Assembly: GCF_021484805.1 (NCBI RefSeq)
Contig: NZ_CP090557.1
Coordinates: 1,228,501-1,292,500, forward strand
Direction: 5' to 3'
Length of the DNA stretch: 64,000 bases
DNA from: Tellurirhabdus bombi
GTDB taxonomy: Bacteria; Bacteroidota; Bacteroidia; Cytophagales; Spirosomataceae
Below are positions 1 through 64,000 of this stretch, one piece after another. Both the position numbers and the translations under genes were made by a program. Numbering within the stretch: the first letter of the stretch is position 1; each line of letters begins with the position of its first letter. Below the pieces are notes generated by a model. It was not told where the DNA came from. It did no database searches and worked only from the letters and a program-made list of their open reading frames with translations.

Positions 1-1729
1 TGGTATCTGCTTCGGTTAGGGCGCCATCGGCAATGCCCTGGCTGGCAATTTTATAGACTAAATCCAGCGCCACTTCGTCGGTCACAGCCAGTGGGCCGAC
101 AGGCATTCCGGCGGCTTTTGCGCCATTCTCGATGAGCACCGGATTGACCCCTTCTTTCAGCAGTTCCATTCCTTCGGATGAATAAACGCCGAAGCAGCGC
201 GACGTATAGAATCCCCGCGAATCGTTAACCACGATGGGCGTTTTCCGAATTTTCCGAACGTAATCCATCGCTACGGCCAAGGCGTAGTCGGACGTTTCTT
301 TCCCAACAATTACCTCCACGAGCTGCATTTTATCGACGGGAGAGAAAAAGTGAATCCCAACAAAATTCGCAGGATTGCCAGCTGCCTGCGCCAAGCCTGA
401 AATAGGCAATGTTGAGGTATTAGAGCCAAAAACACCGCCCTCCGCCAACATCGGGGCTGCTTCCCGGGTAACTTGGGCTTTCAGTGCCCGATTTTCAAAT
501 ACGGCTTCAATAAGAAGGTCACAGCCTTTCAGGTCCTCTATCCTATCGGTTGGTTGGATCAGATTCAGCAGTGCGTCCGCTTTTTCCGCCGTTATTTTGC
601 CTCGTTCGAGGCCTTTTTCGATCAGTGTACGTACCCGATTTTTGCCCTTCTCAGCGGCTTCCAGCGAAACATCTTTTAAAACGACCGCCATCCCCGCCCC
701 CGCCGATACATGGGCAATTCCTGAACCCATCAGACCCGCGCCCAGGATACCTATTTTCTTAACTTCCGTTTTCGGAATGTCTTTCGGACGAGACGCGCCT
801 TTGTTAATCTCATTCTGCCCTAGGAATAAAGTCCGAATCAGGTTGGCCGCTACTTTTGACGTTGCTACTTGCACAAAATGCCGCGCCTCAACGGCCAAAG
901 CCCGATCCATGTTGACCTGCAAGCCTTCGTAGACACAAGCCATGATTTCAAGCGGCGCGGGATAATTCCCCTTCGTTTTTTCCATCAGCAGCGCCGTTCC
1001 AGCACTGAAAATCCGGGCGCCAACCGAACTTTGTACAGCGCCTTTAGGCACGTTATACGCTTCTTTCGCAACGATTCTGCCTGTTTTTTTATCTCGTTCA
1101 TCCCAGGGTTGCAAGGCCGTTGGATGCGCTTCAATCCAGGCCTTAGCGCATTCCAGCAAAACATCCGGGCTCGTCACCAGATCATCGACCATTCCCAAGC
1201 TCAACGCTTCTGCGGGCGATACTTTTTTACCTTCCAGCAACAAGGGCAATGCCGCTTCCATGCCCAGCATTCGCGGCAAACGCTGCGTTCCTCCCGCTCC
1301 GGGCAACAGGCCAATGGTTACTTCCGGCAAGCCAATCACGGCTTTAGGGTTGTTGAGTGCAATGCGGTGATGGCAAGCCAGACAAATTTCGTAGCCACCG
1401 CCCAAAGCCGTGCCATTGATGGCGGCCACGGTGGGTTTCCCCGACGTTTCGATGCTCCGAAAGATGCGATTTAATTCTGTAGACACCTTCAGCATTTCTG
1501 CCGGGTCTTTATCGTTGTTGCGGAGAATCATCTTTAGATCGGCACCAGCTACAAATTCCGGCTTCTCCGACGTAATCACCAACCCCTTTATTTTTTCATC
1601 CTGATAAGCCTGTTGCAAAGCGGCCTCAAATGCTGGAATCGACTCGTCGTTTAGCACATTCATCGGCGAGCTAGTCATGTTCCAGCTAATAATCGCGATG
1701 TTATCTTGTATCGAATAATTGATTGCCAT
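1..1729 (-). CDS. Multifunctional enoyl-CoA hydratase / 3-hydroxyacyl-CoA dehydrogenase (FadJ/FadB type), C-terminus cut by window edge
   Basis: Catalyses the hydration and NAD-dependent oxidation steps of fatty-acid beta-oxidation in the cytoplasm. About 576 codons are visible and the C-terminal end lies outside the window; family members are usually near 700 residues. The N-terminal crotonase domain shows ALGGGYE and LPEVTIGLLPGAGGTQRL, which carry the two catalytic glutamates. The dehydrogenase part begins near residue 325 with GILGAGLMGSGIA (NAD-binding fold) and continues with SNTSTLPIS and FVGIHFFSPVDKMQLVEV, holding the catalytic histidine. The chosen ATG gives MAINYSIQDN, the normal crotonase start. 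It follows the thiolase gene by 68 bp on the same strand, so both probably share one promoter upstream of the thiolase. Family clear; FadB versus FadJ cannot be decided. Confidence 0.95.
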   Translation of the reverse strand, partial: MAINYSIQDNIAIISWNMTSSPMNVLNDESIPAFEAALQQAYQDEKIKGLVITSEKPEFVAGADLKMILRNNDKDPAEMLKVSTELNRIFRSIETSGKPTVAAINGTALGGGYEICLACHHRIALNNPKAVIGLPEVTIGLLPGAGGTQRLPRMLGMEAALPLLLEGKKVSPAEALSLGMVDDLVTSPDVLLECAKAWIEAHPTALQPWDERDKKTGRIVAKEAYNVPKGAVQSSVGARIFSAGTALLMEKTKGNYPAPLEIMACVYEGLQVNMDRALAVEARHFVQVATSKVAANLIRTLFLGQNEINKGASRPKDIPKTEVKKIGILGAGLMGSGIAHVSAGAGMAVVLKDVSLEAAEKGKNRVRTLIEKGLERGKITAEKADALLNLIQPTDRIEDLKGCDLLIEAVFENRALKAQVTREAAPMLAEGGVFGSNTSTLPISGLAQAAGNPANFVGIHFFSPVDKMQLVEVIVGKETSDYALAVAMDYVRKIRKTPIVVNDSRGFYTSRCFGVYSSEGMELLKEGVNPVLIENGAKAAGMPVGPLAVTDEVALDLVYKIASQGIADGALTEADT

Positions 1730-1797
1730 TTTCTTTATCGTGGTAGAGAGTAGTGATATAGAGTGCTTCCGAGCCTCTTCGCCTGGATTTTAGCTAA

Positions 1798-3006
1798 TTA
1801 GCTGACTCGTTCAAAAATAGTTGCAATGCCCATTCCTCCGCCAATACAAAGCGTAGCCAAGCCAATGTGCTTATCCGAACGCTCCAGCTCATCCAGTAAG
1901 GTTGCCGAAATGATCGCGCCGGTTGCGCCCAGGGGATGCCCCAACGCAATTGCTCCGCCGTTAACATTTACCTTGGCATGATCGACGCTTAGCTGGTTCA
2001 TAAATAGCAACGGCACCACTGCAAAGGCTTCGTTCACTTCAAATAAATCGATATCACTAATTTTCATTCCCGCCTTTTTCAGCACTTTTTGGGTAGCCGG
2101 GATAGGACCGGATAGCATCGTCGTTGGGTCGGAACCGATAACGGCAAACGCTTTGATGCGCGCGCGCGGTTTTAGTCCTGTCTGGTCACCAAACGCCTTG
2201 CTACCGATTAACAGACCAGCGGCTCCGTCAGCAATTTGCGAGGAATTTCCAGCGTGGTGAACGTGCTTGATTTGCGCTATCTCCGCATATTTTAGTAAGG
2301 CCAGTGCATCAAAGCCCGCTTTCCCCAGGCTTTCAAAGGCTGGTTTTAACTGGGCTAAACTTTCCAATGTCGTACCGGGTCGCACTCCTTCATCGCGATC
2401 TAACACAACAGTCCCAATTTCGTCTTTGAGGGGTATCATGGAAGGTGCAAAGCGAGCCTTCTGTTGCGCTTGCTCGGCGCGGCGGTAAGATTCAGCCGCA
2501 AAGGCATCCACATCGCTTCGGCTATAGCCGTATTTAGTCGCTAACAGATCCGCGGAGATACCCTGGGGAACAATGTGATGCCGGGCGACAATCTGCGGAT
2601 TCATGAACAAAGCTCCTCCGTCGGAGCCCATCGCCACGCGTGACATGGACTCTACGCCACCCGCAATAATAGCGTCCACCTGCCCAGCCATTACATAAGC
2701 GGCTGCCATATTGATGGCTTCTAAACCCGACGAGCAGAAGCGATTCAGTTGAACACCCGCCACAGTTTCGGCATAACCAGCGTTCAAAACGGCCGTCCGG
2801 GCAATGTCAGCCCCCTGCTCATCGATGGGCGTCACGCAGCCCATGGCCACATCTTCGATGAGGGAAGTATCAAGTTGGTTGCGATCCCGAAGAGCCTGCA
2901 AAACTGCTGTCAGCAACTGAATTGGTTGAGTAGCGTGGAGAGCGCCATCGCTTTTGCCCCGCCCTCGCGGTGTTCGAACAGCATCGTAGACAAATGCTTC
3001 TGCCAT
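1798..3006 (-). CDS. Acetyl-CoA C-acyltransferase (thiolase, FadA/FadI type)
   Basis: Last step of beta-oxidation: thiolytic cleavage of 3-ketoacyl-CoA to acetyl-CoA and a shortened acyl-CoA. The 402-residue length is typical. The nucleophilic cysteine is Cys91 in [10 protein letters not shown]; the C-terminal half has [16 protein letters not shown] with the catalytic histidine and CIGGGMG with the second active-site cysteine. First gene of a likely two-gene operon with the hydratase/dehydrogenase, the usual complementary subunit. A well-formed promoter and a palindrome lie in the 80 bp upstream of its ATG, so expression is probably controlled by a fatty-acid-responsive repressor (inference). 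Confidence 0.96.
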
Positions 3007-3033
3007 TATAAATAAAATTTGGAGTGGCTAACT

Positions 3034-3047
3034 GTATGCAAGCATAC
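3034..3047. promoter_or_regulatory. Palindromic operator candidate at the thiolase promoter
   Basis: Perfect inverted repeat GTATGC-AA-GCATAC. It lies at the expected transcription start of the thiolase operon, just downstream of the -7 box. Thirteen consecutive bases of it recur upstream of the acyl-CoA dehydrogenase gene at 7899-7911, making a shared repressor site likely. The regulator is not identifiable here. Confidence 0.65.
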
Positions 3048-3053
3048 TACTGA

Positions 3054-3086
3054 CAAAGGTAGTACGCCAGTCCATATTTAGTCAAA
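3054..3086 (-). promoter_or_regulatory. Promoter of the thiolase-hydratase operon
   Basis: Read on the minus strand: TTTG (3086-3083), a 21-nt spacer, then TACCTTTG (3061-3054), an exact match to the Bacteroidota primary sigma consensus TTTG / TAnnTTTG. Transcription would start near 3047, leaving a leader of about 40 nt before the thiolase ATG. Confidence 0.7.
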
Positions 3087-3151
3087 TTTTGTGCACAATA
3101 AATGCTATTCTTAAAGGTATCTATGTCTGATTTAGGGCTTTGGTAGAGGCA

Positions 3152-3192
3152 TAAAAAAAGCAGATTCAACCCATGAGGATTAAACCTGCTTT
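3152..3192 (-). terminator. Probable terminator of the 4,6-dehydratase gene
   Basis: Imperfect hairpin with outer arms AAAGCAG/CTGCTTT followed on the minus strand by a run of T (the A-tract at 3153-3159). It lies 25 bp beyond the stop codon of the dehydratase gene and before the thiolase promoter. Confidence 0.55.
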
Positions 3193-3216
3193 AGTAAGAT
3201 TGCTATCTTTATGGTA

Positions 3217-5178
3217 TTACAGAGGTAGCTTGATTGCTACTTCTACTGGAATTTTCTTCTTATCCAGTAACTCATACACTGAATTCTGACTGATGTACTC
3301 AGGCACCATCTGCTTCAAGCAGTTTACTAATTTTGTATAGTCTTTATAATGCAGTAGCGCGTGTAAAGTGTTGATTCCCTCCTGTAGCTCATCCAACTTA
3401 TAATCCATCACTTTTGCAATCATAATTTTAGGATGATGGGTTGGCATCGTTTTTTCGTTGTCATTCAGCAGTTCTTCGTATAGCTTTTCGCCGGGGCGGA
3501 GACCGGTAAATTCAATCTGAATATCACCCCGATCTGCCGAATAACCAGACAAACGAATCATCTTACGGGCTAAATCCATGATCTTCACGGGCTCGCCCAT
3601 ATCGAACAAAAAGACCTCGCCGCCATTGCCCATCGCGCCGGCTTCCAGAACAAGTTGACAGGCTTCCGGTATCGTCATGAAATACCGAATAATGTCCGGA
3701 TGAGTTACCGTCACCGGGCCACCCATTTTAATCTGCTCTTCAAATACCTTTACGACAGAGCCGTTCGACCCCAGAACGTTGCCAAAGCGGGTTGCAATAA
3801 AGCGGGTGTGGTATCGGCTGTAGCGGTGATTTAAACTCTGTACGTACATTTCGGCCAGGCGTTTGCTGGCACCCATCACATTTGTTGGGTTTACCGCCTT
3901 ATCAGTCGAAATCATGACGAACTTCTGCGTGCCATAGCGCAGTGCTAAATCAGCGATAATGCGCGTCCCTACCACGTTTGTGCGCACTGCTTCGTAGGGG
4001 TGTTCCTCCATCAACGGCACATGCTTGTAGGCAGCCGCGTGGAAGATATAATCCGGAGCAATAAACTCAAAGATGTGTTCCATCCGAGTTTGATCTGTAA
4101 TGTCGGCCACTCGGATAACCAGCTCTGTCTGAGCCACTAACTCAGCAAATTTAGTCCTTAAATTAAACTCCAGATCATACAGCGCCGATTCTGCCTGATC
4201 AAGCAAGATCAGCCGGCCCGGACCGTGGTGCAAGATCTGACGGACCAATTCGCTGCCTATGGAACCAGCAGCCCCCGTCACCATTACGTTTTGGCCAGCT
4301 AATTGCTTTCGAATCTCGGCATTATTTAGGCGGATAGGCTCCCGCTCCAGCAAATCTTCAATTTGTAGATTACGAATTTGTGCAGGCTTGAGTTGCCGGG
4401 TTATCCACTGATTAACAGACGGTACTGTTTTCACAGAAACGTCATGTTTCAGAAAAATTTCGGTAATTTTGTTCAGACGTTGTTTATTAATAGAGTCGAA
4501 AGCCAGAATTACTTCTGGTTTTTCCGCCTGGCCTTTGATATACTTTTCGAAAGCCTCCTGCTGAGAAATTACCTTTACGCCCTGAATGACCTTCTGTATC
4601 TTTCCGGGGTCGTCGTCAATAAAGGCCAGCACGGCGTATTCGTTTCCTTCTTCTCCTATTAAAGCATTGCGGGTGGTCAGGCCAGTAATACCTGCCCCGT
4701 ATATCAACACACCTTTTTTCAGGTCCGAACGCTGGGAAATTATGCCCCAGTATAAGGTTTTTACAATAAATCGGCTTAATACCAGAAAAACCAGACAACA
4801 GAAATAGTCAATCAGGAGAATAGAAAGGGGAATATAAAAGCGAAAGTCGTCTTGTATTTGCCATAATGTAAAAGAAATGGCAACGATTGTGGCTGTACTT
4901 CCGGTGGTAGACAGCAGTAAGGAACGCACATCTTCAACGCTTGTATGCCGAACAATTCCCTGATATGATCGCCCATAAAGAAAGAAAGCGACTCGAACGG
5001 CTAGGACTACCCCGATATAATACCAGGATGCATAATCCATAACTCGCTCTATGTCAAAATTGAATCGAAGCAAGGAGGCTATGCAGTAAGAACTGACAGC
5101 AATTGTCGAATCTATGAAAAGAATGACATAACTAGATATAAATCGATTCGAATGCTTTAGTAAAAGTTTTTCAATCAT
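3217..5178 (-). CDS. Membrane nucleotide-sugar 4,6-dehydratase (CapD/WbpM/FlaA1-like)
   Basis: Large extended short-chain dehydrogenase that probably converts UDP-GlcNAc-type sugars to 4-keto-6-deoxy intermediates for surface polysaccharide. Length 653, as for the long membrane-bound group. About four N-terminal membrane segments (residues 15-145) are followed by a first Rossmann motif YGAGITG (160-166) and then the catalytic NAD(P) domain with TGAAGSIGS (301-309). The active-site region has STDK (424-427) and MGASK (435-439): the usual catalytic Tyr is replaced by Met, which is normal in the WbpM/FlaA1 group. It is a single gene, far from the glycan cluster at 53-60 kb. A possible promoter lies at 5252-5279. 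Substrate is inferred. Confidence 0.9.
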   Translation of the reverse strand: MIEKLLLKHSNRFISSYVILFIDSTIAVSSYCIASLLRFNFDIERVMDYASWYYIGVVLAVRVAFFLYGRSYQGIVRHTSVEDVRSLLLSTTGSTATIVAISFTLWQIQDDFRFYIPLSILLIDYFCCLVFLVLSRFIVKTLYWGIISQRSDLKKGVLIYGAGITGLTTRNALIGEEGNEYAVLAFIDDDPGKIQKVIQGVKVISQQEAFEKYIKGQAEKPEVILAFDSINKQRLNKITEIFLKHDVSVKTVPSVNQWITRQLKPAQIRNLQIEDLLEREPIRLNNAEIRKQLAGQNVMVTGAAGSIGSELVRQILHHGPGRLILLDQAESALYDLEFNLRTKFAELVAQTELVIRVADITDQTRMEHIFEFIAPDYIFHAAAYKHVPLMEEHPYEAVRTNVVGTRIIADLALRYGTQKFVMISTDKAVNPTNVMGASKRLAEMYVQSLNHRYSRYHTRFIATRFGNVLGSNGSVVKVFEEQIKMGGPVTVTHPDIIRYFMTIPEACQLVLEAGAMGNGGEVFLFDMGEPVKIMDLARKMIRLSGYSADRGDIQIEFTGLRPGEKLYEELLNDNEKTMPTHHPKIMIAKVMDYKLDELQEGINTLHALLHYKDYTKLVNCLKQMVPEYISQNSVYELLDKKKIPVEVAIKLPL

Positions 5179-5251
5179 CTAGGTAGTGGATTTCAAATGT
5201 CTATATACCAATCATTCCTACCGAACAAGTTAAGGCATCTTTATTATCAGA

Positions 5252-5279
5252 CAAAAATAAGTTATTATGTGGTCCCAAA
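5252..5279 (-). promoter_or_regulatory. Possible promoter of the 4,6-dehydratase gene
   Basis: Minus strand: TTTG (5279-5276), 16-nt spacer, TATTTTTG (5259-5252). The -7 box fits the consensus; the spacer is one base below the usual range. It would give a leader of about 65 nt. Confidence 0.35.
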
Positions 5280-5329
5280 AAAACCAATCTGAAGAGAAAA
5301 TAGTATCTCTTTCTCCAAATATAGTTTAA

Positions 5330-6244
5330 TTATTTATTCAGCAGGTTACATATTGCCATATGCGAGTCTTTAAAAAGATAGTTAAAATCAGTACTTTCCT
5401 TTATACGCTTGTTCTGCACGTTGCTACTGCCCAATATCACAACAGCCATTTCGCCTAAAATCAGTCGGAGTAAAGCGGCAGGTATGTTGGGTAACCACAA
5501 CGGCTTTTTTAGCGCTTCAGCAATATGACGAGTCAGTGTTTCATTAGTCACGGGTGCTGGCGCAACCGCATTGTAAACTCCCTGCCAGTCAGGGCTTTCC
5601 ATTGCTTCCAGAAATAACCGGCAAAGGTCGTCAATATGAATCCAGGAGATATGCTGCTGTCCTGATCCAAGCGGCGATCCAACGCCCCATTTTACAGGCA
5701 TGATAAGCTTTGAAAGCGCTCCGCCTTCCACGCTCAGAACCACGCCGATCCGCAGCTTCACCGTCCTGATACCCAAATGAGCAATAGCCTCAGCCGCCTG
5801 CTCCCAGGCTACGGTAACCTCGGCCATGAAGTCTTTTCCAGGTGCACTATTTTCCGTTAAAGGCTGATTTCCAGTATCTCCGCCGTAATAGCCAATGGCC
5901 GATGAACTAATAAAAGCTTTTACTTTATGACTTGTCTGGGCTAGCGTACGGACCAATAAATCGGTGCTTTGAGTACGACTTTGAAGAATTTCGCGCTTGC
6001 GGGAATCTGTCCAGCGGCTATCGGCAATACCAGCACCCGCCAGGTGAATTATGTAGTCGGCAGCAGCAACGGCCTCTGCGTCAATGCGTCCGTTAGAGGG
6101 GTCCCATTGATAAACTTTGATATGCTGAATTGGCTTGCCGGAGCGGCTGAGGTAAGAAACTTGATACCCTTTGGCTTGTAAAAGGCGGGTTAGCGGACGG
6201 CCAACAGTACCGGTCCCGCCGGTAATCAATACGGTTTGAGGCAT
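5330..6244 (-). CDS. TIGR01777-family NAD(P)-dependent epimerase/sugar-nucleotide-like protein (YfcH-like)
   Basis: Atypical extended SDR of 304 residues with unknown substrate. The N-terminus carries the nucleotide-binding motif TGGTGTVGRPL; the family features IHLAGAGIADSRWTD, FISSSAIGYYGG and WIHIDDLCRLF are all visible. The C-terminal segment (KPLWLPNIPAALLRLILGEMA) matches the hydrophobic tail domain typical of this family. The small lipoprotein gene lies 74 bp upstream on the same strand, so co-transcription is possible. Family assignment is firm; no reaction can be stated. Confidence 0.88.
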   Translation of the reverse strand: MPQTVLITGGTGTVGRPLTRLLQAKGYQVSYLSRSGKPIQHIKVYQWDPSNGRIDAEAVAAADYIIHLAGAGIADSRWTDSRKREILQSRTQSTDLLVRTLAQTSHKVKAFISSSAIGYYGGDTGNQPLTENSAPGKDFMAEVTVAWEQAAEAIAHLGIRTVKLRIGVVLSVEGGALSKLIMPVKWGVGSPLGSGQQHISWIHIDDLCRLFLEAMESPDWQGVYNAVAPAPVTNETLTRHIAEALKKPLWLPNIPAALLRLILGEMAVVILGSSNVQNKRIKESTDFNYLFKDSHMAICNLLNK

Positions 6245-6318
6245 AGCAGTCGATTCATCTAATCGCTGATAAAACCTGCTGCTATGCCTATTTGTTGCTC
6301 TAACTTTACTTATAAACG

Positions 6319-6597
6319 TTAGTCTTTTTTGGGTGTTGCCTTTACCTCTGGTAAGGTCTGGCCTGCCGTGGTATCAGCCGGTCTGGCAATAGGGCCATCC
6401 AAACTATGCGAAGTTGTATCGCCCTGGATTCCCATGATCGTTGTATCCGTTGTGGCATCTTCGGCAGTTGATGCATTATTCTCTGTTTTACCCGAACAAC
6501 TCATAATGGTTGATGCTACCAACAGGCCACAGCAAATGGATAGAAACTTATTCCGGCGACTCTGCGCTGGTTGTGCATTTTTGCTTAATTGATTCAT
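6319..6597 (-). CDS. Small hypothetical lipoprotein
   Basis: I do not recognise a family. The 92-residue product has a basic start (SRRNKF), a hydrophobic core and a lipobox ending at Cys34 (TIMSC), so it is probably lipidated and exported. The mature part is low-complexity, rich in Thr, Asp and Ala, and ends in a lysine-rich tail; no fold is evident. It is the first gene before the TIGR01777-type gene on the minus strand. Short length and biased composition keep confidence moderate, but the signal peptide argues for a real gene. Confidence 0.65.
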   Translation of the reverse strand: MNQLSKNAQPAQSRRNKFLSICCGLLVASTIMSCSGKTENNASTAEDATTDTTIMGIQGDTTSHSLDGPIARPADTTAGQTLPEVKATPKKD

Positions 6598-6710
6598 CTT
6601 TCAAAACGTTGATCTTAAAACTATAAACCCCTGAATGCTAATTATGTTTGTTCATAATCAGCGCTATTTGTCCATTAATCACACCTTATAGTCACTACAT
6701 TTCAAAACAA

Positions 6711-6741
6711 TTGCATTTAATGTTACTTTATATTAAATTTG
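6711..6741 (+). promoter_or_regulatory. Promoter of the S24-type regulator gene
   Basis: TTG (6711-6713), 20-nt spacer, TAAATTTG (6734-6741): a full match to the Bacteroidota consensus. Predicted start of transcription near 6748, about 40 nt before the ATG. Confidence 0.6.
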
Positions 6742-6787
6742 AGTATTATATATTTCTTCTAAAACAGAGAAAACAATTAGTTGTATT

Positions 6788-7504
6788 ATGCAAAGCGAAG
6801 ACAATATATTGGCAAAAGAATCCTCTGAGTCCATTCAGGAACGCATGCGGCAGGTGTTTGATGCCCTGGGAATCAGCATCTACCAAGTCGCTAAAGACCT
6901 GGGCGAGAACTCTTCTAAATTTTACAATATCCTAAACGGTCGGGCAAAGCCGTCGTATGATACAATTCTGCGTTTGCTCGAACAATATCCGCAGGTTCGG
7001 GCCGATTATTTACTGCGCGGCCACCATCCTATTCTGTCCGAGCTGGAAGTCAATGCCAAGGTAATTGATCTACCTGTACGCTACCGCGAACTTCCTTTTG
7101 TCCCGACGCGCTTCTACGCTAGCTTCATTGAGACTTACACCGAAGGCCTTTCGATGGCCCAACTGGAATCTTATCGCGTACCCGAGCATCTGATTGGCAA
7201 TCACAAAAATGTAGTTGTTATTGAGATTTCGGGCAACAGCATGAGTCCCCAGCTTTCCAACGGAGCAAAAGTACTGGCTGTACACATCGACCCCAGTGAT
7301 TGGCAGTATCAGTCTGGTGGGATTTACGCGGTTATTTACCGAGATTATTTTGTGGTTAAACGCATCAAAGACAATGAGTTACTAACCAAACAACGGTTAG
7401 CCTTACATTCCGACAATCCAAACGGAGGTAGTGTAACCGTACCTTTAAAGGACATTCAGGGAATCTGGAAAATAGCCCGGGTTGTTGATTCACCTGTCGA
7501 ATAA
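6788..7504 (+). CDS. HTH/S24 peptidase-like transcriptional regulator (LexA/CI-like)
   Basis: Probable DNA-binding repressor of 238 residues. An XRE-type helix-turn-helix covers roughly residues 15-75 (GISIYQVAKDLGENSSKFYNI). The C-terminal S24 domain has the serine-lysine dyad: Ser151 in SGNSMSP and Lys191 in YFVVKRI. The position where LexA and CI have the Ala-Gly cleavage pair aligns by eye with Ala111-Ser112 (RFYASFIETY), so self-cleavage may be altered or lost. No phage genes are nearby, so this looks like a cellular regulator. The DoxX-like membrane gene begins 32 bp downstream and may be co-transcribed. Targets are unknown. Confidence 0.88.
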   Translation: MQSEDNILAKESSESIQERMRQVFDALGISIYQVAKDLGENSSKFYNILNGRAKPSYDTILRLLEQYPQVRADYLLRGHHPILSELEVNAKVIDLPVRYRELPFVPTRFYASFIETYTEGLSMAQLESYRVPEHLIGNHKNVVVIEISGNSMSPQLSNGAKVLAVHIDPSDWQYQSGGIYAVIYRDYFVVKRIKDNELLTKQRLALHSDNPNGGSVTVPLKDIQGIWKIARVVDSPVE

Positions 7505-7536
7505 ACGGCAGGGTTTTACTTTAAAATCATCTATCA

Positions 7537-7878
7537 ATGGGCCTTTATCTAATGGCGGCAATTTATACGGTGGCTGGGATTCTGCATTTCACAGCCACCC
7601 GTACTTACATAAAGATCATGCCGCCCTATCTTCCGGCCCATAAAGCCCTTGTGCTGCTTAGTGGCGGTGCCGAAATTCTTCTTGGCCTGGCTTTACTGAT
7701 TCCCTCGCTCCGTCCTTGGGCGGCCTGGGGAATTATTTTATTACTGATTGCCATTTTTCCCGCTAATCTCTACATGCTTACGTCCGGCAAGTTTACCTCT
7801 TTACCGACCTGGGTTTTATTTCTTCGTTTGCCGCTCCAACTGGTCCTGATCTGGTGGGCTTACCAATACACAAAATAG
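7537..7878 (+). CDS. DoxX-like small membrane protein
   Basis: The 113-residue product is almost wholly hydrophobic, with four membrane segments (about 5-20, 36-55, 62-80 and 91-110). The order of segments, with a charged loop RTYIKIMPPYLPAH after the first, fits the DoxX/MauE-like family, whose biochemical role is not established in general. It follows the S24 regulator closely on the same strand and precedes the acyl-CoA dehydrogenase promoter. Function not assignable. Confidence 0.7.
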   Translation: MGLYLMAAIYTVAGILHFTATRTYIKIMPPYLPAHKALVLLSGGAEILLGLALLIPSLRPWAAWGIILLLIAIFPANLYMLTSGKFTSLPTWVLFLRLPLQLVLIWWAYQYTK

Positions 7879-7898
7879 CCTTCGTCCGTGGCTATTAT

Positions 7899-7911
7899 TA
7901 TGCTTGCATAC
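7899..7911. promoter_or_regulatory. Palindromic operator candidate at the acyl-CoA dehydrogenase promoter
   Basis: TATGC-TT-GCATA followed by C; identical over 13 bases to the minus-strand site at the thiolase promoter (3034-3046). The -33 element TTG (7904-7906) lies inside the palindrome, so a protein bound here would block RNA polymerase. Confidence 0.65.
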
Positions 7912-7934
7912 CAGTTTCGAATTGGCTAATTTTG
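7904..7934 (+). promoter_or_regulatory. Promoter of the acyl-CoA dehydrogenase gene
   Basis: TTG (7904-7906), 20-nt spacer, TAATTTTG (7927-7934), matching the Bacteroidota consensus. The expected transcript start near 7941 gives a leader of about 32 nt. Confidence 0.65.
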
Positions 7935-7972
7935 GTAATTGATAGTCTAATTCCAACAAACAGCAAGCTAGC

Positions 7973-9142
7973 ATGGCGTCCACAACCTTTGATTTAACAG
8001 GATTGAATTTTAATTTAACGGAAGAGCATCAGGCGGTTCAGGAAGCGGCGCGTGATTTTGCGCAGAACGAACTCCTGCCGGGCGTCATCGAACGGGACAC
8101 CGCAGCCAAATTTCCTACGGAGCAAGTTCGGCGCATGGGCGAACTCGGTTTTTTGGGCATGATGGTCTCCCCCGAATACGGGGGCGGGGGCATGGATACC
8201 GTTTCGTACGTAATCGCTATGGAGGAAATTTCTAAAGTAGATGCTTCCTGCTCGGTTATTATGTCTGTTAATAATTCACTGGTATGCTGGGGACTGGAAC
8301 GCTTTGGATCAGAACAGCAAAAACAGAAATACCTCACAAAGCTGGCAACAGGCGAGCAACTCGGCGCGTTCTGCCTCTCGGAACCGGAAGCCGGCTCCGA
8401 CGCTACTTCGCAACATACAACCGCTTTTGACGCGGGCGATCATTATTTAGTAAACGGCACCAAAAACTGGATTACCAACGGTGGCTCGGCAGGCATCTAC
8501 CTGGTCATGGCCCAGACCGATATTGACAAAAAACACCGGGGCATCAACTGCCTGATTGTAGAAAACGGCCAAGCGGGTTTTGTGGTTGGTAAAAAAGAAG
8601 ACAAGATGGGCATTCGGGCTTCCGACACGCATTCGTTGATGTTTACGGATGTCCAGGTAGCTAAAGAAAACCGGATTGGCGAAGATGGGTTTGGCTTCAA
8701 GTTTGCCATGGCGACCCTTAACGGGGGCCGCATTGGCATTGCGGCCCAGGCGCTAGGAATTGCTTCGGGTGCCTACGAGCTGGCGCTTAGCTACGCCCAG
8801 GAACGGAAATCCTTTGGCAAACGGATATTTGATCACCAGGCCATTCAGTTCAAGCTGGCCGAGATGGCCACCAAAATCGAAGCTGCCCGGCTATTGGTGT
8901 TCAAAGCCGCCCGCCTAAAAGATGAACATAAAGATTATGTGCAGGCTGCGGCAATGGCCAAGTTATATGCGTCGGAGGTAGCCATGTGGGCCACGACCGA
9001 GGCCGTGCAAATTCATGGTGGGTATGGTTATGTAAAAGAATACCACGTAGAGCGCCTAATGCGGGATGCAAAAATCACGCAGATCTATGAGGGTACGTCC
9101 GAAATCCAAAAATTAGTAATCGCCAGAGAATTGGTTAAATAG
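7973..9142 (+). CDS. Acyl-CoA dehydrogenase
   Basis: FAD-dependent enzyme for the first step of beta-oxidation, forming trans-2-enoyl-CoA in the cytoplasm. The 389-residue length is normal for the short/medium-chain group. Visible motifs are CLSEPEAGSDATS and WITNGGSAGIYLV (FAD/substrate), FGKRIFDHQAIQFKLAEM, and QIYEGTSEIQKLVIAREL, which carries the catalytic glutamate of the short/medium-chain type. It supplies the step before the hydratase/dehydrogenase and thiolase at 1-3 kb, and its promoter carries the same palindrome as theirs. Chain-length preference cannot be read from the sequence. Confidence 0.96.
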   Translation: MASTTFDLTGLNFNLTEEHQAVQEAARDFAQNELLPGVIERDTAAKFPTEQVRRMGELGFLGMMVSPEYGGGGMDTVSYVIAMEEISKVDASCSVIMSVNNSLVCWGLERFGSEQQKQKYLTKLATGEQLGAFCLSEPEAGSDATSQHTTAFDAGDHYLVNGTKNWITNGGSAGIYLVMAQTDIDKKHRGINCLIVENGQAGFVVGKKEDKMGIRASDTHSLMFTDVQVAKENRIGEDGFGFKFAMATLNGGRIGIAAQALGIASGAYELALSYAQERKSFGKRIFDHQAIQFKLAEMATKIEAARLLVFKAARLKDEHKDYVQAAAMAKLYASEVAMWATTEAVQIHGGYGYVKEYHVERLMRDAKITQIYEGTSEIQKLVIARELVK

Positions 9143-9237
9143 CACTTTTATACCGCTCGCTTAATTTTTTTAGAAAAAGCTCTGCTATTTTTTGCAATAG
9201 ACTGTCATCTTTTTTTATATTTTCGCAAGAAAAAAAG

Positions 9238-9269
9238 TTGTATTAGTTTTGTCCAATTTATTAGATTTG
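9238..9269 (+). promoter_or_regulatory. Promoter of the AraC-type regulator gene
   Basis: TTG (9238-9240), 21-nt spacer, TAGATTTG (9262-9269), an exact consensus match. A second -7 box, TAGTTTTG, sits at 9244-9251 without a clear -33 partner. The predicted leader is about 55 nt. The surrounding 100 bp is very T-rich. Confidence 0.6.
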
Positions 9270-9331
9270 TGCAAAATATGCGTAAAGCTCTTCATTGACA
9301 TAACGAACAACGGGAAAAAGATTGCAACACC

Positions 9332-10258
9332 ATGGAAGATTACAACAAGATTATTGAGTCGCTCGGAGTGAAATTTATTAAAGCACGGAATATCCGTATC
9401 CTCCAGCCTATCACCATAAAAAATTACTACGATGTAGAGAATACCTTAACAATTCTTTACAACGGCGAAGTTTCTTTTGGCGAAGAGTCCCAGCAGGTTG
9501 AAGTAGGTGATATGCTATTTATTCCGGGAGGAAAGCATGTTACCGTTACTTACGGCGACCCTTCTCACCCTAAAACAGTCTCGAATGAAGAATTTATGAC
9601 GCATCGGGAGCTGTATCTGGAAGCCAATCGGGATCCGCAGAAGGTTAGCAACATGCCGAATTCTTTTGGGTACGTATCCTTTGAGGCTAAGGTTTTCGAT
9701 TCGGTTAACTTCTTTAACTCGCTGGATATTCCGCCGTTTATCATCAAACGTGATGACAATCTGGCGCAAACCATCAACCAGATTCTGGTTGAGGATATGC
9801 TGGATACTGCGGGTAAAGGACGAATCATTAAAATCAAAACCGAAGAGATTGTTATTGAAGTCATTCGCTACATCCTGAAATACAAACTGTTTGTTGAACA
9901 ACTAGTTACGAACAGCACTTATTTCAAAGATCCGCGTTTGATTGATATTTTCGCTTACATCAAGGATAACCTGGGCGGCGATCTTTCTAACAAAGTATTG
10001 GCAAACGTAGCCAATGTTTCGGAAGATTATGTTGGTCAGTATTTCAAGATGCTGACGGGTATCAATCCGCAAGACTACATCGAATACCAGCGTATGGAAG
10101 CAGCGGTTGGCCTTCTGCGCACAACGAAGAAGAGCATTCGGGCTATTGGTGCCGAAGTGGGTTACAAAGACACGGCTTATTTCTGCCGCCGTTTCAAAAT
10201 GATGTTCGGGATTCCGGCTGGTAAAATGCGCCGTCGCGAGTCGCTGATGAACGTATAA
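9332..10258 (+). CDS. AraC-family regulator with N-terminal cupin-like domain
   Basis: Probable transcription factor of 308 residues. The first 100 residues contain a cupin-like sensing segment (LTILYNGEVSFGEESQQVEVGDMLFIPGG). The C-terminal 95 residues form the AraC double helix-turn-helix: DNLGGDLSNKVLANVANVSEDYVGQYFK and then YKDTAYFCRRFKMMFGIPAGKMRR. The middle segment between them (150-200) is alpha-helical in character. It stands alone downstream of the acyl-CoA dehydrogenase, with its own promoter. Effector and targets are unknown; link to fatty-acid metabolism is only positional. Confidence 0.9.
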   Translation: MEDYNKIIESLGVKFIKARNIRILQPITIKNYYDVENTLTILYNGEVSFGEESQQVEVGDMLFIPGGKHVTVTYGDPSHPKTVSNEEFMTHRELYLEANRDPQKVSNMPNSFGYVSFEAKVFDSVNFFNSLDIPPFIIKRDDNLAQTINQILVEDMLDTAGKGRIIKIKTEEIVIEVIRYILKYKLFVEQLVTNSTYFKDPRLIDIFAYIKDNLGGDLSNKVLANVANVSEDYVGQYFKMLTGINPQDYIEYQRMEAAVGLLRTTKKSIRAIGAEVGYKDTAYFCRRFKMMFGIPAGKMRRRESLMNV

Positions 10259-10266
10259 ACAGAGCT

Positions 10267-10309
10267 TTGGTCAGTGGTTGTTAATGACGCATTAACGACT
10301 GCTGACTAA
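10267..10309. terminator. Long hairpin between convergent genes
   Basis: Stem of 17 bp (10270-10286 with 10290-10306) including three G-U pairs, loop ACG, extended outward by three more pairs. It covers the stop codon of the pcrB-like gene and follows the AraC gene by 9 bp. There is no T-tract on either side, so it may work as a bidirectional end structure rather than a classical terminator. Confidence 0.5.
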
Positions 10310-11092
10310 CGGCTCATTAAACGCCCTAACGACTTCGGCGATTTCCGGTAACAGCTCGGGATCTTTTTCAATGCCGTTACCAACTACCACTACATCTGCC
10401 CCTGCTTGCAGAGCAGCCAGGGCTTTCTCCGCAGAATTAATGCCTCCACCTACAATAAGGGGGGTATCTACGGCTTTCCGTACAGCAGCAATCATTTCAG
10501 GCGCTACGGGGCGCTTGGCTCCGCTACCCGCATCCATATACATGAGCCGCAAACCGAGCATTTCACCCGCCATAGCCGTGCAGGCAGCAACACTGGGCTT
10601 ATCGTAGGGTAAGGGAGTAGTATTACTTATGTAAGAAACAGTCGTTTGCACGCCACTATCAACAAGCATGTAGCCAGTTGGTAGCACTTCCAGTCCGCTT
10701 TGCTTCAGGATCGGTGCGGCAATGACGTGTTGACCAATTAAAAATTCTGGATTCCGACCCGAAATCAGCGAAAGCAATAAAATAGCGTCCGCGCTGGGTT
10801 CAATGTGCAGGCTATTTCCCGGAAATAAAATGGCCGGAATATTCGTGTAGTTGCGGATGGTTTTGATCACATCCTGAAGAACAAAATTGGTAATCAGACT
10901 CCCACCAACGAAGAAGAAATCAATCCGATTTTCAACGCTTCGGAGTAATAGGTCTTTAAACGCGTCTTGCTCGACCTTATCCGGATCGAGCAAGACAGCA
11001 AATGATTTTTTACCTGATTCTTTACGTTTAGTAAGGCTAGTAAGAAGCAGGTTGTGTTGGTTGGACAGACGCTGGTTGCTGCTTGGCTGCAT
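10292..11092 (-). CDS. pcrB: Geranylgeranylglyceryl/heptaprenylglyceryl phosphate synthase (PcrB/GGGPS family)
   Basis: TIM-barrel prenyltransferase that attaches a polyprenyl group to sn-glycerol-1-phosphate, the first step to archaeal-type ether lipids; bacterial group II enzymes of Bacteroidota belong to this family. The 266-residue product shows FAVLLDPDKV at the N-terminus, DFFFVGGSLITN, YMDAGSGAKRPV, and the C-terminal phosphate-binding part VGGGINSAEKALAALQAGADVVVVGNG. No ATG, GTG or TTG lies between the chosen ATG and the first conserved motif except one late TTG, so the 56-bp overlap with the upstream gene appears real. Prenyl chain length cannot be told. Confidence 0.9.
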   Translation of the reverse strand: MQPSSNQRLSNQHNLLLTSLTKRKESGKKSFAVLLDPDKVEQDAFKDLLLRSVENRIDFFFVGGSLITNFVLQDVIKTIRNYTNIPAILFPGNSLHIEPSADAILLLSLISGRNPEFLIGQHVIAAPILKQSGLEVLPTGYMLVDSGVQTTVSYISNTTPLPYDKPSVAACTAMAGEMLGLRLMYMDAGSGAKRPVAPEMIAAVRKAVDTPLIVGGGINSAEKALAALQAGADVVVVGNGIEKDPELLPEIAEVVRAFNEPLVSSR

Positions 11093-11519
11093 TATTATGG
11101 GTTAATCGCGAAAGATAATTCATTGCCTGTTGCCGCGCAAAATTAGTTGCAACCGACGTCAGAATACCCATAATGGCCCCACCGATTGCTGATTTTTTAG
11201 GTGCATCCTCGGCTGCTTTCGTGGCGCGGTGTACCTGAGCCTTTTGGCTATGCTTAGGGTAGTATTTATCGGCATCTTCATCGTAGTAAGCCTCTTCATC
11301 CTCTTCTTCATCTGATTTAGAATCAGGGAGAATAAGATTGGCGACTAGATAAACTGCCACACAAACCCCAGCGACCAGTGCCACCGTTTTACCTACTTCA
11401 GTTGCCTCGCCTTTTAGTGAATTGACATTGGTTTCAATTCGGCTTTTATATTCCTCGGTTGCCTCCATCAATTCGGCACGGCGGGCTGAAGTATCCGAAA
11501 AAAATACATTCGGGTCCAT
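11037..11519 (-). CDS. Hypothetical single-pass membrane protein with acidic segment
   Basis: No family recognised. The 160-residue product has an N-terminal helical region, one membrane segment (about 44-64, KTVALVAGVCVAVYLVANLI), a strongly acidic stretch just after it (SDEEEDEEAYYDEDAD), and a Gln/Pro-rich tail. Its last 56 bp overlap the pcrB-like gene in another frame, and the holin-X-like gene lies 65 bp upstream, so the three genes are probably one transcription unit. The arrangement resembles small envelope-stress protein pairs (YqjD/YqjE style), which is inference. Confidence 0.7.
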   Translation of the reverse strand: MDPNVFFSDTSARRAELMEATEEYKSRIETNVNSLKGEATEVGKTVALVAGVCVAVYLVANLILPDSKSDEEEDEEAYYDEDADKYYPKHSQKAQVHRATKAAEDAPKKSAIGGAIMGILTSVATNFARQQAMNYLSRLTHNNAAKQQPASVQPTQPASY

Positions 11520-11584
11520 AGATTGAGCGTTCTAAAATTAATAAAAAAATGAATTAACCGTTATTTCTCGTCAGATTGATTGCC

Positions 11585-12016
11585 TTATTCTACTGATCGC
11601 TCCGTATAAGATTGGCGAATTGAAGCCTCTGTTTGCTCGCGTAACTCGCTGATAGCGTCCGTCTTTTCCTGCGCTTTCTTCTCCTGTTGGGTCTTTATCA
11701 TGCCGTAAGCCATCTTTCGGATGGACCCAGAAAAGTAATTTTTTCCCAGAGCCCAAATGATCGTCAACACCATGAAAAAACCAGCAACAATCAAAAAGCC
11801 AAGATAACGGCTATCGAGTACATGGTTCAACCAGGCAGCCAGTAAACTGAATAAAAATATCGTTGTGATCGTCGCTAAAAAACCAAGAATCACGCCGTGA
11901 ACGGCATGAACAACGCCCTCCTCCACCTTATTGCGTGTCTCAAGCTTGAAAAGCTCTATACGCGCCTCGAGATATTTAAAGATCCCTTCTCTAATCTCAT
12001 CTAATTTTTCTAACAT
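11585..12016 (-). CDS. Phage-holin-family / YqjE-like membrane protein (Holin-X)
   Basis: The 143-residue product has a charged amphipathic N-terminal helix (EGIFKYLEARIELFKLETR), two membrane segments (about 42-66 and 73-95) and a lysine/glutamate-rich C-terminal helix. This layout matches the Holin-X (YqjE-like) family, which in spite of the name is chromosomal in many bacteria and not linked to lysis. First gene of the probable three-gene unit with the acidic membrane protein and the pcrB-like gene. Function unknown. Confidence 0.75.
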   Translation of the reverse strand: MLEKLDEIREGIFKYLEARIELFKLETRNKVEEGVVHAVHGVILGFLATITTIFLFSLLAAWLNHVLDSRYLGFLIVAGFFMVLTIIWALGKNYFSGSIRKMAYGMIKTQQEKKAQEKTDAISELREQTEASIRQSYTERSVE

Positions 12017-12107
12017 GGCCGTCTTCTAGTTAGTGGCTGTATGGTAGTACAAATTATCCGCTAATTTGTTTGGAAAATATTTTTTTCGGGCTAAAATATA
12101 AAGCGGT

Positions 12108-12115
12108 TATTTTTG
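12108..12115 (+). promoter_or_regulatory. Possible -7 box of the SprT-porU unit
   Basis: TATTTTTG fits TAnnTTTG. No -33 partner lies at a normal distance. A start of transcription near 12122 would precede both possible start codons of the SprT-like gene. Confidence 0.3.
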
Positions 12116-12167
12116 TTCGTTTCCAATAAGCTGCGCCCCTATTACGTTGGCGTTACCAGACTCATCA

Positions 12168-12782
12168 ATGAGCAATAGAAGTACATTTCTGCGCTATGTT
12201 CCCGAAAAGGCGGCTGATTATTGCACCCAATTATGGACCCAACATCAGTTCACATTTCGCATTACCCAACCTCGTAAAACCAAGCTAGGCGACTTTCGGG
12301 CAGAGCCGGGAAAAGGCTGCACCATTACCGTCAATAATAACCTGAACACCTGCGCCTTTCTGATTACTTACCTCCACGAAGTAGCCCATCTTCTTGCTTA
12401 TCAGCAATGGATTCGTTCCGCGCGGCGACGACGCCTTCAACCGCACGGTTCAGAATGGCAAAAAGCGTTTCACGCTGTTATGCAGCCGGTTCTGAACGAA
12501 TCTGTCTTCCCAGACTCTGTTTTAGTGCCATTAATTGATTATCTTCGTAGCCCGGCGGCCTCGACCGGAGCGCATTCCGGCTTAACGAAAGCACTCCGGC
12601 AACTAGACAGCAAACCTGCCAGTTATTGTCTGTTAATTGACCTCGGGGAAGGCGAACCGTTCCGTTTTTCAGAGAAAGAATATGTGCGGGGTATGAAACG
12701 GCGTACCCGCATCGTTTGTACAGAGAAAGACACCAATCGCAGGGTGTCGGTTTGGGCGCATGTCTGGGTGGAAAAAATATAA
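12168..12782 (+). CDS. SprT-like zinc metalloprotease-domain protein
   Basis: SprT-like protein of 204 residues (211 if a TTG 21 bp upstream is used; the ATG is preferred because the extra seven residues look non-coding). The zinc motif HEVAH is at residues 70-74, with a third histidine in QPHGSEW (residue 93), as expected for the SprT fold. Human Spartan of this family cuts DNA-protein crosslinks; the bacterial role is less clear. Its last 23 bp overlap the start of porU, suggesting translational coupling. No zinc-ribbon cysteines are visible at the C-terminus. Confidence 0.85.
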   Translation: MSNRSTFLRYVPEKAADYCTQLWTQHQFTFRITQPRKTKLGDFRAEPGKGCTITVNNNLNTCAFLITYLHEVAHLLAYQQWIRSARRRRLQPHGSEWQKAFHAVMQPVLNESVFPDSVLVPLIDYLRSPAASTGAHSGLTKALRQLDSKPASYCLLIDLGEGEPFRFSEKEYVRGMKRRTRIVCTEKDTNRRVSVWAHVWVEKI

Positions 12783-15700
12783 CATTTTTGGGTGGATTTA
12801 TACAATCGTTCTTTTAGGCGGTAGCTTTTCAAACGGGCTTTCTCAACCAGCCAATTCAGTACTGTCTGAGGGTTCCTGGTACCGAATTGGGGTCACCCGA
12901 ACCGGCGTTTATAAACTCACGCCCGCTTTTCTGAACCGTCTGGGCATTACCGTCGAGACGCTCGATCCCCGTATGATTCGTGTATTTGGCAACGGAGGCA
13001 CGGCTTTGCCGCAAGCCAACGCACAACCACGCCCGCAAGACTTAATTGAGAACGCTATTTCGGTAACAGGTGAGGCTGACGGACGGTTTGATGCCAGCGA
13101 TGCGGTTTATTTCTTCGCGCAAAGTCCGCACCGCATCTACTATGATTCGACCCTCCGCGATACCGCTGGCCCCCGATTTGCCCACCAGTTGAATCCTTAT
13201 TCTGACACAACTTATTATTTCCTGAATATTGGGCAGCAGGCTGGCCTACGGGTTCTCCCCTCCTCATTTACGGCACCAACGGCTCCCCTAATCACCGCTT
13301 TTGACGATTATTTTTACCAGGAAAAAGAACTGACTAATCGGGTGCAATCGGGCCGGGAATGGTATGGCGACAATTACAACGTCACGTCCCAACGGCAACT
13401 CTCATTCAATCTGCCTGGTCGGTTGCCCGGTGCGCCCACCCTGCTTACGGCGGCGCTGATGAGTCAGGGAAATGACACAACTCGCTTTCGCCTTAACTGG
13501 GGCTCTCAGGCCGTTGGCACGCAGACATTTAATCCGGTATCTACTTATCAATATGATCGAAAAGGGATTGATAGCCGGCAAACATATCGCCTTATACCTC
13601 CCTCCAATGATGAGACAATCTCGCTAACCCTCACCTACGACCGGGGAAAAGCAACCTCCACTCAGGGATACATAAATTTTCTGGCGCTACAGACCCAACG
13701 CGAAATTCGAACGTATGGCGATCAACAACTTATTCGTTCGTTAGCCTCCGCTCAACTTCCTGCCGCCCGCTATCAGGTTCGGCAGGCCAGCGCGGATCTA
13801 CTCGTCTGGGATGTCACCAATCCTTCGCAACCGATTCAGCAGTCTTTAACGTTGTCAGGTACGGACGGAACCTTTGCCGCTCCAGGTGGACTTTTGCGGC
13901 AATTTTTGCTTTTCACACCTGCCCAGGCTTACGACCCAGAACGCGGCCTACGGATAAGCAATCAAAACCTGCGGGCCCAGCCCACCCCTGATCTGCTTAT
14001 TGTTACGGCAGCCGCCTGGCAGGCACAGGCGGAGCGTCTGGCTACGCTCCGGCGCGAAAAAGACGGTTTAGAAGTGCTGATTGCCACCACGCAGCAAGTT
14101 TATAATGAGTTTGCTTCCGGTCAGCCAGACCCGACCGCGATCCGTGATTTTGCGCGTCATTTAATGAATAAAACAGCCGGAAAGCTCAAATACCTGCTTC
14201 TTTTTGGCGACGCAACCTACGATTATAAAGGAATTACGGGCTTACTCAACGCTACGCAGTTGGCCAACACAGTGCCCGTTTACGAGAGCCGCGAGTCGCT
14301 GCATCCGGTGCGAAGCTATTCGTCGGATGATTATTTCGGTTTTCTAAAACCTGAAGATGGCGAGTGGTCGGAGGTTGTGGATAGTGATCACAAGTTGGAC
14401 ATCGGTGTTGGTCGGCTTCCCCTAAAATCGGTAGAAGAAGCGCAAAACATGGTCAACAAATTGATTCGCTACGCGTCCACGAAAACCCAACATGGCGATT
14501 GGCGCACTAAAATTACGTTTGTTGCCGATGATGGCGATGGCAATATTCACCAACGAGATGCCGATTTTTTAGCGGAACAAATTATAAGAACCCGACCACC
14601 GTTTCGCACCGAAAAAATATACCTCGATAGTTATCCACAAACAGCTTCACAAACTGGCGACAAAGCGCCGCAAGTCAACCAGGCCATAAATCGGTCGCTC
14701 AACGAAGGACGCCTCATCATCAACTACAGCGGACATGGTGGCGAAGCCGGTTGGGCACAGGAACAAATTGTAACCCTCGAGGATATTTTAGGCTGGCGAA
14801 ATAGCATTTATCCGCTATTTGTAACGGCAACCTGCGAATTTGGGCGTTATGATGATCCTGCCAAAGTTTCCGGGGCAGAACTAGCGCTGTTGAATGCGCA
14901 AGGAGGTGCTATCGGACTATTAACCACAACGCGCCCGGTTTACGCCAACACCAATTACATACTTAATCAGGCTTTCTACGGCGCCTTGGCAGATCAAACG
15001 GCCCAGTCAACGCCCGTTCGTTTGGGTGACTTGGTCCGGATTACTAAAAATAACAGCCTGGCGGGCAGCCTTAACCGCAATTTCACCTTACTGGGCGATC
15101 CGTCCATGGCCCTGGCTTACCCGCAGGCGGAAATTACGCTTACGCGCCTTAACGGTCTGAGGCTTAACGCAACGAACGATACATTAAAGGCCCTGTCTTC
15201 GGTTACGCTGGAAGGTGAAGTCCGGCAACAGGGCCAACGTTTAACCGATTTTGACGGAACGATTCAGTTGACCATCTTTGCCAAACCAGATACCGTAAAG
15301 ACGCTGGGAACGGAAAAAGATAGTCCGATAATGTCGTATCAGATTTACCAGCGTAAACTGTTTGATGGTAAGGTGAGCGTACGGGCCGGCCGGTTTATCG
15401 GCGAGTTCAGAATGCCGAATTTAACGGGTCAGGCACCAGGATTAGGTAAGCTCGTGGCCTATGCCGTTCGGGCAGATAGCCTTTTTGACGCTACAGGAAG
15501 CTACGGAAAGCTTTTTATTGATCCGCGAAACGCAAATTCAGTAGCCGACACGAAGCCACCCGTCATTCAGTTGTTCATCAATGATACGACGTTCCGCGAA
15601 GGCCAGTCAGTAATTGGGCCGCGTGTCCGATTAATTGCTCGTCTGAAGGATGAATCTGGTATTAATATTGCGGGTTTAAATACGAACAACGCGTTGACGC

Positions 15701-16203
15701 TTTGGCTTAACGACGAGACGCCTGTAATAGTGAATAATTACTTTTCGGCAGATGTAGATAATTACCGATCAGGCACTATAAATTATCTTTTCAACGACCT
15801 ACAACAAGGGACTTATACCGTTCGTTTAAAAGCCTTCGATCTGTACAATAATCCCGCAGAGGCCGCGTTGAAGTTTATAGTTTCTGACAAGCCAGGTCTG
15901 ATAATTGAAACGGTAACGGCATTCCCGAACCCCGTCTCCGACCAGGCTACATTCCAAATCAAGCACAATCGGCTTGGTGAAAAACTGGAAGCTACGTTAA
16001 CCATTGTTGATATTAAGGGCCGGATAATTGCGAAAGAGCAGGCAACGTGCACAGAATGTCAAACTGTCTGGAGCGATTTAGTCTGGAATGCGCAGTCGTC
16101 AGCTAGTTTAGTAAACGGTATTTATTTTTATACAATCATCTTAAAATCAGCCAGTGACGGCTCCGTTACCAAGACGTCCGGCAAACTTATTTATGCTAGA
16201 TAG
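12760..16203 (+). CDS. porU: Type IX secretion system sortase PorU
   Basis: Cell-surface cysteine protease that removes the C-terminal signal of type IX cargo and attaches the product to the surface. The 1147-residue length is typical. Signal peptide at the N-terminus with predicted cleavage after Ser28, giving mature Gln29. The gingipain-like C25 domain has the catalytic pair His659 (YSGHGGEAGW) and Cys692 (TATCEFGRYDD). The last 95 residues (FPNPVSDQATFQI, DIKGRIIA, LVNGIYFYTI) form a type IX C-terminal domain, which PorU itself also carries. It overlaps the SprT-like gene by 23 bp and is followed by porV, its known partner in the attachment complex. Confidence 0.96.
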   Translation: MSGWKKYNIFGWIYTIVLLGGSFSNGLSQPANSVLSEGSWYRIGVTRTGVYKLTPAFLNRLGITVETLDPRMIRVFGNGGTALPQANAQPRPQDLIENAISVTGEADGRFDASDAVYFFAQSPHRIYYDSTLRDTAGPRFAHQLNPYSDTTYYFLNIGQQAGLRVLPSSFTAPTAPLITAFDDYFYQEKELTNRVQSGREWYGDNYNVTSQRQLSFNLPGRLPGAPTLLTAALMSQGNDTTRFRLNWGSQAVGTQTFNPVSTYQYDRKGIDSRQTYRLIPPSNDETISLTLTYDRGKATSTQGYINFLALQTQREIRTYGDQQLIRSLASAQLPAARYQVRQASADLLVWDVTNPSQPIQQSLTLSGTDGTFAAPGGLLRQFLLFTPAQAYDPERGLRISNQNLRAQPTPDLLIVTAAAWQAQAERLATLRREKDGLEVLIATTQQVYNEFASGQPDPTAIRDFARHLMNKTAGKLKYLLLFGDATYDYKGITGLLNATQLANTVPVYESRESLHPVRSYSSDDYFGFLKPEDGEWSEVVDSDHKLDIGVGRLPLKSVEEAQNMVNKLIRYASTKTQHGDWRTKITFVADDGDGNIHQRDADFLAEQIIRTRPPFRTEKIYLDSYPQTASQTGDKAPQVNQAINRSLNEGRLIINYSGHGGEAGWAQEQIVTLEDILGWRNSIYPLFVTATCEFGRYDDPAKVSGAELALLNAQGGAIGLLTTTRPVYANTNYILNQAFYGALADQTAQSTPVRLGDLVRITKNNSLAGSLNRNFTLLGDPSMALAYPQAEITLTRLNGLRLNATNDTLKALSSVTLEGEVRQQGQRLTDFDGTIQLTIFAKPDTVKTLGTEKDSPIMSYQIYQRKLFDGKVSVRAGRFIGEFRMPNLTGQAPGLGKLVAYAVRADSLFDATGSYGKLFIDPRNANSVADTKPPVIQLFINDTTFREGQSVIGPRVRLIARLKDESGINIAGLNTNNALTLWLNDETPVIVNNYFSADVDNYRSGTINYLFNDLQQGTYTVRLKAFDLYNNPAEAALKFIVSDKPGLIIETVTAFPNPVSDQATFQIKHNRLGEKLEATLTIVDIKGRIIAKEQATCTECQTVWSDLVWNAQSSASLVNGIYFYTIILKSASDGSVTKTSGKLIYAR

Positions 16204-16228
16204 TTATAGATAAAATCTGTTTAACCCA

Positions 16229-16258
16229 TTTTGTTTCTTTTTAATCCTCGTAACTTTG
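16229..16258 (+). promoter_or_regulatory. Promoter of porV
   Basis: TTTTG (16229-16233), 17-nt spacer, TAACTTTG (16251-16258), a consensus match at the short end of the allowed spacing. It gives porV its own transcript in addition to read-through from porU; leader about 52 nt to the ATG. Confidence 0.6.
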
Positions 16259-16316
16259 ACGTTCTCATTGTGCAGCTTGATAACCACAATGAATTTTGAG
16301 TAAATTAACCTCCTGT

Positions 16317-17543
16317 ATGAAACGTACGTTTTCGTCTCTTTGTCTGTTTGGTTGTTTAGCATTTTCACTGGTAACAGAAGCCCAGACTATAAGCGGTCAG
16401 GATACTACTGCTTTGCGGATACCAACGTCTGCAATGCCTTTCTTAGGCTTTACGCCTGATGCACGCAGTGCTGCCCTTGGTGATGCTGGTGTTGCGCTCG
16501 GCGCAGACGCAAACGCAATCTACTGGAACCCCGCCAAACTCGTCTACGCCGAAAAAGACCGTGGAGTCGCTTTATCGTACACGCCCTGGTTGCGTAACCT
16601 GGTAGACGACATGTATTTTACCTATCTGTCGGGCTATCAGAAAGTAGGTAAAAACCAGGTAATTGGCCTATCCTTACTTTATTTCGATTTAGGTACCATT
16701 TATTTCACCAACGGCATTGGGGTATCGACAGGCTCGTTCAATTCACGTGAGTATGCCGCGACTGCCTCTTATTCCCGTCGGCTTTCGAGAAACTTCTCGA
16801 TGGGCGTTAACATGCGCTACGCAAGTTCGAACCTCGCTGGGAGTAACTTCCTGAATGGCGCTTTGATCAAACCCGCCAACACGGTCGCCGCAGACATCAG
16901 CGCTTACTACGAAAACGAAGCGCGTGACGAAATAACGGGCCAGGGTGTTAAGTGGGCTTTCGGCGGTATGCTCTCTAACTTAGGTGGTAAAGTAAATTAC
17001 GGTACCGATGAGCGCTACTTCCTGCCGACTAACCTTCGTCTGGGAACGGCAATGACTTATTACACAGACAAGTATAATAAGTTTAACTTTGTTGTTGACC
17101 TGAACAAACTGATGGTACCAACTCCCCCTCAGTATCAAACTGTTAATGGAAAACCGGTTCTTGGGCCTAACAGCAATCCTGTAATCCTGAAAGGGCGTGA
17201 TCCTAGAACGTTGACTTCCCTAAGCGGTGCTTTTGGCTCCTTCTCTGACGCACCCGATGGATTTGCAGAAGAATTAAAAGAAATCAATATTTCAGCTGGT
17301 GCTGAATACTGGTACAATGATCAATTTGCGGCGCGGTTGGGCTATCAGCACGAAGCGCGGATTAAAGGTGACCGGAAGTATTTTACGGCTGGTATCGGCA
17401 TCAAATTGCAGCAGAAATACGGCATTGACTTTGCCTATCTGATGCCAGTCCGCCAGGGTAGTCCGCTGGCCAATACACTCCGGCTCTCGCTAACCCTCAA
17501 TCTGGATAAAAAGCCACGGGCCGTAAATAGCGAAGAAGAATAA
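16317..17543 (+). CDS. porV: Type IX secretion system outer-membrane protein PorV (LptO)
   Basis: FadL-like outer-membrane barrel that collects type IX cargo from the translocon and hands it to PorU. The ATG at 16317 (408 residues) is preferred over a TTG 21 bp upstream because it starts a clean signal peptide, MKRTFSSLCLFGCLAFSLVTEA, cut before Gln23. Characteristic segments are MPFLGFTPDARSAALGDAGV and DANAIYWNPAKLVYAEKDRG, and the chain ends in beta-strand-like repeats (LRLSLTLNL). Lies directly downstream of porU with its own promoter and followed by a terminator hairpin. Confidence 0.96.
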   Translation: MKRTFSSLCLFGCLAFSLVTEAQTISGQDTTALRIPTSAMPFLGFTPDARSAALGDAGVALGADANAIYWNPAKLVYAEKDRGVALSYTPWLRNLVDDMYFTYLSGYQKVGKNQVIGLSLLYFDLGTIYFTNGIGVSTGSFNSREYAATASYSRRLSRNFSMGVNMRYASSNLAGSNFLNGALIKPANTVAADISAYYENEARDEITGQGVKWAFGGMLSNLGGKVNYGTDERYFLPTNLRLGTAMTYYTDKYNKFNFVVDLNKLMVPTPPQYQTVNGKPVLGPNSNPVILKGRDPRTLTSLSGAFGSFSDAPDGFAEELKEINISAGAEYWYNDQFAARLGYQHEARIKGDRKYFTAGIGIKLQQKYGIDFAYLMPVRQGSPLANTLRLSLTLNLDKKPRAVNSEEE

Positions 17544-17564
17544 TCAATTCCTTTGATAAAAAAC

Positions 17565-17599
17565 AAAATGGCATTTCTCCGGAAGTGCCATTTTTATTT
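17565..17599 (+). terminator. Terminator-like hairpin between porV and the M16 gene
   Basis: Stem of 13 bp with one G-U pair (17565-17577 with 17582-17594), loop TCCG, followed by a T-rich tail. It begins 22 bp after the porV stop and ends 10 nt before the ATG of the next co-oriented gene. Confidence 0.75.
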
Positions 17600-17604
17600 C
17601 CAAT

Positions 17605-18885
17605 ATGACCCTGGATAGAACGCTGGCGCCGGCCTTTAAAACGGTTGATGAAATTCGTGTCCCATCAGTTGAAACCTTCATTCTTGACAATGAACAACCT
17701 GTTTATCTAGTTCGGGCGGGCGAGCAACCCATCCTACGTCTCGAATGTATTTTTGAGGCGGGCTCCTGCTACGAACCGCTACCCGGCATCTCAACGCTAA
17801 GCATGAAAATGCTGGCCGAAGGCACGCGCCAACGGTCATCGGCGCAAATAAACAGCTATCTGGATCGGTACGGCGCTTTTCTGGAATCCCACAGTGGTAC
17901 CGATCGGTCAAGCCTGACTATCTACTGCCTGAATAAGTACTTACCCGAAGTTTTGCCTTTGCTTCAGGAGCTACTGGCCGAATCGGTCATTCCCGAAAAA
18001 GAGCTGGCCGATCAGATCAACATCACGCGGCAGAACTTGCAGGTTAATCTGGGAAAAAACAATTACCTGGCCAGCACGCTCATCCGGCAAAATGTTTTCG
18101 GAGCCAGCCACCCGTATGGCTATCGTCAAACACCGGAAACGCTCGACGCCATCCAGCAGCAAATGGTTGAACAGTTCTACCAGCAGCGCATCCAAAATCG
18201 GCCTTACCGGATTGTTTTAGCCGGCCAGGTAACCGAAATGGAGTTCACGCAACTGAACCGAACCCTGGGTAGTCAGGCGCTAACGCCCAATGACGCGGAC
18301 GTAAACCTGCCGCCGATTGTGACCACCAACGAACGTACCATTTTGCTGGAGAAGGAAGAAAGCCTGCAATCGTCCATTCGCCTGGGCCGACTGCTATTCA
18401 CGCGCCAGCATCCTGACTACTTCCCGGTTTTAGTTCTTAATGAAGTATTGGGTGGTTATTTTGGCTCGCGGCTTATGAAAAATATCCGGGAGGAAAAGGG
18501 CTTTACCTACGGCATCTGGTCGAGCTTATCGACTTTCCCACGGGCGGGCTACTGGACGATTGGCACCGACGTAAAACGGGAATTTACGCAACAAACGCTG
18601 GACGAAACCCGCAAAGAAATCCGTCGTTTGCAGGAAGAATTAGTGCCTGATGAAGAGATGGATGTGGTTAAAAATTACATGGCAGGCTCTTTTGTTGGCT
18701 CATTGAATACGCCTTTTGAAATTGCAGACCGCTATAAAGGCATTTTATTAGACGGGTTGCCAGCTGATTATTTGACAACGTATATTGATAACCTTCGCGC
18801 CGTTTCTGCTGAGCAGGTCTTAGAAATGGCAAATAAATACTTGCAGGAGAAAGACTTGATTGAAGTCGTCGTTGGCGGCAAATAA
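17605..18885 (+). CDS. M16 (insulinase/processing peptidase) family protein lacking the zinc motif
   Basis: The 426-residue product has the M16 two-domain layout, but the zinc/catalytic motif HxxEH is absent: the matching stretch GISTLSMKMLAEGT has Thr64, Met67 and Lys68 where His, Glu and His are expected. In the second half NIREEKGFTYGI keeps the Arg/Tyr pair found in the non-catalytic subunit of two-chain M16 peptidases. It is therefore probably the inactive partner of a heterodimer; no active partner is adjacent. Starts 10 nt after the porV hairpin and has no obvious signal peptide, so probably cytoplasmic. Confidence 0.9.
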   Translation: MTLDRTLAPAFKTVDEIRVPSVETFILDNEQPVYLVRAGEQPILRLECIFEAGSCYEPLPGISTLSMKMLAEGTRQRSSAQINSYLDRYGAFLESHSGTDRSSLTIYCLNKYLPEVLPLLQELLAESVIPEKELADQINITRQNLQVNLGKNNYLASTLIRQNVFGASHPYGYRQTPETLDAIQQQMVEQFYQQRIQNRPYRIVLAGQVTEMEFTQLNRTLGSQALTPNDADVNLPPIVTTNERTILLEKEESLQSSIRLGRLLFTRQHPDYFPVLVLNEVLGGYFGSRLMKNIREEKGFTYGIWSSLSTFPRAGYWTIGTDVKREFTQQTLDETRKEIRRLQEELVPDEEMDVVKNYMAGSFVGSLNTPFEIADRYKGILLDGLPADYLTTYIDNLRAVSAEQVLEMANKYLQEKDLIEVVVGGK

Positions 18886-18893
18886 CCTGATAC

Positions 18894-18925
18894 TTGTCCC
18901 GCTCTCATTGCTGAGAGCGGGACAA
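18894..18925. terminator. Hairpin between convergent M16 and PfkB genes
   Basis: Perfect 14-bp stem (18894-18907 with 18912-18925) with loop TTGC, placed between two stop codons. The adjoining A-tract is on the wrong side for a classical plus-strand terminator, yet the position suggests a shared transcript end. Confidence 0.6.
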
Positions 18926-18929
18926 AAAA

Positions 18930-19850
18930 TTATACTTCAAGCTCAAAGGCTGACAATTGTACAAACTGCGCAATCCGCTGATTAATTTCTTCGGTAGTCA
19001 GTTCAAAAAGACGTTCCACGCCGAATTTCTCCACGCAGAAAGAAGCCATTGCCGACCCATAAATAATCCCGCGTTTCATGTTGGCAAAAGACACGTCTCC
19101 CGTGCTGGCCAGATAACCAATAAAACCACCCGCAAAGGTGTCACCGGCACCGGTTGGATCGAATACTTCCTCCAGGGGCAGAGCGGGCGCAAAGAAAATA
19201 TGACCACCGTGGAAAAGCAGCGCCCCGTGCTCTCCTTTCTTGATAATCACCGTTTTAGGACCCATCTCGCCAATTTTGGCCGCCGCCTTTACCAGGGCAT
19301 ACTCCCCCGAAAGCTGACGCGCTTCTTCGTCGTTGATGGTGATGACATCCACTAATTTCAACACATCTTTCAGGTCGTCCAGCGCAATATCCATCCAAAG
19401 GTTCATGGTATCAATCATGATTAGCTTTGGCCGGGTTCTCAGGCGTTCGATTACTTTTTTCTGGATCGCCGGAGCCGTATTGCCCAGCATCAAAAACTCA
19501 CAGTCCTGAAAGCTTTCGGGAATTTGCGGATCGAAGTTCTCCATCACGTTCAACTGTACCTCGACCGTATCCCGCGTGTTCATGTCATTGTGGTACTTTC
19601 CCGACCAGAAAAATGTTTTCTCGCCTTTCCGGATTTCCAGGCCCTCGGTATTGATATTTCGTTCTTGCAGGTTGGTAATCATTTCCTGCGGAAAATCATC
19701 GCCAACAACAGCAACCAGGTTGTTTTTGTTCGTAAAGTAAGAAGCCGATAGCGTAATGTACGTAGCCGCGCCTCCGATGATTTTGTCCGTTTTTCCGAAA
19801 GGTGTTTCCAGCGCATCAAAAGCAACGGAACCGACAGTAAGTAAGCTCAT
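18930..19850 (-). CDS. PfkB-family carbohydrate/nucleoside kinase
   Basis: Cytoplasmic ATP-dependent kinase of the ribokinase/PfkB fold, 306 residues from the ATG chosen; a TTG 30 bp upstream would add ten residues without family likeness. N-terminal GSVAFDALETPFG and IGGAATYITLSASY match the substrate-binding glycine motif; the C-terminal DPTGAGDTFAGGF holds the anion hole and catalytic Asp; ITINDEEARQLSGE is the middle signature. Substrate not determinable. The GNAT gene ends 59 bp upstream on the same strand and may be co-transcribed. Confidence 0.9.
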   Translation of the reverse strand: MSLLTVGSVAFDALETPFGKTDKIIGGAATYITLSASYFTNKNNLVAVVGDDFPQEMITNLQERNINTEGLEIRKGEKTFFWSGKYHNDMNTRDTVEVQLNVMENFDPQIPESFQDCEFLMLGNTAPAIQKKVIERLRTRPKLIMIDTMNLWMDIALDDLKDVLKLVDVITINDEEARQLSGEYALVKAAAKIGEMGPKTVIIKKGEHGALLFHGGHIFFAPALPLEEVFDPTGAGDTFAGGFIGYLASTGDVSFANMKRGIIYGSAMASFCVEKFGVERLFELTTEEINQRIAQFVQLSAFELEV

Positions 19851-19909
19851 TGATCTATTGAAATTTGAGGTGAGACCCAACGCCAGATCGTTCAGCGTTG
19901 AGCAAGTAA

Positions 19910-21094
19910 TTAAATAATCGGATGTCGTTTAAACTCTTTGGTCCTATCAAATAAGTACCGATAGGTGGCGTGCTGCTTATGGACTTCTCCACCCAGCATC
20001 CGCGAGAAACGAAGCATTTTCGGGTTGAAATCGCCAATCCAGTTGAGTTCCAGTTCTTTGTACTGGTAATCTTTTTGCCAGGCGACCTTTGAAAAAGCCA
20101 GGGCAATGGCCGACTCGATTCCGCGTCCCTGGTATTCGGGAATAATACCGAAAATTACGCCAAAAGCCTTCCGATTGGTTTTCATCAGCTTATGGTATAA
20201 GAACTTGAGCTTGCCAATAAGGTTCAACTTCCCGTTGACATGCTTGAAAATCTGGTTTAATTCGGGCAGCATGATGAAGAAAGCAATGGGTTCTTCCTTG
20301 TGGTAGCCAAACCAGATCAATTCTTCCTCCAGAATCGGCTTCATCCGCAACATAAGCGCTCGGGACTTATCGACAGACATATCGCCCACGCCCAAATGCT
20401 TGGCCCAGGCTTTGTTGTAAATAAGCCGAAAATCTTCTGCGTACTTTTCCAGGTGCTTTTTCTCGATGTGTCGGAAGGTATAAGTAGGATCTTCCAGCGT
20501 ACGAACGGAGCGTTCAAAAACCGAGGGATGGATTTTCGCCCGCACTTCATCTTCCGGCATAGGCAGAAAGAACGTCAACTGCCGAAAGTATTCCTGAAAA
20601 CCGTATTGATCGAAAAATCCGACGTAATAAGGTTTGGTATAAGGCATTCCATACGTAGGCTCCTTATTGAAGCCTTCAATGAGCAGTCCCCACCAACGGT
20701 CCCGTTCTCCGAAGTTGATCGGGCCATCCATGGCTTCCATTCCTTTCTGGCGCAGCCATTCCCGGCAGGTATCAAAGAGCAGAAAAGCCGCTTTTTCGTC
20801 GTCGATGCATTCAAAAAAGCCCATCCCGCCCGTCGGCTGGTCGTTGTTTTGGCTGGCCGTTTCGCGGTTGATAAAAGCAGCTACGCGACCAATGGCTTTG
20901 CCCGATTCGTTTAGCAACAGCCACCGAACGCACTCGCCACTTTTGAAATATTTATTTTTTTGGGGATTAAATACATCTTCAATATCCTTATCCAGTGGCC
21001 GTATCCAGCAGGGATCGTCCTTGTATAACCGAACAGGTAGTTGGAGAAATTCTTTTCGATAGGTCGGGTTTTCACCGACTTCGACCATCTTCAT
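19910..21094 (-). CDS. GNAT-like N-acyltransferase domain protein
   Basis: Soluble 394-residue protein common in Bacteroidota. The C-terminal third has a GNAT-like acyl-CoA binding pattern (VIFGIIPEYQGRGIESAIALAFSKVA, then ELNWIGDFNPKMLRFSRMLGGE), preceded by a long N-terminal part with FGERDRWWGLLIEGFN and YYVGFFDQYGF. Physiological substrate is unknown. It is transcribed away from cysS; no consensus promoter is visible in the 170-bp gap on this strand. Alternative start at the third codon (also Met). Confidence 0.75.
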   Translation of the reverse strand: MKMVEVGENPTYRKEFLQLPVRLYKDDPCWIRPLDKDIEDVFNPQKNKYFKSGECVRWLLLNESGKAIGRVAAFINRETASQNNDQPTGGMGFFECIDDEKAAFLLFDTCREWLRQKGMEAMDGPINFGERDRWWGLLIEGFNKEPTYGMPYTKPYYVGFFDQYGFQEYFRQLTFFLPMPEDEVRAKIHPSVFERSVRTLEDPTYTFRHIEKKHLEKYAEDFRLIYNKAWAKHLGVGDMSVDKSRALMLRMKPILEEELIWFGYHKEEPIAFFIMLPELNQIFKHVNGKLNLIGKLKFLYHKLMKTNRKAFGVIFGIIPEYQGRGIESAIALAFSKVAWQKDYQYKELELNWIGDFNPKMLRFSRMLGGEVHKQHATYRYLFDRTKEFKRHPII

Positions 21095-21204
21095 ACCAAA
21101 TTGTTTCGTGCTTGAACAACAGAATGCGAATATAGCAAAAACGCACCGACTTACCGTTCCTATTGAAAAGCTGAGCCGAACGTCGTTTTCCCCGCAACGT
21201 TTTG

Positions 21205-21212
21205 TAAATTTG
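21205..21212 (+). promoter_or_regulatory. -7 box of cysS
   Basis: TAAATTTG fits TAnnTTTG; no good -33 element. A start of transcription about 7 nt downstream would lie after the possible GTG start at 21214, which supports the later ATG at 21265 as the cysS start. Confidence 0.45.
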
Positions 21213-21264
21213 CGTGTTTAGCAATTACCTGCCCAACTACGGTTCTGAGCAACCTCGATTTTTT

Positions 21265-22758
21265 ATGCAGCAACCCCTAAAATTGTATAATACACTTTCC
21301 CGCCAGAAAGAACTTTTTGAACCCATCAATCCGCCTTATGTAGGCATGTACGTTTGCGGCCCGACCGTTTACAGCTACGTCCACTTAGGTAATTTACGCA
21401 CCTTCATGACGTTCGACCTTCTGTTCCGGTATTTGACTCATATCGGTTATAAGGTTAGGTACGTTCGGAATATTACCGACGTGGGTCACCTAGTCGGCGA
21501 TGGCGAGGATGGAGAAGATAAAATTGGGAAAATTGCCAAGCTGGAGAAGCTGGAACCGATGGAGATTGTTCAGCGCTACACGAATGATTTTCACCGGGTA
21601 ACGGATAAATTCAACATGCTTTCGCCCAGTGTCGAACCGTCGGCAACGGGCCATTTGATTGAGCAAATTGAAGGCATTAAAGAGCTAATCGACAAAGGCC
21701 TAGCCTACGAATCGAACGGCTCTGTTTATTTCGACATCAGCAAATACAACGAGCAAGACGGCCAGTACGGCAAATTGTCCGGCCGCGTTTTGGATGATTT
21801 GCTCAACGAAACCCGCGACCTCGACGGCCAGACCGAAAAGCGCAACCCACTTGATTTTGCGCTCTGGAAACGCGCCGCCCCCGAACACCTCATGCGCTGG
21901 CCTTCGCCCTGGAGCGTTGGTTTTCCGGGCTGGCACCTGGAATGTACGTCCATGAGTACCAAATACCTGGGTCGGCAGTTCGACATTCATGGCGGCGGCA
22001 TGGACCTTAAGTTTCCGCACCATGAGTGCGAAATTGCGCAGGCCAGAGGCATTAACGGCGTTGAGCCGGTCCGCTACTGGTTGCATACCAACATGCTGAC
22101 GGTCAACGGTCAGAAAATGAGCAAATCGCTGGGAAATTCATTTTTACCCGCTGAGCTTTTCTCGGGTAGCCATGAGTTGCTTGAGCAAGCCTACTCGCCC
22201 ATGACTGTCCGGTTTTTTATGCTGCAATCGCACTACCGCAGCACGCTGGACTTTTCCAACGAAGCGCTCAAAGCCGCGCAGAAAGGCTACAAGCGACTGG
22301 CAAACGGTTTGCGGGTGATCAAAATGCTTGAGTACAAGCCCGCCGAAGACGTGGCGATTGATACCAAGAAGAAGCAGGATATTGAGAAATCGTTTCAGGC
22401 TTTTTATGATGCCATGAACGACGACCTGAATACCGCCGTGGCTATCGCCAGCCTCTTCAACCTGCTGAAATACGTCAACATGATTTACATGAATCAGCTG
22501 GCTCCGGCGGCCATTGGCGAAGAGACCTTTGATCAGTTGAAAACAAAATTTGTCTCTTTTCTGGAAGACGTACTGGCCCTGAAAGAAGAACCCGCGTCGG
22601 ATAGCCAGGCGGTTATTTCGGGAATGCTAAACTTATACCGGGAATACAAGGAGCAAAAACAGTACGAAAAAATTGACCAGATCCGGCAGTATTTCAAGTC
22701 GCAGGGTCTGGCAATCCGGGACATGAAACACCAGATCGACTGGGCATACGAAGAATAA
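21265..22758 (+). CDS. cysS: Cysteinyl-tRNA synthetase
   Basis: Class I aminoacyl-tRNA synthetase that charges tRNA-Cys; 497 residues from the chosen ATG (MQQPLKLYNTLSRQ), which gives the standard N-terminus. An upstream GTG would add 17 residues but lies at the promoter. HIGH-type motif is VHLGN after CGPTVY, and KMSKSLGN is intact. Zinc ligands are visible as Cys in CGPTVY, Cys in WHLECTSMS and the histidines of KFPHHECEIAQ. Followed on the same strand by a glutaminyl cyclase-like gene 44 bp downstream. Housekeeping. Confidence 0.97.
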   Translation: MQQPLKLYNTLSRQKELFEPINPPYVGMYVCGPTVYSYVHLGNLRTFMTFDLLFRYLTHIGYKVRYVRNITDVGHLVGDGEDGEDKIGKIAKLEKLEPMEIVQRYTNDFHRVTDKFNMLSPSVEPSATGHLIEQIEGIKELIDKGLAYESNGSVYFDISKYNEQDGQYGKLSGRVLDDLLNETRDLDGQTEKRNPLDFALWKRAAPEHLMRWPSPWSVGFPGWHLECTSMSTKYLGRQFDIHGGGMDLKFPHHECEIAQARGINGVEPVRYWLHTNMLTVNGQKMSKSLGNSFLPAELFSGSHELLEQAYSPMTVRFFMLQSHYRSTLDFSNEALKAAQKGYKRLANGLRVIKMLEYKPAEDVAIDTKKKQDIEKSFQAFYDAMNDDLNTAVAIASLFNLLKYVNMIYMNQLAPAAIGEETFDQLKTKFVSFLEDVLALKEEPASDSQAVISGMLNLYREYKEQKQYEKIDQIRQYFKSQGLAIRDMKHQIDWAYEE

Positions 22759-22802
22759 ATCAATACGCCGGGCGAATTCCATACGCGAATCCTTAACTAG
22801 AT

Positions 22803-23822
22803 ATGATTTCTAAAAAATTAATTTTCGGGTCTTTTCTACTAACAGCTATGTTGTTTAGCGCTTGTAAAAAGCAGAAGCAGGACCAACAGGAGGCGGACGG
22901 CTCGCAGCCTACGGTTGTAAAAACGCCCGATTTCAGTGGGGATTCTGCGTACGCTTACGTAGCCCGGCAAGTCGCTTTTGGACCGCGCGTGCCCAACACC
23001 GAAGCACACCGCCGCTGCGGCGATTACCTCATTGCCAAGCTGAAAGAATACGGTGCGCAGGTAACTGTTCAGGAATTTACGGCAACGACGTACGACGGTA
23101 AAAAACTGGCTTCCCGTAACATCATCGGCAGCCTGAACCCACAAGCGGCCAAACGCATTCTGCTGGCCTCCCACTGGGATAGTCGCCCCTTTGCCGATCA
23201 GGACAGCGTAGCCACAGACCGCCAAAAACCGGTTCCCGGTGCCAACGACGGTGCCAGTGGCGTTGGCGTATTGCTCGAATTGGCCCGTACCGTTCAAAAA
23301 GGAGAGACGAAGCCTGAAGTTGGGATTGACATTATTTTCTTCGATGCGGAAGATTGGGGAAATGCTGAAAAAGCAACTGATACGGTAAATGGCATTAATT
23401 ACATGGGCTTCTGCTTGGGTTCACGGTATTGGGCGGCCAATAAACATCAGCCTAATTACACCGCTTATTATGGCATTTTGTTAGACATGGTGGGTGCCAA
23501 AAATGCGACTTTCCTGCGCGAAGGCGACTCGGTCAATTACGCCCCGAGTGTGGTCAATTCCGTTTGGCAAGCTGCCAGCGATTTGGGATATAGCCAATAT
23601 TTTGTCAATCAGCCAGGACCAACGATCCTGGACGATCACATTCCCGTTAATACCATCGCTAAAATTCCCATGATTGACATTCTGCATACCAATCCCAGCA
23701 CGGGCGGATTCTTCCCGCACTGGCATACGGATACAGACAACATGGATCCCATTGACCCCGCTACGTTGAAAGCTGTCGGCCAGGTGCTGTTACAGGTTTT
23801 ATACCGGGAAAGTATTCAGTAA
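22803..23822 (+). CDS. M28-family glutaminyl-peptide cyclotransferase (lipoprotein)
   Basis: Likely converts N-terminal Gln of exported proteins into pyroglutamate, in the periplasm. The 339-residue product has a lipobox ending at Cys21 (LFSAC). The M28 fold shows SHWDSRPFAD, GANDGASGVG (metal-binding Asp), FFDAEDWG (catalytic Glu and metal-binding Asp), LLDMVGAKNATF, DDHIPVN and FFPHWHTDTDNMD (metal-binding His). The trio LLD..GA, DDHIP and WHT is diagnostic for glutaminyl cyclases rather than aminopeptidases. A P. gingivalis enzyme of this type is known. Context: several exported proteins in this window have Gln at the predicted mature N-terminus. M28 aminopeptidase remains the alternative. 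Confidence 0.85.
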   Translation: MISKKLIFGSFLLTAMLFSACKKQKQDQQEADGSQPTVVKTPDFSGDSAYAYVARQVAFGPRVPNTEAHRRCGDYLIAKLKEYGAQVTVQEFTATTYDGKKLASRNIIGSLNPQAAKRILLASHWDSRPFADQDSVATDRQKPVPGANDGASGVGVLLELARTVQKGETKPEVGIDIIFFDAEDWGNAEKATDTVNGINYMGFCLGSRYWAANKHQPNYTAYYGILLDMVGAKNATFLREGDSVNYAPSVVNSVWQAASDLGYSQYFVNQPGPTILDDHIPVNTIAKIPMIDILHTNPSTGGFFPHWHTDTDNMDPIDPATLKAVGQVLLQVLYRESIQ

Positions 23823-23854
23823 TCAGGAGTGAACCACGGCGGACTCTATACATA

Positions 23855-24280
23855 ATGAAGATTGTTAAGCCATTTTTTTATTCGTTTTCCGCAGTGAGAG
23901 GTGCGTCGCGGTTCACTATTCTTGGTCTGTTCTTTGTGCTTACAAACTGTTCCGCACCAGATCGGCTTGGCAAGCTGGATCTGGTGAAATGGCGGCAGGA
24001 CCGTGGCGGTTGCCAGGGCGTGCGAACGGGCCAGATTGATGACTTAAAGTCGGTTCGGGAGGAGCTTAAAGGCAAAATGGCCAATGACATCAACAAAATT
24101 CTGGGCCGACCAGACATTAACCAACTCGCAGACCGGAATCAGAAATATTACGTTTATTTCCTGGAACGTGGCGCCCATTGTCAGGATGTCCAACAGAAAT
24201 CAACGGCGCGTACGGTTGCCCTGCGCATTGGAGCTATTGGGGTAGTCACCGAAGTTACCTTCCAGCGCGGTCAACCCTGA
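23855..24280 (+). CDS. Hypothetical lipoprotein
   Basis: No family recognised with certainty. The 141-residue product has a long N-terminal region and a lipobox ending at Cys32 (VLTNC). The mature part contains ILGRPDINQLADRNQKYYVYFLERGAHC, resembling the GxPD-plus-strand pattern of SmpA/BamE-like small outer-membrane lipoproteins, which is only a suggestion. Two cysteines remain in the mature part. Lies 32 bp after the glutaminyl cyclase gene and is probably in its operon; its stop is 3 bp from the convergent nadD stop. A GTG at codon 14 could be the real start. Confidence 0.75.
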   Translation: MKIVKPFFYSFSAVRGASRFTILGLFFVLTNCSAPDRLGKLDLVKWRQDRGGCQGVRTGQIDDLKSVREELKGKMANDINKILGRPDINQLADRNQKYYVYFLERGAHCQDVQQKSTARTVALRIGAIGVVTEVTFQRGQP

Positions 24281-24283
24281 TGC

Positions 24284-24856
24284 CTACACGTAAAACTTCT
24301 TACGAATAATCATTTCTTCCACTACATCGGGCACCAAATACCGAATGGAGCGATTGGTTTTGATGGCTTCCCGGATAAACGTAGCCGAAATATCCAGCAG
24401 CGGGGCCTCGATGGACTTCACTTGCGGATGCTGTTCCAACGGGCTAGGCTCACTGTTAGGACGCGGATATACGTAGAGGCCGTAATACTCCAAAATCTTA
24501 TCGTGGTTTTTCCAGTTGGGAAACTGGGCCAGATTATCGCCTCCCATAATCAGTTTAAACTGATGCTGCGGATACTTTTCCGAAAGCCGGATTAAGGTAT
24601 CAATGGTGTAGCTTGGCTTAGGCATCGAAAACTCAATATCGCTCACTTTTAGCCTGGAATTGTCGGTAATGGCGCGCTCCACCATATCCAGCCGGTCGAA
24701 CTCGTGAAGTAAGCTCTTATTTTTCTTGAACGGATTTTGCGGCGATACCACAAACCACACCTGGTCCAGATCGGTAGCCGTCGCCATCGTATTGGCAATA
24801 ATAAGGTGGCCAATATGGATCGGATTAAAGGAGCCAAAAAATAAACCGATATTCAT
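24284..24856 (-). CDS. nadD: Nicotinate-nucleotide adenylyltransferase
   Basis: Adenylates nicotinate mononucleotide in NAD synthesis; 190 residues as usual. Nucleotidyltransferase motif GSFNPIHIGHL is at residues 8-18, SYTIDTL near 82, LIMGGDNL in the middle, and the C-terminal ISATFIREAI replaces the common ISST.IR motif. Lies 88 bp downstream of gmk with a terminator hairpin between them, so it may depend on read-through or a promoter I cannot see. Confidence 0.95.
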   Translation of the reverse strand: MNIGLFFGSFNPIHIGHLIIANTMATATDLDQVWFVVSPQNPFKKNKSLLHEFDRLDMVERAITDNSRLKVSDIEFSMPKPSYTIDTLIRLSEKYPQHQFKLIMGGDNLAQFPNWKNHDKILEYYGLYVYPRPNSEPSPLEQHPQVKSIEAPLLDISATFIREAIKTNRSIRYLVPDVVEEMIIRKKFYV

Positions 24857-24914
24857 AAGGAAGCGAGAGCTAGCTTGAGCCTATTGCTGCGATTAAACCA
24901 TTTGAAATTAAACG

Positions 24915-24943
24915 AAAAAAGGGCGGCCTAGGCCACCCTTTTT
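24915..24943 (-). terminator. Terminator of gmk
   Basis: Hairpin GGGcGGCC-TA-GGCCaCCC flanked by an A-tract (24915-24920) and a T-tract (24939-24943); on the minus strand the stem is followed by six T. It starts one base after the gmk stop codon. Confidence 0.8.
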
Positions 24944-24944
24944 G

Positions 24945-25544
24945 TTAGATTACTGTCGCCTTATCCGGAATTGTGCCGTTCTGGACAAAGTCGTCTACTA
25001 ACCTTTGTGCTTTCTTTAGCGCGTCTTCCAGTGTATCATTGACCAAAACAACGTCAAACTCGTCCTGGAAGCTAGCCTCAAAATGAACCTTAAATAACCG
25101 TTTGGATAAACTGTCTTCTGTTTCGGTACCCCGCGCCATTAGTCGCTGCTTCAATGTTTCCTCGTCGGGTACTTTAACAAAAATAGCCAGCGCGCGATCA
25201 CCGTAGTATTTTTTCAGCTTAAGTCCGCCCATCACGTCTACATCAAAAAGAACGTGTTTACCACTATCCCATAGGCGCTGGATTTCTGCTTTTAGCGTAC
25301 CGTAGAAAGCACCGACATACACTTCCTCCCATTCGACAAATTCGTCGTTATCGATTTTTTGCTTAAAATCTTCGGGAGTTAGAAAGTAGTAGTCTTTACC
25401 GTTCTTTTCGTCACGGCCTCGGCGGTCGCGGGTGCAAGCAGAAATGGAAAAACCCAGATTCGAATTGGTGTCTAGCAGGTGCTTGACAATGGTGGTTTTT
25501 CCGGACCCGGAGGGGGCTGAAAAAATAATAAGTTTACCTTCCAA
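24945..25544 (-). CDS. gmk: Guanylate kinase
   Basis: Phosphorylates GMP to GDP; 199 residues. P-loop [12 protein letters not shown] near the N-terminus, then [23 protein letters not shown] (GMP binding) and [12 protein letters not shown]. No ATG or GTG precedes the P-loop; an in-frame TAA occurs four codons upstream, so translation must begin at the TTG (encoding [13 protein letters not shown]) nine bases after the upstream gene's stop codon. The tight spacing to the anti-sigma gene suggests translational coupling. Confidence 0.95.
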
Positions 25545-25553
25545 AACTGTTAA

Positions 25554-25856
25554 TTAGCTAATGGCAACTTGTGCTTTGATAGCCTCAGCTACCTTTTCTG
25601 GACAGCATTTCTTTTCAACTTTACCTTGCAGTGCCGCCCGAATGCACTTTTCTAAATGATACATATCGATGCAGGGTTTGCAGATATCGATATGTTGCTT
25701 AAAATGTTCAATCTCTTCTTCAGTGGCACCACCATCAAGAATAGCTTGAATTCTCTTCAGGCATCGCGCCTGATTGTCGCAACGCTCTTTCATGGGGGCC
25801 GTTTCCTGCTTGCCTTCCGCACTTACCGAATCTGATGGATGTAATGAACCCGACAT
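25554..25856 (-). CDS. Zinc-finger anti-sigma factor (ZAS/RsrA-like)
   Basis: Small cytoplasmic protein of 100 residues with the ZAS metal motif HxxxCxxC (HIDICKPC) and extra cysteines near both ends (ERCDNQARC, KKCCPEK). Such proteins hold an ECF sigma factor until thiol oxidation or metal loss releases it. It lies 105 bp downstream of the ECF sigma gene, the standard pairing. An internal ATG at codon 22 (MKERCDNQARC) is an equally good start and would give a more usual length. Redox sensing is inferred from the motif. Confidence 0.85.
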   Translation of the reverse strand: MSGSLHPSDSVSAEGKQETAPMKERCDNQARCLKRIQAILDGGATEEEIEHFKQHIDICKPCIDMYHLEKCIRAALQGKVEKKCCPEKVAEAIKAQVAIS

Positions 25857-25961
25857 TGGAAAAATTAAATTTATTCCAGAAATAATTCTACGTTATATTA
25901 ACTTCTCTGATAACTCAATATACCCCAAAAAAAGTTTCCGATTGTTGTTTATTGTTCTAAT

Positions 25962-26603
25962 TTATTCTTCATTTCGGTTGTAGCCCATTGACGTAGCGTA
26001 ATCACGCAGTTTTTCTTTCAACAGGTTCCGAGCACGGTGCAGTCGCGAACGAACAGTACCAATGGGAATATCTAGAATCTTTGCCATCTCTTCATAGGTG
26101 AAGCCTTCGATATCACAAAGGATGATGACAGTTCGAAAATCAACCGGTAACGAATTCAGAGCTGTTGCTACCTCATCACCAATCAGGTCTTGCACAGTTT
26201 CCGCACGCAGGTCAACGGTGTGCTCGGTTTCGACTTCCTCCGAATTGTAGGTTGTCTCTACGTCCTGATAATCAACTTTTGCCGGTTCTTTACTTTTCTT
26301 CCGGTAATCGTTAATGAAGCTGTTTTTCAGAATGCGGAACAACCATGCTTTCGCGTTAGTTCCCTGTTCAAATGACGAGATAAAACGAAAAGCCTTTAAA
26401 TATGTATCCTGCACAAGGTCGTTCGCATCGTCTTCGTCCATGGTTAGGCGAAAGGCGAAGTTATACATGGAGTCAATGTGCGGCATAAACTCCTTGTTGA
26501 AAACCTGATATTTTTGCTCATTTGTATATCCTTTCGAGTCGTTTGGATATCCTTCAAGCTGCGTATCCTGCGTATCTGACATAATTTCGGGCATAATGGT
26601 CAT
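25962..26603 (-). CDS. ECF-type RNA polymerase sigma factor
   Basis: Sigma-70 family, ECF group, about 213 residues from the first ATG; further ATGs at 26594 and 26582 (MSDTQDTQLEG) are plausible. Region 2 appears as YNFAFRLTMDEDDANDLVQDTYLKAFRFI and region 4 as FRTVIILCDIEGFTYEEMAKILDIPIGTVRSRLHRAR. Together with the ZAS protein downstream it forms a SigR/RsrA-like module, probably for oxidative or envelope stress. The upstream 335 bp has no housekeeping-type promoter but carries a large palindrome at 26702-26724. Confidence 0.92.
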   Translation of the reverse strand: MTIMPEIMSDTQDTQLEGYPNDSKGYTNEQKYQVFNKEFMPHIDSMYNFAFRLTMDEDDANDLVQDTYLKAFRFISSFEQGTNAKAWLFRILKNSFINDYRKKSKEPAKVDYQDVETTYNSEEVETEHTVDLRAETVQDLIGDEVATALNSLPVDFRTVIILCDIEGFTYEEMAKILDIPIGTVRSRLHRARNLLKEKLRDYATSMGYNRNEE

Positions 26604-26938
26604 AAAGTTAATAAGTTTACCGGACGCGACTATTATTCCTATCAACCTCCTGCAATCGTCCGGTGATACACATGAGTAAGACAGCCAGTTACGCTTTCAA
26701 ACATTAAATAAACTTTATTTAATGGATAATATAAAAACGAACCGGAATGTTTGAGTAGTATAGCAAAAATCACTCCCAGCCTAAGCCAACGGTATAAATA
26801 CGACAAAATGACAGCTAGCGATTTATTCTATAGATGCCGAAAATAGATTAAGTTTTCAGATCCCTGAAATACAATTTCGCTAAACTACAAAATGAACGGC
26901 TGAGCGGTCAGAATAAAGGAATGAAGCGTTTGATGGCT
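26604..26938. other. Intergenic region upstream of the ECF sigma gene
   Basis: Gap of 335 bp between mreD (upstream, same strand) and the sigma gene. AT-rich, no credible open frame. It holds the 23-bp palindrome described separately. I see no TAnnTTTG promoter on the minus strand, in keeping with control by an alternative sigma factor, possibly the encoded one itself. Confidence 0.6.
26702..26724. repeat. Perfect 23-bp AT-rich palindrome
   Basis: Arms of 11 bp, CATTAAATAAA and TTTATTTAATG, around a single central C. It lies about 100 bp upstream of the ECF sigma start codon. It could be an operator or, read as RNA, a weak hairpin. Composition is biased, but the length of perfect symmetry is notable. 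Confidence 0.6.
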
Positions 26939-27448
26939 CTAGTTTCGGGTGAAATACTGCACCAGCATAATGCTCACAGACGTAAACAACGTACTGGCCA
27001 GCACCTTGATCAGCGTCGGAATTAAGAGCGTTAAACTATTTGCCTCAATGAACAGCAAAGCGGAGTGATGGATGAGGGTCAGGATAAAAACATAGTAGAA
27101 AAAGTTGAGCGCGCCCATTTCGTGAATGGAAAACAAAATCCGACTGCTTTCGAAGCCCCGCTGGGCAGCCTGAAAACGCACCACTAACGGCCTGAGGTAA
27201 GTCATCAGAACAGTAGCCGCCGCGTGCATTCCTAACGTGTTGTAAAACATATCGACAAACAAGCCTATCCCGAACGCAATCAGCAGGCAAAGCATCATGC
27301 TTAATTCGTAAGGCAGCATCAGAATACAGGCGACGTAGATATAGCAGAAAGCAATGTCGAACAAGGCCAGATTCCGCACAATCAGCACCTGAAGAGCTAA
27401 ATATAGAACAAACAGAAAGATTACATTTAGTATTTCACGTAGCGTCAT
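26939..27448 (-). CDS. mreD: Rod shape-determining protein MreD
   Basis: Membrane protein of the elongasome, 169 residues with about five hydrophobic segments and the family's short polar loops (YNTLGMHAAATVLMTYLRPLV). Third gene of mreB-mreC-mreD on the minus strand; 54 bp separate it from mreC. Sequence is poorly conserved as usual for MreD, so the call rests on topology and position. Confidence 0.88.
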   Translation of the reverse strand: MTLREILNVIFLFVLYLALQVLIVRNLALFDIAFCYIYVACILMLPYELSMMLCLLIAFGIGLFVDMFYNTLGMHAAATVLMTYLRPLVVRFQAAQRGFESSRILFSIHEMGALNFFYYVFILTLIHHSALLFIEANSLTLLIPTLIKVLASTLFTSVSIMLVQYFTRN

Positions 27449-27502
27449 GGTGAGTTGCGCACAGACGGAATTCAGAAAGCAGGAACTCTCTGGATAGCCT
27501 GC

Positions 27503-28342
27503 CTATTTTTTATTCGGTTGGACCTGTTTTTCTAATTTCTCCTGCTCAGTTTGCAGGCGGTTTTCAACAATGTAGACAAATGACAGCGTACTAAAATCGG
27601 TCGCTACATTTAACGTAATCTCATGAAACGTCTGGTCTGGTGCTGCAACGGCCCGGGCCACATTGCCAACCAAGATCCCCGGTGGAAAAACAGAGTTATG
27701 CTGCGAAGTGACGACAGAATCGCTTTTATACACTTTGATATTCCGGGGAATGTCAAACAGCTGCATTTTCGTCGGATCGACACCGTCCCAGCGCACCGAA
27801 CCGATATCGCCCCCTTTCACGAGTCGCGACGATACCATGAACTCGGAATGCAGAATAGAAGTTACCACCGACAGATTTTCGGAGCAGATTTTAACCATCC
27901 CCACCACGCCAGTCGGCGAAATGACGCCCATGCCCGGATGAATCCCATCGGCAGTTCCTTTGTCAATCGTAATGTAATTATTCGGATGCGACGTGGTGTT
28001 GTTAATAACGCGGGCTACCGTAAACTGAAAGCGTGTAGCAAAAACAGAATCGGTTTTATACGAAGCGGGAGCCAGGGGAGATTGTTGCTGAAGCTGAGTC
28101 ACCAACGTATTCAGGCGGCGATTTTCTTCGGCTAAGTCCGCGTTCACTTCCCGAAGGCGGGCGTAATTTCGGGCGGCGTTCGACCAGGTCAATAGCTTCG
28201 CCGCATACCGGTTCGACGTATTGAAGTACTCGACGCTCCAGTAGTTATTGTTGTTGATAATAAAATAAAAACTCAGTACCTCCAGCAGAATAAACAAGAT
28301 GAAGTTTCTGCTACGGGCAATGAATTGAAACAACTCAAACAT
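27503..28342 (-). CDS. mreC: Rod shape-determining protein MreC
   Basis: Bitopic inner-membrane protein of the elongasome that links MreB to the cell-wall synthases. From the chosen ATG (MFELFQFIARSRNFILF) it has 279 residues; an upstream TTG would add 16 residues but lies inside the strong hairpin. One membrane segment (about 13-32), a coiled coil (about 60-90, LREVNADLAEENRRLNTLV), and the periplasmic beta domains with ITIDKGTADGIHPGMGV and PTGVVGMV. Second gene of mreBCD. Confidence 0.94.
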   Translation of the reverse strand: MFELFQFIARSRNFILFILLEVLSFYFIINNNNYWSVEYFNTSNRYAAKLLTWSNAARNYARLREVNADLAEENRRLNTLVTQLQQQSPLAPASYKTDSVFATRFQFTVARVINNTTSHPNNYITIDKGTADGIHPGMGVISPTGVVGMVKICSENLSVVTSILHSEFMVSSRLVKGGDIGSVRWDGVDPTKMQLFDIPRNIKVYKSDSVVTSQHNSVFPPGILVGNVARAVAAPDQTFHEITLNVATDFSTLSFVYIVENRLQTEQEKLEKQVQPNKK

Positions 28343-28358
28343 ATGAGAGTGAAGAAGA

Positions 28359-28413
28359 ATCCGGCCTGCGTAAAGAGTCAACGTTATCAATCAACTCTTC
28401 GCGCAGGCCGGAT
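28359..28413 (-). repeat. Strong intercistronic hairpin between mreB and mreC
   Basis: Arms of 20 nt (28359-28378 with 28394-28413) that pair except for two adjacent mismatches; the outer 12 bp, ATCCGGCCTGCG and its complement, are perfect and GC-rich. It begins 5 bp after the mreB stop and ends 17 nt before the mreC ATG. There is no T-tract, so mRNA processing, protection of the mreB message, or partial attenuation is more likely than full termination. Confidence 0.75.
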
Positions 28414-28418
28414 CGTTC

Positions 28419-29444
28419 TTAACTAATTAAAACCGATTTGTAGATATCGAGATTTTTGATGACTTCACCCGTGCCTTTTACGACCGCTTTCAGCGGATCA
28501 TCGGCTACGTGAATAGGCAGCTTCGTTTTAGCACCAATCCGCTTATCCAGACCATGCAGCAGCGCACCGCCACCCGTAAGGTGAATTCCGTTGGTGTAAA
28601 TATCAGCCGAAAGTTCCGGCGGCGAAATTTCCAGCGCCTTCATCACCGCTTCTTCAATTTTTGAAATTGACTTGTCGAGCGAATACGCAATCTCGCTGTA
28701 CGTCACTTTGATTTCTTTCGGAATCCCCGTCATCAAGTCACGACCGCGAATTTCATAATCTGCCGGTGGATTGTCGAGTTCCGGCAATGCCGACCCAACT
28801 TCCATCTTGATCTGCTCTGCCGAACGCTCCCCAATGAGCAGGTTGTGTTCGCGGCGCATGTAATCCACAATGTCGCGGGTGAAAACGTCCCCCGCAATTC
28901 GGATCGACTGCTCGCAAACAATGCCGGACAGGGCAATGACGGCGATCTCCGTGGTTCCCCCACCGATATCAACAATCATGGTTCCGTTTGGCTGGGTAAT
29001 GTCAATACCAATGCCGATAGCGGCGGCAATTGGCTCATGCACCATGTATACTTCTTTGGCTCCGGCATGCTCGCACGAATCCTTAACAGCGCGTTTTTCT
29101 ACTTCGGTAATTCCTGATGGAATACAAACAACCATACGGTGCGAAGGCGAAAACAACCGGCTTCCCGTATCAATCATCTTGATCAGACCACGAATCATCA
29201 ACTCGGCGGCCGTAAAATCGGCAATTACCCCATCTTTGAGCGGACGAATTGTTTTTATATTTTCATTCGTCTTTTCGTGCATCTGCATGGCCTTGTGACC
29301 AATCGCGAGAACTTTGCCGCTGGCTTTGTCCATCGCAATGATCGAAGGCTCGTCTACCACAATCCGGTCTTTGTGTATGATTAGTGTATTGGCCGTACCC
29401 AGGTCAATGGCTATATCACTGGTTAAAAAATTGAAGAGTCCCAT
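28419..29444 (-). CDS. mreB: Rod shape-determining protein MreB
   Basis: Actin-like cytoskeletal ATPase that guides lateral wall growth. The ATG chosen gives MGLFNFLTSDIAIDLGTANT, the standard start, and 341 residues; an upstream start would add 24 unlike residues. ATP-binding motifs: DLGTANTLI, MIVDIGGGTTEIAVI and LTGGGALLHGLDKRI. First gene of mreBCD, divergent from the GH3 gene. Confidence 0.96.
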   Translation of the reverse strand: MGLFNFLTSDIAIDLGTANTLIIHKDRIVVDEPSIIAMDKASGKVLAIGHKAMQMHEKTNENIKTIRPLKDGVIADFTAAELMIRGLIKMIDTGSRLFSPSHRMVVCIPSGITEVEKRAVKDSCEHAGAKEVYMVHEPIAAAIGIGIDITQPNGTMIVDIGGGTTEIAVIALSGIVCEQSIRIAGDVFTRDIVDYMRREHNLLIGERSAEQIKMEVGSALPELDNPPADYEIRGRDLMTGIPKEIKVTYSEIAYSLDKSISKIEEAVMKALEISPPELSADIYTNGIHLTGGGALLHGLDKRIGAKTKLPIHVADDPLKAVVKGTGEVIKNLDIYKSVLIS

Positions 29445-29631
29445 TCGTACGTTCGACAAACTCGCTGGAGTAATGATATTTACTAAGCTTGCAAAAATAT
29501 AGAGAAATATAGACAACTGAGCGAATGGCCAACTTATTTTAATACTTTTTTTAGATGATAACTTGTCAATAAATCAGTACGTTGGGCGTATCAATACGTA
29601 CATGCGCCAGAAAATTGTACCTTTGTCGATT

Positions 29632-31134
29632 ATGGGAATACGTTCTGCATTGAGTAAACCGCTGGCTCGTTGGATTGTACAACGCCAGCGGGAGTGGATG
29701 TTCCGGCCGGGCGAGGCCCAGCAACATTGGTTTAAAAAGTTGGTCGATGAGGCAAAAGATACGGCTTTTGGCCGCGATCATCATTTTAAGGATATTCATA
29801 CTTACCATGACTTCCGTCAGGCTGTCCCTGTTCGTGATTATGAGGACCTGAAACCCTACATCGAGCGAATTCTGGCGGGCGAATCCGATATTTTATGGAA
29901 AGGCAAACCTCTTTACCTAGCCAAGACCTCCGGCACTACTTCAGGAACTAAATACATTCCCATTACTAAAGACTCTATTCCCAATCACATCAATTCGGCC
30001 CGTGATGCGCTCCTGAACTACATCAACGAAACAGGTAACGGTGCGTTTCTGGACCAGAAGCTTATTTTCCTTTCGGGTAGTCCAGAATTAGATCAGAAAG
30101 CCGGCATCAACGTCGGGCGGTTGTCGGGTATATCCAACCACCACGTTCCCGCCTATCTGCGTACCAACCAGATGCCTTCCTACGAAACCAATGTCATCGA
30201 GGATTGGGAAACAAAGCTGGAACGCATCATCGACGAAACCATTAATCAGCCCATGTCGCTGATTTCGGGAATTCCGCCTTGGGTACAAATGTATTTTGAC
30301 CGGATTCAGGCGCGAACGGGCAAGAAAATAAAGGACGTCTTTCCGCATTTTTCCTTGTTCGTATACGGCGGCGTTAATTTTGAACCGTACCGCGCCAAGC
30401 TGTATGATTCCATCGGCAGAAAGATTGACAGCATTGAAACGTATCCGGCTTCCGAGGGTTTCATTGCTTTTCAGGATACCCAAACGGAAGAAGGTCTGCT
30501 GATGACCCTCAACAGCGGCATTTTCTACGAGTTTGTTCCGGCAGAAGATTATTTTGCCAAAAACCCGCGTCGTCTTACCATTGAGCAGGTTGAACTGGGC
30601 AAGAATTACGCCATCATTATCAATAACAACGCCGGGTTGTGGGGATATTCTTTAGGCGATACCGTCAAATTTGTTTCCCGTGACCCCTACCGGCTGGTGG
30701 TTAGTGGCCGAATCAAGCACTTTATTTCCGCCTTTGGCGAGCACGTCATTGGCGAAGAAGTTGAAAAAGCGTTGCAATACGCCATGGAGCGGCACCCGGG
30801 AACCGAAGTGGTTGAATTTACGGTAGCTCCCATGGTAGCGCCAGCCGAAGGGTTGCCCTACCATGAGTGGCTGATTGAGTTTGCTACGCCACCCGCGAAT
30901 CTGGAAGCTTTTGCCCAGGACATCGACGACCGGCTGACCAAACTGAATGTTTATTATGATGACCTGATTTCGGGTACGATTCTGCGCACGCTCAAACTGA
31001 CGGCGCTGCCGCGGGGCGCTTTCCAGCAGTACATGAAATCACAGGGTAAATTAGGTGGGCAAAACAAAGTACCCCGACTGGCCAATGACCGGATCATTGC
31101 CGATGGCTTACGGGAAATTGCCCAAAAGGTGTAA
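29632..31134 (+). CDS. GH3-family (auxin-responsive-like) acyl-adenylate/amide synthetase
   Basis: Member of the ANL-type GH3 family; plant members conjugate amino acids to auxin or jasmonate, while the role of the many Bacteroidota homologues is unknown. The chosen ATG (MGIRSALSKPLARWIV) matches the family start and gives 500 residues; a TTG 69 bp upstream is less likely. ATP-binding motif is YLAKTSGTTSGTKYIPIT, followed by YPASEGFIAFQ and GYSLGDTVKFVSRDPYRLVVSGRIK. It leads a likely operon with dxr (24 bp) and rseP (53 bp). A TACCTTTG box ends 7 nt before the ATG. Confidence 0.9.
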   Translation: MGIRSALSKPLARWIVQRQREWMFRPGEAQQHWFKKLVDEAKDTAFGRDHHFKDIHTYHDFRQAVPVRDYEDLKPYIERILAGESDILWKGKPLYLAKTSGTTSGTKYIPITKDSIPNHINSARDALLNYINETGNGAFLDQKLIFLSGSPELDQKAGINVGRLSGISNHHVPAYLRTNQMPSYETNVIEDWETKLERIIDETINQPMSLISGIPPWVQMYFDRIQARTGKKIKDVFPHFSLFVYGGVNFEPYRAKLYDSIGRKIDSIETYPASEGFIAFQDTQTEEGLLMTLNSGIFYEFVPAEDYFAKNPRRLTIEQVELGKNYAIIINNNAGLWGYSLGDTVKFVSRDPYRLVVSGRIKHFISAFGEHVIGEEVEKALQYAMERHPGTEVVEFTVAPMVAPAEGLPYHEWLIEFATPPANLEAFAQDIDDRLTKLNVYYDDLISGTILRTLKLTALPRGAFQQYMKSQGKLGGQNKVPRLANDRIIADGLREIAQKV

Positions 31135-31158
31135 GACAAAACTATAGCGTGTTATTGA

Positions 31159-32328
31159 ATGACTAAACCCAAACGCCACGTCGCCATTCTCGGCTCAACC
31201 GGCTCTATCGGAACCCAGACCATTGATGTTATCAAGGCAAATCCTGAACGGTTTGTTGTTGAAGTACTGGTCGCGAATAACAACGCCGAACTACTCATTC
31301 AGCAGGCCGTCGACACAAGGCCCAATGTCGTGGTTATCTGCAACGAAGATCGGTATGAGCAGGTTTTCTCCGCGCTTGACCCTTTGGGAATTAAAGTGTA
31401 TGCTGGTGCCAAAGCGGTGGCTTCTGTGGTCCAGATGGACAGCATCGATATTGTTCTGACGGCCATGGTTGGTTATTCCGGCCTATTGCCCACCATCAAA
31501 GCCATCGAAGCGGGGAAAACCATTGCCCTGGCTAACAAAGAAACCCTGGTTGTTGCTGGCGAATTAATTACCAAACTAGCCGCTCACAAAGGCATTAATA
31601 TCTTTCCCGTTGATTCGGAGCATTCGGCCATTTTTCAGTGCCTGATTGGGGAGTTTCATAACCCCATCGAAAAAATCATCCTGACGGCTTCGGGCGGCCC
31701 TTTTCGGGGAAAGTCGTCCGAATTTCTGGCCACCGTCACTAAAGAGCAGGCGCTGAAACACCCCAACTGGAGCATGGGGGCCAAAATCACGATTGATTCG
31801 GCTACCCTAATGAACAAAGGCCTGGAAGTGATCGAGGCAAAATGGCTGTTCGGCGTTCAGGCGGACCAGATTGAGGTGGTAGTTCACCCGCAAAGCATCA
31901 TCCATTCGCTGGTGCAGTTTGAAGATGGCAGCATCAAAGCCCAGTTGGGCCTTCCCGATATGCGCCTGCCGATTCAATATGCACTGGGCTATCCGGACAG
32001 ACTAAAGTCTGATTTTCCACGTTTTGATTTTACGCAATACCCTTCATTAACCTTTGAGCAGCCAGACCTGAAAACGTTCCGGAATTTGCAGCTGGCTTTT
32101 GAAGCATTGAGCCAAGGTGGCAACATGCCCTGCATCATCAACGCCGCCAACGAAGTAGCCGTAGATGCCTTTCTTCAGGATACAATTGGTTTTCTTGAAA
32201 TATCAGACGTGATTGAGGCGTGTATGCAGAAAGTTAGTTACCTTGCCAATCCGACGTATGATGATTACGTCCAAACCGATGCGGAGACAAGACGTATCGC
32301 CCAGAGCAGAATTAAAAATCACGTATAA
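31159..32328 (+). CDS. dxr: 1-deoxy-D-xylulose 5-phosphate reductoisomerase
   Basis: Second enzyme of the methylerythritol phosphate route to isoprenoids; 389 residues. NADPH motif LGSTGSIGTQTID near the N-terminus, then ALANKETLVVAGELIT, PVDSEHSAIFQCL (metal-binding Asp and Glu), TASGGPFRG and SATLMNKGLEVIEA. Sits between GH3 and rseP on one probable transcript. Isoprenoid supply also feeds the pcrB-type enzyme elsewhere in the window. Confidence 0.97.
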   Translation: MTKPKRHVAILGSTGSIGTQTIDVIKANPERFVVEVLVANNNAELLIQQAVDTRPNVVVICNEDRYEQVFSALDPLGIKVYAGAKAVASVVQMDSIDIVLTAMVGYSGLLPTIKAIEAGKTIALANKETLVVAGELITKLAAHKGINIFPVDSEHSAIFQCLIGEFHNPIEKIILTASGGPFRGKSSEFLATVTKEQALKHPNWSMGAKITIDSATLMNKGLEVIEAKWLFGVQADQIEVVVHPQSIIHSLVQFEDGSIKAQLGLPDMRLPIQYALGYPDRLKSDFPRFDFTQYPSLTFEQPDLKTFRNLQLAFEALSQGGNMPCIINAANEVAVDAFLQDTIGFLEISDVIEACMQKVSYLANPTYDDYVQTDAETRRIAQSRIKNHV

Positions 32329-32381
32329 ATGTTATCTGTCAATAACAGAGAAACTAGTCAATCAGTAATAGCAGGTTATAA

Positions 32382-33698
32382 ATGGAAATATTAGTTATGG
32401 CGGGGCAGCTCATTCTGGGGCTGTCAATTCTGGTAGGGCTTCATGAACTTGGTCACCTTCTGGCAGCCAAAGCCTTCGGAATGCGCGTGGAGCAGTACTT
32501 CATTGGTTTTCCGCCAAAAGTGTGGAGTATTCGACGGGGAGGAACGGAATATGGTCTTGGTGCAGTACCGCTGGGTGGTTTCGTTAAAATCTCCGGCATG
32601 ATTGATGAATCGCTCGATACCGAGCAAATGAAAGCAGAACCCCAACCCTGGGAATTTCGCGCCAAACCAGCCTGGCAACGCCTTATTGTTATGCTGGGTG
32701 GTATCATCGTTAACATCATCACCGGTATAATCATTTTTGTTGCCATTACGTATAAAAATGGCGATACATTCCTGTCAGTTAATGATGCTAAATACGGTAT
32801 CGTAGCGCATGAGTTGGCCCAGCAGATTGGTCTGCGTACGGGTGATAAAATCGTGGCAATCAACGGAAAACCGTTCAATAACTTCAACGACGTACTAAGC
32901 TCCGACGTTTTGCTGGGCAACAACAGTACGTATACCGTTAATCGGGCCGGCGAACAAGTTGTTGTTGAGCTGCCCAATGACCTGGTTGACAAATTTTCGG
33001 ACAAGAAAAGCGCGCCTAAATTCATTGAACCCATCATGCCATTTGAGGTAGGGGAACTGATGAAGGGCATGTCAGCCGAAAAGTCGGGAATGAAGCCTGG
33101 CGACCGGATTCTATCCGTCAATAACCAGCCAACGCAGTACTTCCACGAGGTGCAGCAAATCATTAATGCCAACAAAGGCAAAGCGGTAGCGATCAACGTG
33201 CAGCGGGCCAACCAAGTCAAAACATTGAACGTAGCCGTATCGCCGGAAGGTACCATTGGCTTTTACCCCAAGTCGCTGTTAAAGCTAACCACGGTGAACT
33301 TTACCCTTGGAGAATCCCTCGTACGGGGCACCGAGCGGGCTTTCAGCGTCATCTTCGATAACATCAAAGGTTTTGGCAAAATCTTCCGGGGCGAAGTTTC
33401 TGCGTCAAAAGCCCTGAGCGGTCCGATTGGCATTGCGCAAAATCTGTTCGGAGGCATCTGGGTATGGGACCGTTTCTGGTTTGTAACTGGCTTGCTGTCG
33501 ATGGCTCTGGCTTTCATGAATGCCCTGCCAATTCCGGCCCTCGATGGTGGACACTCGGTTCTGTTGCTGTATGAAATGGTATCCGGCCGCAAACCTTCCG
33601 ACCGTTTTCTGGAAGCGGCGCAACGGGTGGGCATGGTGATTCTGTTAGGCTTGATGGCCTTTGCCATATTCAATGACGTCTTTAAGGCTTTTTATTGA
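32382..33698 (+). CDS. rseP: RIP metalloprotease RseP (site-2 protease, M50)
   Basis: Intramembrane zinc protease, 438 residues. The active-site motif HELGH is at residues 21-25 in the first membrane segment; the LDG-type motif NALPIPALDGGH lies in the third. Two PDZ-like domains fill the periplasmic middle part (about 115-290), seen as GLRTGDKIVAINGKPF and GMKPGDRILSVNNQPT. In other bacteria it cleaves anti-sigma factors and signal-peptide remnants; the target here is unknown. Followed 12 bp after the stop by a strong hairpin. Confidence 0.95.
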   Translation: MEILVMAGQLILGLSILVGLHELGHLLAAKAFGMRVEQYFIGFPPKVWSIRRGGTEYGLGAVPLGGFVKISGMIDESLDTEQMKAEPQPWEFRAKPAWQRLIVMLGGIIVNIITGIIIFVAITYKNGDTFLSVNDAKYGIVAHELAQQIGLRTGDKIVAINGKPFNNFNDVLSSDVLLGNNSTYTVNRAGEQVVVELPNDLVDKFSDKKSAPKFIEPIMPFEVGELMKGMSAEKSGMKPGDRILSVNNQPTQYFHEVQQIINANKGKAVAINVQRANQVKTLNVAVSPEGTIGFYPKSLLKLTTVNFTLGESLVRGTERAFSVIFDNIKGFGKIFRGEVSASKALSGPIGIAQNLFGGIWVWDRFWFVTGLLSMALAFMNALPIPALDGGHSVLLLYEMVSGRKPSDRFLEAAQRVGMVILLGLMAFAIFNDVFKAFY

Positions 33699-33709
33699 TT
33701 CATTTATAA

Positions 33710-33754
33710 AACAAATCGGGCCATCTACTGCGATGGCTCGATTTGTTGTTTCTT
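33710..33754 (+). terminator. Terminator hairpin after rseP, overlapping the next gene's first ATG
   Basis: Stem of 16 bp with one G-U pair (33710-33725 with 33732-33747), 6-nt loop, then GTTTCTT. The ATG at 33733 lies inside the 3' arm. Confidence 0.75.
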
Positions 33755-34272
33755 ACCATTCTATTTTGGCTAAATTATTCAGAACTATAGCGGTCTTCTT
33801 TAGCGTTCTACTTCTGTCTGGTGGACGTCCTCTGGCCCGGCATGATTTTCACGCCAGTGTCGCCCAAATGCAGTATAACGCGGCTGAAAAAACCTTTGAA
33901 ATAAGTATTCGAATGTTTACAGACGACCTGGAAAACGCGTTAAGTAAAGAAACGAACCAAAGAATACAATTATCGGCGAAGGATACGCACAGCCCACTGA
34001 TTGAACGTTATATTCGCAAGCATTTTAGTTTCATCAACGCACGCAAGCAAGCTAAACCGTATCAGTACATTGGCAAAGAGCAGGAAGGAGATGCAACATG
34101 GGTCTATGTTGAGGTTCCTTTTGCCGAAGCCCTAAACGGATGCACGCTGCGACAGAACGTATTGATGGATATGTTCGACGATCAGGTCAATTTGGTAAAT
34201 ATCACCTATTTGTCAGGCAAAAAAACCCTCTTATTCAAACGGGGGCAGGCCGTTCAGGAAATTAACTGGTAG
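33733..34272 (+). CDS. DUF6702-like exported protein
   Basis: Hypothetical exported protein of 179 residues from the first ATG, of a type common in Bacteroidota (DUF6702-like by recall: HDFHASVAQMQYNAAEKTFEISIRMFTDDLE near the mature start, then LRQNVLMDMFDDQVNLVNI). The N-terminus is a signal peptide. The ATG lies within the rseP terminator hairpin; a TTG at 33766 would give MAKLFRTIAVFFSVLLL, an excellent signal peptide, 18 nt after the hairpin, and may be the true start. Mature N-terminus is not Gln. Role unknown. Confidence 0.8.
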   Translation: MARFVVSYHSILAKLFRTIAVFFSVLLLSGGRPLARHDFHASVAQMQYNAAEKTFEISIRMFTDDLENALSKETNQRIQLSAKDTHSPLIERYIRKHFSFINARKQAKPYQYIGKEQEGDATWVYVEVPFAEALNGCTLRQNVLMDMFDDQVNLVNITYLSGKKTLLFKRGQAVQEINW

Positions 34273-34404
34273 ACGATCAGCTTCTTTTCCTCTTTTAGGA
34301 TGTTTTACTTACCTTAGAGCAAGTTGACTAATCTGGCACATACCTTGATGTATATCCACAACTACTTATAGGTGTTACTTTTTCCGCCGTATATAGTCTT
34401 TTAA

Positions 34405-34419
34405 CTGTCAGATTGGCAG
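34405..34419. promoter_or_regulatory. Imperfect inverted repeat just upstream of lon
   Basis: CTGTCA-GAT-TGGCAG, six-base arms with one mismatch, ending 9 nt before the lon ATG. A related sequence, AATCTGGCA, occurs at 34333-34341. It could be a stress-regulator site. No housekeeping-type promoter is visible in this 156-bp gap. Confidence 0.35.
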
Positions 34420-34428
34420 GTTTAATGT

Positions 34429-36921
34429 ATGAATTTTAACAAGCTCCCCGATACACAAGTATGGCTGGCCCCTGCCGATTTCGATGATAACCTCGAAATG
34501 ATTCCGCTAGGATCAGCAGAAGATTCGGACGACGATTACGTTGTGCCGAACGAATTACCCATTCTGCCCGTGCGGAATACGGTATTGTTTCCTGGGATGG
34601 TAATTCCGGTAACCGTTGGTCGACAGAAATCGATCCGGCTGGTTAAGAAAGCTTATAAAGGCAATCGAATTATTGGCGTTGTAGCGCAGTTGAATCAACA
34701 GAAAGACGAGCCTACTGCCGACGATCTATATAAACTCGGAACCGTGGCGTATATCATTAAAATGATTACGCTGCCCGACGGAAATATTACCATTATTATC
34801 CAGGGCAAGAAACGGTTTGAGATTCAGAACTTTTTGCAGGAAGAACCCTTTCTGACAGCTTCTGTCCGCCAGATTGATGATCATTTTCCGAATCCAACCA
34901 AGAAAGAGTCAAAAGCGCTGATTCAGTCGCTCAAAGAAGCGGCCTACAAAATCATGCGGCTGAACCCGGAAATTCCGCAGGAAGCCCGGATTGCGCTCGA
35001 CAACATCGAAAGCTCAACGTTTCTGATTCACTTTCTGTCGTCGAATACCAACGCGGAAGTGACAGAGAAACAGCGCTTGCTGGAAGCCCTGGAAGGTGCC
35101 CAACAGGCTACAATGCTGCTGGAGCACATGATGCGGGACATTCAGTTGCTCGAACTAAAGCGCGAAATTCAAACAAAAGCCAGTTCGGACATCGACCAGC
35201 AGCAGCGCGACTATTTCTTGCGGCAGCAGATCAAAGTTCTTCAGGATGAATTGGGCATGGATACGCCCGACCGGGACCTGGAAGAAATTCGTCTGAAAGC
35301 AGCCCGTAAAAAATGGCCGGATGCCGTTAAGGCCCATTTTGATAAAGAACTGAATAAGCTCCAGCGCATCAATCCCATGGCTCCGGAATACCCGGTGACC
35401 ATGAATTACATTGAGTTGATGGTTGAATTGCCGTGGAATGAATATACCAAAGACAATTTCGACCTTAAACGCGCTCAGAAAATTCTGGACTCCGATCACT
35501 TCGGTCTGGAAAAAGTGAAGGAACGCATGATTGAGTACCTGGCCGTTCTGAAGCTTACCAACGATTTGAAAGCGCCCATTTTGTGCCTGTATGGCCCTCC
35601 GGGCGTTGGTAAAACATCGTTAGGCCGTTCGGTGGCCAAAGCCTTAGGACGCAAATACGTTCGGATGGCACTCGGCGGCGTTCATGACGAAGCTGAAATT
35701 CGGGGACACCGCAAAACGTATATTGGCGCCATGCCGGGCAAGATTATTCAGAATTTGAAAAAAGCCGCTTCATCAAGCCCGGTCTTTATTCTGGATGAAA
35801 TTGACAAGGTAAGCGCCGACTTTCGGGGGGATCCATCGGCGGCTTTGCTCGAGGTGCTAGACCCTGAGCAAAACTCGACCTTCATGGATAATTACCTGGA
35901 TGTGGAGTATGACTTGTCGAAAGTCCTGTTTATCGCTACAGCTAACTCACTGGATACCATTCACCCCGCCCTGCGCGACCGGATGGAAATCATTGAGGTA
36001 ACGGGGTATACAGTCGAGGAAAAAATTCAGATTGCCAAGAAATACCTGTTCCCTAAACAGCGCAAAATTCACGGCCTGAAACCGAAAGATTTAGTGATTG
36101 AAGACAAGGCGCTTCAACGAATTATCGACGGTTACACGCGCGAATCAGGCGTTCGGAACCTGGAACAAAAGGTTGGCGCGCTGGTGCGGAAAGTGGCCAA
36201 GTCGATTGCGATGGAAGAAGACTATCCGAAAACGATCAAATCGGCGGATATTCCTAAACTGCTGGGTGCTGAGATTTTCGACCGTGACTTGTATACGGAT
36301 GACGATGTAGCCGGAATTGTTACCGGACTGGCGTGGACACAGGTGGGCGGCGAAATTCTGTTCATTGAGTCGAGCTTGAGCCGGGGAAAAGGAAACCTGA
36401 CCCTGTCGGGCCAACTGGGCGACGTTATGAAAGAATCAGCCGTTACGGCACTTTCTTATTTGAAAGCCCACGCGGACGAATTGAACATTGATTACCGCCT
36501 GTTCAATCATTACGACCTGCATATTCACATTCCGGCGGGCGCGGTGCCAAAAGATGGCCCGTCTGCGGGGATTACCATGCTTACCTCCATCGCTTCGATT
36601 TATACCCAACGCAAGGTAAAACCGTTTTTGGCCATGACAGGGGAAATCACCCTGCGCGGCAAAGTTCTTCCGGTTGGTGGTATTAAAGAGAAGATTCTGG
36701 CGGCAAACCGGGCGGGCGTGCGTGAAATCCTGATGTGTTCTAAAAACGGAAAAGACGTTCAGGAAATCAACCAGAATTACATCAAAGACCTGACAATCCA
36801 TTACGTTGATAATGTTAATCAGGTGCTGGAAACGGCGCTGTTGCCGGAGAAAGTACGTCGTCCGATGAATTTTGTATTTCCCGACGAGAAAGAGCGGGAA
36901 CTGGAGAAAGTAACTTACTGA
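34429..36921 (+). CDS. lon: ATP-dependent protease Lon
   Basis: Soluble AAA+ serine protease for damaged and regulatory proteins; 830 residues. Order: LAN substrate domain ([16 protein letters not shown] near residue 40), AAA+ module with Walker [12 protein letters not shown] and Walker [11 protein letters not shown], and the C-terminal S16 domain with catalytic Ser712 in [10 protein letters not shown] and the lysine of GGIKEKI. An acidic N-terminal extension ([11 protein letters not shown]) precedes the LAN domain. ATG at codon 24 is a possible alternative start. Followed by a strong terminator. Confidence 0.97.
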
Positions 36922-36937
36922 TAAATTTTTTTATCGA

Positions 36938-36990
36938 CCCCAAAACAGCTTTTCGTCGCACGATGAAAGCTGTTTTGGGGTAATTTTTTG
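36938..36990 (+). terminator. Terminator of lon
   Basis: Perfect 15-bp stem, CCCCAAAACAGCTTT with its complement (36938-36952 and 36966-36980), plus four more pairs around the loop, then TAATTTTTTG. Ends 13 nt before the ATG of the next gene. Confidence 0.85.
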
Positions 36991-36993
36991 CCT

Positions 36994-38355
36994 ATGATAC
37001 CACTCCCTTCGTCATTCCGCGAACGCCTGCAAACCCAATTAGGTGAGGCTTATCCGGACTTTGAAGTGGCTCTTAACCAGCCTGCCCCGGTCAGTATTCG
37101 GATTAATCCGGCCAAACCCAGGCTTAATACGGATGGACTGGAACGCGTACCGTGGTGTGATACGGGCTTTTACTTACCCGAAAGGCCCGTTTTTACCCTT
37201 GATCCGTTGTTCCAGGCAGGCGCGTATTATGTGCAGGAGGCATCATCCATGTTGCTTGCTGAAGCGGTGAAGCAAACAGTTAATTTGAGTAAGCCGCTCC
37301 GTGTTTTGGATTTGTGCGCCGCGCCAGGTGGAAAAAGCACCTTGCTGGCTTCCTTGCTTTCAGACAAAAGTCTGCTGGTTTGCAACGAGGTGATTCGCAC
37401 CCGCGTGCCCATTCTGCGGGAAAATATAGAAAAGTGGGGGTTTCCAAACGTGGTAATCAGCAATCACGATCCCGAAGATTTCAGCGGATTGGCAGGCTTT
37501 TTCGACCTCGTGCTGGTCGATGCGCCCTGCTCAGGCGAAGGTTTGTTTCGGAAAGATCCCAAAGCAGTGGCCGAATGGTCGGAAGCCAGTGTCCAGCTCT
37601 GCGCCCTGCGGCAACAACGCATTCTAACCGAAGCCATGTCGCTAGTCAGCGAACGCGGTGTGCTTCTCTACAGCACTTGTACTTATAACGACGAGGAAAA
37701 CGTACAAAATGCAGCGATGCTGGCCGAGCAGGGTTTTCAAAGTATCCCGCTGGACTTTCCTGCTGGCTGGGGAATCACCGAAAAAAAATCAGGTGATTTA
37801 ACGGGTTACCAATGTTATCCGCATAAAGTCAAAGGCGAAGGCTTTTTTCTGAGCGTATTTCGTCGCAAAAGCTCGACCGGATTACTCCCTAATTTACCCC
37901 GCAATTTTAAATCGTTTAAGCCTTTGCAGCCTAAACAGCAGGCCGCCTTACAGCCTTTTTTGCAGAATCCAACCCAATACTCTTTTTACGTAAAGCCCAA
38001 CGGTGACTTGCTGTCGCTTCCGACCGCGTTGACAGCCGACTTTCTGAGACTGGATGTTGCCTTACGCAACAAAGGAATGGGCCTGGATTTAGGTACGTTC
38101 AAAGGCACTGACTTTATTCCATCGCACGCGCTGGCTTTGAGTTCGATTGTTTCCCCACAAATCCTAGGTGTTGACTTGACCAAAGAAGATGCGCTGCGGT
38201 ATTTCAAAAAGGAAAATCTGATTTTGCAGGAACCAGCAAAAGGGTGGTTGCTAGCCAAATACGAGGGCCTCAATCTTGGCTGGTTAAAAGGCGTTGGTAA
38301 CCGCGTCAATAATTACCTGCCCAAAGACTGGCGCATCCGAATGGACATCGAATAA
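36994..38355 (+). CDS. rRNA (cytosine-C5) methyltransferase, RsmF/NSUN-like
   Basis: SAM-dependent RNA methyltransferase with 453 residues from the ATG; a TTG two codons upstream is unlikely. SAM-binding core LDLCAAPGGKSTLLA (about residue 107), motif IV DAPCSGEGLFR and motif VI STCTYNDEENVQ, the last carrying the catalytic cysteine. A C-terminal RsmF-like RNA-binding extension (LDLGTFKGTDFIPSHALAL) completes it. Target base inferred from the family. Its ATG comes 13 nt after the lon terminator. Confidence 0.9.
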   Translation: MIPLPSSFRERLQTQLGEAYPDFEVALNQPAPVSIRINPAKPRLNTDGLERVPWCDTGFYLPERPVFTLDPLFQAGAYYVQEASSMLLAEAVKQTVNLSKPLRVLDLCAAPGGKSTLLASLLSDKSLLVCNEVIRTRVPILRENIEKWGFPNVVISNHDPEDFSGLAGFFDLVLVDAPCSGEGLFRKDPKAVAEWSEASVQLCALRQQRILTEAMSLVSERGVLLYSTCTYNDEENVQNAAMLAEQGFQSIPLDFPAGWGITEKKSGDLTGYQCYPHKVKGEGFFLSVFRRKSSTGLLPNLPRNFKSFKPLQPKQQAALQPFLQNPTQYSFYVKPNGDLLSLPTALTADFLRLDVALRNKGMGLDLGTFKGTDFIPSHALALSSIVSPQILGVDLTKEDALRYFKKENLILQEPAKGWLLAKYEGLNLGWLKGVGNRVNNYLPKDWRIRMDIE

Positions 38356-38461
38356 GCGCTTGATTTCGGCGATGTTGTGATAAGCTGGTAATAGTATAAA
38401 AGTAGTTTGCCGAAAAATCATCATCTTTGTCAATAAAACTCAATTATTTTCAAGATACAGA

Positions 38462-39295
38462 ATGGCTTACGGATTATTGAAAGGAAAGCGCGGTATCATT
38501 ACCGGTGCGCTGGATGAGAAATCAATCGCCTGGAAAGTGGCGCTGAAGGCAAAAGAAGAAGGGGCTACGTTTACGTTATCGAACGCACCCATTGCCATGC
38601 GGATGGGCGCCATCAAAAGCCTAGCCGAGCAGTGCGAAGCTGAAATCATACCCGCCGATGCAACTTCAGTAGAAGATATTGAAAATCTTTATACCAAATC
38701 CGTGGATGTGCTGGGCGGCAAAATCGACTTTGTTCTCCACTCCATTGGAATGAGCCCGAATGTCCGGAAAGGTAAGGCTTACGGTGACCTGAATTACGAG
38801 TGGTACCAAAAGAGCATCGATATTTCGGCGCTGTCTTTCCACCGCCTGATGCAGGTTGGCGAGAAAATGGATGTCATCAATGACTGGGGCTCGTTTGTCG
38901 CCTTGACGTATACCGCCGCTCAACGCGCATTTGCATTCTATTCGGATATGGCTGACGCAAAAGCCGCTCTGGAATCCATTGCTCGTAGCTATGGCTACCG
39001 GTTTGGCAAGCTCAAAAACGTTCGGGTTAACACGGTTTCCCAATCGCCAACGGTAACAACGGCGGGATCGGGCATTGGTGGCTTTAACGATTTCTACAGC
39101 TTTGCGGATAAAATGTCGCCACTGGGCAACGCCTCGGCGGAAGATTGCGCGAACTACGTCGTGACGCTGTTCTCCGACCTGACCCGGATGGTGACCATGC
39201 AAAACCTCTTCCACGACGGCGGTTTCTCTATGACTGGCGTCTCCCAAGACGTAATGGACATGATTCAGGCTAGCCAGCAGCAACAGCAGCAATAA
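38462..39295 (+). CDS. fabI: Enoyl-[acyl-carrier-protein] reductase FabI
   Basis: NADH-dependent last reduction of each fatty-acid elongation cycle; 277 residues. Nucleotide-binding ITGALDEKSIAW, and the catalytic set Tyr150, Tyr160 and Lys167 (Tyr-x6-Lys) with the spacing of E. coli Tyr146, Tyr156 and Lys163. The C-terminus ends in a run of six glutamines after ASQ, unusual but probably disordered. Single gene between the methyltransferase and the convergent sbcC. Confidence 0.94.
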   Translation: MAYGLLKGKRGIITGALDEKSIAWKVALKAKEEGATFTLSNAPIAMRMGAIKSLAEQCEAEIIPADATSVEDIENLYTKSVDVLGGKIDFVLHSIGMSPNVRKGKAYGDLNYEWYQKSIDISALSFHRLMQVGEKMDVINDWGSFVALTYTAAQRAFAFYSDMADAKAALESIARSYGYRFGKLKNVRVNTVSQSPTVTTAGSGIGGFNDFYSFADKMSPLGNASAEDCANYVVTLFSDLTRMVTMQNLFHDGGFSMTGVSQDVMDMIQASQQQQQQ

Positions 39296-39303
39296 AAATT
39301 CAT

Positions 39304-39337
39304 TTCAGGAGCGAAGCTCTAACGCTTCGCTCCTGAA
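39304..39337. terminator. Bidirectional hairpin between fabI and sbcC
   Basis: Perfect 14-bp stem (39304-39317 with 39324-39337), 6-nt loop, ending at the base before the sbcC stop codon. No long T-tract. Confidence 0.7.
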
Positions 39338-42300
39338 TTATATCAATTCTCTTACCTGAATCCGGCTGTTCCCATCCAGCCCTTTTTCTACCTGAATCTG
39401 CACGCTGATCCGCTCCTTGATCTCGTGGCGGTGCGAAATAATTCCAATTGTCTTTTGGCTATCCTGCTGCAATCGTTCCAGCATTACAATGGCTGTGTCG
39501 AGTGTTTCCGGGTCGAGCGTTCCGAAGCCTTCATCAATAAAGAGGCTTTCAATCTGCACATTCTGTGACGCCAAATCGGATAAGCCTAACGCCAACGCCA
39601 GACTAAGCGTAAAGGTCTCCCCACCCGACAAGCTGGATACCGAGCGTTCTTTGCTGCCCTGGTACTGATCAACAACGTACAGTTCTTCCTGCCCATCGTG
39701 GGGCTTAAGCAGCAGGTAGCGATCCGTTAGGTCTTTCAAACGACGGTTGGCGAGGCCAATCAACTGCGCCAGGGTCAATCCCTGAGCAAATTTACTGTAT
39801 TCATCGCCGCGTGCGCTGCCAATCAACCGGTTCAGATCACGCCAGGGCCGGGCTTCGGTTTCCAGTTTTTGTAAGTCTTTGGACAGCCGCTTCAACTTCT
39901 GTCGGTTCTCACCATCCTCGTCCAGTTGCCGTTTGTAATAGCCAACTTGCTCGCGATTTTTCTGCACGCTGGCCCGCAAAGTGCGCAAATGTTGCATGAC
40001 CTCTTCCATCGGTAGCCCGTTCTGGCGGCTTGCTATAGCCTGTTCCTGTTTTGTCTGCTCATCCTGGCGCTTGCTTTTAATTTCGTTTGCCTCCCGTTCC
40101 AGCACCGTTTTCTGGTCCCGCAAAGCCTGAAGCGTTCGGCTATCCAGCAGACTGGCCCGGGCCTGAGCCGGAGAAGCAAATCCCCGTCTTTCCAATTGGG
40201 GCAGCAGGGTCTGGGTCAATGTCGCATATTGCCTATCGAACTCCGCAAAGGCATCGGTTGCGTTTTGTAACAGTTGGCTTTGGGTAGCCTGGAGCGATTG
40301 GGATTTTGTAAAGTTATTGACCAGGTTTTCACAGACCTCTCGGCTATCGTCGCCGACGTATAATTTTTCCTTTTCCAGCTTTAACCGCTGTGCTTCCCGC
40401 ATGCTCTCCTGAACCAGGCCAAAGTCATCGGTTAACCGGCGCAAGGTCGTATCCTGTTCCCACAACGATTGCAGTACGGCTAAATCCGCTCGTTTGGCAT
40501 TGGCTAGTTTGTGCTGGTCTTTCACCTGCTCTGCCGACAAAGAGGTGTCTAGCGCCAGGGTCGTTAGCTGTTGGGCAATCTCCGTTCTCTTTTTTGAATA
40601 CAGGTCCCGTAATTCCTTACGCTGGTTGACAAAAGCATTCTGGTCAGCCTCAGCGATCAGAAGCTGGCTTTTCAGCTCGTCAAACTGCTTCTTTTTGGCG
40701 TTCCAGTCGGAGGATACCAACTGAAGTTCCAGCTCTAGTTTCCCGGTTTGATTGATGTAATGCTGCGCATACGGATGTTCCAGCGAACCACACAACAGAC
40801 ACGGTTCCCCCGCCCGCAGTGCTTTTCTTAACTCTTCAAAATCGGCTTCCTGCGCCAAACGAATTTTATCCTCTTCAAGCTGCTTTTTCTTTTTGTCGAG
40901 TGCCTCTAATTCCTCCGCATATTGCGCTAAGACAGGCGTTTTATTTCCGATAAACTGGCTTTGTTTCTCAATTTTCTGATTGAGCGTCATGCCATCTCCC
41001 AGACGGTCCTGCTGCTGCTTCAGTGCCTCGTAGAGCAATAACAAGTTGTTCTCCTGATCAATTAACAGAGCCACATCGCGCTGGATATTTTCCGGATTAA
41101 GCATCGGATATTCCTGCTCCAACTGCACCAGTTCAACACCAATGGTTTTATGGCGCTCCGCAATCAGGCGGGTTGTGGCATCAATGTCTTTGGGATCTAA
41201 CGACCGAATCCAGGTTTCCTTGGCGGCCTCAATCGTTTCCTTGATAGCTTTGAACGGCTTCTGGGCGTTTTCCCGCTCCGCTTTAAGTTGCTGCGTCAGC
41301 TTCAGAATTGTTTCCCGAAAGGTATCGATGTCGCGCACAAAGGTTTCTGCCGAAAGCCGCGATTGGCCCGTCAAAGTTTGGGCTTTGGTAACCAAGCTGG
41401 TAATCTGGCCGGCTAGTACTCCTGATTCCTTACGCGCTCTTTCTTGATTCTCTCTTTCGCGATTGCGGTTGGTTTCAATCCCGGTCAGATTTGCTAATTC
41501 GCCGGATAAATCAGCCACCGCTTCGTGGCGGTTGAGCCGCTCCGCTTCCACGCCGAAAGCTTCCTGCTTCTGGCGCAACAGAGCCTCCCGCTTGTTCAGC
41601 AAAGCGAGCTGTGCGTCGGCTTCCGCTACTTTCTGGAGTATTTTCTCCTCACTCTCCCAAAACAGGATTTCCTTTCCCTCCTGTTCCAGTTGGTCATTCA
41701 GCGCCTTTTGCTCTTTTTTCAGGTTTTCAACGGCTTCGCTACTCAACACCTGAATAACGTCAATTTCCTTCTGCTTTTCAGCCACCTCTTTATCAAATTG
41801 CCGACTGATTTCGTGCGCTCGCTGGCTTAACTGGCGGTAAATTTCCGTGCCGGTGATGCGCTCCAGCATTTTGCTTCGCTCACCTGCTCTGGCTTTCAGA
41901 AACTGGTCGAATGCTCCCTGCGCCAAGACAATTGACCGCACAAACTGATCATACGTCAAGCCAATCAGCTCTTCGTTTTTCGCCGGAAAATCACGCAAAT
42001 TTTTAATAGCAAATAACTCACCCTCAGACTTTTCATCTTTTAGGTGGGCCACTTCCATCTCGTAATTATTCCAATTGCCGTTCCGATTTTTGGCAATCGA
42101 CCATTTTGATCGGTATGTCTGGTCGTTTACTTCGTATTCAACCTCCGCATACGCCACCGATTTAGGTTCGTGGGCGGCCTGCTGGTTGACGATGAGGCCT
42201 TCTTCGGTAATGTTTGCCAGTGAGATCGCGCCGGAAATGCGGGGAATCCGGTTAAAAAGCGCTAGAGTGATGACGTCGAGTAGCGTACTTTTTCCGGCCC

Positions 42301-42421
42301 CGGTCGGTCCAGAAATAACGAACAGGCCCGTGCTGCTTAATAAGCCTTCGGTAAACCGGATCGGTTCGTGCTCACCGTAAAAAGAATTGATGTTACGAAA
42401 GCGTATTTGCCGAATCTTCAT
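39338..42421 (-). CDS. sbcC: Exonuclease SbcCD, ATPase subunit SbcC
   Basis: SMC-like ATPase that with SbcD opens hairpins and trims DNA ends. 1027 residues: Walker A GPTGAGKSTLLDVI near the N-terminus, long coiled coils, a zinc-hook CLLC in the middle (EPCLLCGSLEHPY), then the ABC signature SSLSGGETFTLSLALAL and Walker B SLFIDEGFGTLDPETL. Its first 29 bp overlap the end of sbcD, so the subunits are translationally coupled. Confidence 0.95.
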   Translation of the reverse strand: MKIRQIRFRNINSFYGEHEPIRFTEGLLSSTGLFVISGPTGAGKSTLLDVITLALFNRIPRISGAISLANITEEGLIVNQQAAHEPKSVAYAEVEYEVNDQTYRSKWSIAKNRNGNWNNYEMEVAHLKDEKSEGELFAIKNLRDFPAKNEELIGLTYDQFVRSIVLAQGAFDQFLKARAGERSKMLERITGTEIYRQLSQRAHEISRQFDKEVAEKQKEIDVIQVLSSEAVENLKKEQKALNDQLEQEGKEILFWESEEKILQKVAEADAQLALLNKREALLRQKQEAFGVEAERLNRHEAVADLSGELANLTGIETNRNRERENQERARKESGVLAGQITSLVTKAQTLTGQSRLSAETFVRDIDTFRETILKLTQQLKAERENAQKPFKAIKETIEAAKETWIRSLDPKDIDATTRLIAERHKTIGVELVQLEQEYPMLNPENIQRDVALLIDQENNLLLLYEALKQQQDRLGDGMTLNQKIEKQSQFIGNKTPVLAQYAEELEALDKKKKQLEEDKIRLAQEADFEELRKALRAGEPCLLCGSLEHPYAQHYINQTGKLELELQLVSSDWNAKKKQFDELKSQLLIAEADQNAFVNQRKELRDLYSKKRTEIAQQLTTLALDTSLSAEQVKDQHKLANAKRADLAVLQSLWEQDTTLRRLTDDFGLVQESMREAQRLKLEKEKLYVGDDSREVCENLVNNFTKSQSLQATQSQLLQNATDAFAEFDRQYATLTQTLLPQLERRGFASPAQARASLLDSRTLQALRDQKTVLEREANEIKSKRQDEQTKQEQAIASRQNGLPMEEVMQHLRTLRASVQKNREQVGYYKRQLDEDGENRQKLKRLSKDLQKLETEARPWRDLNRLIGSARGDEYSKFAQGLTLAQLIGLANRRLKDLTDRYLLLKPHDGQEELYVVDQYQGSKERSVSSLSGGETFTLSLALALGLSDLASQNVQIESLFIDEGFGTLDPETLDTAIVMLERLQQDSQKTIGIISHRHEIKERISVQIQVEKGLDGNSRIQVRELI

Positions 42422-43652
42422 GCGAAATCAAAGCGGATTGTTCCGTTACGAGGCGGTATAATTGTTTGTAGGTTTCCAGTAAAAGCTCCCGGTCATTGCC
42501 TTCAGTCTGCGCGTTGTCCAGACGACGCGCAAAGACATCCAAATAGGATAAATCCTGCAAATGGGTATCGGCTACGTACAAGGATTCCAGCCCTTGCAGT
42601 CTATTTTTAAAAATGAGTCGCGACTTAGCCACTAAAAAAGAGGCGTCGGCATAGTCGCGTTGTAGCTGCTCAAAATGCGTTCGGGCGCTTAAGGTTTCGT
42701 TTTCCTCTTCCACCAGCACTTCGACCAGCGTAGGCAGGTGCTCGTCTACGCTTTCAATTGAACCCAACATTTCCCGGACATACTCCAACGGACCAGAAAC
42801 GTGCCGAAGCGTTCGGTTACGCGGCACGGGAATGGTTTCAACCGCCGTTACTTGGCCGTTTTCTACGGTCAATTCCAGCAATTGGTGGTGATTATTTCGC
42901 TCACTGAAGCTAAGCGGCAACGGCGAACCACTGTAACGCACGGTATCGGAAGCGCCAATTTTTTGCGGCACGTGAATATGACCCAAAGCAACATAATTAA
43001 AGCCGCCCGGAAAATGTTCGGATGAAAAAGCCGCCTGACCTCCCACCGAATGGATTTCGCGTTCGCTTTCGGGAGAAATAGAAGCACCATTGACATAGAG
43101 GTGGCCCATCGCCAATACCGGAACGTCTTTGTATTCGGTATGGCAAAAATCGCTGATGCGTTCGTAGTGGTTGCGAATCCCCATGCGCACGGCTTCCAGC
43201 CGGTCTTCGTAGGTCTGACCAGAAACCGATTGACGCAAATCGGCGTCTCGAAGGTAAGGCACGGCAGCAACCAGCAGGTCCGTTGAGCCAGTTGCCAGCC
43301 GAATCACTTCCTCCCGGCAGTCGCCATTCGTGCAGCCCACCACGTGAATGTTCAGGTGTCGAAGCAATTCCCGGGGTGCATTCAGCTTACTCGCCGAATC
43401 GTGGTTGCCTCCCGTTATAATGATTTTCCGCTGGAGCGGCAGCATCTTGGTCAGGAACTGGTAATACAACGACATCGAGCCGTCATTCGGGTTTGTGGTG
43501 TCAAATACGTCCCCGGAAATGAGCAGGACATCGATCTCCCGTTGCTCTATTGTCTCCGCCAGCCAGTCCAGAAAACGAACGTGATCGTCGCGCAGGTCGT
43601 GTTTATACAGCCGTTTTCCCAGATGCCAATCGGCCGTGTGCAGAATCTTCAT
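42393..43652 (-). CDS. sbcD: Exonuclease SbcCD, nuclease subunit SbcD
   Basis: Mre11-type calcineurin-fold nuclease, 419 residues. Metal-binding motifs: HTADWHLGK, SGDVFDTTNP, TGGNHDSASKL, MGHLYVNG and LGHIHVPQ. Upstream partner of sbcC. The upstream 210 bp to the divergent acyltransferase gene contains no clear promoter on this strand. Confidence 0.96.
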   Translation of the reverse strand: MKILHTADWHLGKRLYKHDLRDDHVRFLDWLAETIEQREIDVLLISGDVFDTTNPNDGSMSLYYQFLTKMLPLQRKIIITGGNHDSASKLNAPRELLRHLNIHVVGCTNGDCREEVIRLATGSTDLLVAAVPYLRDADLRQSVSGQTYEDRLEAVRMGIRNHYERISDFCHTEYKDVPVLAMGHLYVNGASISPESEREIHSVGGQAAFSSEHFPGGFNYVALGHIHVPQKIGASDTVRYSGSPLPLSFSERNNHHQLLELTVENGQVTAVETIPVPRNRTLRHVSGPLEYVREMLGSIESVDEHLPTLVEVLVEEENETLSARTHFEQLQRDYADASFLVAKSRLIFKNRLQGLESLYVADTHLQDLSYLDVFARRLDNAQTEGNDRELLLETYKQLYRLVTEQSALISHEDSANTLS

Positions 43653-43753
43653 GCCTTCTTAAACTTCTTTCCAACCGGAAGTTAGCCAAAATTCTGCTAA
43701 GGCTTCAAAATAAATGTCTGGTTCGGACATAATTCCAGGCCAAAAAATACCTT

Positions 43754-43761
43754 TACTTTTG
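43754..43761 (+). promoter_or_regulatory. Possible -7 box upstream of the NeuD-like gene
   Basis: TACTTTTG fits TAnnTTTG but lacks a TTG at the right distance (TTC at 43722). It would give a leader of about 97 nt. Confidence 0.25.
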
Positions 43762-43863
43762 TTCTTCTTTTACAGAGAGCGATATGCGTATCCAGAAGTG
43801 GCGATCGTAGTTACTCTTAGGGAATGAATTTCAATTAACAGTAGCATAACTTCTTACGAATAA

Positions 43864-44496
43864 ATGGAAAATCCTGTTTTAATATTTGGGGCTGGCAGCC
43901 TGGGTGTAACCGCTCTGGATATTTTTCAACGGAATAGCGTCGTGGTGTACGGTCTGCTCGACGACAACAAGGAATTGCACGGCAAAGAATTTGGTGACAT
44001 TACGGTTTTGGGCGAAACGGATGACGATGGCTTTCTGAAGCTGATCGGTCAAAAGTGCGAAGCATTCGTTGCGGTTGGCGATACGCGGGTACGGAAGCGC
44101 CTCGTGAAAATGCTTAACGACCGGCGGCACATTCAGCCCGTTAACGCCATCCACGATAAAGCCATCGTATCGACACTGGCGGCTATTGGCCACGGTAATT
44201 TGATCAGCGCCAATACATTGATTAATGCATTCGCTACCATTGGACAACATTGCATTCTTCAATCGGGCGTCGTGATCGAAGCACAGGCGAGCCTGGGCGA
44301 TTTTGTCCACGTGGGTACAGGCAGCCTGATTAATTCGGGGGTAACGGTTGAGGAAGGCGCTTTTATCGGCACTGGCGTGACCATTGTTGCCGGTGTGACC
44401 ATCGGAAAAGGCGCGCGGATTGGAGCAGGCTCCGTTGTTATTGAAAACGTTGGCGCAGGAACAACCGTCTTCGGGAATCCAGCTCAAAAGGTTTAA
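43864..44496 (+). CDS. NeuD/PglD-like sugar O/N-acyltransferase (left-handed beta-helix)
   Basis: Hexapeptide-repeat acyltransferase of 210 residues. The N-terminal PglD-type domain starts with LIFGAGSLGVTALDIF; from about residue 95 the hexad repeats run (IGHGNLISANTLINAFATIG, VTVEEGAFIGTGVTIVAG), ending in GNPAQKV. Such enzymes acetylate amino or deoxy sugars for surface glycans or sialic-type sugars. It is convergent with the GDP-fucose synthase gene, giving a small sugar-modification pair. Substrate unknown. Confidence 0.88.
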   Translation: MENPVLIFGAGSLGVTALDIFQRNSVVVYGLLDDNKELHGKEFGDITVLGETDDDGFLKLIGQKCEAFVAVGDTRVRKRLVKMLNDRRHIQPVNAIHDKAIVSTLAAIGHGNLISANTLINAFATIGQHCILQSGVVIEAQASLGDFVHVGTGSLINSGVTVEEGAFIGTGVTIVAGVTIGKGARIGAGSVVIENVGAGTTVFGNPAQKV

Positions 44497-44502
44497 GAAG
44501 CA

Positions 44503-44545
44503 GTCAGCCTGGGCGATTCTCCAGGCTGACACTTATTTTTTTACT
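44503..44545 (+). terminator. Terminator between the NeuD-like gene and fcl
   Basis: Perfect 10-bp stem GTCAGCCTGG with its complement (44503-44512 and 44521-44530), 8-nt loop, then ACTTATTTTTTTAC. Its T-tract runs into the convergent gene's stop codon. Confidence 0.8.
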
Positions 44546-45482
44546 CTACGTATAGTTCAACATTGGCCAGAAAATCCTGGTACGTCCGCTCGATCCCCTC
44601 CTGTAATTCAGTCGTGTGTTTCCATCCGAAGCTGTGCAGCCGGGATACATCCATGAGTTTACGGGGTGTTCCGTCGGGTTTGTCGGTATTCCAGTGTACT
44701 TCGCCCTGGTAGCCAACCACCGTTTGTACCATTTCAACCAGTTCGCGGATCGTTACATCTTCGCCCGTACCAATGTTTACAAACAACTCGTCGTTATAGG
44801 TTTCCATCAAAAATACGCAGGCTTCGGCCAGGTCGTCAGCATGCAGAAATTCCCGACGCGGCGAGCCTGTCCCCCAAACTTCCACAAAAGGAACGCTGTT
44901 TACTTTCGCCTCGTGAAACTTCCGGATCAGGGCTGGCAGTACGTGTGAGCCTTGTAGGTCGTAGTTATCATTGGGACCATACAGGTTCGTTGGCATGGCC
45001 GAAATAAAGTTTGCTCCGTATTGGCTGCGGTAGGCTTCGCACAACTTAATACCGGCAATTTTAGCGATGGCGTACGGTTCGTTCGTTGGTTCCAGAAAAC
45101 CGCTCAGCAGGTATTCTTCTTTCAGCGGTTGCGGAGCCAGTTTTGGATAAATACAAGATGACCCTAAGAACAGCAACTTCTTGACGTCATTCTGGTAAGC
45201 ACTATGAATGATATTCGCTTCAATCATTAAATTCTCATACAGAAACTGAGCGCGGTAGGTGTTGTTAGCCACGATCCCACCTACTTTTGCCGCTGCCAGA
45301 AAAACATAATCTGGCTTTTCTGTTTGAAAAAACTCCTCAACCAGCGCCTGGTTCCGCAGATCTAGTTCGGAGGAGGTGCGGGTTACAATATTTGTAAAGC
45401 CTTCCGACTCCAGTTTCCGTACAATAGCCGATCCTACCATTCCGCGGTGTCCGGCTACATAAATTTTAGCGTGTTTTTCCAC
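44541..45482 (-). CDS. fcl: GDP-L-fucose synthase
   Basis: Epimerase/reductase making GDP-L-fucose from GDP-4-keto-6-deoxymannose for surface glycans; 313 residues. N-terminal [15 protein letters not shown], catalytic YAIAKIAG (Tyr-x3-Lys), [11 protein letters not shown] and [13 protein letters not shown] are all family features. No ATG precedes the Rossmann motif; an in-frame TAA lies three codons upstream, so the start is the GTG encoding [11 protein letters not shown]. The GDP-mannose dehydratase that supplies the substrate is not in this window. A -7 box TATATTTG lies at 45548-45555 on this strand. Confidence 0.94.
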
Positions 45483-45582
45483 AATGAGTTAATTTTGAGA
45501 AAGATTGGAACGATTTCAAGCGAAATAAAACCGGTCTTCAATCGTTCCAAATATAACAAAGAACCGGCGTATTTTATTACCG

Positions 45583-46686
45583 ATGATTCGAATTGCTTTA
45601 GTTGGTCTCCTGTTCATTATCACTGAACAAACGCTTGTTGCCCAAACTCCGGCTACGACTACCCAGCCCGATGCGCTGACTACTTCGGCACGCCCTACGG
45701 CTATTCCCGAAGCCAAGAAAACATCAATCCTGACTACGGTTGAGCAAACGCTTGGCGTTGAAGGGACGGTTAAAAGAACCAAAGACGAGGTCAAAAGAAC
45801 CAAAGACGACGTTAAAAAAACGGTTAATAATACCAAAGAGGAGTTCAAGAAGACCGTTAATTCAACTAAGGATCAGGCAGAAAAAGCAGCCGAATACGCC
45901 AAAGGGGAAGCGCAGAAACTAGACGAATTTGCAACTGAGACCCTGCCCGATTTAGGATTAAAATTAAGCCAGGCAAAGAAAGAAAACACGGAAAAAAAGA
46001 AAAAAAGCAAGCTACTCCGCACCGAATACGAAGGTTTGCCCATTACCGAAGCGTACACCAAATTTGGTAGCGGGGATAAAACCATTATCGAAAAATTTAC
46101 CGTTCTGAAACAGTTTCGGCAACCGAGTCCGTATGTTCGGGAGATTTACTGGTACGATGCCAAGGAACAGCGCGTGCGCTATTCGGTCATTAAAGACAAA
46201 GAAAAATCGTTTATCCTGCACGGCCCCTACAAGCGCTACCAGAACGGCAATCTGATTGAAGAAGGTTACTATTATGTGGGCGCTAAAGATGGTCGCTGGG
46301 AGCGATACGACGGAAATTTTATGCTCTCCGATAAAGTCCGGTACTCCCGTGGTTTTCCGGCTGAATCACAAATTACCTACTACGACTCCACACATACAAA
46401 AATCAAGGAAGTGCTGCCTAAAGAATACGGAAAGCTGCACGGCACGTATTTCGCCTTTTATGAATCTGGTCAGTTAGCCGCCGAAGGCCGCTACGACAAT
46501 GGCACCAAAGTAGGCCGCTGGACGGAATATTACCCCCACCGCCGGGCCAAGAAAAAAACGACACAGTACGCTCCTAGCCGCTGGGAAGACGATTTTGAAC
46601 CTTACTTAATTGGAGAGTGGGACGAAAAAGGCAAAGTCGTGTACGAGCGTCCCAAGGAGAAAGTAATTGCGGAAGAAGAGCAATAA
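45583..46686 (+). CDS. Exported protein with LEA-like 11-mer repeats and MORN-like repeats
   Basis: No named function. The 367-residue product has a signal peptide cut before Gln21 (TLVA/Q). Residues about 60-125 form a highly charged Lys/Glu/Thr helix in 11-residue units (VKKTVNNTKEE, FKKTVNSTKDQ, AEKAAEYAKGE), like LEA group 3 proteins. The second half has MORN/YwqK-like strands: HGPYKRYQNGNLIEEGYYYVG, DGRWERYDGN, HGTYFAFYESGQLAAEGRYD, VGRWTEYYPH. A near-exact 21-bp tandem duplication encodes VKRTKDE/VKRTKDD. Probably an envelope protein; its stop is one base from the convergent SGNH gene's stop. Confidence 0.82.
   Translation: MIRIALVGLLFIITEQTLVAQTPATTTQPDALTTSARPTAIPEAKKTSILTTVEQTLGVEGTVKRTKDEVKRTKDDVKKTVNNTKEEFKKTVNSTKDQAEKAAEYAKGEAQKLDEFATETLPDLGLKLSQAKKENTEKKKKSKLLRTEYEGLPITEAYTKFGSGDKTIIEKFTVLKQFRQPSPYVREIYWYDAKEQRVRYSVIKDKEKSFILHGPYKRYQNGNLIEEGYYYVGAKDGRWERYDGNFMLSDKVRYSRGFPAESQITYYDSTHTKIKEVLPKEYGKLHGTYFAFYESGQLAAEGRYDNGTKVGRWTEYYPHRRAKKKTTQYAPSRWEDDFEPYLIGEWDEKGKVVYERPKEKVIAEEEQ
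45769..45810 (+). repeat. Two tandem 21-bp units inside the LEA/MORN-like gene
   Basis: Units 45769-45789 and 45790-45810 differ at only two bases and encode seven residues each. A recent duplication within the helical repeat region. Confidence 0.8.
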
Positions 46687-46687
46687 G

Positions 46688-47407
46688 TTAAAACCAGCTT
46701 TTAACGAGCGGTAAGGCTTTTTCTGCCCACTGGCGATACATTTTTCCGGAGAAATGCAACTGATCGTCTGCTATTTGCGACAGATCGCCGCTCGCCGTTC
46801 GGGAGATCGGCGTAATATCAACGTACGCAATACCAGCCTTCTGGCATTCTTCCCGCGCCACAGCATTAAACGCATCAATTTCGGTAGCAATCTTCTGTCG
46901 GTTCTGGCTGGCAGCAAACGGCGTTACGCCCCAATCAGGAGTCGATAGAACAAATACCCGCGCTTTGTTGCCCCCTGCATATTGAGTTGCCGTTTGGAGC
47001 AACGCATTAAATTCGCTGCGGTATTTTTCCAGGCTCTGCCCCCGGTATTGGTTGTTGACGCCAATAAGCAGCGAGACCAGGTTGTACGTTTTGGTGTTGC
47101 CAGAACTCTTGATGGCAGCTTGCAGCTCTTCCGTCGTCCAGCCGGTTCGGGCAATGATGTCTGGATTCGCTACATTAACGCCCTGTTCGCGCAGCATCGT
47201 GGCCAGTTGAACACTCCAACGATCCGTTTCCGGTACGCTCTCGCCGATGGTATACGAATCGCCCAGCGAAAGAAACGTGTATTGAGGCGAATTGTTCGTC
47301 ATCGATTTTTCGTCAACCTGGGTGCAGGCCAGCAAAAGAAGAAGGGGCAGAAATTTAACGAAGAGACACAAAGGCTGAAGCACGATATATAAGGCAAAAT
47401 AGATCAC
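46688..47407 (-). CDS. SGNH/GDSL-family hydrolase lipoprotein
   Basis: Probable exported esterase or deacetylase, up to 239 residues. SGNH blocks: FLSLGDSYTIGES (nucleophile Ser), SLLIGVNNQYRG (Asn) and DDQLHFSGKMY (Asp and His). A hydrophobic N-terminus ends in a lipobox LLLLLAC (Cys28 with the longest start). No ATG is available before the signal peptide; the start must be GTG 47407, GTG 47383 or a later TTG. Substrate unknown; carbohydrate or lipid esters are usual for the family. Confidence 0.88.
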   Translation of the reverse strand: MIYFALYIVLQPLCLFVKFLPLLLLLACTQVDEKSMTNNSPQYTFLSLGDSYTIGESVPETDRWSVQLATMLREQGVNVANPDIIARTGWTTEELQAAIKSSGNTKTYNLVSLLIGVNNQYRGQSLEKYRSEFNALLQTATQYAGGNKARVFVLSTPDWGVTPFAASQNRQKIATEIDAFNAVAREECQKAGIAYVDITPISRTASGDLSQIADDQLHFSGKMYRQWAEKALPLVKSWF

Positions 47408-47481
47408 CTTATAAACTAAAAGTCGATGATATGGTTCACGTTAAGCGAGCACCTACCATCGACTTGGAAATTGCATAACGT

Positions 47482-47865
47482 TTAGCGGCGCTTTAGCTTG
47501 GCCTCGATTGTCTGCTGGGTATGCGGCACGGCGCGCAGACGTTCTTTCGGGATCAATTTGCCGGTATCAATACAGACGCCGTATGTTCCATTTTTAATCC
47601 GTACTAAAGCGGCATCTAGTTGTTGAATGAACTTTTGCAAGCGAGCGGCTAATTGGCTCAGGTTTTCACGCTCACTGGTGTCAGCCCCGTCCTCTAATAG
47701 CTTCGATGTTCCCGACGTATTGTCGGTACCACTATCGTTACGCTTACTGAGTGTTTCCTTGATGTAATTAAGCTCACTCCGAGAGGCATCGAGCTTTTGG
47801 TTAATCAAAATTTCAAACTCTTTCAGTTCTTCCTCCGAGTAACGCTTCTTTTCTTCCTGAACCAT
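47482..47865 (-). CDS. TraR/DksA-family protein with lost zinc ligands
   Basis: RNA-polymerase-binding DksA-like protein of 127 residues: an N-terminal coiled coil (about 10-90) and a C-terminal globular part. In the zinc-finger region GVCIDTGKLIPKERLRAVPHTQQTIEAK only Cys98 is kept; Thr101, His115 and Gln118 stand where further cysteines are expected. The fold signature IPKERLRAVP is intact. Zinc binding is therefore probably lost, as seen in other Bacteroidota homologues. Regulatory role inferred from family. A possible -7 box TAATTTTG lies upstream at 47918-47925. Confidence 0.85.
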   Translation of the reverse strand: MVQEEKKRYSEEELKEFEILINQKLDASRSELNYIKETLSKRNDSGTDNTSGTSKLLEDGADTSERENLSQLAARLQKFIQQLDAALVRIKNGTYGVCIDTGKLIPKERLRAVPHTQQTIEAKLKRR

Positions 47866-48203
47866 GAGGAGTAATGTTTGTAAAAGTGGTGGTTACCAAA
47901 CGGTGTTGTTTAAACAACAAAATTACAATTCCATTGATTCATTTCCATATGTATTTGCTTACCGTTTAAAAAAAAGTCAAAAATTACTGATTGGTCAAAA
48001 TCGACTTTTGCCAATGATTCTTTGGCTAATGACTTCCAGAGAGGCTAGTCTACTACTAAAAAATTATGGTCCCTTTCACATACTTTCGCACAAAAAAAAT
48101 AATACTATATCCAGAAAAAATAGTTATTTATTAGTGGGTTGTTATTTTTGATATTTTTGTATAAGCACTTTAATGCTTTCACATCAACTAAAAAACCAGT
48201 TTT
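47866..48203. other. AT-rich divergent intergenic region upstream of gdhA
   Basis: Gap of 338 bp between the DksA-like gene (minus) and gdhA (plus). Contains possible promoters for both but no convincing gene; a frame of about 95 codons here has no family likeness and overlaps the DksA-like start. Confidence 0.6.
48143..48159 (+). promoter_or_regulatory. Tandem -7 boxes upstream of gdhA
   Basis: TATTTTTG occurs twice, at 48143-48150 and 48152-48159, both fitting TAnnTTTG. No clear TTG lies at the normal distance. The second would give a leader of about 38 nt before the gdhA ATG. Confidence 0.4.
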
Positions 48204-49478
48204 ATGGCTTATATAGAACCTGCTCCGATAAAAGATAAAGAAAACCCGCTTGAATCGATGATGTCGCGGTTTGATGCCGCTGCTCAGCTCGTGGGAATCA
48301 CGGAGGAGATGTATTATATTTTGAAGGTTCCGGCCCGGCAAGTCATTGTCGGTCTGCCCATTACGATGGACAACGGGACCATTAAAGTCTTCGAAGGCTA
48401 CCGCGTTATTCACTCCAATATTTTAGGGCCAGCCAAAGGCGGGATTCGTTTCGATCCGGCAGTTAACCTGGACGAGGTCCGGGCCCTGGCTGCCTGGATG
48501 ACCTGGAAATGCGCCGTTGTTGACATCCCGTATGGCGGGGCTAAAGGAGGAATTGCCTGCAACCCGCGCGAAATGTCTTCGGGTGAAATGGAGCGGCTGA
48601 TGCGCGCTTATACCGTGGCCATGCTCGACGTTTTCGGCCCAGATAAAGACATTCCCGCTCCTGACATGGGCACAGGCCCGCGCGAGATGGCTTGGCTCAT
48701 GGATGAATTTTCGAAATCTAAAGGCATGACCGTCAATGCGGTAGTAACCGGCAAACCCCTTGTTTTGGGTGGCTCACTGGGCCGAACCGAGGCAACGGGT
48801 CGCGGCGTAACAGTAGCGGCCCTGGCGGCTATGGATAAACTTCGCATGAACCCTTACCGGGCGTCAGCCGCGGTTCAGGGCTTTGGTAATGTCGGCTCAT
48901 TCGCCGCTTCGCTACTTCATGAACGGGGTGTATCCGTAATGGCGATCAGCGACATTACAGGCGGTTATTACAACGACCGGGGTATTGACATTGAAGCAGC
49001 CCTGGCTTACCGGAATGCGCACAATGGCACGCTGGACGGTTTCACGGGTGCCGAGCGAATCAGCAATGAAGAGTTGCTGGCCCTTTCGGTTGATGTGCTT
49101 GTACCGGCAGCCAAGGAAGACGTCATTACGGCGGAGAATGCGCACAGCATCCAGGCGAAAATGATTGTTGAAGGCGCCAACGGGCCGACTTCAGCCAGCG
49201 CCGACGACATAATCAATCAAAAAGGCATTGTAGTGGTACCCGATATTCTGGCAAACGCCGGTGGTGTAACCGTCTCTTATTTTGAGTGGGTGCAAAATCG
49301 GATTGGGTACAAATGGACGCTCGACCGGGTTAACCGCCGTTCAGACCGCATTATGAAAGATGCTTTTGACCGCGTTTATGAAGCATCGCAAAAATTCGGC
49401 GTTTCGCTTCGTCTGGCGGCCTATATCGTAGCGATTGATAAAGTGGCTAGTACGTATAAATTCCGCGGCGGATATTAA
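48204..49478 (+). CDS. gdhA: Glu/Leu/Phe/Val family (glutamate) dehydrogenase
   Basis: Cytoplasmic NAD(P)-dependent dehydrogenase, 424 residues, the length of the GudB/RocG-like group. Substrate-binding GGIRFDPAVNLDEVRALAAWMTWK and catalytic PYGGAKGGI (Lys) are present; VQGFGNVGSFAA begins the nucleotide fold; VEGANGPTS and PDILANAGGVTVSYFEW finish the domain. Glutamate is the most likely substrate. Own promoter region and strong terminator indicate a single-gene unit. Confidence 0.93.
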   Translation: MAYIEPAPIKDKENPLESMMSRFDAAAQLVGITEEMYYILKVPARQVIVGLPITMDNGTIKVFEGYRVIHSNILGPAKGGIRFDPAVNLDEVRALAAWMTWKCAVVDIPYGGAKGGIACNPREMSSGEMERLMRAYTVAMLDVFGPDKDIPAPDMGTGPREMAWLMDEFSKSKGMTVNAVVTGKPLVLGGSLGRTEATGRGVTVAALAAMDKLRMNPYRASAAVQGFGNVGSFAASLLHERGVSVMAISDITGGYYNDRGIDIEAALAYRNAHNGTLDGFTGAERISNEELLALSVDVLVPAAKEDVITAENAHSIQAKMIVEGANGPTSASADDIINQKGIVVVPDILANAGGVTVSYFEWVQNRIGYKWTLDRVNRRSDRIMKDAFDRVYEASQKFGVSLRLAAYIVAIDKVASTYKFRGGY

Positions 49479-49489
49479 CAAAAAAGACT

Positions 49490-49551
49490 GTAAAGGGTTA
49501 AAAATAGAGCATTGTTGGTACCAAAGCGGTGTTCCATTTTTAACTCTTTAC
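49490..49551 (+). terminator. Large hairpin after gdhA
   Basis: Stem of 16 bp with one G-U pair (49490-49505 with 49536-49551) enclosing a 30-nt loop that itself contains the palindrome TTGGTACCAA. Lies 12 bp after the stop codon. Confidence 0.7.
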
Positions 49552-49617
49552 CCTAGTTTTGGGGCATTTGCTGATTGTTTTGTACTTTCACCCAGTTTTT
49601 AACAGGCCCCTTTTTCT

Positions 49618-50277
49618 ATGACGATTCACAAGGAAGGATACAAAATTCTTCTGGTGACGGTTGTGGTGCTGCTTGGCATCAACCTGCTGACCAATTATTT
49701 ATTCTCTGGCAACGATACGGCTTTCTGGCTCGTACTGTCGATTAGCCTTGTCCTTTTCCTGCTGGTTCTGCAATTCTTTCGCAAGCCCCGCCGTACTACA
49801 ACGCTTAACGATAAACACGTTATTTGCCCCGCTGACGGCACAGTGGTCGTTATTGAAGAGACTGTTGAGACCGAATATTTCAAGGGTCCACGCCGCCAGG
49901 TTTCTGTTTTCATGTCTCCCCTGAATGTGCACATCAATTTTCACCCGATCTCGGGAATTGTGCGTTATGTTCGTTATTATCCCGGTAAATATTTAGTCGC
50001 CTGGCACCCAAAATCCAGCACGGAAAATGAACGTACCTCGGTCGTTGTCCAAGCGAAAAATGGGGTTGAAGTGCTGTTCCGGCAAATTGCGGGTGCGATG
50101 GCGCGACGGATTGTATGGTACGTCAAAGAAGGTGAAGAAGTAAATCAGGGCAGTGAATTTGGCTTTATCAAGTTTGGCTCCCGGGTTGATATTTACTTAC
50201 CGCTGGATGCCGAAATCAACGTAAAAATTGGTGAGAAAACCAAAGGCGGGCTAACCGTACTTGCAACACTCTCCTAA
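49618..50277 (+). CDS. psd: Phosphatidylserine decarboxylase family protein (proenzyme)
   Basis: Makes phosphatidylethanolamine from phosphatidylserine at the inner membrane. The 219-residue proenzyme has two N-terminal membrane segments (about 8-28 and 36-53), MSPLNVHINFHP with the active-site histidine, and the self-cleavage site Gly187-Ser188 in FIKFGSRVDIYLP, where the pyruvoyl group forms. Size fits the short archaetidylserine-decarboxylase-like group. Separated from gdhA by a terminator; convergent with gcvP. Confidence 0.94.
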   Translation: MTIHKEGYKILLVTVVVLLGINLLTNYLFSGNDTAFWLVLSISLVLFLLVLQFFRKPRRTTTLNDKHVICPADGTVVVIEETVETEYFKGPRRQVSVFMSPLNVHINFHPISGIVRYVRYYPGKYLVAWHPKSSTENERTSVVVQAKNGVEVLFRQIAGAMARRIVWYVKEGEEVNQGSEFGFIKFGSRVDIYLPLDAEINVKIGEKTKGGLTVLATLS

Positions 50278-50295
50278 CGCAAAGATCTTAACGTA

Positions 50296-50327
50296 AAAAA
50301 GCCGTAGGATGCATCCTACGGCTTTTT
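50296..50327. terminator. Bidirectional terminator between psd and gcvP
   Basis: Perfect palindrome GCCGTAGGATGCATCCTACGGC (written here as two halves: GCCGTAGGATG and CATCCTACGGC) flanked by A6 and T5 tracts, so it can end transcription in both directions. Confidence 0.85.
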
Positions 50328-50346
50328 GCTATTTATCAGGCTATTC

Positions 50347-53229
50347 TTACTGAACTTCAGCCTCTTCAGTTGCGTATTCTTCAACGGGTATGCAGGCACA
50401 AATCAGATTCCGGTCACCATACGCATTGTCCACGCGGCTGACACTCGGCCAGAACTTGCGGGCTTTTACGTAAGGCAGCGGGAAAGCTGCTTTCTCCCGT
50501 CCATAAGGGCGGTTCCAGTTGTCCGTCAGCACGACAGCTGCCGTGTGCGGTGCGTTTTTCAGCACGTTATTGGCTTTGTCTGCCTGGCCTTCTTCCAGTT
50601 CGCGAATTTCCGCCCGAATGCTAATGAGCGCATCGCACAAACGGTCCAGCTCCGCTTTTGACTCCGATTCGGTCGGCTCGATCATCATGGTACCCGGCAC
50701 CGGGAACGACATCGTTGGCGCGTGGAAACCGTAGTCCATCAACCGCTTGGCAATGTCTTCAACCTCTATGCCCGCCGCTTTGAAAGGTCGGCAATCGACA
50801 ATCATTTCGTGAGCGCAACGTCCGTTAAGGCCTGTATATAGAATTGGATAATGCCCTTCTAAACGCGATTTAATGTAATTGGCATTCAAAATCGCGTATT
50901 TCGTGGCGTTGGTTAGTCCTTCGCCGCCCATCATGGCAATGTAAGCATACGAAATAGTCAGAATGCTAGCCGATCCGTAAGGGGCCGCTGAAACCGCGTG
51001 AATCGCCTGCGCACTACCAATCCGCACGACCGCATGACCCGGCAGGAAAGGAACCAGATGTTCCGCCACGCCGATAGGTCCCATGCCTGGGCCACCGCCA
51101 CCGTGGGGAATACAGAACGTTTTGTGCAGGTTCAGGTGGCAAACGTCAGCACCGATGCTGGCCGGAGAAGTTAAACCCACCTGCGCGTTCATGTTGGCAC
51201 CGTCCATGTATACCTGGCCCCCATTTTCATGGATAATGGTACAGATTTCCTTGATGCTTTCTTCAAAAACACCGTGCGTCGAAGGATACGTAACCATCAG
51301 GCAAGATAAATCCTGGCTATACTGAGTGGCTTTATTACGTAAATCTTCTACGTCGATATTGCCGCGCTCATCGCACTTGACAATAACGACTTTCATACCG
51401 GCCAAAACCGCACTGGCGGGGTTCGTGCCGTGCGCCGAAGATGGAATCAGGGATACGTTCCGGTGGCCGTTGCCCCGGTTTTCGTGGTACGCCCGAATGA
51501 CCATCAGGCCCGCGTATTCGCCCTGCGCACCAGAGTTTGGCTGCAATGACATGGCCGCAAAACCCGTGATCTCGCACAACCACTGACTCAGATCCTGAAT
51601 CAAATCCTGATAGCCAAGCGTCTGGTCTTTCGGCGCAAAAGGGTGCAGTTTACCAAACTCGGGCCAAGTTACCGGAATCATCTCCGCCGTAGCGTTCAGC
51701 TTCATGGTACAGCTTCCCAGCGGAATCATCGAATGTACCAGAGAAAGGTCTTTCTCTTCCAGCGAACGCAGGTACCGCAGCATTTCATGCTCCGTATGAT
51801 GCGTGTTGAACACCGGATGGGTCAGATAAGTCGATTGACGAACCAGTCGCTCCGGCCACGTAATTTCCAGACTTTCTTCAGCGGCGTCCAGGTTTGTACG
51901 CACACCGAAAATATCCAGCAACTCAACCACATCTTCGTAGGATTTCGCTTCATCGAAAGCAACGCTAACGGTTTCATCGTCGGCGTAATACCGCAGGTTG
52001 ATGCCCGCCGTCCGCGCTGATTTGCGCAAAGACTCAACGTCGTCAACCCGCACGGTAACCGTATCGAAATAATTTTCTGTTACAATTTCATAGCCATTCC
52101 AACGCAATACCGTCGCGAACAACTTGGCCAGCCCGTGTACGCGCTCGGCAATGGCACGCAGGTTTTTCGGACCGTGATACACGGCATAACTGCTTGCCAT
52201 CACGGCCAGCAATACCTGAGCTGTACAAATATTTGACGTTGCTTTTTCTCGACGAATATGCTGCTCGCGGGTTTGCAAAGCCATCCGCAAAGCGGGCTGT
52301 CCCTGGGCATCTACTGATACCCCGATAATCCGGCCCGGCACCTGCCGTTTGAAAGCTTCTTTCGTCGCAAAATACGCTGCGTGTGGGCCACCAAAGCCCA
52401 TCGGAACGCCAAAGCGCTGAGCAGAACCAACCACCACATCAGCACCCATTTCGCCCGGCGAAGTCAGGAGCGTTAGCGCCAGCAGGTCAGCCGCTACAGC
52501 CACGTTCAGGTCATGTTCATGCGCGGCAGCAATCAGGTCAGTATAGTCAAATACTTCACCGTTTGAAGCCGGATATTGCAGGAATAGCCCAAATAGCGCG
52601 CCATCGGTTACATTTAATTCCTGGTGGTTTCCAACCCGAACCTCGATGCCCAGTGGCGTAGCTCGTGTTTTGATCACATCAATTGTCTGCGGATAACACT
52701 GTTCCGACACAAAAAATGTGTGAGCTGCCTTTTTGGAAGCAGGGCGCAGGGAATGCAGCATCGTCATCGCTTCGGCGGCAGCGGTGGCTTCGTCGAGCAG
52801 CGAGGCGTTGGCAATTTCCATGCCCGTCAGGTCCATTACCACGGTCTGGTAGTTCAGCAATGCCTCCAGACGCCCCTGAGCAATCTCCGCCTGATACGGG
52901 GTATAAGCCGTATACCAGGCCGGATTTTCCAGGATGTTACGCAGGATAACATTCGGAGTAATGGTGTCGTAATAGCCAAGGCCGATATACGACTTGAAAA
53001 TTTTGTTTTTCTGAGCCAGGCTCTTAAAATCGGCCAGAAATTGGGCTTCTGATTTAGCTGTCGGTAAGTCCAGGGACTTCTCCAGCCGGATAGCTTCCGG
53101 CACAGTTTGGTCAATCAGTTCGTCCAGGGAAGAGACTCCGAGAGCCCGGAGCATTTCAGCAGTTTGGGAAGCGTCAGAACCATTATGACGAGATTCGAAC
53201 GATTCCTGATAGCGCACGTTAAGCTTCAT
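50347..53229 (-). CDS. gcvP: Glycine dehydrogenase (aminomethyl-transferring), P protein
   Basis: PLP-dependent decarboxylating subunit of the glycine cleavage system, 960 residues from the chosen ATG ([19 protein letters not shown]), a full-length single-chain P protein. The PLP lysine is Lys703 in [32 protein letters not shown] and [11 protein letters not shown] are also visible. A start 120 bp upstream is possible in frame but would lie before the -7 box on this strand, so it is rejected. Other gcv genes are not in the window. Confidence 0.97.
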
Positions 53230-53265
53230 TATCAGAAGTGTAGCAATTAATTGCAGAAGTAAATA

Positions 53266-53273
53266 CAAATTTA
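53266..53273 (-). promoter_or_regulatory. -7 box of gcvP
   Basis: Minus strand TAAATTTG. No good -33 element. Transcription from here would start near 53260, about 30 nt before the ATG at 53229. Confidence 0.4.
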
Positions 53274-53518
53274 CAAAGAATAAATCAGTCTGTTTGGTTC
53301 CCGGGAAGTATTTAACGCTGCAGTTTAATAAAAACAGCAAATTGGTCAATTCCTTTTTGTTTCTTACGCTTGACTCGTGTAACTAATTTATTGACTTAGG
53401 TTGCATGCTGACGTTACATCCGTCAATAAATTGTATCATTTTTACAAGACTGTGTGCCGAGCTTCGCGCTAACTGATGTATGACTTTTTTGATTAACCTG
53501 CTTTTTTACAATGCGATA

Positions 53519-54193
53519 ATGAACTATAACGTCTGGTCGCTCAAACGTTTTGTTCACCGAATTGCGCGGCTGGTGCCCGCCAAGGCCTCTATTGTTGACG
53601 TTGGTGCCGGAGAAAGCCCTTACAAATCGTTGTTTTCGGCCGCTAAATATACAAGCACAGACTGGGCTGGCACCACCGACCATCACCAGTACGCGGCAGG
53701 CATCGACGTGATTTGTCCCGCCGACAACATGCCTTTTTCAAATGAAAGCTTCGATTTTGCCCTTTGCACGCAGGTTTTGGAACACGTTCGTTACCCGGAA
53801 AAAGTCATTCAGGAGATTGGCCGCATTCTAAAACCGGGGGGGATGCTGTTTATCAGCGCTCCGCAAACCTGGCAGGAACACGAGCAGCCGCACGATTACC
53901 ACCGTTTTACCCGCTTTGCTTTTCGGGCTTATGCCGAAGATAATAATTTTGAGGTCGTGGAAATCACGCCCCAGGGAGGTCGTTTTCGGGCTATTGGTTA
54001 TTTGATGGTCTGGTCGTTGCCCTACGTATTTAAGAGCTATTTTGGTCGAGCTGGTTTTGTAGGTGCTGCGCTCTTTTTTTACCCAATTAATTTTCTGATT
54101 GCTCTGATTTTTGCCCTGCTTGATCCGCTAGACCGCGAAAAGGAATTAACCCTCACGTATGAATGCATCTTCCGCAAAAAAGACAGCCGCTGA
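53519..54193 (+). CDS. Class I SAM-dependent methyltransferase
   Basis: Methyltransferase-11-type protein of 224 residues from the chosen ATG (MNYNVWSLKRF); an in-frame ATG 39 bp upstream is possible. SAM motif IVDVGAGESPYKSLF, acidic strand end YTSTDWAG, and FDFALCTQVLEHVRYPEKVIQEIGRILKPGG are typical. A hydrophobic stretch near the C-terminus (GFVGAALFFYPINFLIALIFAL) may bind the membrane. It overlaps the next GT2 gene by 35 bp and starts a four-gene plus-strand glycan cluster. Acceptor probably a sugar or lipid-linked glycan (inference). Confidence 0.88.
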   Translation: MNYNVWSLKRFVHRIARLVPAKASIVDVGAGESPYKSLFSAAKYTSTDWAGTTDHHQYAAGIDVICPADNMPFSNESFDFALCTQVLEHVRYPEKVIQEIGRILKPGGMLFISAPQTWQEHEQPHDYHRFTRFAFRAYAEDNNFEVVEITPQGGRFRAIGYLMVWSLPYVFKSYFGRAGFVGAALFFYPINFLIALIFALLDPLDREKELTLTYECIFRKKDSR

Positions 54194-55013
54194 ACCGCTG
54201 GTGAGCGTCATCATGCCGGTTTACAATGCGGAGCGGTATGTGCGGCAGGCCGTCGAAAGCATTCTGCAACAGACCTATACGAATCTGGAATTGTTGATTC
54301 TGAATAACGGCTCTACCGACGCCACTCCCCGGATTATTGCTTCGCTAGGGGCGCAGGACGCACGAATCAGAATCATTACGCATGACAAACCGCTCGGTTT
54401 TGGTGGCGAAAAAGCGTCTAATCTGGCTGAAAATAGAGCAAAAGGAAACTACATCGCCAAGCTTGACGCCGATGACATCGCCCACCCCGACCGACTGGCC
54501 AAACAGGTAGCCTTTCTGGAGGCTAACCCTGACGTATTTCTTGTTGGCAGCTGGCTCTCGATTATTGATTCGGAAGGAAAAGTGGTTGGTAAACGCGAAT
54601 ATCCACTGACGCATGAGGCTATTTATCAGGGCTTTTACTTTCGCTGCTGCGTTGGAAATCCGGCGGTTATGTATCGGAGTCACGTCGTTCGGGGGGAATT
54701 TTACCAATTGCGATTTCCGCATTTTAACGATTATTACAGCCTGTTTCTGCACATGCGGGCGGGCCTGCGGTTTGCCAATCTTCCTGAGCCCTTGACTCGG
54801 TATCGCGTCCACACTACCAACACGGTTTTTACCGATATTCGGGAAAAGTGGAATACCAACATGGCTATCAAACGAACGTTTGTAGAGGAATTTGGATATC
54901 GACCCGTTCGAAAAGATGTGCTTTTACTGAATACAATTACCTGGCTGCTGAATAACTTACCGTCGGCAACCTTTGCTTTTATACTACGCCTTCGGGCAAA
55001 ATTATCCGTCTAA
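54159..55013 (+). CDS. Glycosyltransferase family 2
   Basis: Inverting GT-A glycosyltransferase, 284 residues, cytoplasmic. N-terminal VSVIMPVYNAERYVRQAVESI and LELLILNNGSTDATP, then the metal-binding DADD in YIAKLDADDIAHPDRL. The conserved middle NPAVMYRS and NDYYSLFLHM hold the acceptor region. Overlaps the methyltransferase by 35 bp; the FkbM gene follows 18 bp after the stop. Probably adds one sugar to a surface glycan; donor not determinable. Confidence 0.92.
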   Translation: MNASSAKKTAAEPLVSVIMPVYNAERYVRQAVESILQQTYTNLELLILNNGSTDATPRIIASLGAQDARIRIITHDKPLGFGGEKASNLAENRAKGNYIAKLDADDIAHPDRLAKQVAFLEANPDVFLVGSWLSIIDSEGKVVGKREYPLTHEAIYQGFYFRCCVGNPAVMYRSHVVRGEFYQLRFPHFNDYYSLFLHMRAGLRFANLPEPLTRYRVHTTNTVFTDIREKWNTNMAIKRTFVEEFGYRPVRKDVLLLNTITWLLNNLPSATFAFILRLRAKLSV

Positions 55014-55031
55014 GATTATTTGCGAAACGCT

Positions 55032-55856
55032 ATGGCTCTGTTCAAATATGTTCTGGATCGTCTGCGAACCGTTATCCGGGTTCCGTTTCTGTACCGGAAT
55101 TTTCTCACGGCCTACGCGGACTATTTTCGACTAATTTCGGACCGAGCGGTAGTTTACGAACTTCGGAATGGCATGCGCTTTAAAGCCCGGGCCGGGAAGT
55201 TTGACATTGCCATGATTTCCGAAGTGATCGACGAAAAGATCTACGAGCGAAAAGCGCAGGATATTCTAATTCGGCCCGACGACACCATCGTTGATATTGG
55301 CGGCTTTATTGGTGATTTCGCCGTTTTTGCCGCCCGAAAAGCGCCACACGGTTCCGTTCATTCCTTTGAGCCTAGCCCCGGAAGTTACCAGCTTATGGAA
55401 GAAAATATTGCTCTTAACCAACTTGGCAACGTGGTCACTCACCAGAAAGCCGTGGCGGGCGAATCGGGCGTTTTAGAGTTACTGATTCCAGATTTTGCGG
55501 AACATTCCAACACGACGGACCCCGCGTTGCTGGGCAACGGTTCCTTCCAGAAATTCACGGTTGATAGCGTGGGCATCAACGCTCTGCTAGCCGATTTGCC
55601 GCATCTTCCTACGTTTATGAAAGTCGATTGCGAAGGGGCCGAATTTGGCATTTTTGATACGATTGAGGATGGCTACTTAGCGAATCTACGTTGTTTAATT
55701 ATTGAGTATCACCTCCACGACCGGCAAAAAGACCAGCGAGCGACAGTCTTAAAAAAACGCTTAGAGCCTTATTTCCACCTGCATGATAAGCCATTGGGGA
55801 CGCAGCAGAATCTGGTGCTGGGCATGTTGTATTGTCGAAGTAAGAACCTTCGTTGA
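55032..55856 (+). CDS. FkbM-family methyltransferase
   Basis: SAM-dependent O-methyltransferase of 274 residues from the ATG; a TTG four codons upstream is less likely. Motifs DDTIVDIGGFIGDFAVFAARK and VHSFEPSPGSYQLMEENIALNQL bind SAM; FMKVDCEGAEFGIFDTI is the family hallmark. FkbM proteins in glycan clusters usually methylate sugars. Third gene of the cluster, with the GT4 gene 10 bp downstream. Confidence 0.9.
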   Translation: MALFKYVLDRLRTVIRVPFLYRNFLTAYADYFRLISDRAVVYELRNGMRFKARAGKFDIAMISEVIDEKIYERKAQDILIRPDDTIVDIGGFIGDFAVFAARKAPHGSVHSFEPSPGSYQLMEENIALNQLGNVVTHQKAVAGESGVLELLIPDFAEHSNTTDPALLGNGSFQKFTVDSVGINALLADLPHLPTFMKVDCEGAEFGIFDTIEDGYLANLRCLIIEYHLHDRQKDQRATVLKKRLEPYFHLHDKPLGTQQNLVLGMLYCRSKNLR

Positions 55857-55866
55857 GCGCACCGTC

Positions 55867-57243
55867 ATGGCTGGAATGAAACGCACCATCCTCAAACGCA
55901 TCCTGAACGAAGCCGCTCAGGGGAATTTTGACACCGTTCGGAAAATTGCGAATTTAGTCGTGGCTGAAATTCCGTTTGAGTATCGTTCCTACCAGACATT
56001 TGCTCGCCATTTTTTCGTTACCCATCAACCAATCGGCACGAAAAAAATCCTGTATCTGGTGCCGGGATTCAATTACGGCGGGGCCGAAATCACGGATTGT
56101 TACCTGATTGATGGGCTGGCCCGGCAGGGTTTTACGGTTTATCTGGTTGGTACAGATTTGACTGTGCCGTCAAAAATCTGGTACGACCAATTTAGCCGGT
56201 CGGCGCAGGTGGCGCTGTGGCTGCCCGATTTTGCGCGTAATCCGGGTCTGCAAACGGATTTTCTCCTTCGGATGGTTGTTCATTTTGGCATCGATCTGGT
56301 TTTTAACCGAAACAGCGGAGCCGGTTACCGCAGCTTACCAAAATTCAAGCAACTGCCTTACTTAAAGCTGGTTGACCTGCTTCATACCCACAATTTCGGC
56401 AACGACTGGATTCTGTATTCCAGGCAGAATGCATCATTGCTCGATCGGCGCTACGTGACCAGTGATGATTTAAAAACCTACGCTGCCAAGCACGGCTCTG
56501 TCCCAGGTCACAAGATCCAGACGATTTACTGCGGCACCGACGCCGATACCTATCCCCCACTTTCTGAACGATCAAACCGCCGAGCGGCGTTTTTAGAATC
56601 GCTTGAGCTGCCTACCGAAGCGAAGATTGTCACCTATTACGGGCGTTTCTCCGACCAAAAAGATCCCTTGCGCTGGGTAGCGGTAGCCGCCAAGCTGCTG
56701 GCTAAAGCCCCTGCAATCCGCTTTGTGCTGGCGGGCGACGGTGAGCTGTTGGAGGAGACAAAAACCGCAATTCAACAACAGAACTTGGAGCCTTACGTAC
56801 GCTTCACGGGGCGGCTCGACACCGTGTTTGACATTGCTTCGGCTACGGATGTGTTGTTACTCACGTCTAAGTTTGAAGGGTTACCCACCGTCTTTTTTGA
56901 ATTTCTAATGATGGGAACACCCATCGTTACGACGAATGTCGGCGGCGTCAACGAATGCATTTCCTCCGAGGTGTTTGGTTTTGTCGTGCCGTTGCAAGCT
57001 TCCGACAAGGAAATTGCCGATCAGGTACTTCGCTTTCTCACCCCGGAGCAACATACGTCCGAACGGCAATACCAACGTCGGCAGCATATTCTGGATACGT
57101 TTACGGTTAATCGGATGCAAGCCATTTATGCGGAGGAATTGACGGCGCTTATCCGGCCGGTTGATTTACTGGCGAAGCGGCAGCAATTACATCAACTCTG
57201 GCAGCAACAGTTCCGCAAAAGTTTGCCCGAACCGGCTCATTGA
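55867..57243 (+). CDS. Glycosyltransferase family 4
   Basis: Retaining GT-B glycosyltransferase of 458 residues. The ATG chosen (MAGMKRTILKRIL) lies 10 bp after the FkbM stop; a longer frame into the upstream gene is rejected. ILYLVPGFNYGGAEITDCYLIDGL starts the N-terminal Rossmann domain; YYGRFSDQKDPLRWV, FVLAGDGELLEE and the E-x7-E motif in FEGLPTVFFE lie in the C-terminal donor domain. An extra 45-residue helical N-terminus precedes the fold. Last gene of the plus-strand set; convergent with DUF2304 with 6 bp between. Confidence 0.92.
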   Translation: MAGMKRTILKRILNEAAQGNFDTVRKIANLVVAEIPFEYRSYQTFARHFFVTHQPIGTKKILYLVPGFNYGGAEITDCYLIDGLARQGFTVYLVGTDLTVPSKIWYDQFSRSAQVALWLPDFARNPGLQTDFLLRMVVHFGIDLVFNRNSGAGYRSLPKFKQLPYLKLVDLLHTHNFGNDWILYSRQNASLLDRRYVTSDDLKTYAAKHGSVPGHKIQTIYCGTDADTYPPLSERSNRRAAFLESLELPTEAKIVTYYGRFSDQKDPLRWVAVAAKLLAKAPAIRFVLAGDGELLEETKTAIQQQNLEPYVRFTGRLDTVFDIASATDVLLLTSKFEGLPTVFFEFLMMGTPIVTTNVGGVNECISSEVFGFVVPLQASDKEIADQVLRFLTPEQHTSERQYQRRQHILDTFTVNRMQAIYAEELTALIRPVDLLAKRQQLHQLWQQQFRKSLPEPAH

Positions 57244-57249
57244 CAGCTA

Positions 57250-57609
57250 TCATTTTGTTGAGGACCGATCTTCTTTTCCGAGCTTTTCCGCGCTTCGCAG
57301 GGCATCACGCCGGTTGATGGCCGTGATGGTTTCGTCCAGCTTCAAGATGCGGCGATACAAGGCAACCAGCGCGTAGGCTCCCACCATAAACAGGAGGTAA
57401 AATACCAGATCAACCCCACGACCTACGCCCAGAATCTGCGCCAACGCGCTGGTCAAGTCTGGATAAATCGTGAATATAATGGCCACGACAACGCCTGCCA
57501 GCACAAAAAGCCGATACACCAGCCGATTGCGAAACGCGGTCGCGGCCAGGAGCGCAATTACCAGAATTAGCGCAATCAGAACAAGTTGTATCGGCTTCAT
57601 TGACAGCAT
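57250..57609 (-). CDS. DUF2304 membrane protein
   Basis: Small membrane protein of 119 residues with three hydrophobic segments (about 4-23, 31-50, 68-90) and a charged cytoplasmic tail (RRILKLDETITAINRRDAL). DUF2304 proteins are often next to GT2 genes of polyprenyl-phosphate sugar synthesis; no reaction is known. Its ATG overlaps the GT2 stop by one base (TAATG), so translation is coupled. It occupies the place of the small GtrA flippase in GtrABC-like systems (inference). ATG at codon 4 is an alternative start. Confidence 0.85.
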   Translation of the reverse strand: MLSMKPIQLVLIALILVIALLAATAFRNRLVYRLFVLAGVVVAIIFTIYPDLTSALAQILGVGRGVDLVFYLLFMVGAYALVALYRRILKLDETITAINRRDALRSAEKLGKEDRSSTK

Positions 57610-58292
57610 TATCGAAGGTATTTACTAACCACAAGATCAAACAAAATATTAAACGAATTAGTCCAGGACTGGCCTTTCAACTTGCTGTAATCCGTATAGA
57701 CCACGTGCGTGTCCAGCTCGGCTAACCGAAGCTCATTCAGCCGCACCTGCGCCAGAATTTCGGTCGCGTGGGCCATCCGGTTTTCGCGTAGCTGTAGTCG
57801 TTCCAGCGCCTGACGGTTCATTACCCGAAAACCATTGTGTGCGTCGGTTAGCCACAGACCTGTTAGCAAGCCATTGATCACCGTCGCCGTCTTCAGAATA
57901 AAGCGCTTCAGAAAGGGAACCCGCTGCGTGTCTTCGTTCCGCAAAAAACGGGAACCGATGACAATATCCAGCGGATCTTCCTGCAATTTTTGGATAAAAC
58001 GTGGAATATCAGCCGGGTTATGCTGCCCATCGGCATCGAAATGCACGGCAATTTCGCCTTTCATCTGGTACACAAAATCCATCCCGGTTTGCAAAGCCGC
58101 ACCCTGACCCAGGTTAATCGGATGCCTCAAGTAATAGATCGGCAAATCCTGCAATTGCGACCGGGTATCGTCTGTGGAAGCATCGTCTACGACCACAATC
58201 TGATAGGCATATCCCAACGACAGGATCGTCTGCCGAATGACTCGTCCTTCATTATACGCCGGAATGATGACGAAGATGTTTTCATTAGTCAT
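57609..58292 (-). CDS. Glycosyltransferase family 2, polyprenyl-phosphate sugar synthase type
   Basis: GT-A protein of 227 residues related to dolichyl/undecaprenyl-phosphate mannose or glucose synthases: VIIPAYNEGRVIRQTI, IVVVDDASTDDT, LRHPINLGQGAALQTG, FDADGQHNPADIP and VIGSRFL. It lacks the C-terminal membrane helices of GtrB, so the neighbouring DUF2304 protein may supply membrane anchoring (inference). The ATG overlaps the preceding gene by 8 bp; a GTG one codon earlier is possible. Middle gene of a coupled three-gene cassette. Confidence 0.9.
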   Translation of the reverse strand: MTNENIFVIIPAYNEGRVIRQTILSLGYAYQIVVVDDASTDDTRSQLQDLPIYYLRHPINLGQGAALQTGMDFVYQMKGEIAVHFDADGQHNPADIPRFIQKLQEDPLDIVIGSRFLRNEDTQRVPFLKRFILKTATVINGLLTGLWLTDAHNGFRVMNRQALERLQLRENRMAHATEILAQVRLNELRLAELDTHVVYTDYSKLKGQSWTNSFNILFDLVVSKYLR

Positions 58293-60348
58293 CACGCCGG
58301 TAGATTGAAATACTTCCTAACGTCGTCACGGGTTTCATGCAGCGAATCTCCGGCGCCTGCGGGGCGTGGTCGAAGATAACGTATTTGACATTAAGCGCTT
58401 TCAATTTGGGCGAACAGGGATCTAACCCAACATTATAGCCATCGTAGAACTGGTTGTTCATGATCACCGTATCGCGGCCATCGATGTACGAGTAAAACAC
58501 CGTATGGGCGTAACGATTATAAACCGTATCGCGTTTGCCGCTCGGGTCCAGCACCCGCATGGTCTTAAAATCGGGCGTTTGCTTTACGCCACCCAACACA
58601 TTTACGCCCGCCGCCTGGGTTAGATACCCAATGTATTGGCTTCCATTGACCAGCCAGCGCGCCTTGGGCTCTTTCTGGCTAATCTCCCGAATGGCTTTGT
58701 AGAGGCTATGATCCGTAATTGGACTCAAACCAACCGCAATCGGATTTACCGAGAAGTTGTGCAGCAGGAACAGGGCAATGCCCAACCCAAACACCCAATT
58801 GCGAATCACCGGACTCACCTGCGGCAGTAAAACAATATTCAGCGCCAGGAAAAAGATGGTTGGCAGAATGAGCTGATAGGTTTTGAAGAACCCGTTTGAA
58901 TTCGTAACATTCAGCGAGGCCGCGTAAATCATCACAGCCACCGCCGCCAGTCCTAACACCAGCATGGGCACCAGATCTTTCTCGACCGAGCGGCTTCGTA
59001 GGTAACCGACGTAAGTAACCGCCAGCACGACATTGCCCACGCCAAACGGTACTTGTGTCCGCCGCGTCGGGCTCATGCTCATCAGGGTTAGCTTGCCGAG
59101 TGTTTCCGGGAAACCAAATTCAATCCAGATAAGCGTGAACGCCAGAAAAGCCAGCAAGCCAATCTGCACAAAATCCACCGTTTTCTGCTTGTAGAAGAGA
59201 TAGACCAGCGACAGGAAAATGACGGGCGTAAAGGTTAGCGAGTGTGAAGCTTCGCAGATATTCAGCCATTCTTTCGGCAGTTTTCGCTCGTCGAGCTGCC
59301 AGCCGTAATATTCGGAAAACCAGTTTGACACGAAGCCAGTGCCGCCGAGTTCGCGCCGCTGGCCCGGATAGGCCGTATTGGTGATGACGTCCAGCGTTGA
59401 TTTGGCATCGGTATAAAACGCATACAATCCAGCTCCAACGCAAACCAAAGCGCCCGCTATGGCCACCAGCTTGATAGGAATCTGGCTCAGTAAATCTTTA
59501 TTTTTGGCATGATTGATCAAATACCCGATGCCTGCAAAGAGAATCAGGTAAGCCAGCGGCACCTGATAAGGCGGGTAGAAAAGCAAGACGTAACAGGCCA
59601 GCGAATAGGTCAGGCCCAGCGCCGCCGCAAAAATAGGAATCGGTTTGCGACTAAACAGCCAGTAAATGGCGGCGACAAACATCAGGCAGGCAAAGGTGAT
59701 CATTTCGGGCACCCCCACCGACATCCACCATTGTGTACTCGACGAAAGTAAAAGCCAGAAAGCACCTAACACCGAGAGCCAGAAGCTATTGCGCGTTAAC
59801 AGCAGGAAGAAAAGCAACCCCGCCGCTAGCAGCCCGAACACCTTAAAGTTCCAATACCAGGAGAAACCCGTTTCCATGCCAAAGGCCAGAAACCCCCACA
59901 ACGAAGGCCGGAAAATCATGGAAATATGCTTGGTTGGCCAGCCCATCAGCGGCATCCGCTCGCCGCCAATGGCCGGATTTTCGAGGGGAAAACCGTTGAG
60001 TACCTGCGAAAGATAACCCGGCGTGGCACCGGCGTAATCGTCCATGCGAATCTGGCGGGGTGTACCGGCCCAGACGCCCTTTTTCAGGTCCGATCCGTCG
60101 GGAATCACCTGATTCCACATGGCCACGGACGAGTAATTAATTTTCAGTAAGGTCAGGAAAACAAACAGACCGAGGCAGGTAAGCAGAAACCACTTTACTC
60201 GCTTATCGAAATGAATGAGCCGGTGGTTTTCCGGCAATGAACTTGAAGGGGGAGCAGCGACGGCAAGCGTTTCTTTGGGGGTACTCGGGGTGGTCAGAAT
60301 AGCTGGTGGTTTCGTACCAACTAAAGTTCCTTTTTTCTTCTTTGACAT
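58285..60348 (-). CDS. Large polytopic membrane protein, putative GT-C glycosyltransferase
   Basis: 687 residues with roughly a dozen hydrophobic segments and a soluble C-terminal domain (about 580-687). After the first segment (53-69) comes an extracytoplasmic loop with RMDDYAGATPGYLSQVLNGF; the Asp103-Asp104 pair in this loop is where GT-C enzymes carry their catalytic acidic residues, and the pattern resembles RSDEW-type bacterial membrane proteins. A Lys-rich and Pro/Ser/Thr-rich N-terminal tail precedes the membrane part. First gene of the cassette with GT2 and DUF2304, so it probably uses the polyprenyl-phosphate sugar they make. YfhO-like protein is an alternative label. Confidence 0.7.
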   Translation of the reverse strand: MSKKKKGTLVGTKPPAILTTPSTPKETLAVAAPPSSSLPENHRLIHFDKRVKWFLLTCLGLFVFLTLLKINYSSVAMWNQVIPDGSDLKKGVWAGTPRQIRMDDYAGATPGYLSQVLNGFPLENPAIGGERMPLMGWPTKHISMIFRPSLWGFLAFGMETGFSWYWNFKVFGLLAAGLLFFLLLTRNSFWLSVLGAFWLLLSSSTQWWMSVGVPEMITFACLMFVAAIYWLFSRKPIPIFAAALGLTYSLACYVLLFYPPYQVPLAYLILFAGIGYLINHAKNKDLLSQIPIKLVAIAGALVCVGAGLYAFYTDAKSTLDVITNTAYPGQRRELGGTGFVSNWFSEYYGWQLDERKLPKEWLNICEASHSLTFTPVIFLSLVYLFYKQKTVDFVQIGLLAFLAFTLIWIEFGFPETLGKLTLMSMSPTRRTQVPFGVGNVVLAVTYVGYLRSRSVEKDLVPMLVLGLAAVAVMIYAASLNVTNSNGFFKTYQLILPTIFFLALNIVLLPQVSPVIRNWVFGLGIALFLLHNFSVNPIAVGLSPITDHSLYKAIREISQKEPKARWLVNGSQYIGYLTQAAGVNVLGGVKQTPDFKTMRVLDPSGKRDTVYNRYAHTVFYSYIDGRDTVIMNNQFYDGYNVGLDPCSPKLKALNVKYVIFDHAPQAPEIRCMKPVTTLGSISIYRRDD

Positions 60349-60519
60349 GATTAACTTATAGCGTTTAAAAATACAGATAGGCTTTACTACTCAGGCCAAT
60401 AGAGTTCGTAAATGGGTAGCCTAAAAGTGGAGCTAATATAGCAAAAAGCTCCGAAACCTGAGGAGCCAGCCGCACGAGATTGCACAAAAGTGGGTCAGTT
60501 TTGCTAATTTGTAGGCTTT

Positions 60520-61485
60520 ATGAAAACTTTCCTGAAACGAGCCGGATTTATGGTTCTGTCCGGTGGTCTGCTGGCTTACGTGCTCCGGAATATTGCCTTA
60601 GCTGACCTGAAAGCACAATTTCAGCTGGCATCCTACGGCTGGCTGGCGCTCGTTGGAGCCATTCTGTTGGCCATTCATATTATTCGCGCACTGCGCTGGC
60701 AACTGGTTTTGCGGCAAATGGGTTATCGACCGCCCCTGCTTCACACAACGGTGGCCATCATGGCGGGGACTTTTGCCAGTGCCCTCATTCCCGGCGCGGG
60801 TGAATTTACGCGCTGCGGCACCCTGACCCGAACGGATGGCATTCCGCTTTCGCACAGCTTCGGCTCGGTACTGGCGGAGCGCATCGCCGACTTGCTGGTA
60901 CTGCTGGCCGCCATCGCGTTGATGCTGGTTCTGGAACTACCGCGTTTTCGGGAATATGGCCTGAGTCGATTTACCTTCACACTCGCACCGGTACTTTACG
61001 GCCTGGGCGCTCTGTTTCTTCTCAGTTTATTTTTTTATGTTCTCTGGGTTGCTTGGCTTTACAAATACCAGGCTCCGCTGCAAAAGCGCATTTCAAATTT
61101 CTTTGGTCAATTCAAAACCGGATTTCTAAGCGTTAGCCAATTGCCCAACCCCGGCTGGTACGTCCTCACTACCCTCCTCATCTACGCTCTTTTCTGGGCG
61201 GCTACGTACGTAGCTTTCTTTGCGTTACCATCCATGCAAACGCTTGCCCCTTCAGCCGCTTTTAGCATTTTAACCCTGAGTTCCATCAGTGGGCTGGCCG
61301 TACCGACACAGGGGAGCATCGGCACCTATCATCTGGTGGCGCAGTGGGTTTTAATGACCTACGGACTATCCGAAGTGGCGGGTGCTGTCACGGCCACCTT
61401 CCTGCATGCCGTGTTACTGGGGCTGAATCTTTTCTGGTCGGCCATTGGCTTTTTCATTCTGCCGTTTCTCCCAAAACAGAGATAA
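60520..61485 (+). CDS. Flippase-like membrane protein (LPG synthase TM / UPF0104 family)
   Basis: 321 residues with about eight membrane segments. The family hallmarks are visible: IIRALRWQLVLRQMG, AGTFASALIPGAGEFTRCGTL, VLAERIADLLVLL and VPTQGSIGTYHLVAQWVL. The family includes MprF-type flippase domains and proteins associated with glycan or lipid export. Divergent from the GT-C-like gene across 171 bp, so it may move the lipid-linked sugar or another lipid across the membrane (inference). Confidence 0.85.
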   Translation: MKTFLKRAGFMVLSGGLLAYVLRNIALADLKAQFQLASYGWLALVGAILLAIHIIRALRWQLVLRQMGYRPPLLHTTVAIMAGTFASALIPGAGEFTRCGTLTRTDGIPLSHSFGSVLAERIADLLVLLAAIALMLVLELPRFREYGLSRFTFTLAPVLYGLGALFLLSLFFYVLWVAWLYKYQAPLQKRISNFFGQFKTGFLSVSQLPNPGWYVLTTLLIYALFWAATYVAFFALPSMQTLAPSAAFSILTLSSISGLAVPTQGSIGTYHLVAQWVLMTYGLSEVAGAVTATFLHAVLLGLNLFWSAIGFFILPFLPKQR

Positions 61486-61576
61486 CCGACGCTAAACCTT
61501 TCTTTTCAGGCATTCTGCCATAACAACGGGCCATAGCGAGCGGTTATCATTCATAGACCAAGGAACGTGTTGACCG

Positions 61577-62782
61577 ATGAAACAGGCAGTTTTAACCCTT
61601 TTTCTGGTAATTAGCTTTCAGGTTTGTGCGCAGCCCGATGTGCAAAAGCGTCTGCAAACGCAGCTTGACCAGGCAAAAGAAGGCGAAACCATTGTGCTCG
61701 ATGTAGGAATTTATACCTTCACCAAGGGTCTGGTGCTGGCCTCAAAAAAGGGCGTTACTCTCAAAGGGCAAGGTGCTGATAAAACCATTCTGGATTTTAA
61801 AGGCCAGTCTGATCGAACGCCGGGTCTGCACATTAAAAATACCGAAAATCTTCTGCTCGAAGCCTTAACAATTCGCGATACAAAAAGCGATGGCATTACC
61901 GCCCAGCAATCAGAGGGGCTTCATTTCCGGCATGTTACAGTTGAATGGACGGATATTCCCGACCGCCGAAACGGTGCCTACGGCATCTGTCTGACCCACT
62001 GTAAAAAGGTCTTACTCGAATCCTGCATATCCATTGGCGCTTCCCGAGTTGGTATTTATTCGAGCCAGTCAAAACAGGTGATACTGCGCAAATGCCGCGT
62101 AACGCACAACGTGATCGGCCTGCAAATCGAAAATTCGCTACTGGTCGATGTTTACGAAAATGAAATTTACGAGAATACTGCTGGTATTTTGGTTGCTGAA
62201 AGGCCCAATCTGGCGCAGAGAAAGGGCGGTAACATTCGTATTTTTAACAACCGGATATTAAACAATAATTACCCTAATTTCTCCCGAAAACGAAACGCCG
62301 CCAGAAAGATTCCAGCCGGGCTTGGCATTGCCCTGATTGCCGCGACCAAAGTAGATGTTTTTAGCAACGAAATTCGGCATAACAACAGCATTGGAACAGG
62401 CATTTTCAGTTATCACCTTATCGATGATTCCGTGAAAGATCGTACCTACGATCCTTATTCAACCGATATTTCCATCCACGACAATGTATATGAGCGCGCT
62501 CCCGTTCCTTTCCAGGGAAAGGGCAAGCTTGGTCGCGTTATCCGCTCAAAATTTCGATTTGGCAAAAAAATGCCGGATATTATTTTCGATGGCAACGTAA
62601 AGGCGTCGGCTCAATCGGAGGCAGAATTAAAAATCTGTATCCGAAACAACCAGAACGCCTCTTTTGCGAACCTGGACGCGGCCAATGATTTTCGGGATGT
62701 CTCGCAGGATTTGGGTCCCTATGATTGTGGGCTTCCTCCTTTGGACGAAGTACTTGTAAAAACATTCACCGATAAACAATAG
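61577..62782 (+). CDS. Secreted right-handed parallel beta-helix protein
   Basis: 401 residues. Signal peptide cut before Gln19 (VCA/Q). The body consists of beta-helix coils with regular LxIxN-type strands (GLHIKNTENLLLEALTIRDTKSDGI, NVIGLQIENSLLVDVYENEIYENTAGI), the fold of polysaccharide lyases and epimerases, but no catalytic set can be assigned. A cysteine pair in the C-terminal part (KICIRN, YDCGLPP) could form a disulfide. Located 91 bp after the flippase-like gene on the same strand; role in surface polysaccharide binding or processing is possible. Confidence 0.85.
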   Translation: MKQAVLTLFLVISFQVCAQPDVQKRLQTQLDQAKEGETIVLDVGIYTFTKGLVLASKKGVTLKGQGADKTILDFKGQSDRTPGLHIKNTENLLLEALTIRDTKSDGITAQQSEGLHFRHVTVEWTDIPDRRNGAYGICLTHCKKVLLESCISIGASRVGIYSSQSKQVILRKCRVTHNVIGLQIENSLLVDVYENEIYENTAGILVAERPNLAQRKGGNIRIFNNRILNNNYPNFSRKRNAARKIPAGLGIALIAATKVDVFSNEIRHNNSIGTGIFSYHLIDDSVKDRTYDPYSTDISIHDNVYERAPVPFQGKGKLGRVIRSKFRFGKKMPDIIFDGNVKASAQSEAELKICIRNNQNASFANLDAANDFRDVSQDLGPYDCGLPPLDEVLVKTFTDKQ

Positions 62783-62987
62783 ATCGCGCGCTTTGGAACG
62801 CGGATTAAGGTGCTATTGTTTATAGAGTAAGTAGAAATAATCCCTTTATTTTCAGCTAAATTTAGGGGACCTGGCGCTAAAACCAGACAAAAGTTGTCTC
62901 TTATAGCGTAAGTTTCTAAATTGCTCGTTAGCTGCAAGGAACGTTTTCCACAACCATCTGACCACCATTGATAAAATACCGTAACGG

Positions 62988-63467
62988 ATGATTTCCAAAA
63001 AAGCCAAATACGCCATTAAAGCCCTTAAGGTTCTAACCGAAGAATATGGTAAAGGCCCCGTTCTGATTTCTTATATTTCTGCAAAAGAGAAGATTCCGAA
63101 GAAATTTCTGGAAGCCATCCTGCTCGAACTTCGTAACCAGGGAATTCTGCAAAGTCAGAAAGGAAAAGGCGGTGGCTACCTGCTCCGTGTTGATCCTGAG
63201 CGCGTTAATTTGGCCCAGGTGTTGCGGGTTATTGATGGTCCTATTGCCCCTACACCCTGCGTATCCAAAAATTTCTACGTTCGTTGTGACGACTGCACCG
63301 ATGAAGTAACCTGCGCTATTCGCCCCATTATGGAACAGGTACGTGATGCTAACCTGGCCGTTTACGAAAGAACGACCTTGAAACAGTTTGCCCTGAAAGT
63401 AGAAAGCCCGGCTGAACCAATGGCTCAACCGGACTCCAATATACCTTCGTCAATAATATCAGCTTAG
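62988..63467 (+). CDS. Rrf2-family transcriptional regulator
   Basis: Winged-helix regulator of 159 residues. N-terminal ISKKAKYAIKALKVL and the wing GKGGGYLL are diagnostic. Four cysteines (Cys91, Cys100, Cys103, Cys109) lie in the region that binds an iron-sulphur cluster in IscR, although the spacing differs, so a cluster or thiol switch is possible. No Fe-S or sulphur-assimilation gene is adjacent in this window. Its stop codon overlaps that of the convergent DUF4301 gene by 4 bp. Confidence 0.92.
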   Translation: MISKKAKYAIKALKVLTEEYGKGPVLISYISAKEKIPKKFLEAILLELRNQGILQSQKGKGGGYLLRVDPERVNLAQVLRVIDGPIAPTPCVSKNFYVRCDDCTDEVTCAIRPIMEQVRDANLAVYERTTLKQFALKVESPAEPMAQPDSNIPSSIISA

Positions 63468-64000
63468 TCTACTACAGGCTGGTGCTCTTTCCGCAACAGA
63501 TCGTTAACCGTTTTAACCGGATTAAACGTCAGGAGTGGAACTTCAACAAAGACCGTATTCCAGTCGGCCATGGCGCCGTTCCAAAGCCCGGGTAACTCCT
63601 GGGCTTTCAATTCTTTACCGTCTTTCGATTTAGAGGTAATAAAGCCTGTCAGCGGATCCCGGTAGGTCGGCAGGTTGTATTTTTCCCCATGCCGATTTTT
63701 CAGGGCACAGACCAGATCCACCGGATTGAAGTGTGTTGCCTGCTCAAAAATCTGCTTTTGCTCGGCATTGTCCAGGTTAATCTGCGCTGATTCAACCACT
63801 TGCAGCGATACGGACCCATCGGCATTTTTTGCCCAGAATGGCCCGCCACCCGGTTCTCCAACGTTTTTCACCATTCCGCACACCCGCACCGGACGATCCA
63901 GCTTTTGCTGATAATAAGCCAGTTTGTCTTCATTCGACCAATTGCCGAAGCCATCGGGAGGCAGAATGCTAAGCGTATTCCGCAGAAAATCATCTACTTC
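63464..64000 (-). CDS. DUF4301 family protein, N-terminal part outside the window
   Basis: C-terminal 178 codons of a Bacteroidota protein of unknown function; the frame stays open to the right edge. The segment RVCGMVKNVGEPGGGPFW and the following VSLQVVESAQINL match DUF4301 as I recall it. Family members are near 500 residues, so about two thirds is missing. Cytoplasmic by appearance. Convergent with the Rrf2 gene, with overlapping stop codons. Confidence 0.8.
   Translation of the reverse strand, partial: EVDDFLRNTLSILPPDGFGNWSNEDKLAYYQQKLDRPVRVCGMVKNVGEPGGGPFWAKNADGSVSLQVVESAQINLDNAEQKQIFEQATHFNPVDLVCALKNRHGEKYNLPTYRDPLTGFITSKSKDGKELKAQELPGLWNGAMADWNTVFVEVPLLTFNPVKTVNDLLRKEHQPVVD

Follow-up and report, generated by a model that had tools for sequence, protein, structure and literature searches.

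A probable four-component transmembrane glycosylation system with exchanged donor pairs in Tellurirhabdus bombi and other Spirosomataceae

Three overlapping minus-strand genes of Tellurirhabdus bombi raise the question of what their products do together, and of which neighbor belongs with them. They lie in a stretch of 64,000 nucleotides, called here the window. The initial annotation had placed at 57250-60348 three genes with overlaps of 8 bp and 1 bp, encoding a 687-residue polytopic protein with Asp-Asp in its first outer loop, a GT2 without helices and a three-helix DUF2304 protein. These coordinates and products agree with the AlphaFold (AF2) model, hydropathy and Pfam (Table 1). The GT2 gene encodes 228 aa if read from a GTG. 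Its probable start is the ATG at 58292, the codon that follows, from which it encodes 227 aa; with this ATG, the overlap with the upstream 687-aa gene is 8 nt, and that between the GT2 and DUF2304 genes is 1 nt. A chance overlap of open reading frames could be ruled out, since the three genes recur in linkage across one bacterial family.

Table 1. Features of the cassette and of its surroundings, in window positions
Feature	Position	Strand	Basis
DUF7657/DUF7654 GT-C type polytopic glycosyltransferase, 687 aa	58285..60348	-	Pfam, AF2 model, motif
GT2 (GT-A fold) polyprenyl-phosphate-sugar synthase, helix-free	57609..58295	-	Pfam PF00535, hydropathy
DUF2304 membrane protein, three helices, 119 aa, proposed GT2 activator/anchor (GacJ/WpsB type)	57250..57609	-	Pfam PF10066, hydropathy
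PF03706/TIGR00374 protein, divergent, proposed polyprenyl-phosphate-sugar flippase	60520..61485	+	Pfam/NCBIfam
Glycosyltransferase and methyltransferase genes adjoining the cassette	53480-57243		

The GT2 and DUF2304 pair was found within 4.5 kb of the transferase in 60 of the 62 GT-C copies of the Spirosomataceae, the family of the window, and in 62 of all 65 loci with a transferase, counts that are not independent of one another because nearly all DUF7657 loci (all except L043, L044, L117, L122 and L130) come from this one family. The 65-locus set omits L122, a transferase fragment at a contig end, and the fetched relatives omit G251, a fragment, and G137, below the cut-off. At the level of whole genomes, DUF2304 exceeds its cut-off in 60 of the 62 DUF7657-positive genomes versus 7 of the 160 other genomes of the family. 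The check proposed at the outset concerned a conserved order of the three genes. The linkage is kept in the family copies counted above, whereas the order varies, the pair lying downstream of the transferase at 51 loci, upstream on the same strand at 9 and upstream on the opposite strand at 2.

The 687-aa protein matches DUF7657 over residues 52-448 (PF24677, E 5.5e-137, 457.2 bits, gathering cut-off 26) and DUF7654 over residues 543-684 (PF24672, E 7.2e-37, 126.7 bits, gathering cut-off 27); no paper was found under either name, and one under DUF2304. Its AF2 model (pLDDT 89.6, pTM 0.89) allowed the comparison with GT-C folds suggested by the initial annotation. The best 40 VIA rows are all GT-C enzymes according to their entry titles (Pmt, AftD, OST, DPY19, AftA, PglB, ALG9, ArnT, AglB and Emb), with Z 7.5-12.5 and 7-13% identity to the matched chains, it being understood that a Z below about 13 may reflect helical arrangement alone. 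Where these rows are translocon entries, the matched chain is presumably an OST subunit. The two top rows are the protein O-mannosyltransferases Pmt1-Pmt2 (Z 12.5) and Pmt4 (Z 12.4), AftD reaches Z 11.3, and row 41 is unrelated (Z 6.2, 78 residues). The best 21 Foldseek matches are GT-C enzymes as well, and a GT-C fold of the modelled DUF7657/DUF7654 protein is in this way shown by computation. At the level of single sequences, phmmer returned nothing at E up to 1 among solved structures for this protein or for the DUF2304 protein, and a scan of genome contigs with one sequence as query found one relative. The sequence IRMDD is found at residues 100-104, in the first outer loop, and in the model its Asp103-Asp104 follow the first long helix and precede the second. 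This motif, Ile-Arg-x-Asp-Asp/Glu (IRxD[DE]), is present in 65 of the 65 transferases examined and is also kept in a Pseudomonas homologue that is only 22% identical. The transferase thus carries an acidic motif in an outer loop, as in systems of the GacIJKL kind, and the catalytic role of this motif is putative.

On the donor side, the GT2 matches PF00535 (E 9.2e-31), aligns with the P. furiosus DPMS (5mlz) and carries DADGQ at residue 87 (GTG numbering). Its best NCBIfam model is PpgS (NF058614), at 219.7 bits, below the curated cut-off of 370 that would make it an equivalog. Hydropathy gives no membrane helix in this protein, and among the 62 linked GT2s hydrophobic segments number 0 in 48 and 1 in 14. 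The DUF2304 protein (PF10066, E 1.1e-17, 64.7 bits, gathering cut-off 25.5) is modelled as a hairpin, a short helix and a long fourth helix (pLDDT 83.6, pTM 0.53). The GacIJKL-like combination of a helix-free GT-A synthase with a separate membrane protein is therefore present, and the two members of the pair are matched. Indeed, the pairs fall into two types, A and B, with a DUF2304 protein as the small member of both, and the types of GT2 and DUF2304 agree at 62 of 62 loci. At two distant DUF7657 homologues (L117 and L130), the adjoining GT2 is itself equipped with two helices at its C terminus, and the stretch examined has no DUF2304, as expected if DUF2304 takes the place of that anchor. 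The initial annotation had hesitated between anchor and flippase for this small protein. The first role is retained: DUF2304 is best read, by analogy, as the activating membrane partner of the GT2, of the GacJ/WpsB type. In GacI/GacJ and WpsA/WpsB the small protein is reported to enhance the synthase (PMC8327497, PMC10821137), and Rv3632 is reported to assist PpgS (PMC9671496); in the same reports flipping is assigned to Wzx or to factors left unidentified there. The predicted layout of WpsB (PMC10821137) is also that of the DUF2304 model. This likeness and the strict inheritance of matched types together are indirect signs of a possible interface between GT2 and DUF2304, and a flippase role is less likely.

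The divergent gene offers a candidate for that task. It scores 113.2 bits with PF03706 (cut-off 33.4) and 61.2 bits with TIGR00374 (cut-off 43.2), so that its product is flippase-like and predicted to flip. It accompanies 55 of the 60 Spirosomataceae copies that have the pair and is absent at 5, and the early suggestion that it could be a fourth part is probably correct. PF03706 relatives are found in 218 of the 222 genomes of the family; since the family PF03706 is near-universal there, its occurrence in genomes is uninformative and the link rests on adjacency. Of three distance correlations with the transferase, that of PF03706 is the weakest (r 0.76 for type A and 0.45 for type B). No GtrA- or Wzx-type flippase is seen by Pfam in the four-gene unit, where PF03706 occupies that place, and the three cassette proteins and their divergent neighbor gave no Pfam match to the GtrA family at E up to 1. 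GtrA-family genes (PF04138) over the cut-off lie elsewhere in the genome, about 80-115 kb away. Flipping could then be the work of such a distant protein, as for the GtcA-type flippase reported to serve several Gram-positive systems (PMC8035078), or of DUF2304 itself, which is small, polytopic and in the operon, PF03706 being in both cases a neighbor with another job, common in the family anyway and missing beside a few copies. This is fairly unlikely, given the divergent linkage of PF03706 at most copies and, for DUF2304, the precedents and the WpsB-like model described above.

Taken together, the four genes would likely encode a transmembrane glycosylation system of the GacIJKL kind. The GT2, activated by DUF2304 and held at the inner face of the membrane, would load polyprenyl phosphate with one sugar taken from a nucleotide sugar; the PF03706 protein would flip the polyprenyl-phosphate-sugar outward; and the DUF7657/DUF7654 enzyme, which has Asp-Asp/Glu in outer loop 1 and its C-terminal domain in the periplasm, would transfer the sugar to a surface glycan. 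This chemistry, including activation by DUF2304, is proposed by analogy with characterised relatives, and flipping by PF03706 is the weakest of these analogies. It is a guess that the donor type of the window loads a HexNAc-like sugar, and another that the acceptor is LPS or a variable polysaccharide of the surface.

The closest parallel is GacI/GacJ/GacK/GacL of Streptococcus pyogenes, which adds the GlcNAc side chain of the group A carbohydrate with, as reported, a helix-free GT2, an adjoining DUF2304-type partner, a flippase and a GT-C transferase (PMC8327497, PMC8035078, PMC10821137). There, however, the flippase is of Wzx type where here it is likely PF03706, GacL is listed as PMT-2 type (table in PMC8035078) instead of DUF7657, and a Gram-positive wall polysaccharide is modified, whereas the present host is Gram-negative. 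The lactococcal GlcNAc-P-C55 synthase and activator WpsA/WpsB similarly associate a GT2 with a small GacJ-kind partner, but their product is reported to be extended to an oligosaccharide repeat and flipped by a Wzx-type protein. The arabinogalactan galactosamine pathway PpgS/Rv3632/Rv3779, with its C. glutamicum counterpart, recalls the present pair by its assisted GT2. Its locus includes an epimerase gene, and galE likewise lies near the transferase in 2 of 66 sources (L043 and L044), though not at the window's locus. C. glutamicum, reported to have an Rv3779 orthologue (PMC9671496), served as a control in which the PF24677 profile matched nothing, and a kinship with Rv3779 detectable by this profile is ruled out. 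As for the GtrABC-type module of the initial annotation, its core stands, namely a linked GT2 and GT-C enzyme for transfer of a lipid-linked sugar that is made inside, flipped and transferred outside by a polytopic enzyme. Membership in GtrABC proper does not, as the unit has no GtrA, the GT2 is not self-anchored as GtrB is, DUF2304 is read as a partner, and a constant gtrA/gtrB with a variable transferase is not what is observed.

Two other readings concern what is transferred, and to what. The lipid-linked sugar might be extended to an oligosaccharide by cytoplasmic enzymes, as with WpsA/WpsB, and the GT-C enzyme would then transfer the whole chain like a ligase or oligosaccharyltransferase. 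The adjoining glycosyltransferase and methyltransferase genes, the OST and PglB entries among the fold matches and the reported extension of lactococcal GlcNAc-P-C55 before flipping (PMC10821137) would fit, and PF03706 is compatible with it because a flippase activity on lipid and/or saccharide has been proposed for such proteins (PMC5898192). In mapped relatives, however, the adjoining glycosyltransferase set varies while the transferase-donor unit stays, and transfer of a chain seems unlikely. Still less probable is an action on a lipid head group or, PMT-like, on exported proteins rather than on a polysaccharide: the Pmt enzymes head the VIA rows, but AftD is nearly equal, and the frequent cassette replacement described below would better suit a surface-antigen locus. 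Nothing observed points to the type IX-exported glycoproteins named in the initial annotation.

Transfer of a single sugar to a surface glycan, the preferred reading, leaves the modularity of the cassette to be considered. The type of donor pair changes five times on the transferase tree, and four of these changes are forced by starred branches, which makes at least four, on a careful tree that omits L117, L043 and L044 (long branches) and L090, L085 and L087 (short or split transferase ORFs) and carries the warning that some long branches meet, the window's transferase being itself a long branch. Alignment A1 covers 56 of 66 sources, and alignment A3 covers 34 of the 62 linked DUF2304 proteins and 3 that are unlinked to DUF7657. 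By this computation, the GT2-DUF2304 pair is inherited matched and exchanged as a unit under the transferase. The cassette is often replaced between close relatives, as in a serotype locus, in an analysis of 34 loci with a long GcvP by a quick model and with 15 hand-picked pairs. What is new here is the existence of two donor-pair types that do not mix and are exchanged under the transferase, the reverse of Shigella Gtr, where the variable part is described to be the transferase, with gtrA and gtrB conserved and interchangeable (PMC3259042). Literature searches on Spirosoma, flippase and LPS and on modular donors gave nothing on this locus among the matches listed. A phage-borne seroconversion cassette was rejected after a pattern scan of viral contigs (92 stretches, 0 DUF7657 relatives) and a search of 72,556 records that gave one distant plasmid homologue. 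A broader model is possible, if doubtful: DUF7657 would be an acceptor-specific, donor-tolerant GT-C enzyme, fed by exchangeable GT2-DUF2304 cartridges (DADGQ and DGDGQ, probably for different sugars) through a general PF03706 flippase, and the cassette, replaced at a fixed address near gcvP, would be a surface serotype-switch locus of environmental Spirosomataceae, its modularity being the reverse of that in phage Gtr cassettes.

These results give a concrete and testable role, that of GT-C transferases, to the uncharacterised Pfam families DUF7657 and DUF7654, put PF03706 forward as a polyprenyl-phosphate-sugar flippase and describe, for a Gram-negative family, the donor unit formed by GT2 and DUF2304. 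Should this pair be truly exchangeable under one transferase, these loci would provide a natural matched and mismatched set for the study of GT-C donor specificity, and would be a candidate for phage-receptor variation.

Reading of the open reading frames confirmed the three overlapping minus-strand genes that the initial annotation had placed between 57250 and 60348 of the window. These genes and the other features discussed here are collected in the table.

Coordinates of the module genes and related features (L and a number, stretch fetched from one relative; G and a number, genome; G000, genome of the window)
Feature	Source	Position	Strand	Assignment or remark
DUF2304 gene	window	57250-57609	-	Pfam PF10066
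GT2 gene	window	57609-58295	-	Pfam PF00535
Transferase gene, DUF7657 then DUF7654	window	58285-60348	-	Pfam PF24677, PF24672
Divergent flippase-like gene	window	60520-61485	+	Pfam PF03706; NCBIfam TIGR00374 over cut-off
Methyltransferase, GT2, FkbM methyltransferase and GT4 genes	window	53480-57243	+	gcvP-to-module interval; set varies in relatives
NosD/beta-helix protein gene	window	61577-62782		adjoins module
Rrf2 regulator gene	window	62988-63467		adjoins module
DUF2142 membrane protein gene	L032	11321-12742		between transferase and donor pair
Orphan DUF7657 paralogue	L042	9206-11278		no pair or PF03706 neighbour
Orphan DUF7657 paralogue	L121	2673-4769		no pair or PF03706 neighbour
Transferase as two overlapping ORFs	L085	8573-10650		about 601-605 + 91 aa; second ORF holds later part of DUF7654
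Transferase as two overlapping ORFs	L087	8656-10735		about 601-605 + 91 aa
EamA-like protein gene	L117	11753-12118		121 aa, four helices; near distant DUF7657 homologue and self-anchored GT2
GtrA-family gene	G000:C1	1370228-1370599		PF04138 over cut-off
GtrA-family gene	G000:C1	about 1405939-1406391		PF04138 over cut-off; two matches, one with in-frame TAA

PF24677 exceeds its cut-off in 62 of 222 Spirosomataceae genomes, in five of 395 genomes taken across the phylum (three of the five again Spirosomataceae) and in none of 14 control genomes. DUF2304 does so in 67 of the 222 and, when both tables are combined, in 60 of the 62 DUF7657-positive genomes versus 7 of the 160 others; the two positive genomes without it (G212 and G251) are fragmented assemblies. 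Stretches around 65 places were analysed together with the window, and all but one of these 66 sources gave a usable transferase. GT2 and DUF2304 genes lie within 4.5 kb of the transferase in 62 of the 65 loci, a count of non-independent relatives coming mostly from one family. The exceptions are the distant L117 and the orphan paralogues L042 and L121 (the latter a contig of 5.4 kb), which are sisters in one well-supported clade. In the family alone, the pair stands beside 60 of 62 transferase copies and PF03706 as well beside 55. The linkage is therefore real, and the order within it varies: the pair shares the strand of the transferase at 60 loci, lying downstream of it at 51 and upstream at 9, and is found upstream on the opposite strand at the remaining 2. 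Since the linkage outlasts these changes of order, it argues in favor of a working unit. The divergent gene, suspected to be a fourth part, is probably one, being present at 55 of the 62 pair-bearing loci and absent only from L033, L035, L043, L044, L090, L107 and L108.

The transferase, of 687 residues, was modelled with AlphaFold2 from an alignment of 56 sequences (pLDDT 89.6, pTM 0.89). As 13 long helices precede the C-terminal domain in this model, that domain (residues about 537 to 687) would lie outside, given a basic N-terminus inside. The expected GT-C fold came out on top in both structural comparisons. In VIA-align, rows 1 to 40 are filled by entries whose titles name GT-C enzymes, with Z between 7.5 and 12.5, followed at row 41 by an unrelated short match (Z 6.2). 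The 21 best Foldseek matches in the PDB are oligosaccharyltransferases, ArnT, AftD, DPY19 and Emb proteins, of which just five have an E-value of 0.001 or lower. Identity with the matched GT-C chains is 7-13%, so that these matches are evidence of fold only. Judged by its predicted structure, the large DUF7657/DUF7654 protein is a GT-C enzyme. The motif IRMDD occupies residues 100-104 in the first outer loop, and IRxD[DE] was found in all 65 transferases examined, as well as in a 22%-identical homologue on a plasmid of Pseudomonas asturiensis. Its site between the first two long helices would suit the catalytic acid of ArnT/PMT enzymes. The two-ORF transferases of L085 and L087 represent either a C-terminal domain that is naturally divided or a decaying gene.

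The GT2 of the window has GtrB-like O-antigen conversion as its nearest PHROGs family, and aligns with the P. furiosus dolichol-phosphate-mannose synthase across the DxDxQ region, which binds metal in that enzyme and in WpsA (PMC10821137). The kind of system is already known, a GT2 with a separate membrane partner having precedents. GacJ, of DUF2304 type, enhances GacI in streptococci (PMC8327497), WpsA activity is raised by WpsB, whose long fourth helix contacts WpsA in a published model, and similar pairs are fused elsewhere (PMC10821137); a review also covers systems in which the synthase is paired with a separate membrane protein (PMC8035078). The DUF2304 model, with a pTM of only 0.53, has helices at 6-25, 30-48, 50-60 and 65-118, the same layout as WpsB. 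Beside two distant DUF7657 homologues, that of L117 from a different family in the phylum and that of L130 from Pseudomonas, the adjoining GT2 carries two C-terminal helices, plus two weaker hydrophobic stretches near the N-terminus in L130. No DUF2304 was found in these stretches of 15 and 18 kb, the best match (E 0.033) being an antisense frame of an EamA-like gene. DUF2304 thus appears to replace a built-in anchor.

A flippase role for the divergent gene agrees with the proposal, drawn from archaeal gene neighbourhoods and MprF, that PF03706 proteins are glycosylation flippases (PMC5898192). It is weighed against by the GtrA-family genes located elsewhere in the genome, a single contig of 4.94 Mb. 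At L117, the EamA-like protein is possibly an alternative flippase. Among the literature matches listed, neither the DUF7657/DUF7654 transferase, nor PF03706 as the flippase of such a unit, nor an exchangeable donor pair was found.

Two types of donor pair can be distinguished by the GT2 motif, DADGQ in type A (18 of 18), to which the window belongs, and DGDGQ in type B (44 of 44), whose small protein is DUF2304 too (4 of 4 tested). GT2 and DUF2304 types agree in all 62 loci. Among loci with all four genes (16 type A, 39 type B), the GT2-DUF2304 distance correlation is the highest of six comparisons (r 0.97 and 0.82, respectively), followed by GT2-transferase (0.94 and 0.72). On a careful transferase tree of 59 sequences, 57 of them with a donor type, the type changes five times, four of these forced by well-supported branches, and gene order four times; a quick tree of 56 rows including long branches gave six and five. 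The types are clustered on the tree, since shuffled labels require 14.1 changes on average. Transferases of L090 (type A) and L033 (type B) are 73% identical, versus 36% for the GT2s and 27% for the DUF2304s. Together with the type changes, this example indicates that the donor pair has been swapped beneath a retained transferase. The Shigella Gtr systems differ, as it is the transferase that is serotype-specific there, gtrA and gtrB being both conserved and interchangeable (PMC3259042). Type B pairs also occur at L127, L128 and L129, in genomes without DUF7657 over cut-off; a protein of 637-648 aa with about six helices, and with TPR repeats in both tested (L127, L129), lies in the same stretch and is possibly a TMTC-like GT-C enzyme on the same donor unit. 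In four genomes (L123-L126) a DUF2304 gene stands alone, with no GT2 adjoining; its neighbours, whose families were tested in L123, are secG and a gene for a MacB/FtsX permease, which suggests another purpose for this DUF2304.

The GT2 of the window is nearest to PpgS in NCBIfam, as a non-member (219.7 bits against a cut-off of 370). Four type A GT2s score 190-220 bits on this GalNAc synthase model and three of type B 84-102. At L043 and L044, both from another family, galE is found close to the transferase, and the other 64 of the 66 sources lack it there; the corynebacterial galactosamine locus includes an epimerase gene (PMC9671496). On these grounds the sugar leans towards a HexNAc or galactose type. 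In the 20 relatives mapped, the glycosyltransferase and methyltransferase genes that separate gcvP from the module vary, which suggests a surface polysaccharide or LPS as acceptor.

The gcvP gene was found within the fetched stretch (20 kb or less) in 41 of the 62 family copies; in 39 of them it shares the strand of the transferase and lies downstream. Donor type requires six changes on the GcvP tree and four on the transferase tree (34 loci); the number is three for PF03706 (32 loci) and falls to one for GT2 and likewise for DUF2304. Among 15 hand-picked locus pairs, seven have GcvP at least 90% identical; transferase identity is 45-70% in six of these and 87% in L089/L093, and in six of the seven the PF03706 proteins resemble each other more closely than the transferases do. 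Identities for GcvP, PF03706, transferase, GT2 and DUF2304 are 96, 76, 51, 29 and 24% in L086/L087, and 98, 95, 64, 62 and 45% in L093/L111. PF03706 is the less alike in L089/L093 (59% versus 87%), and both genes have changed in L026/L116 (PF03706 55%, transferase 45%). This pattern suggests that recombination exchanges whole cassettes at one constant site close to gcvP, PF03706 being now retained and now replaced, in the manner of a surface-antigen locus.
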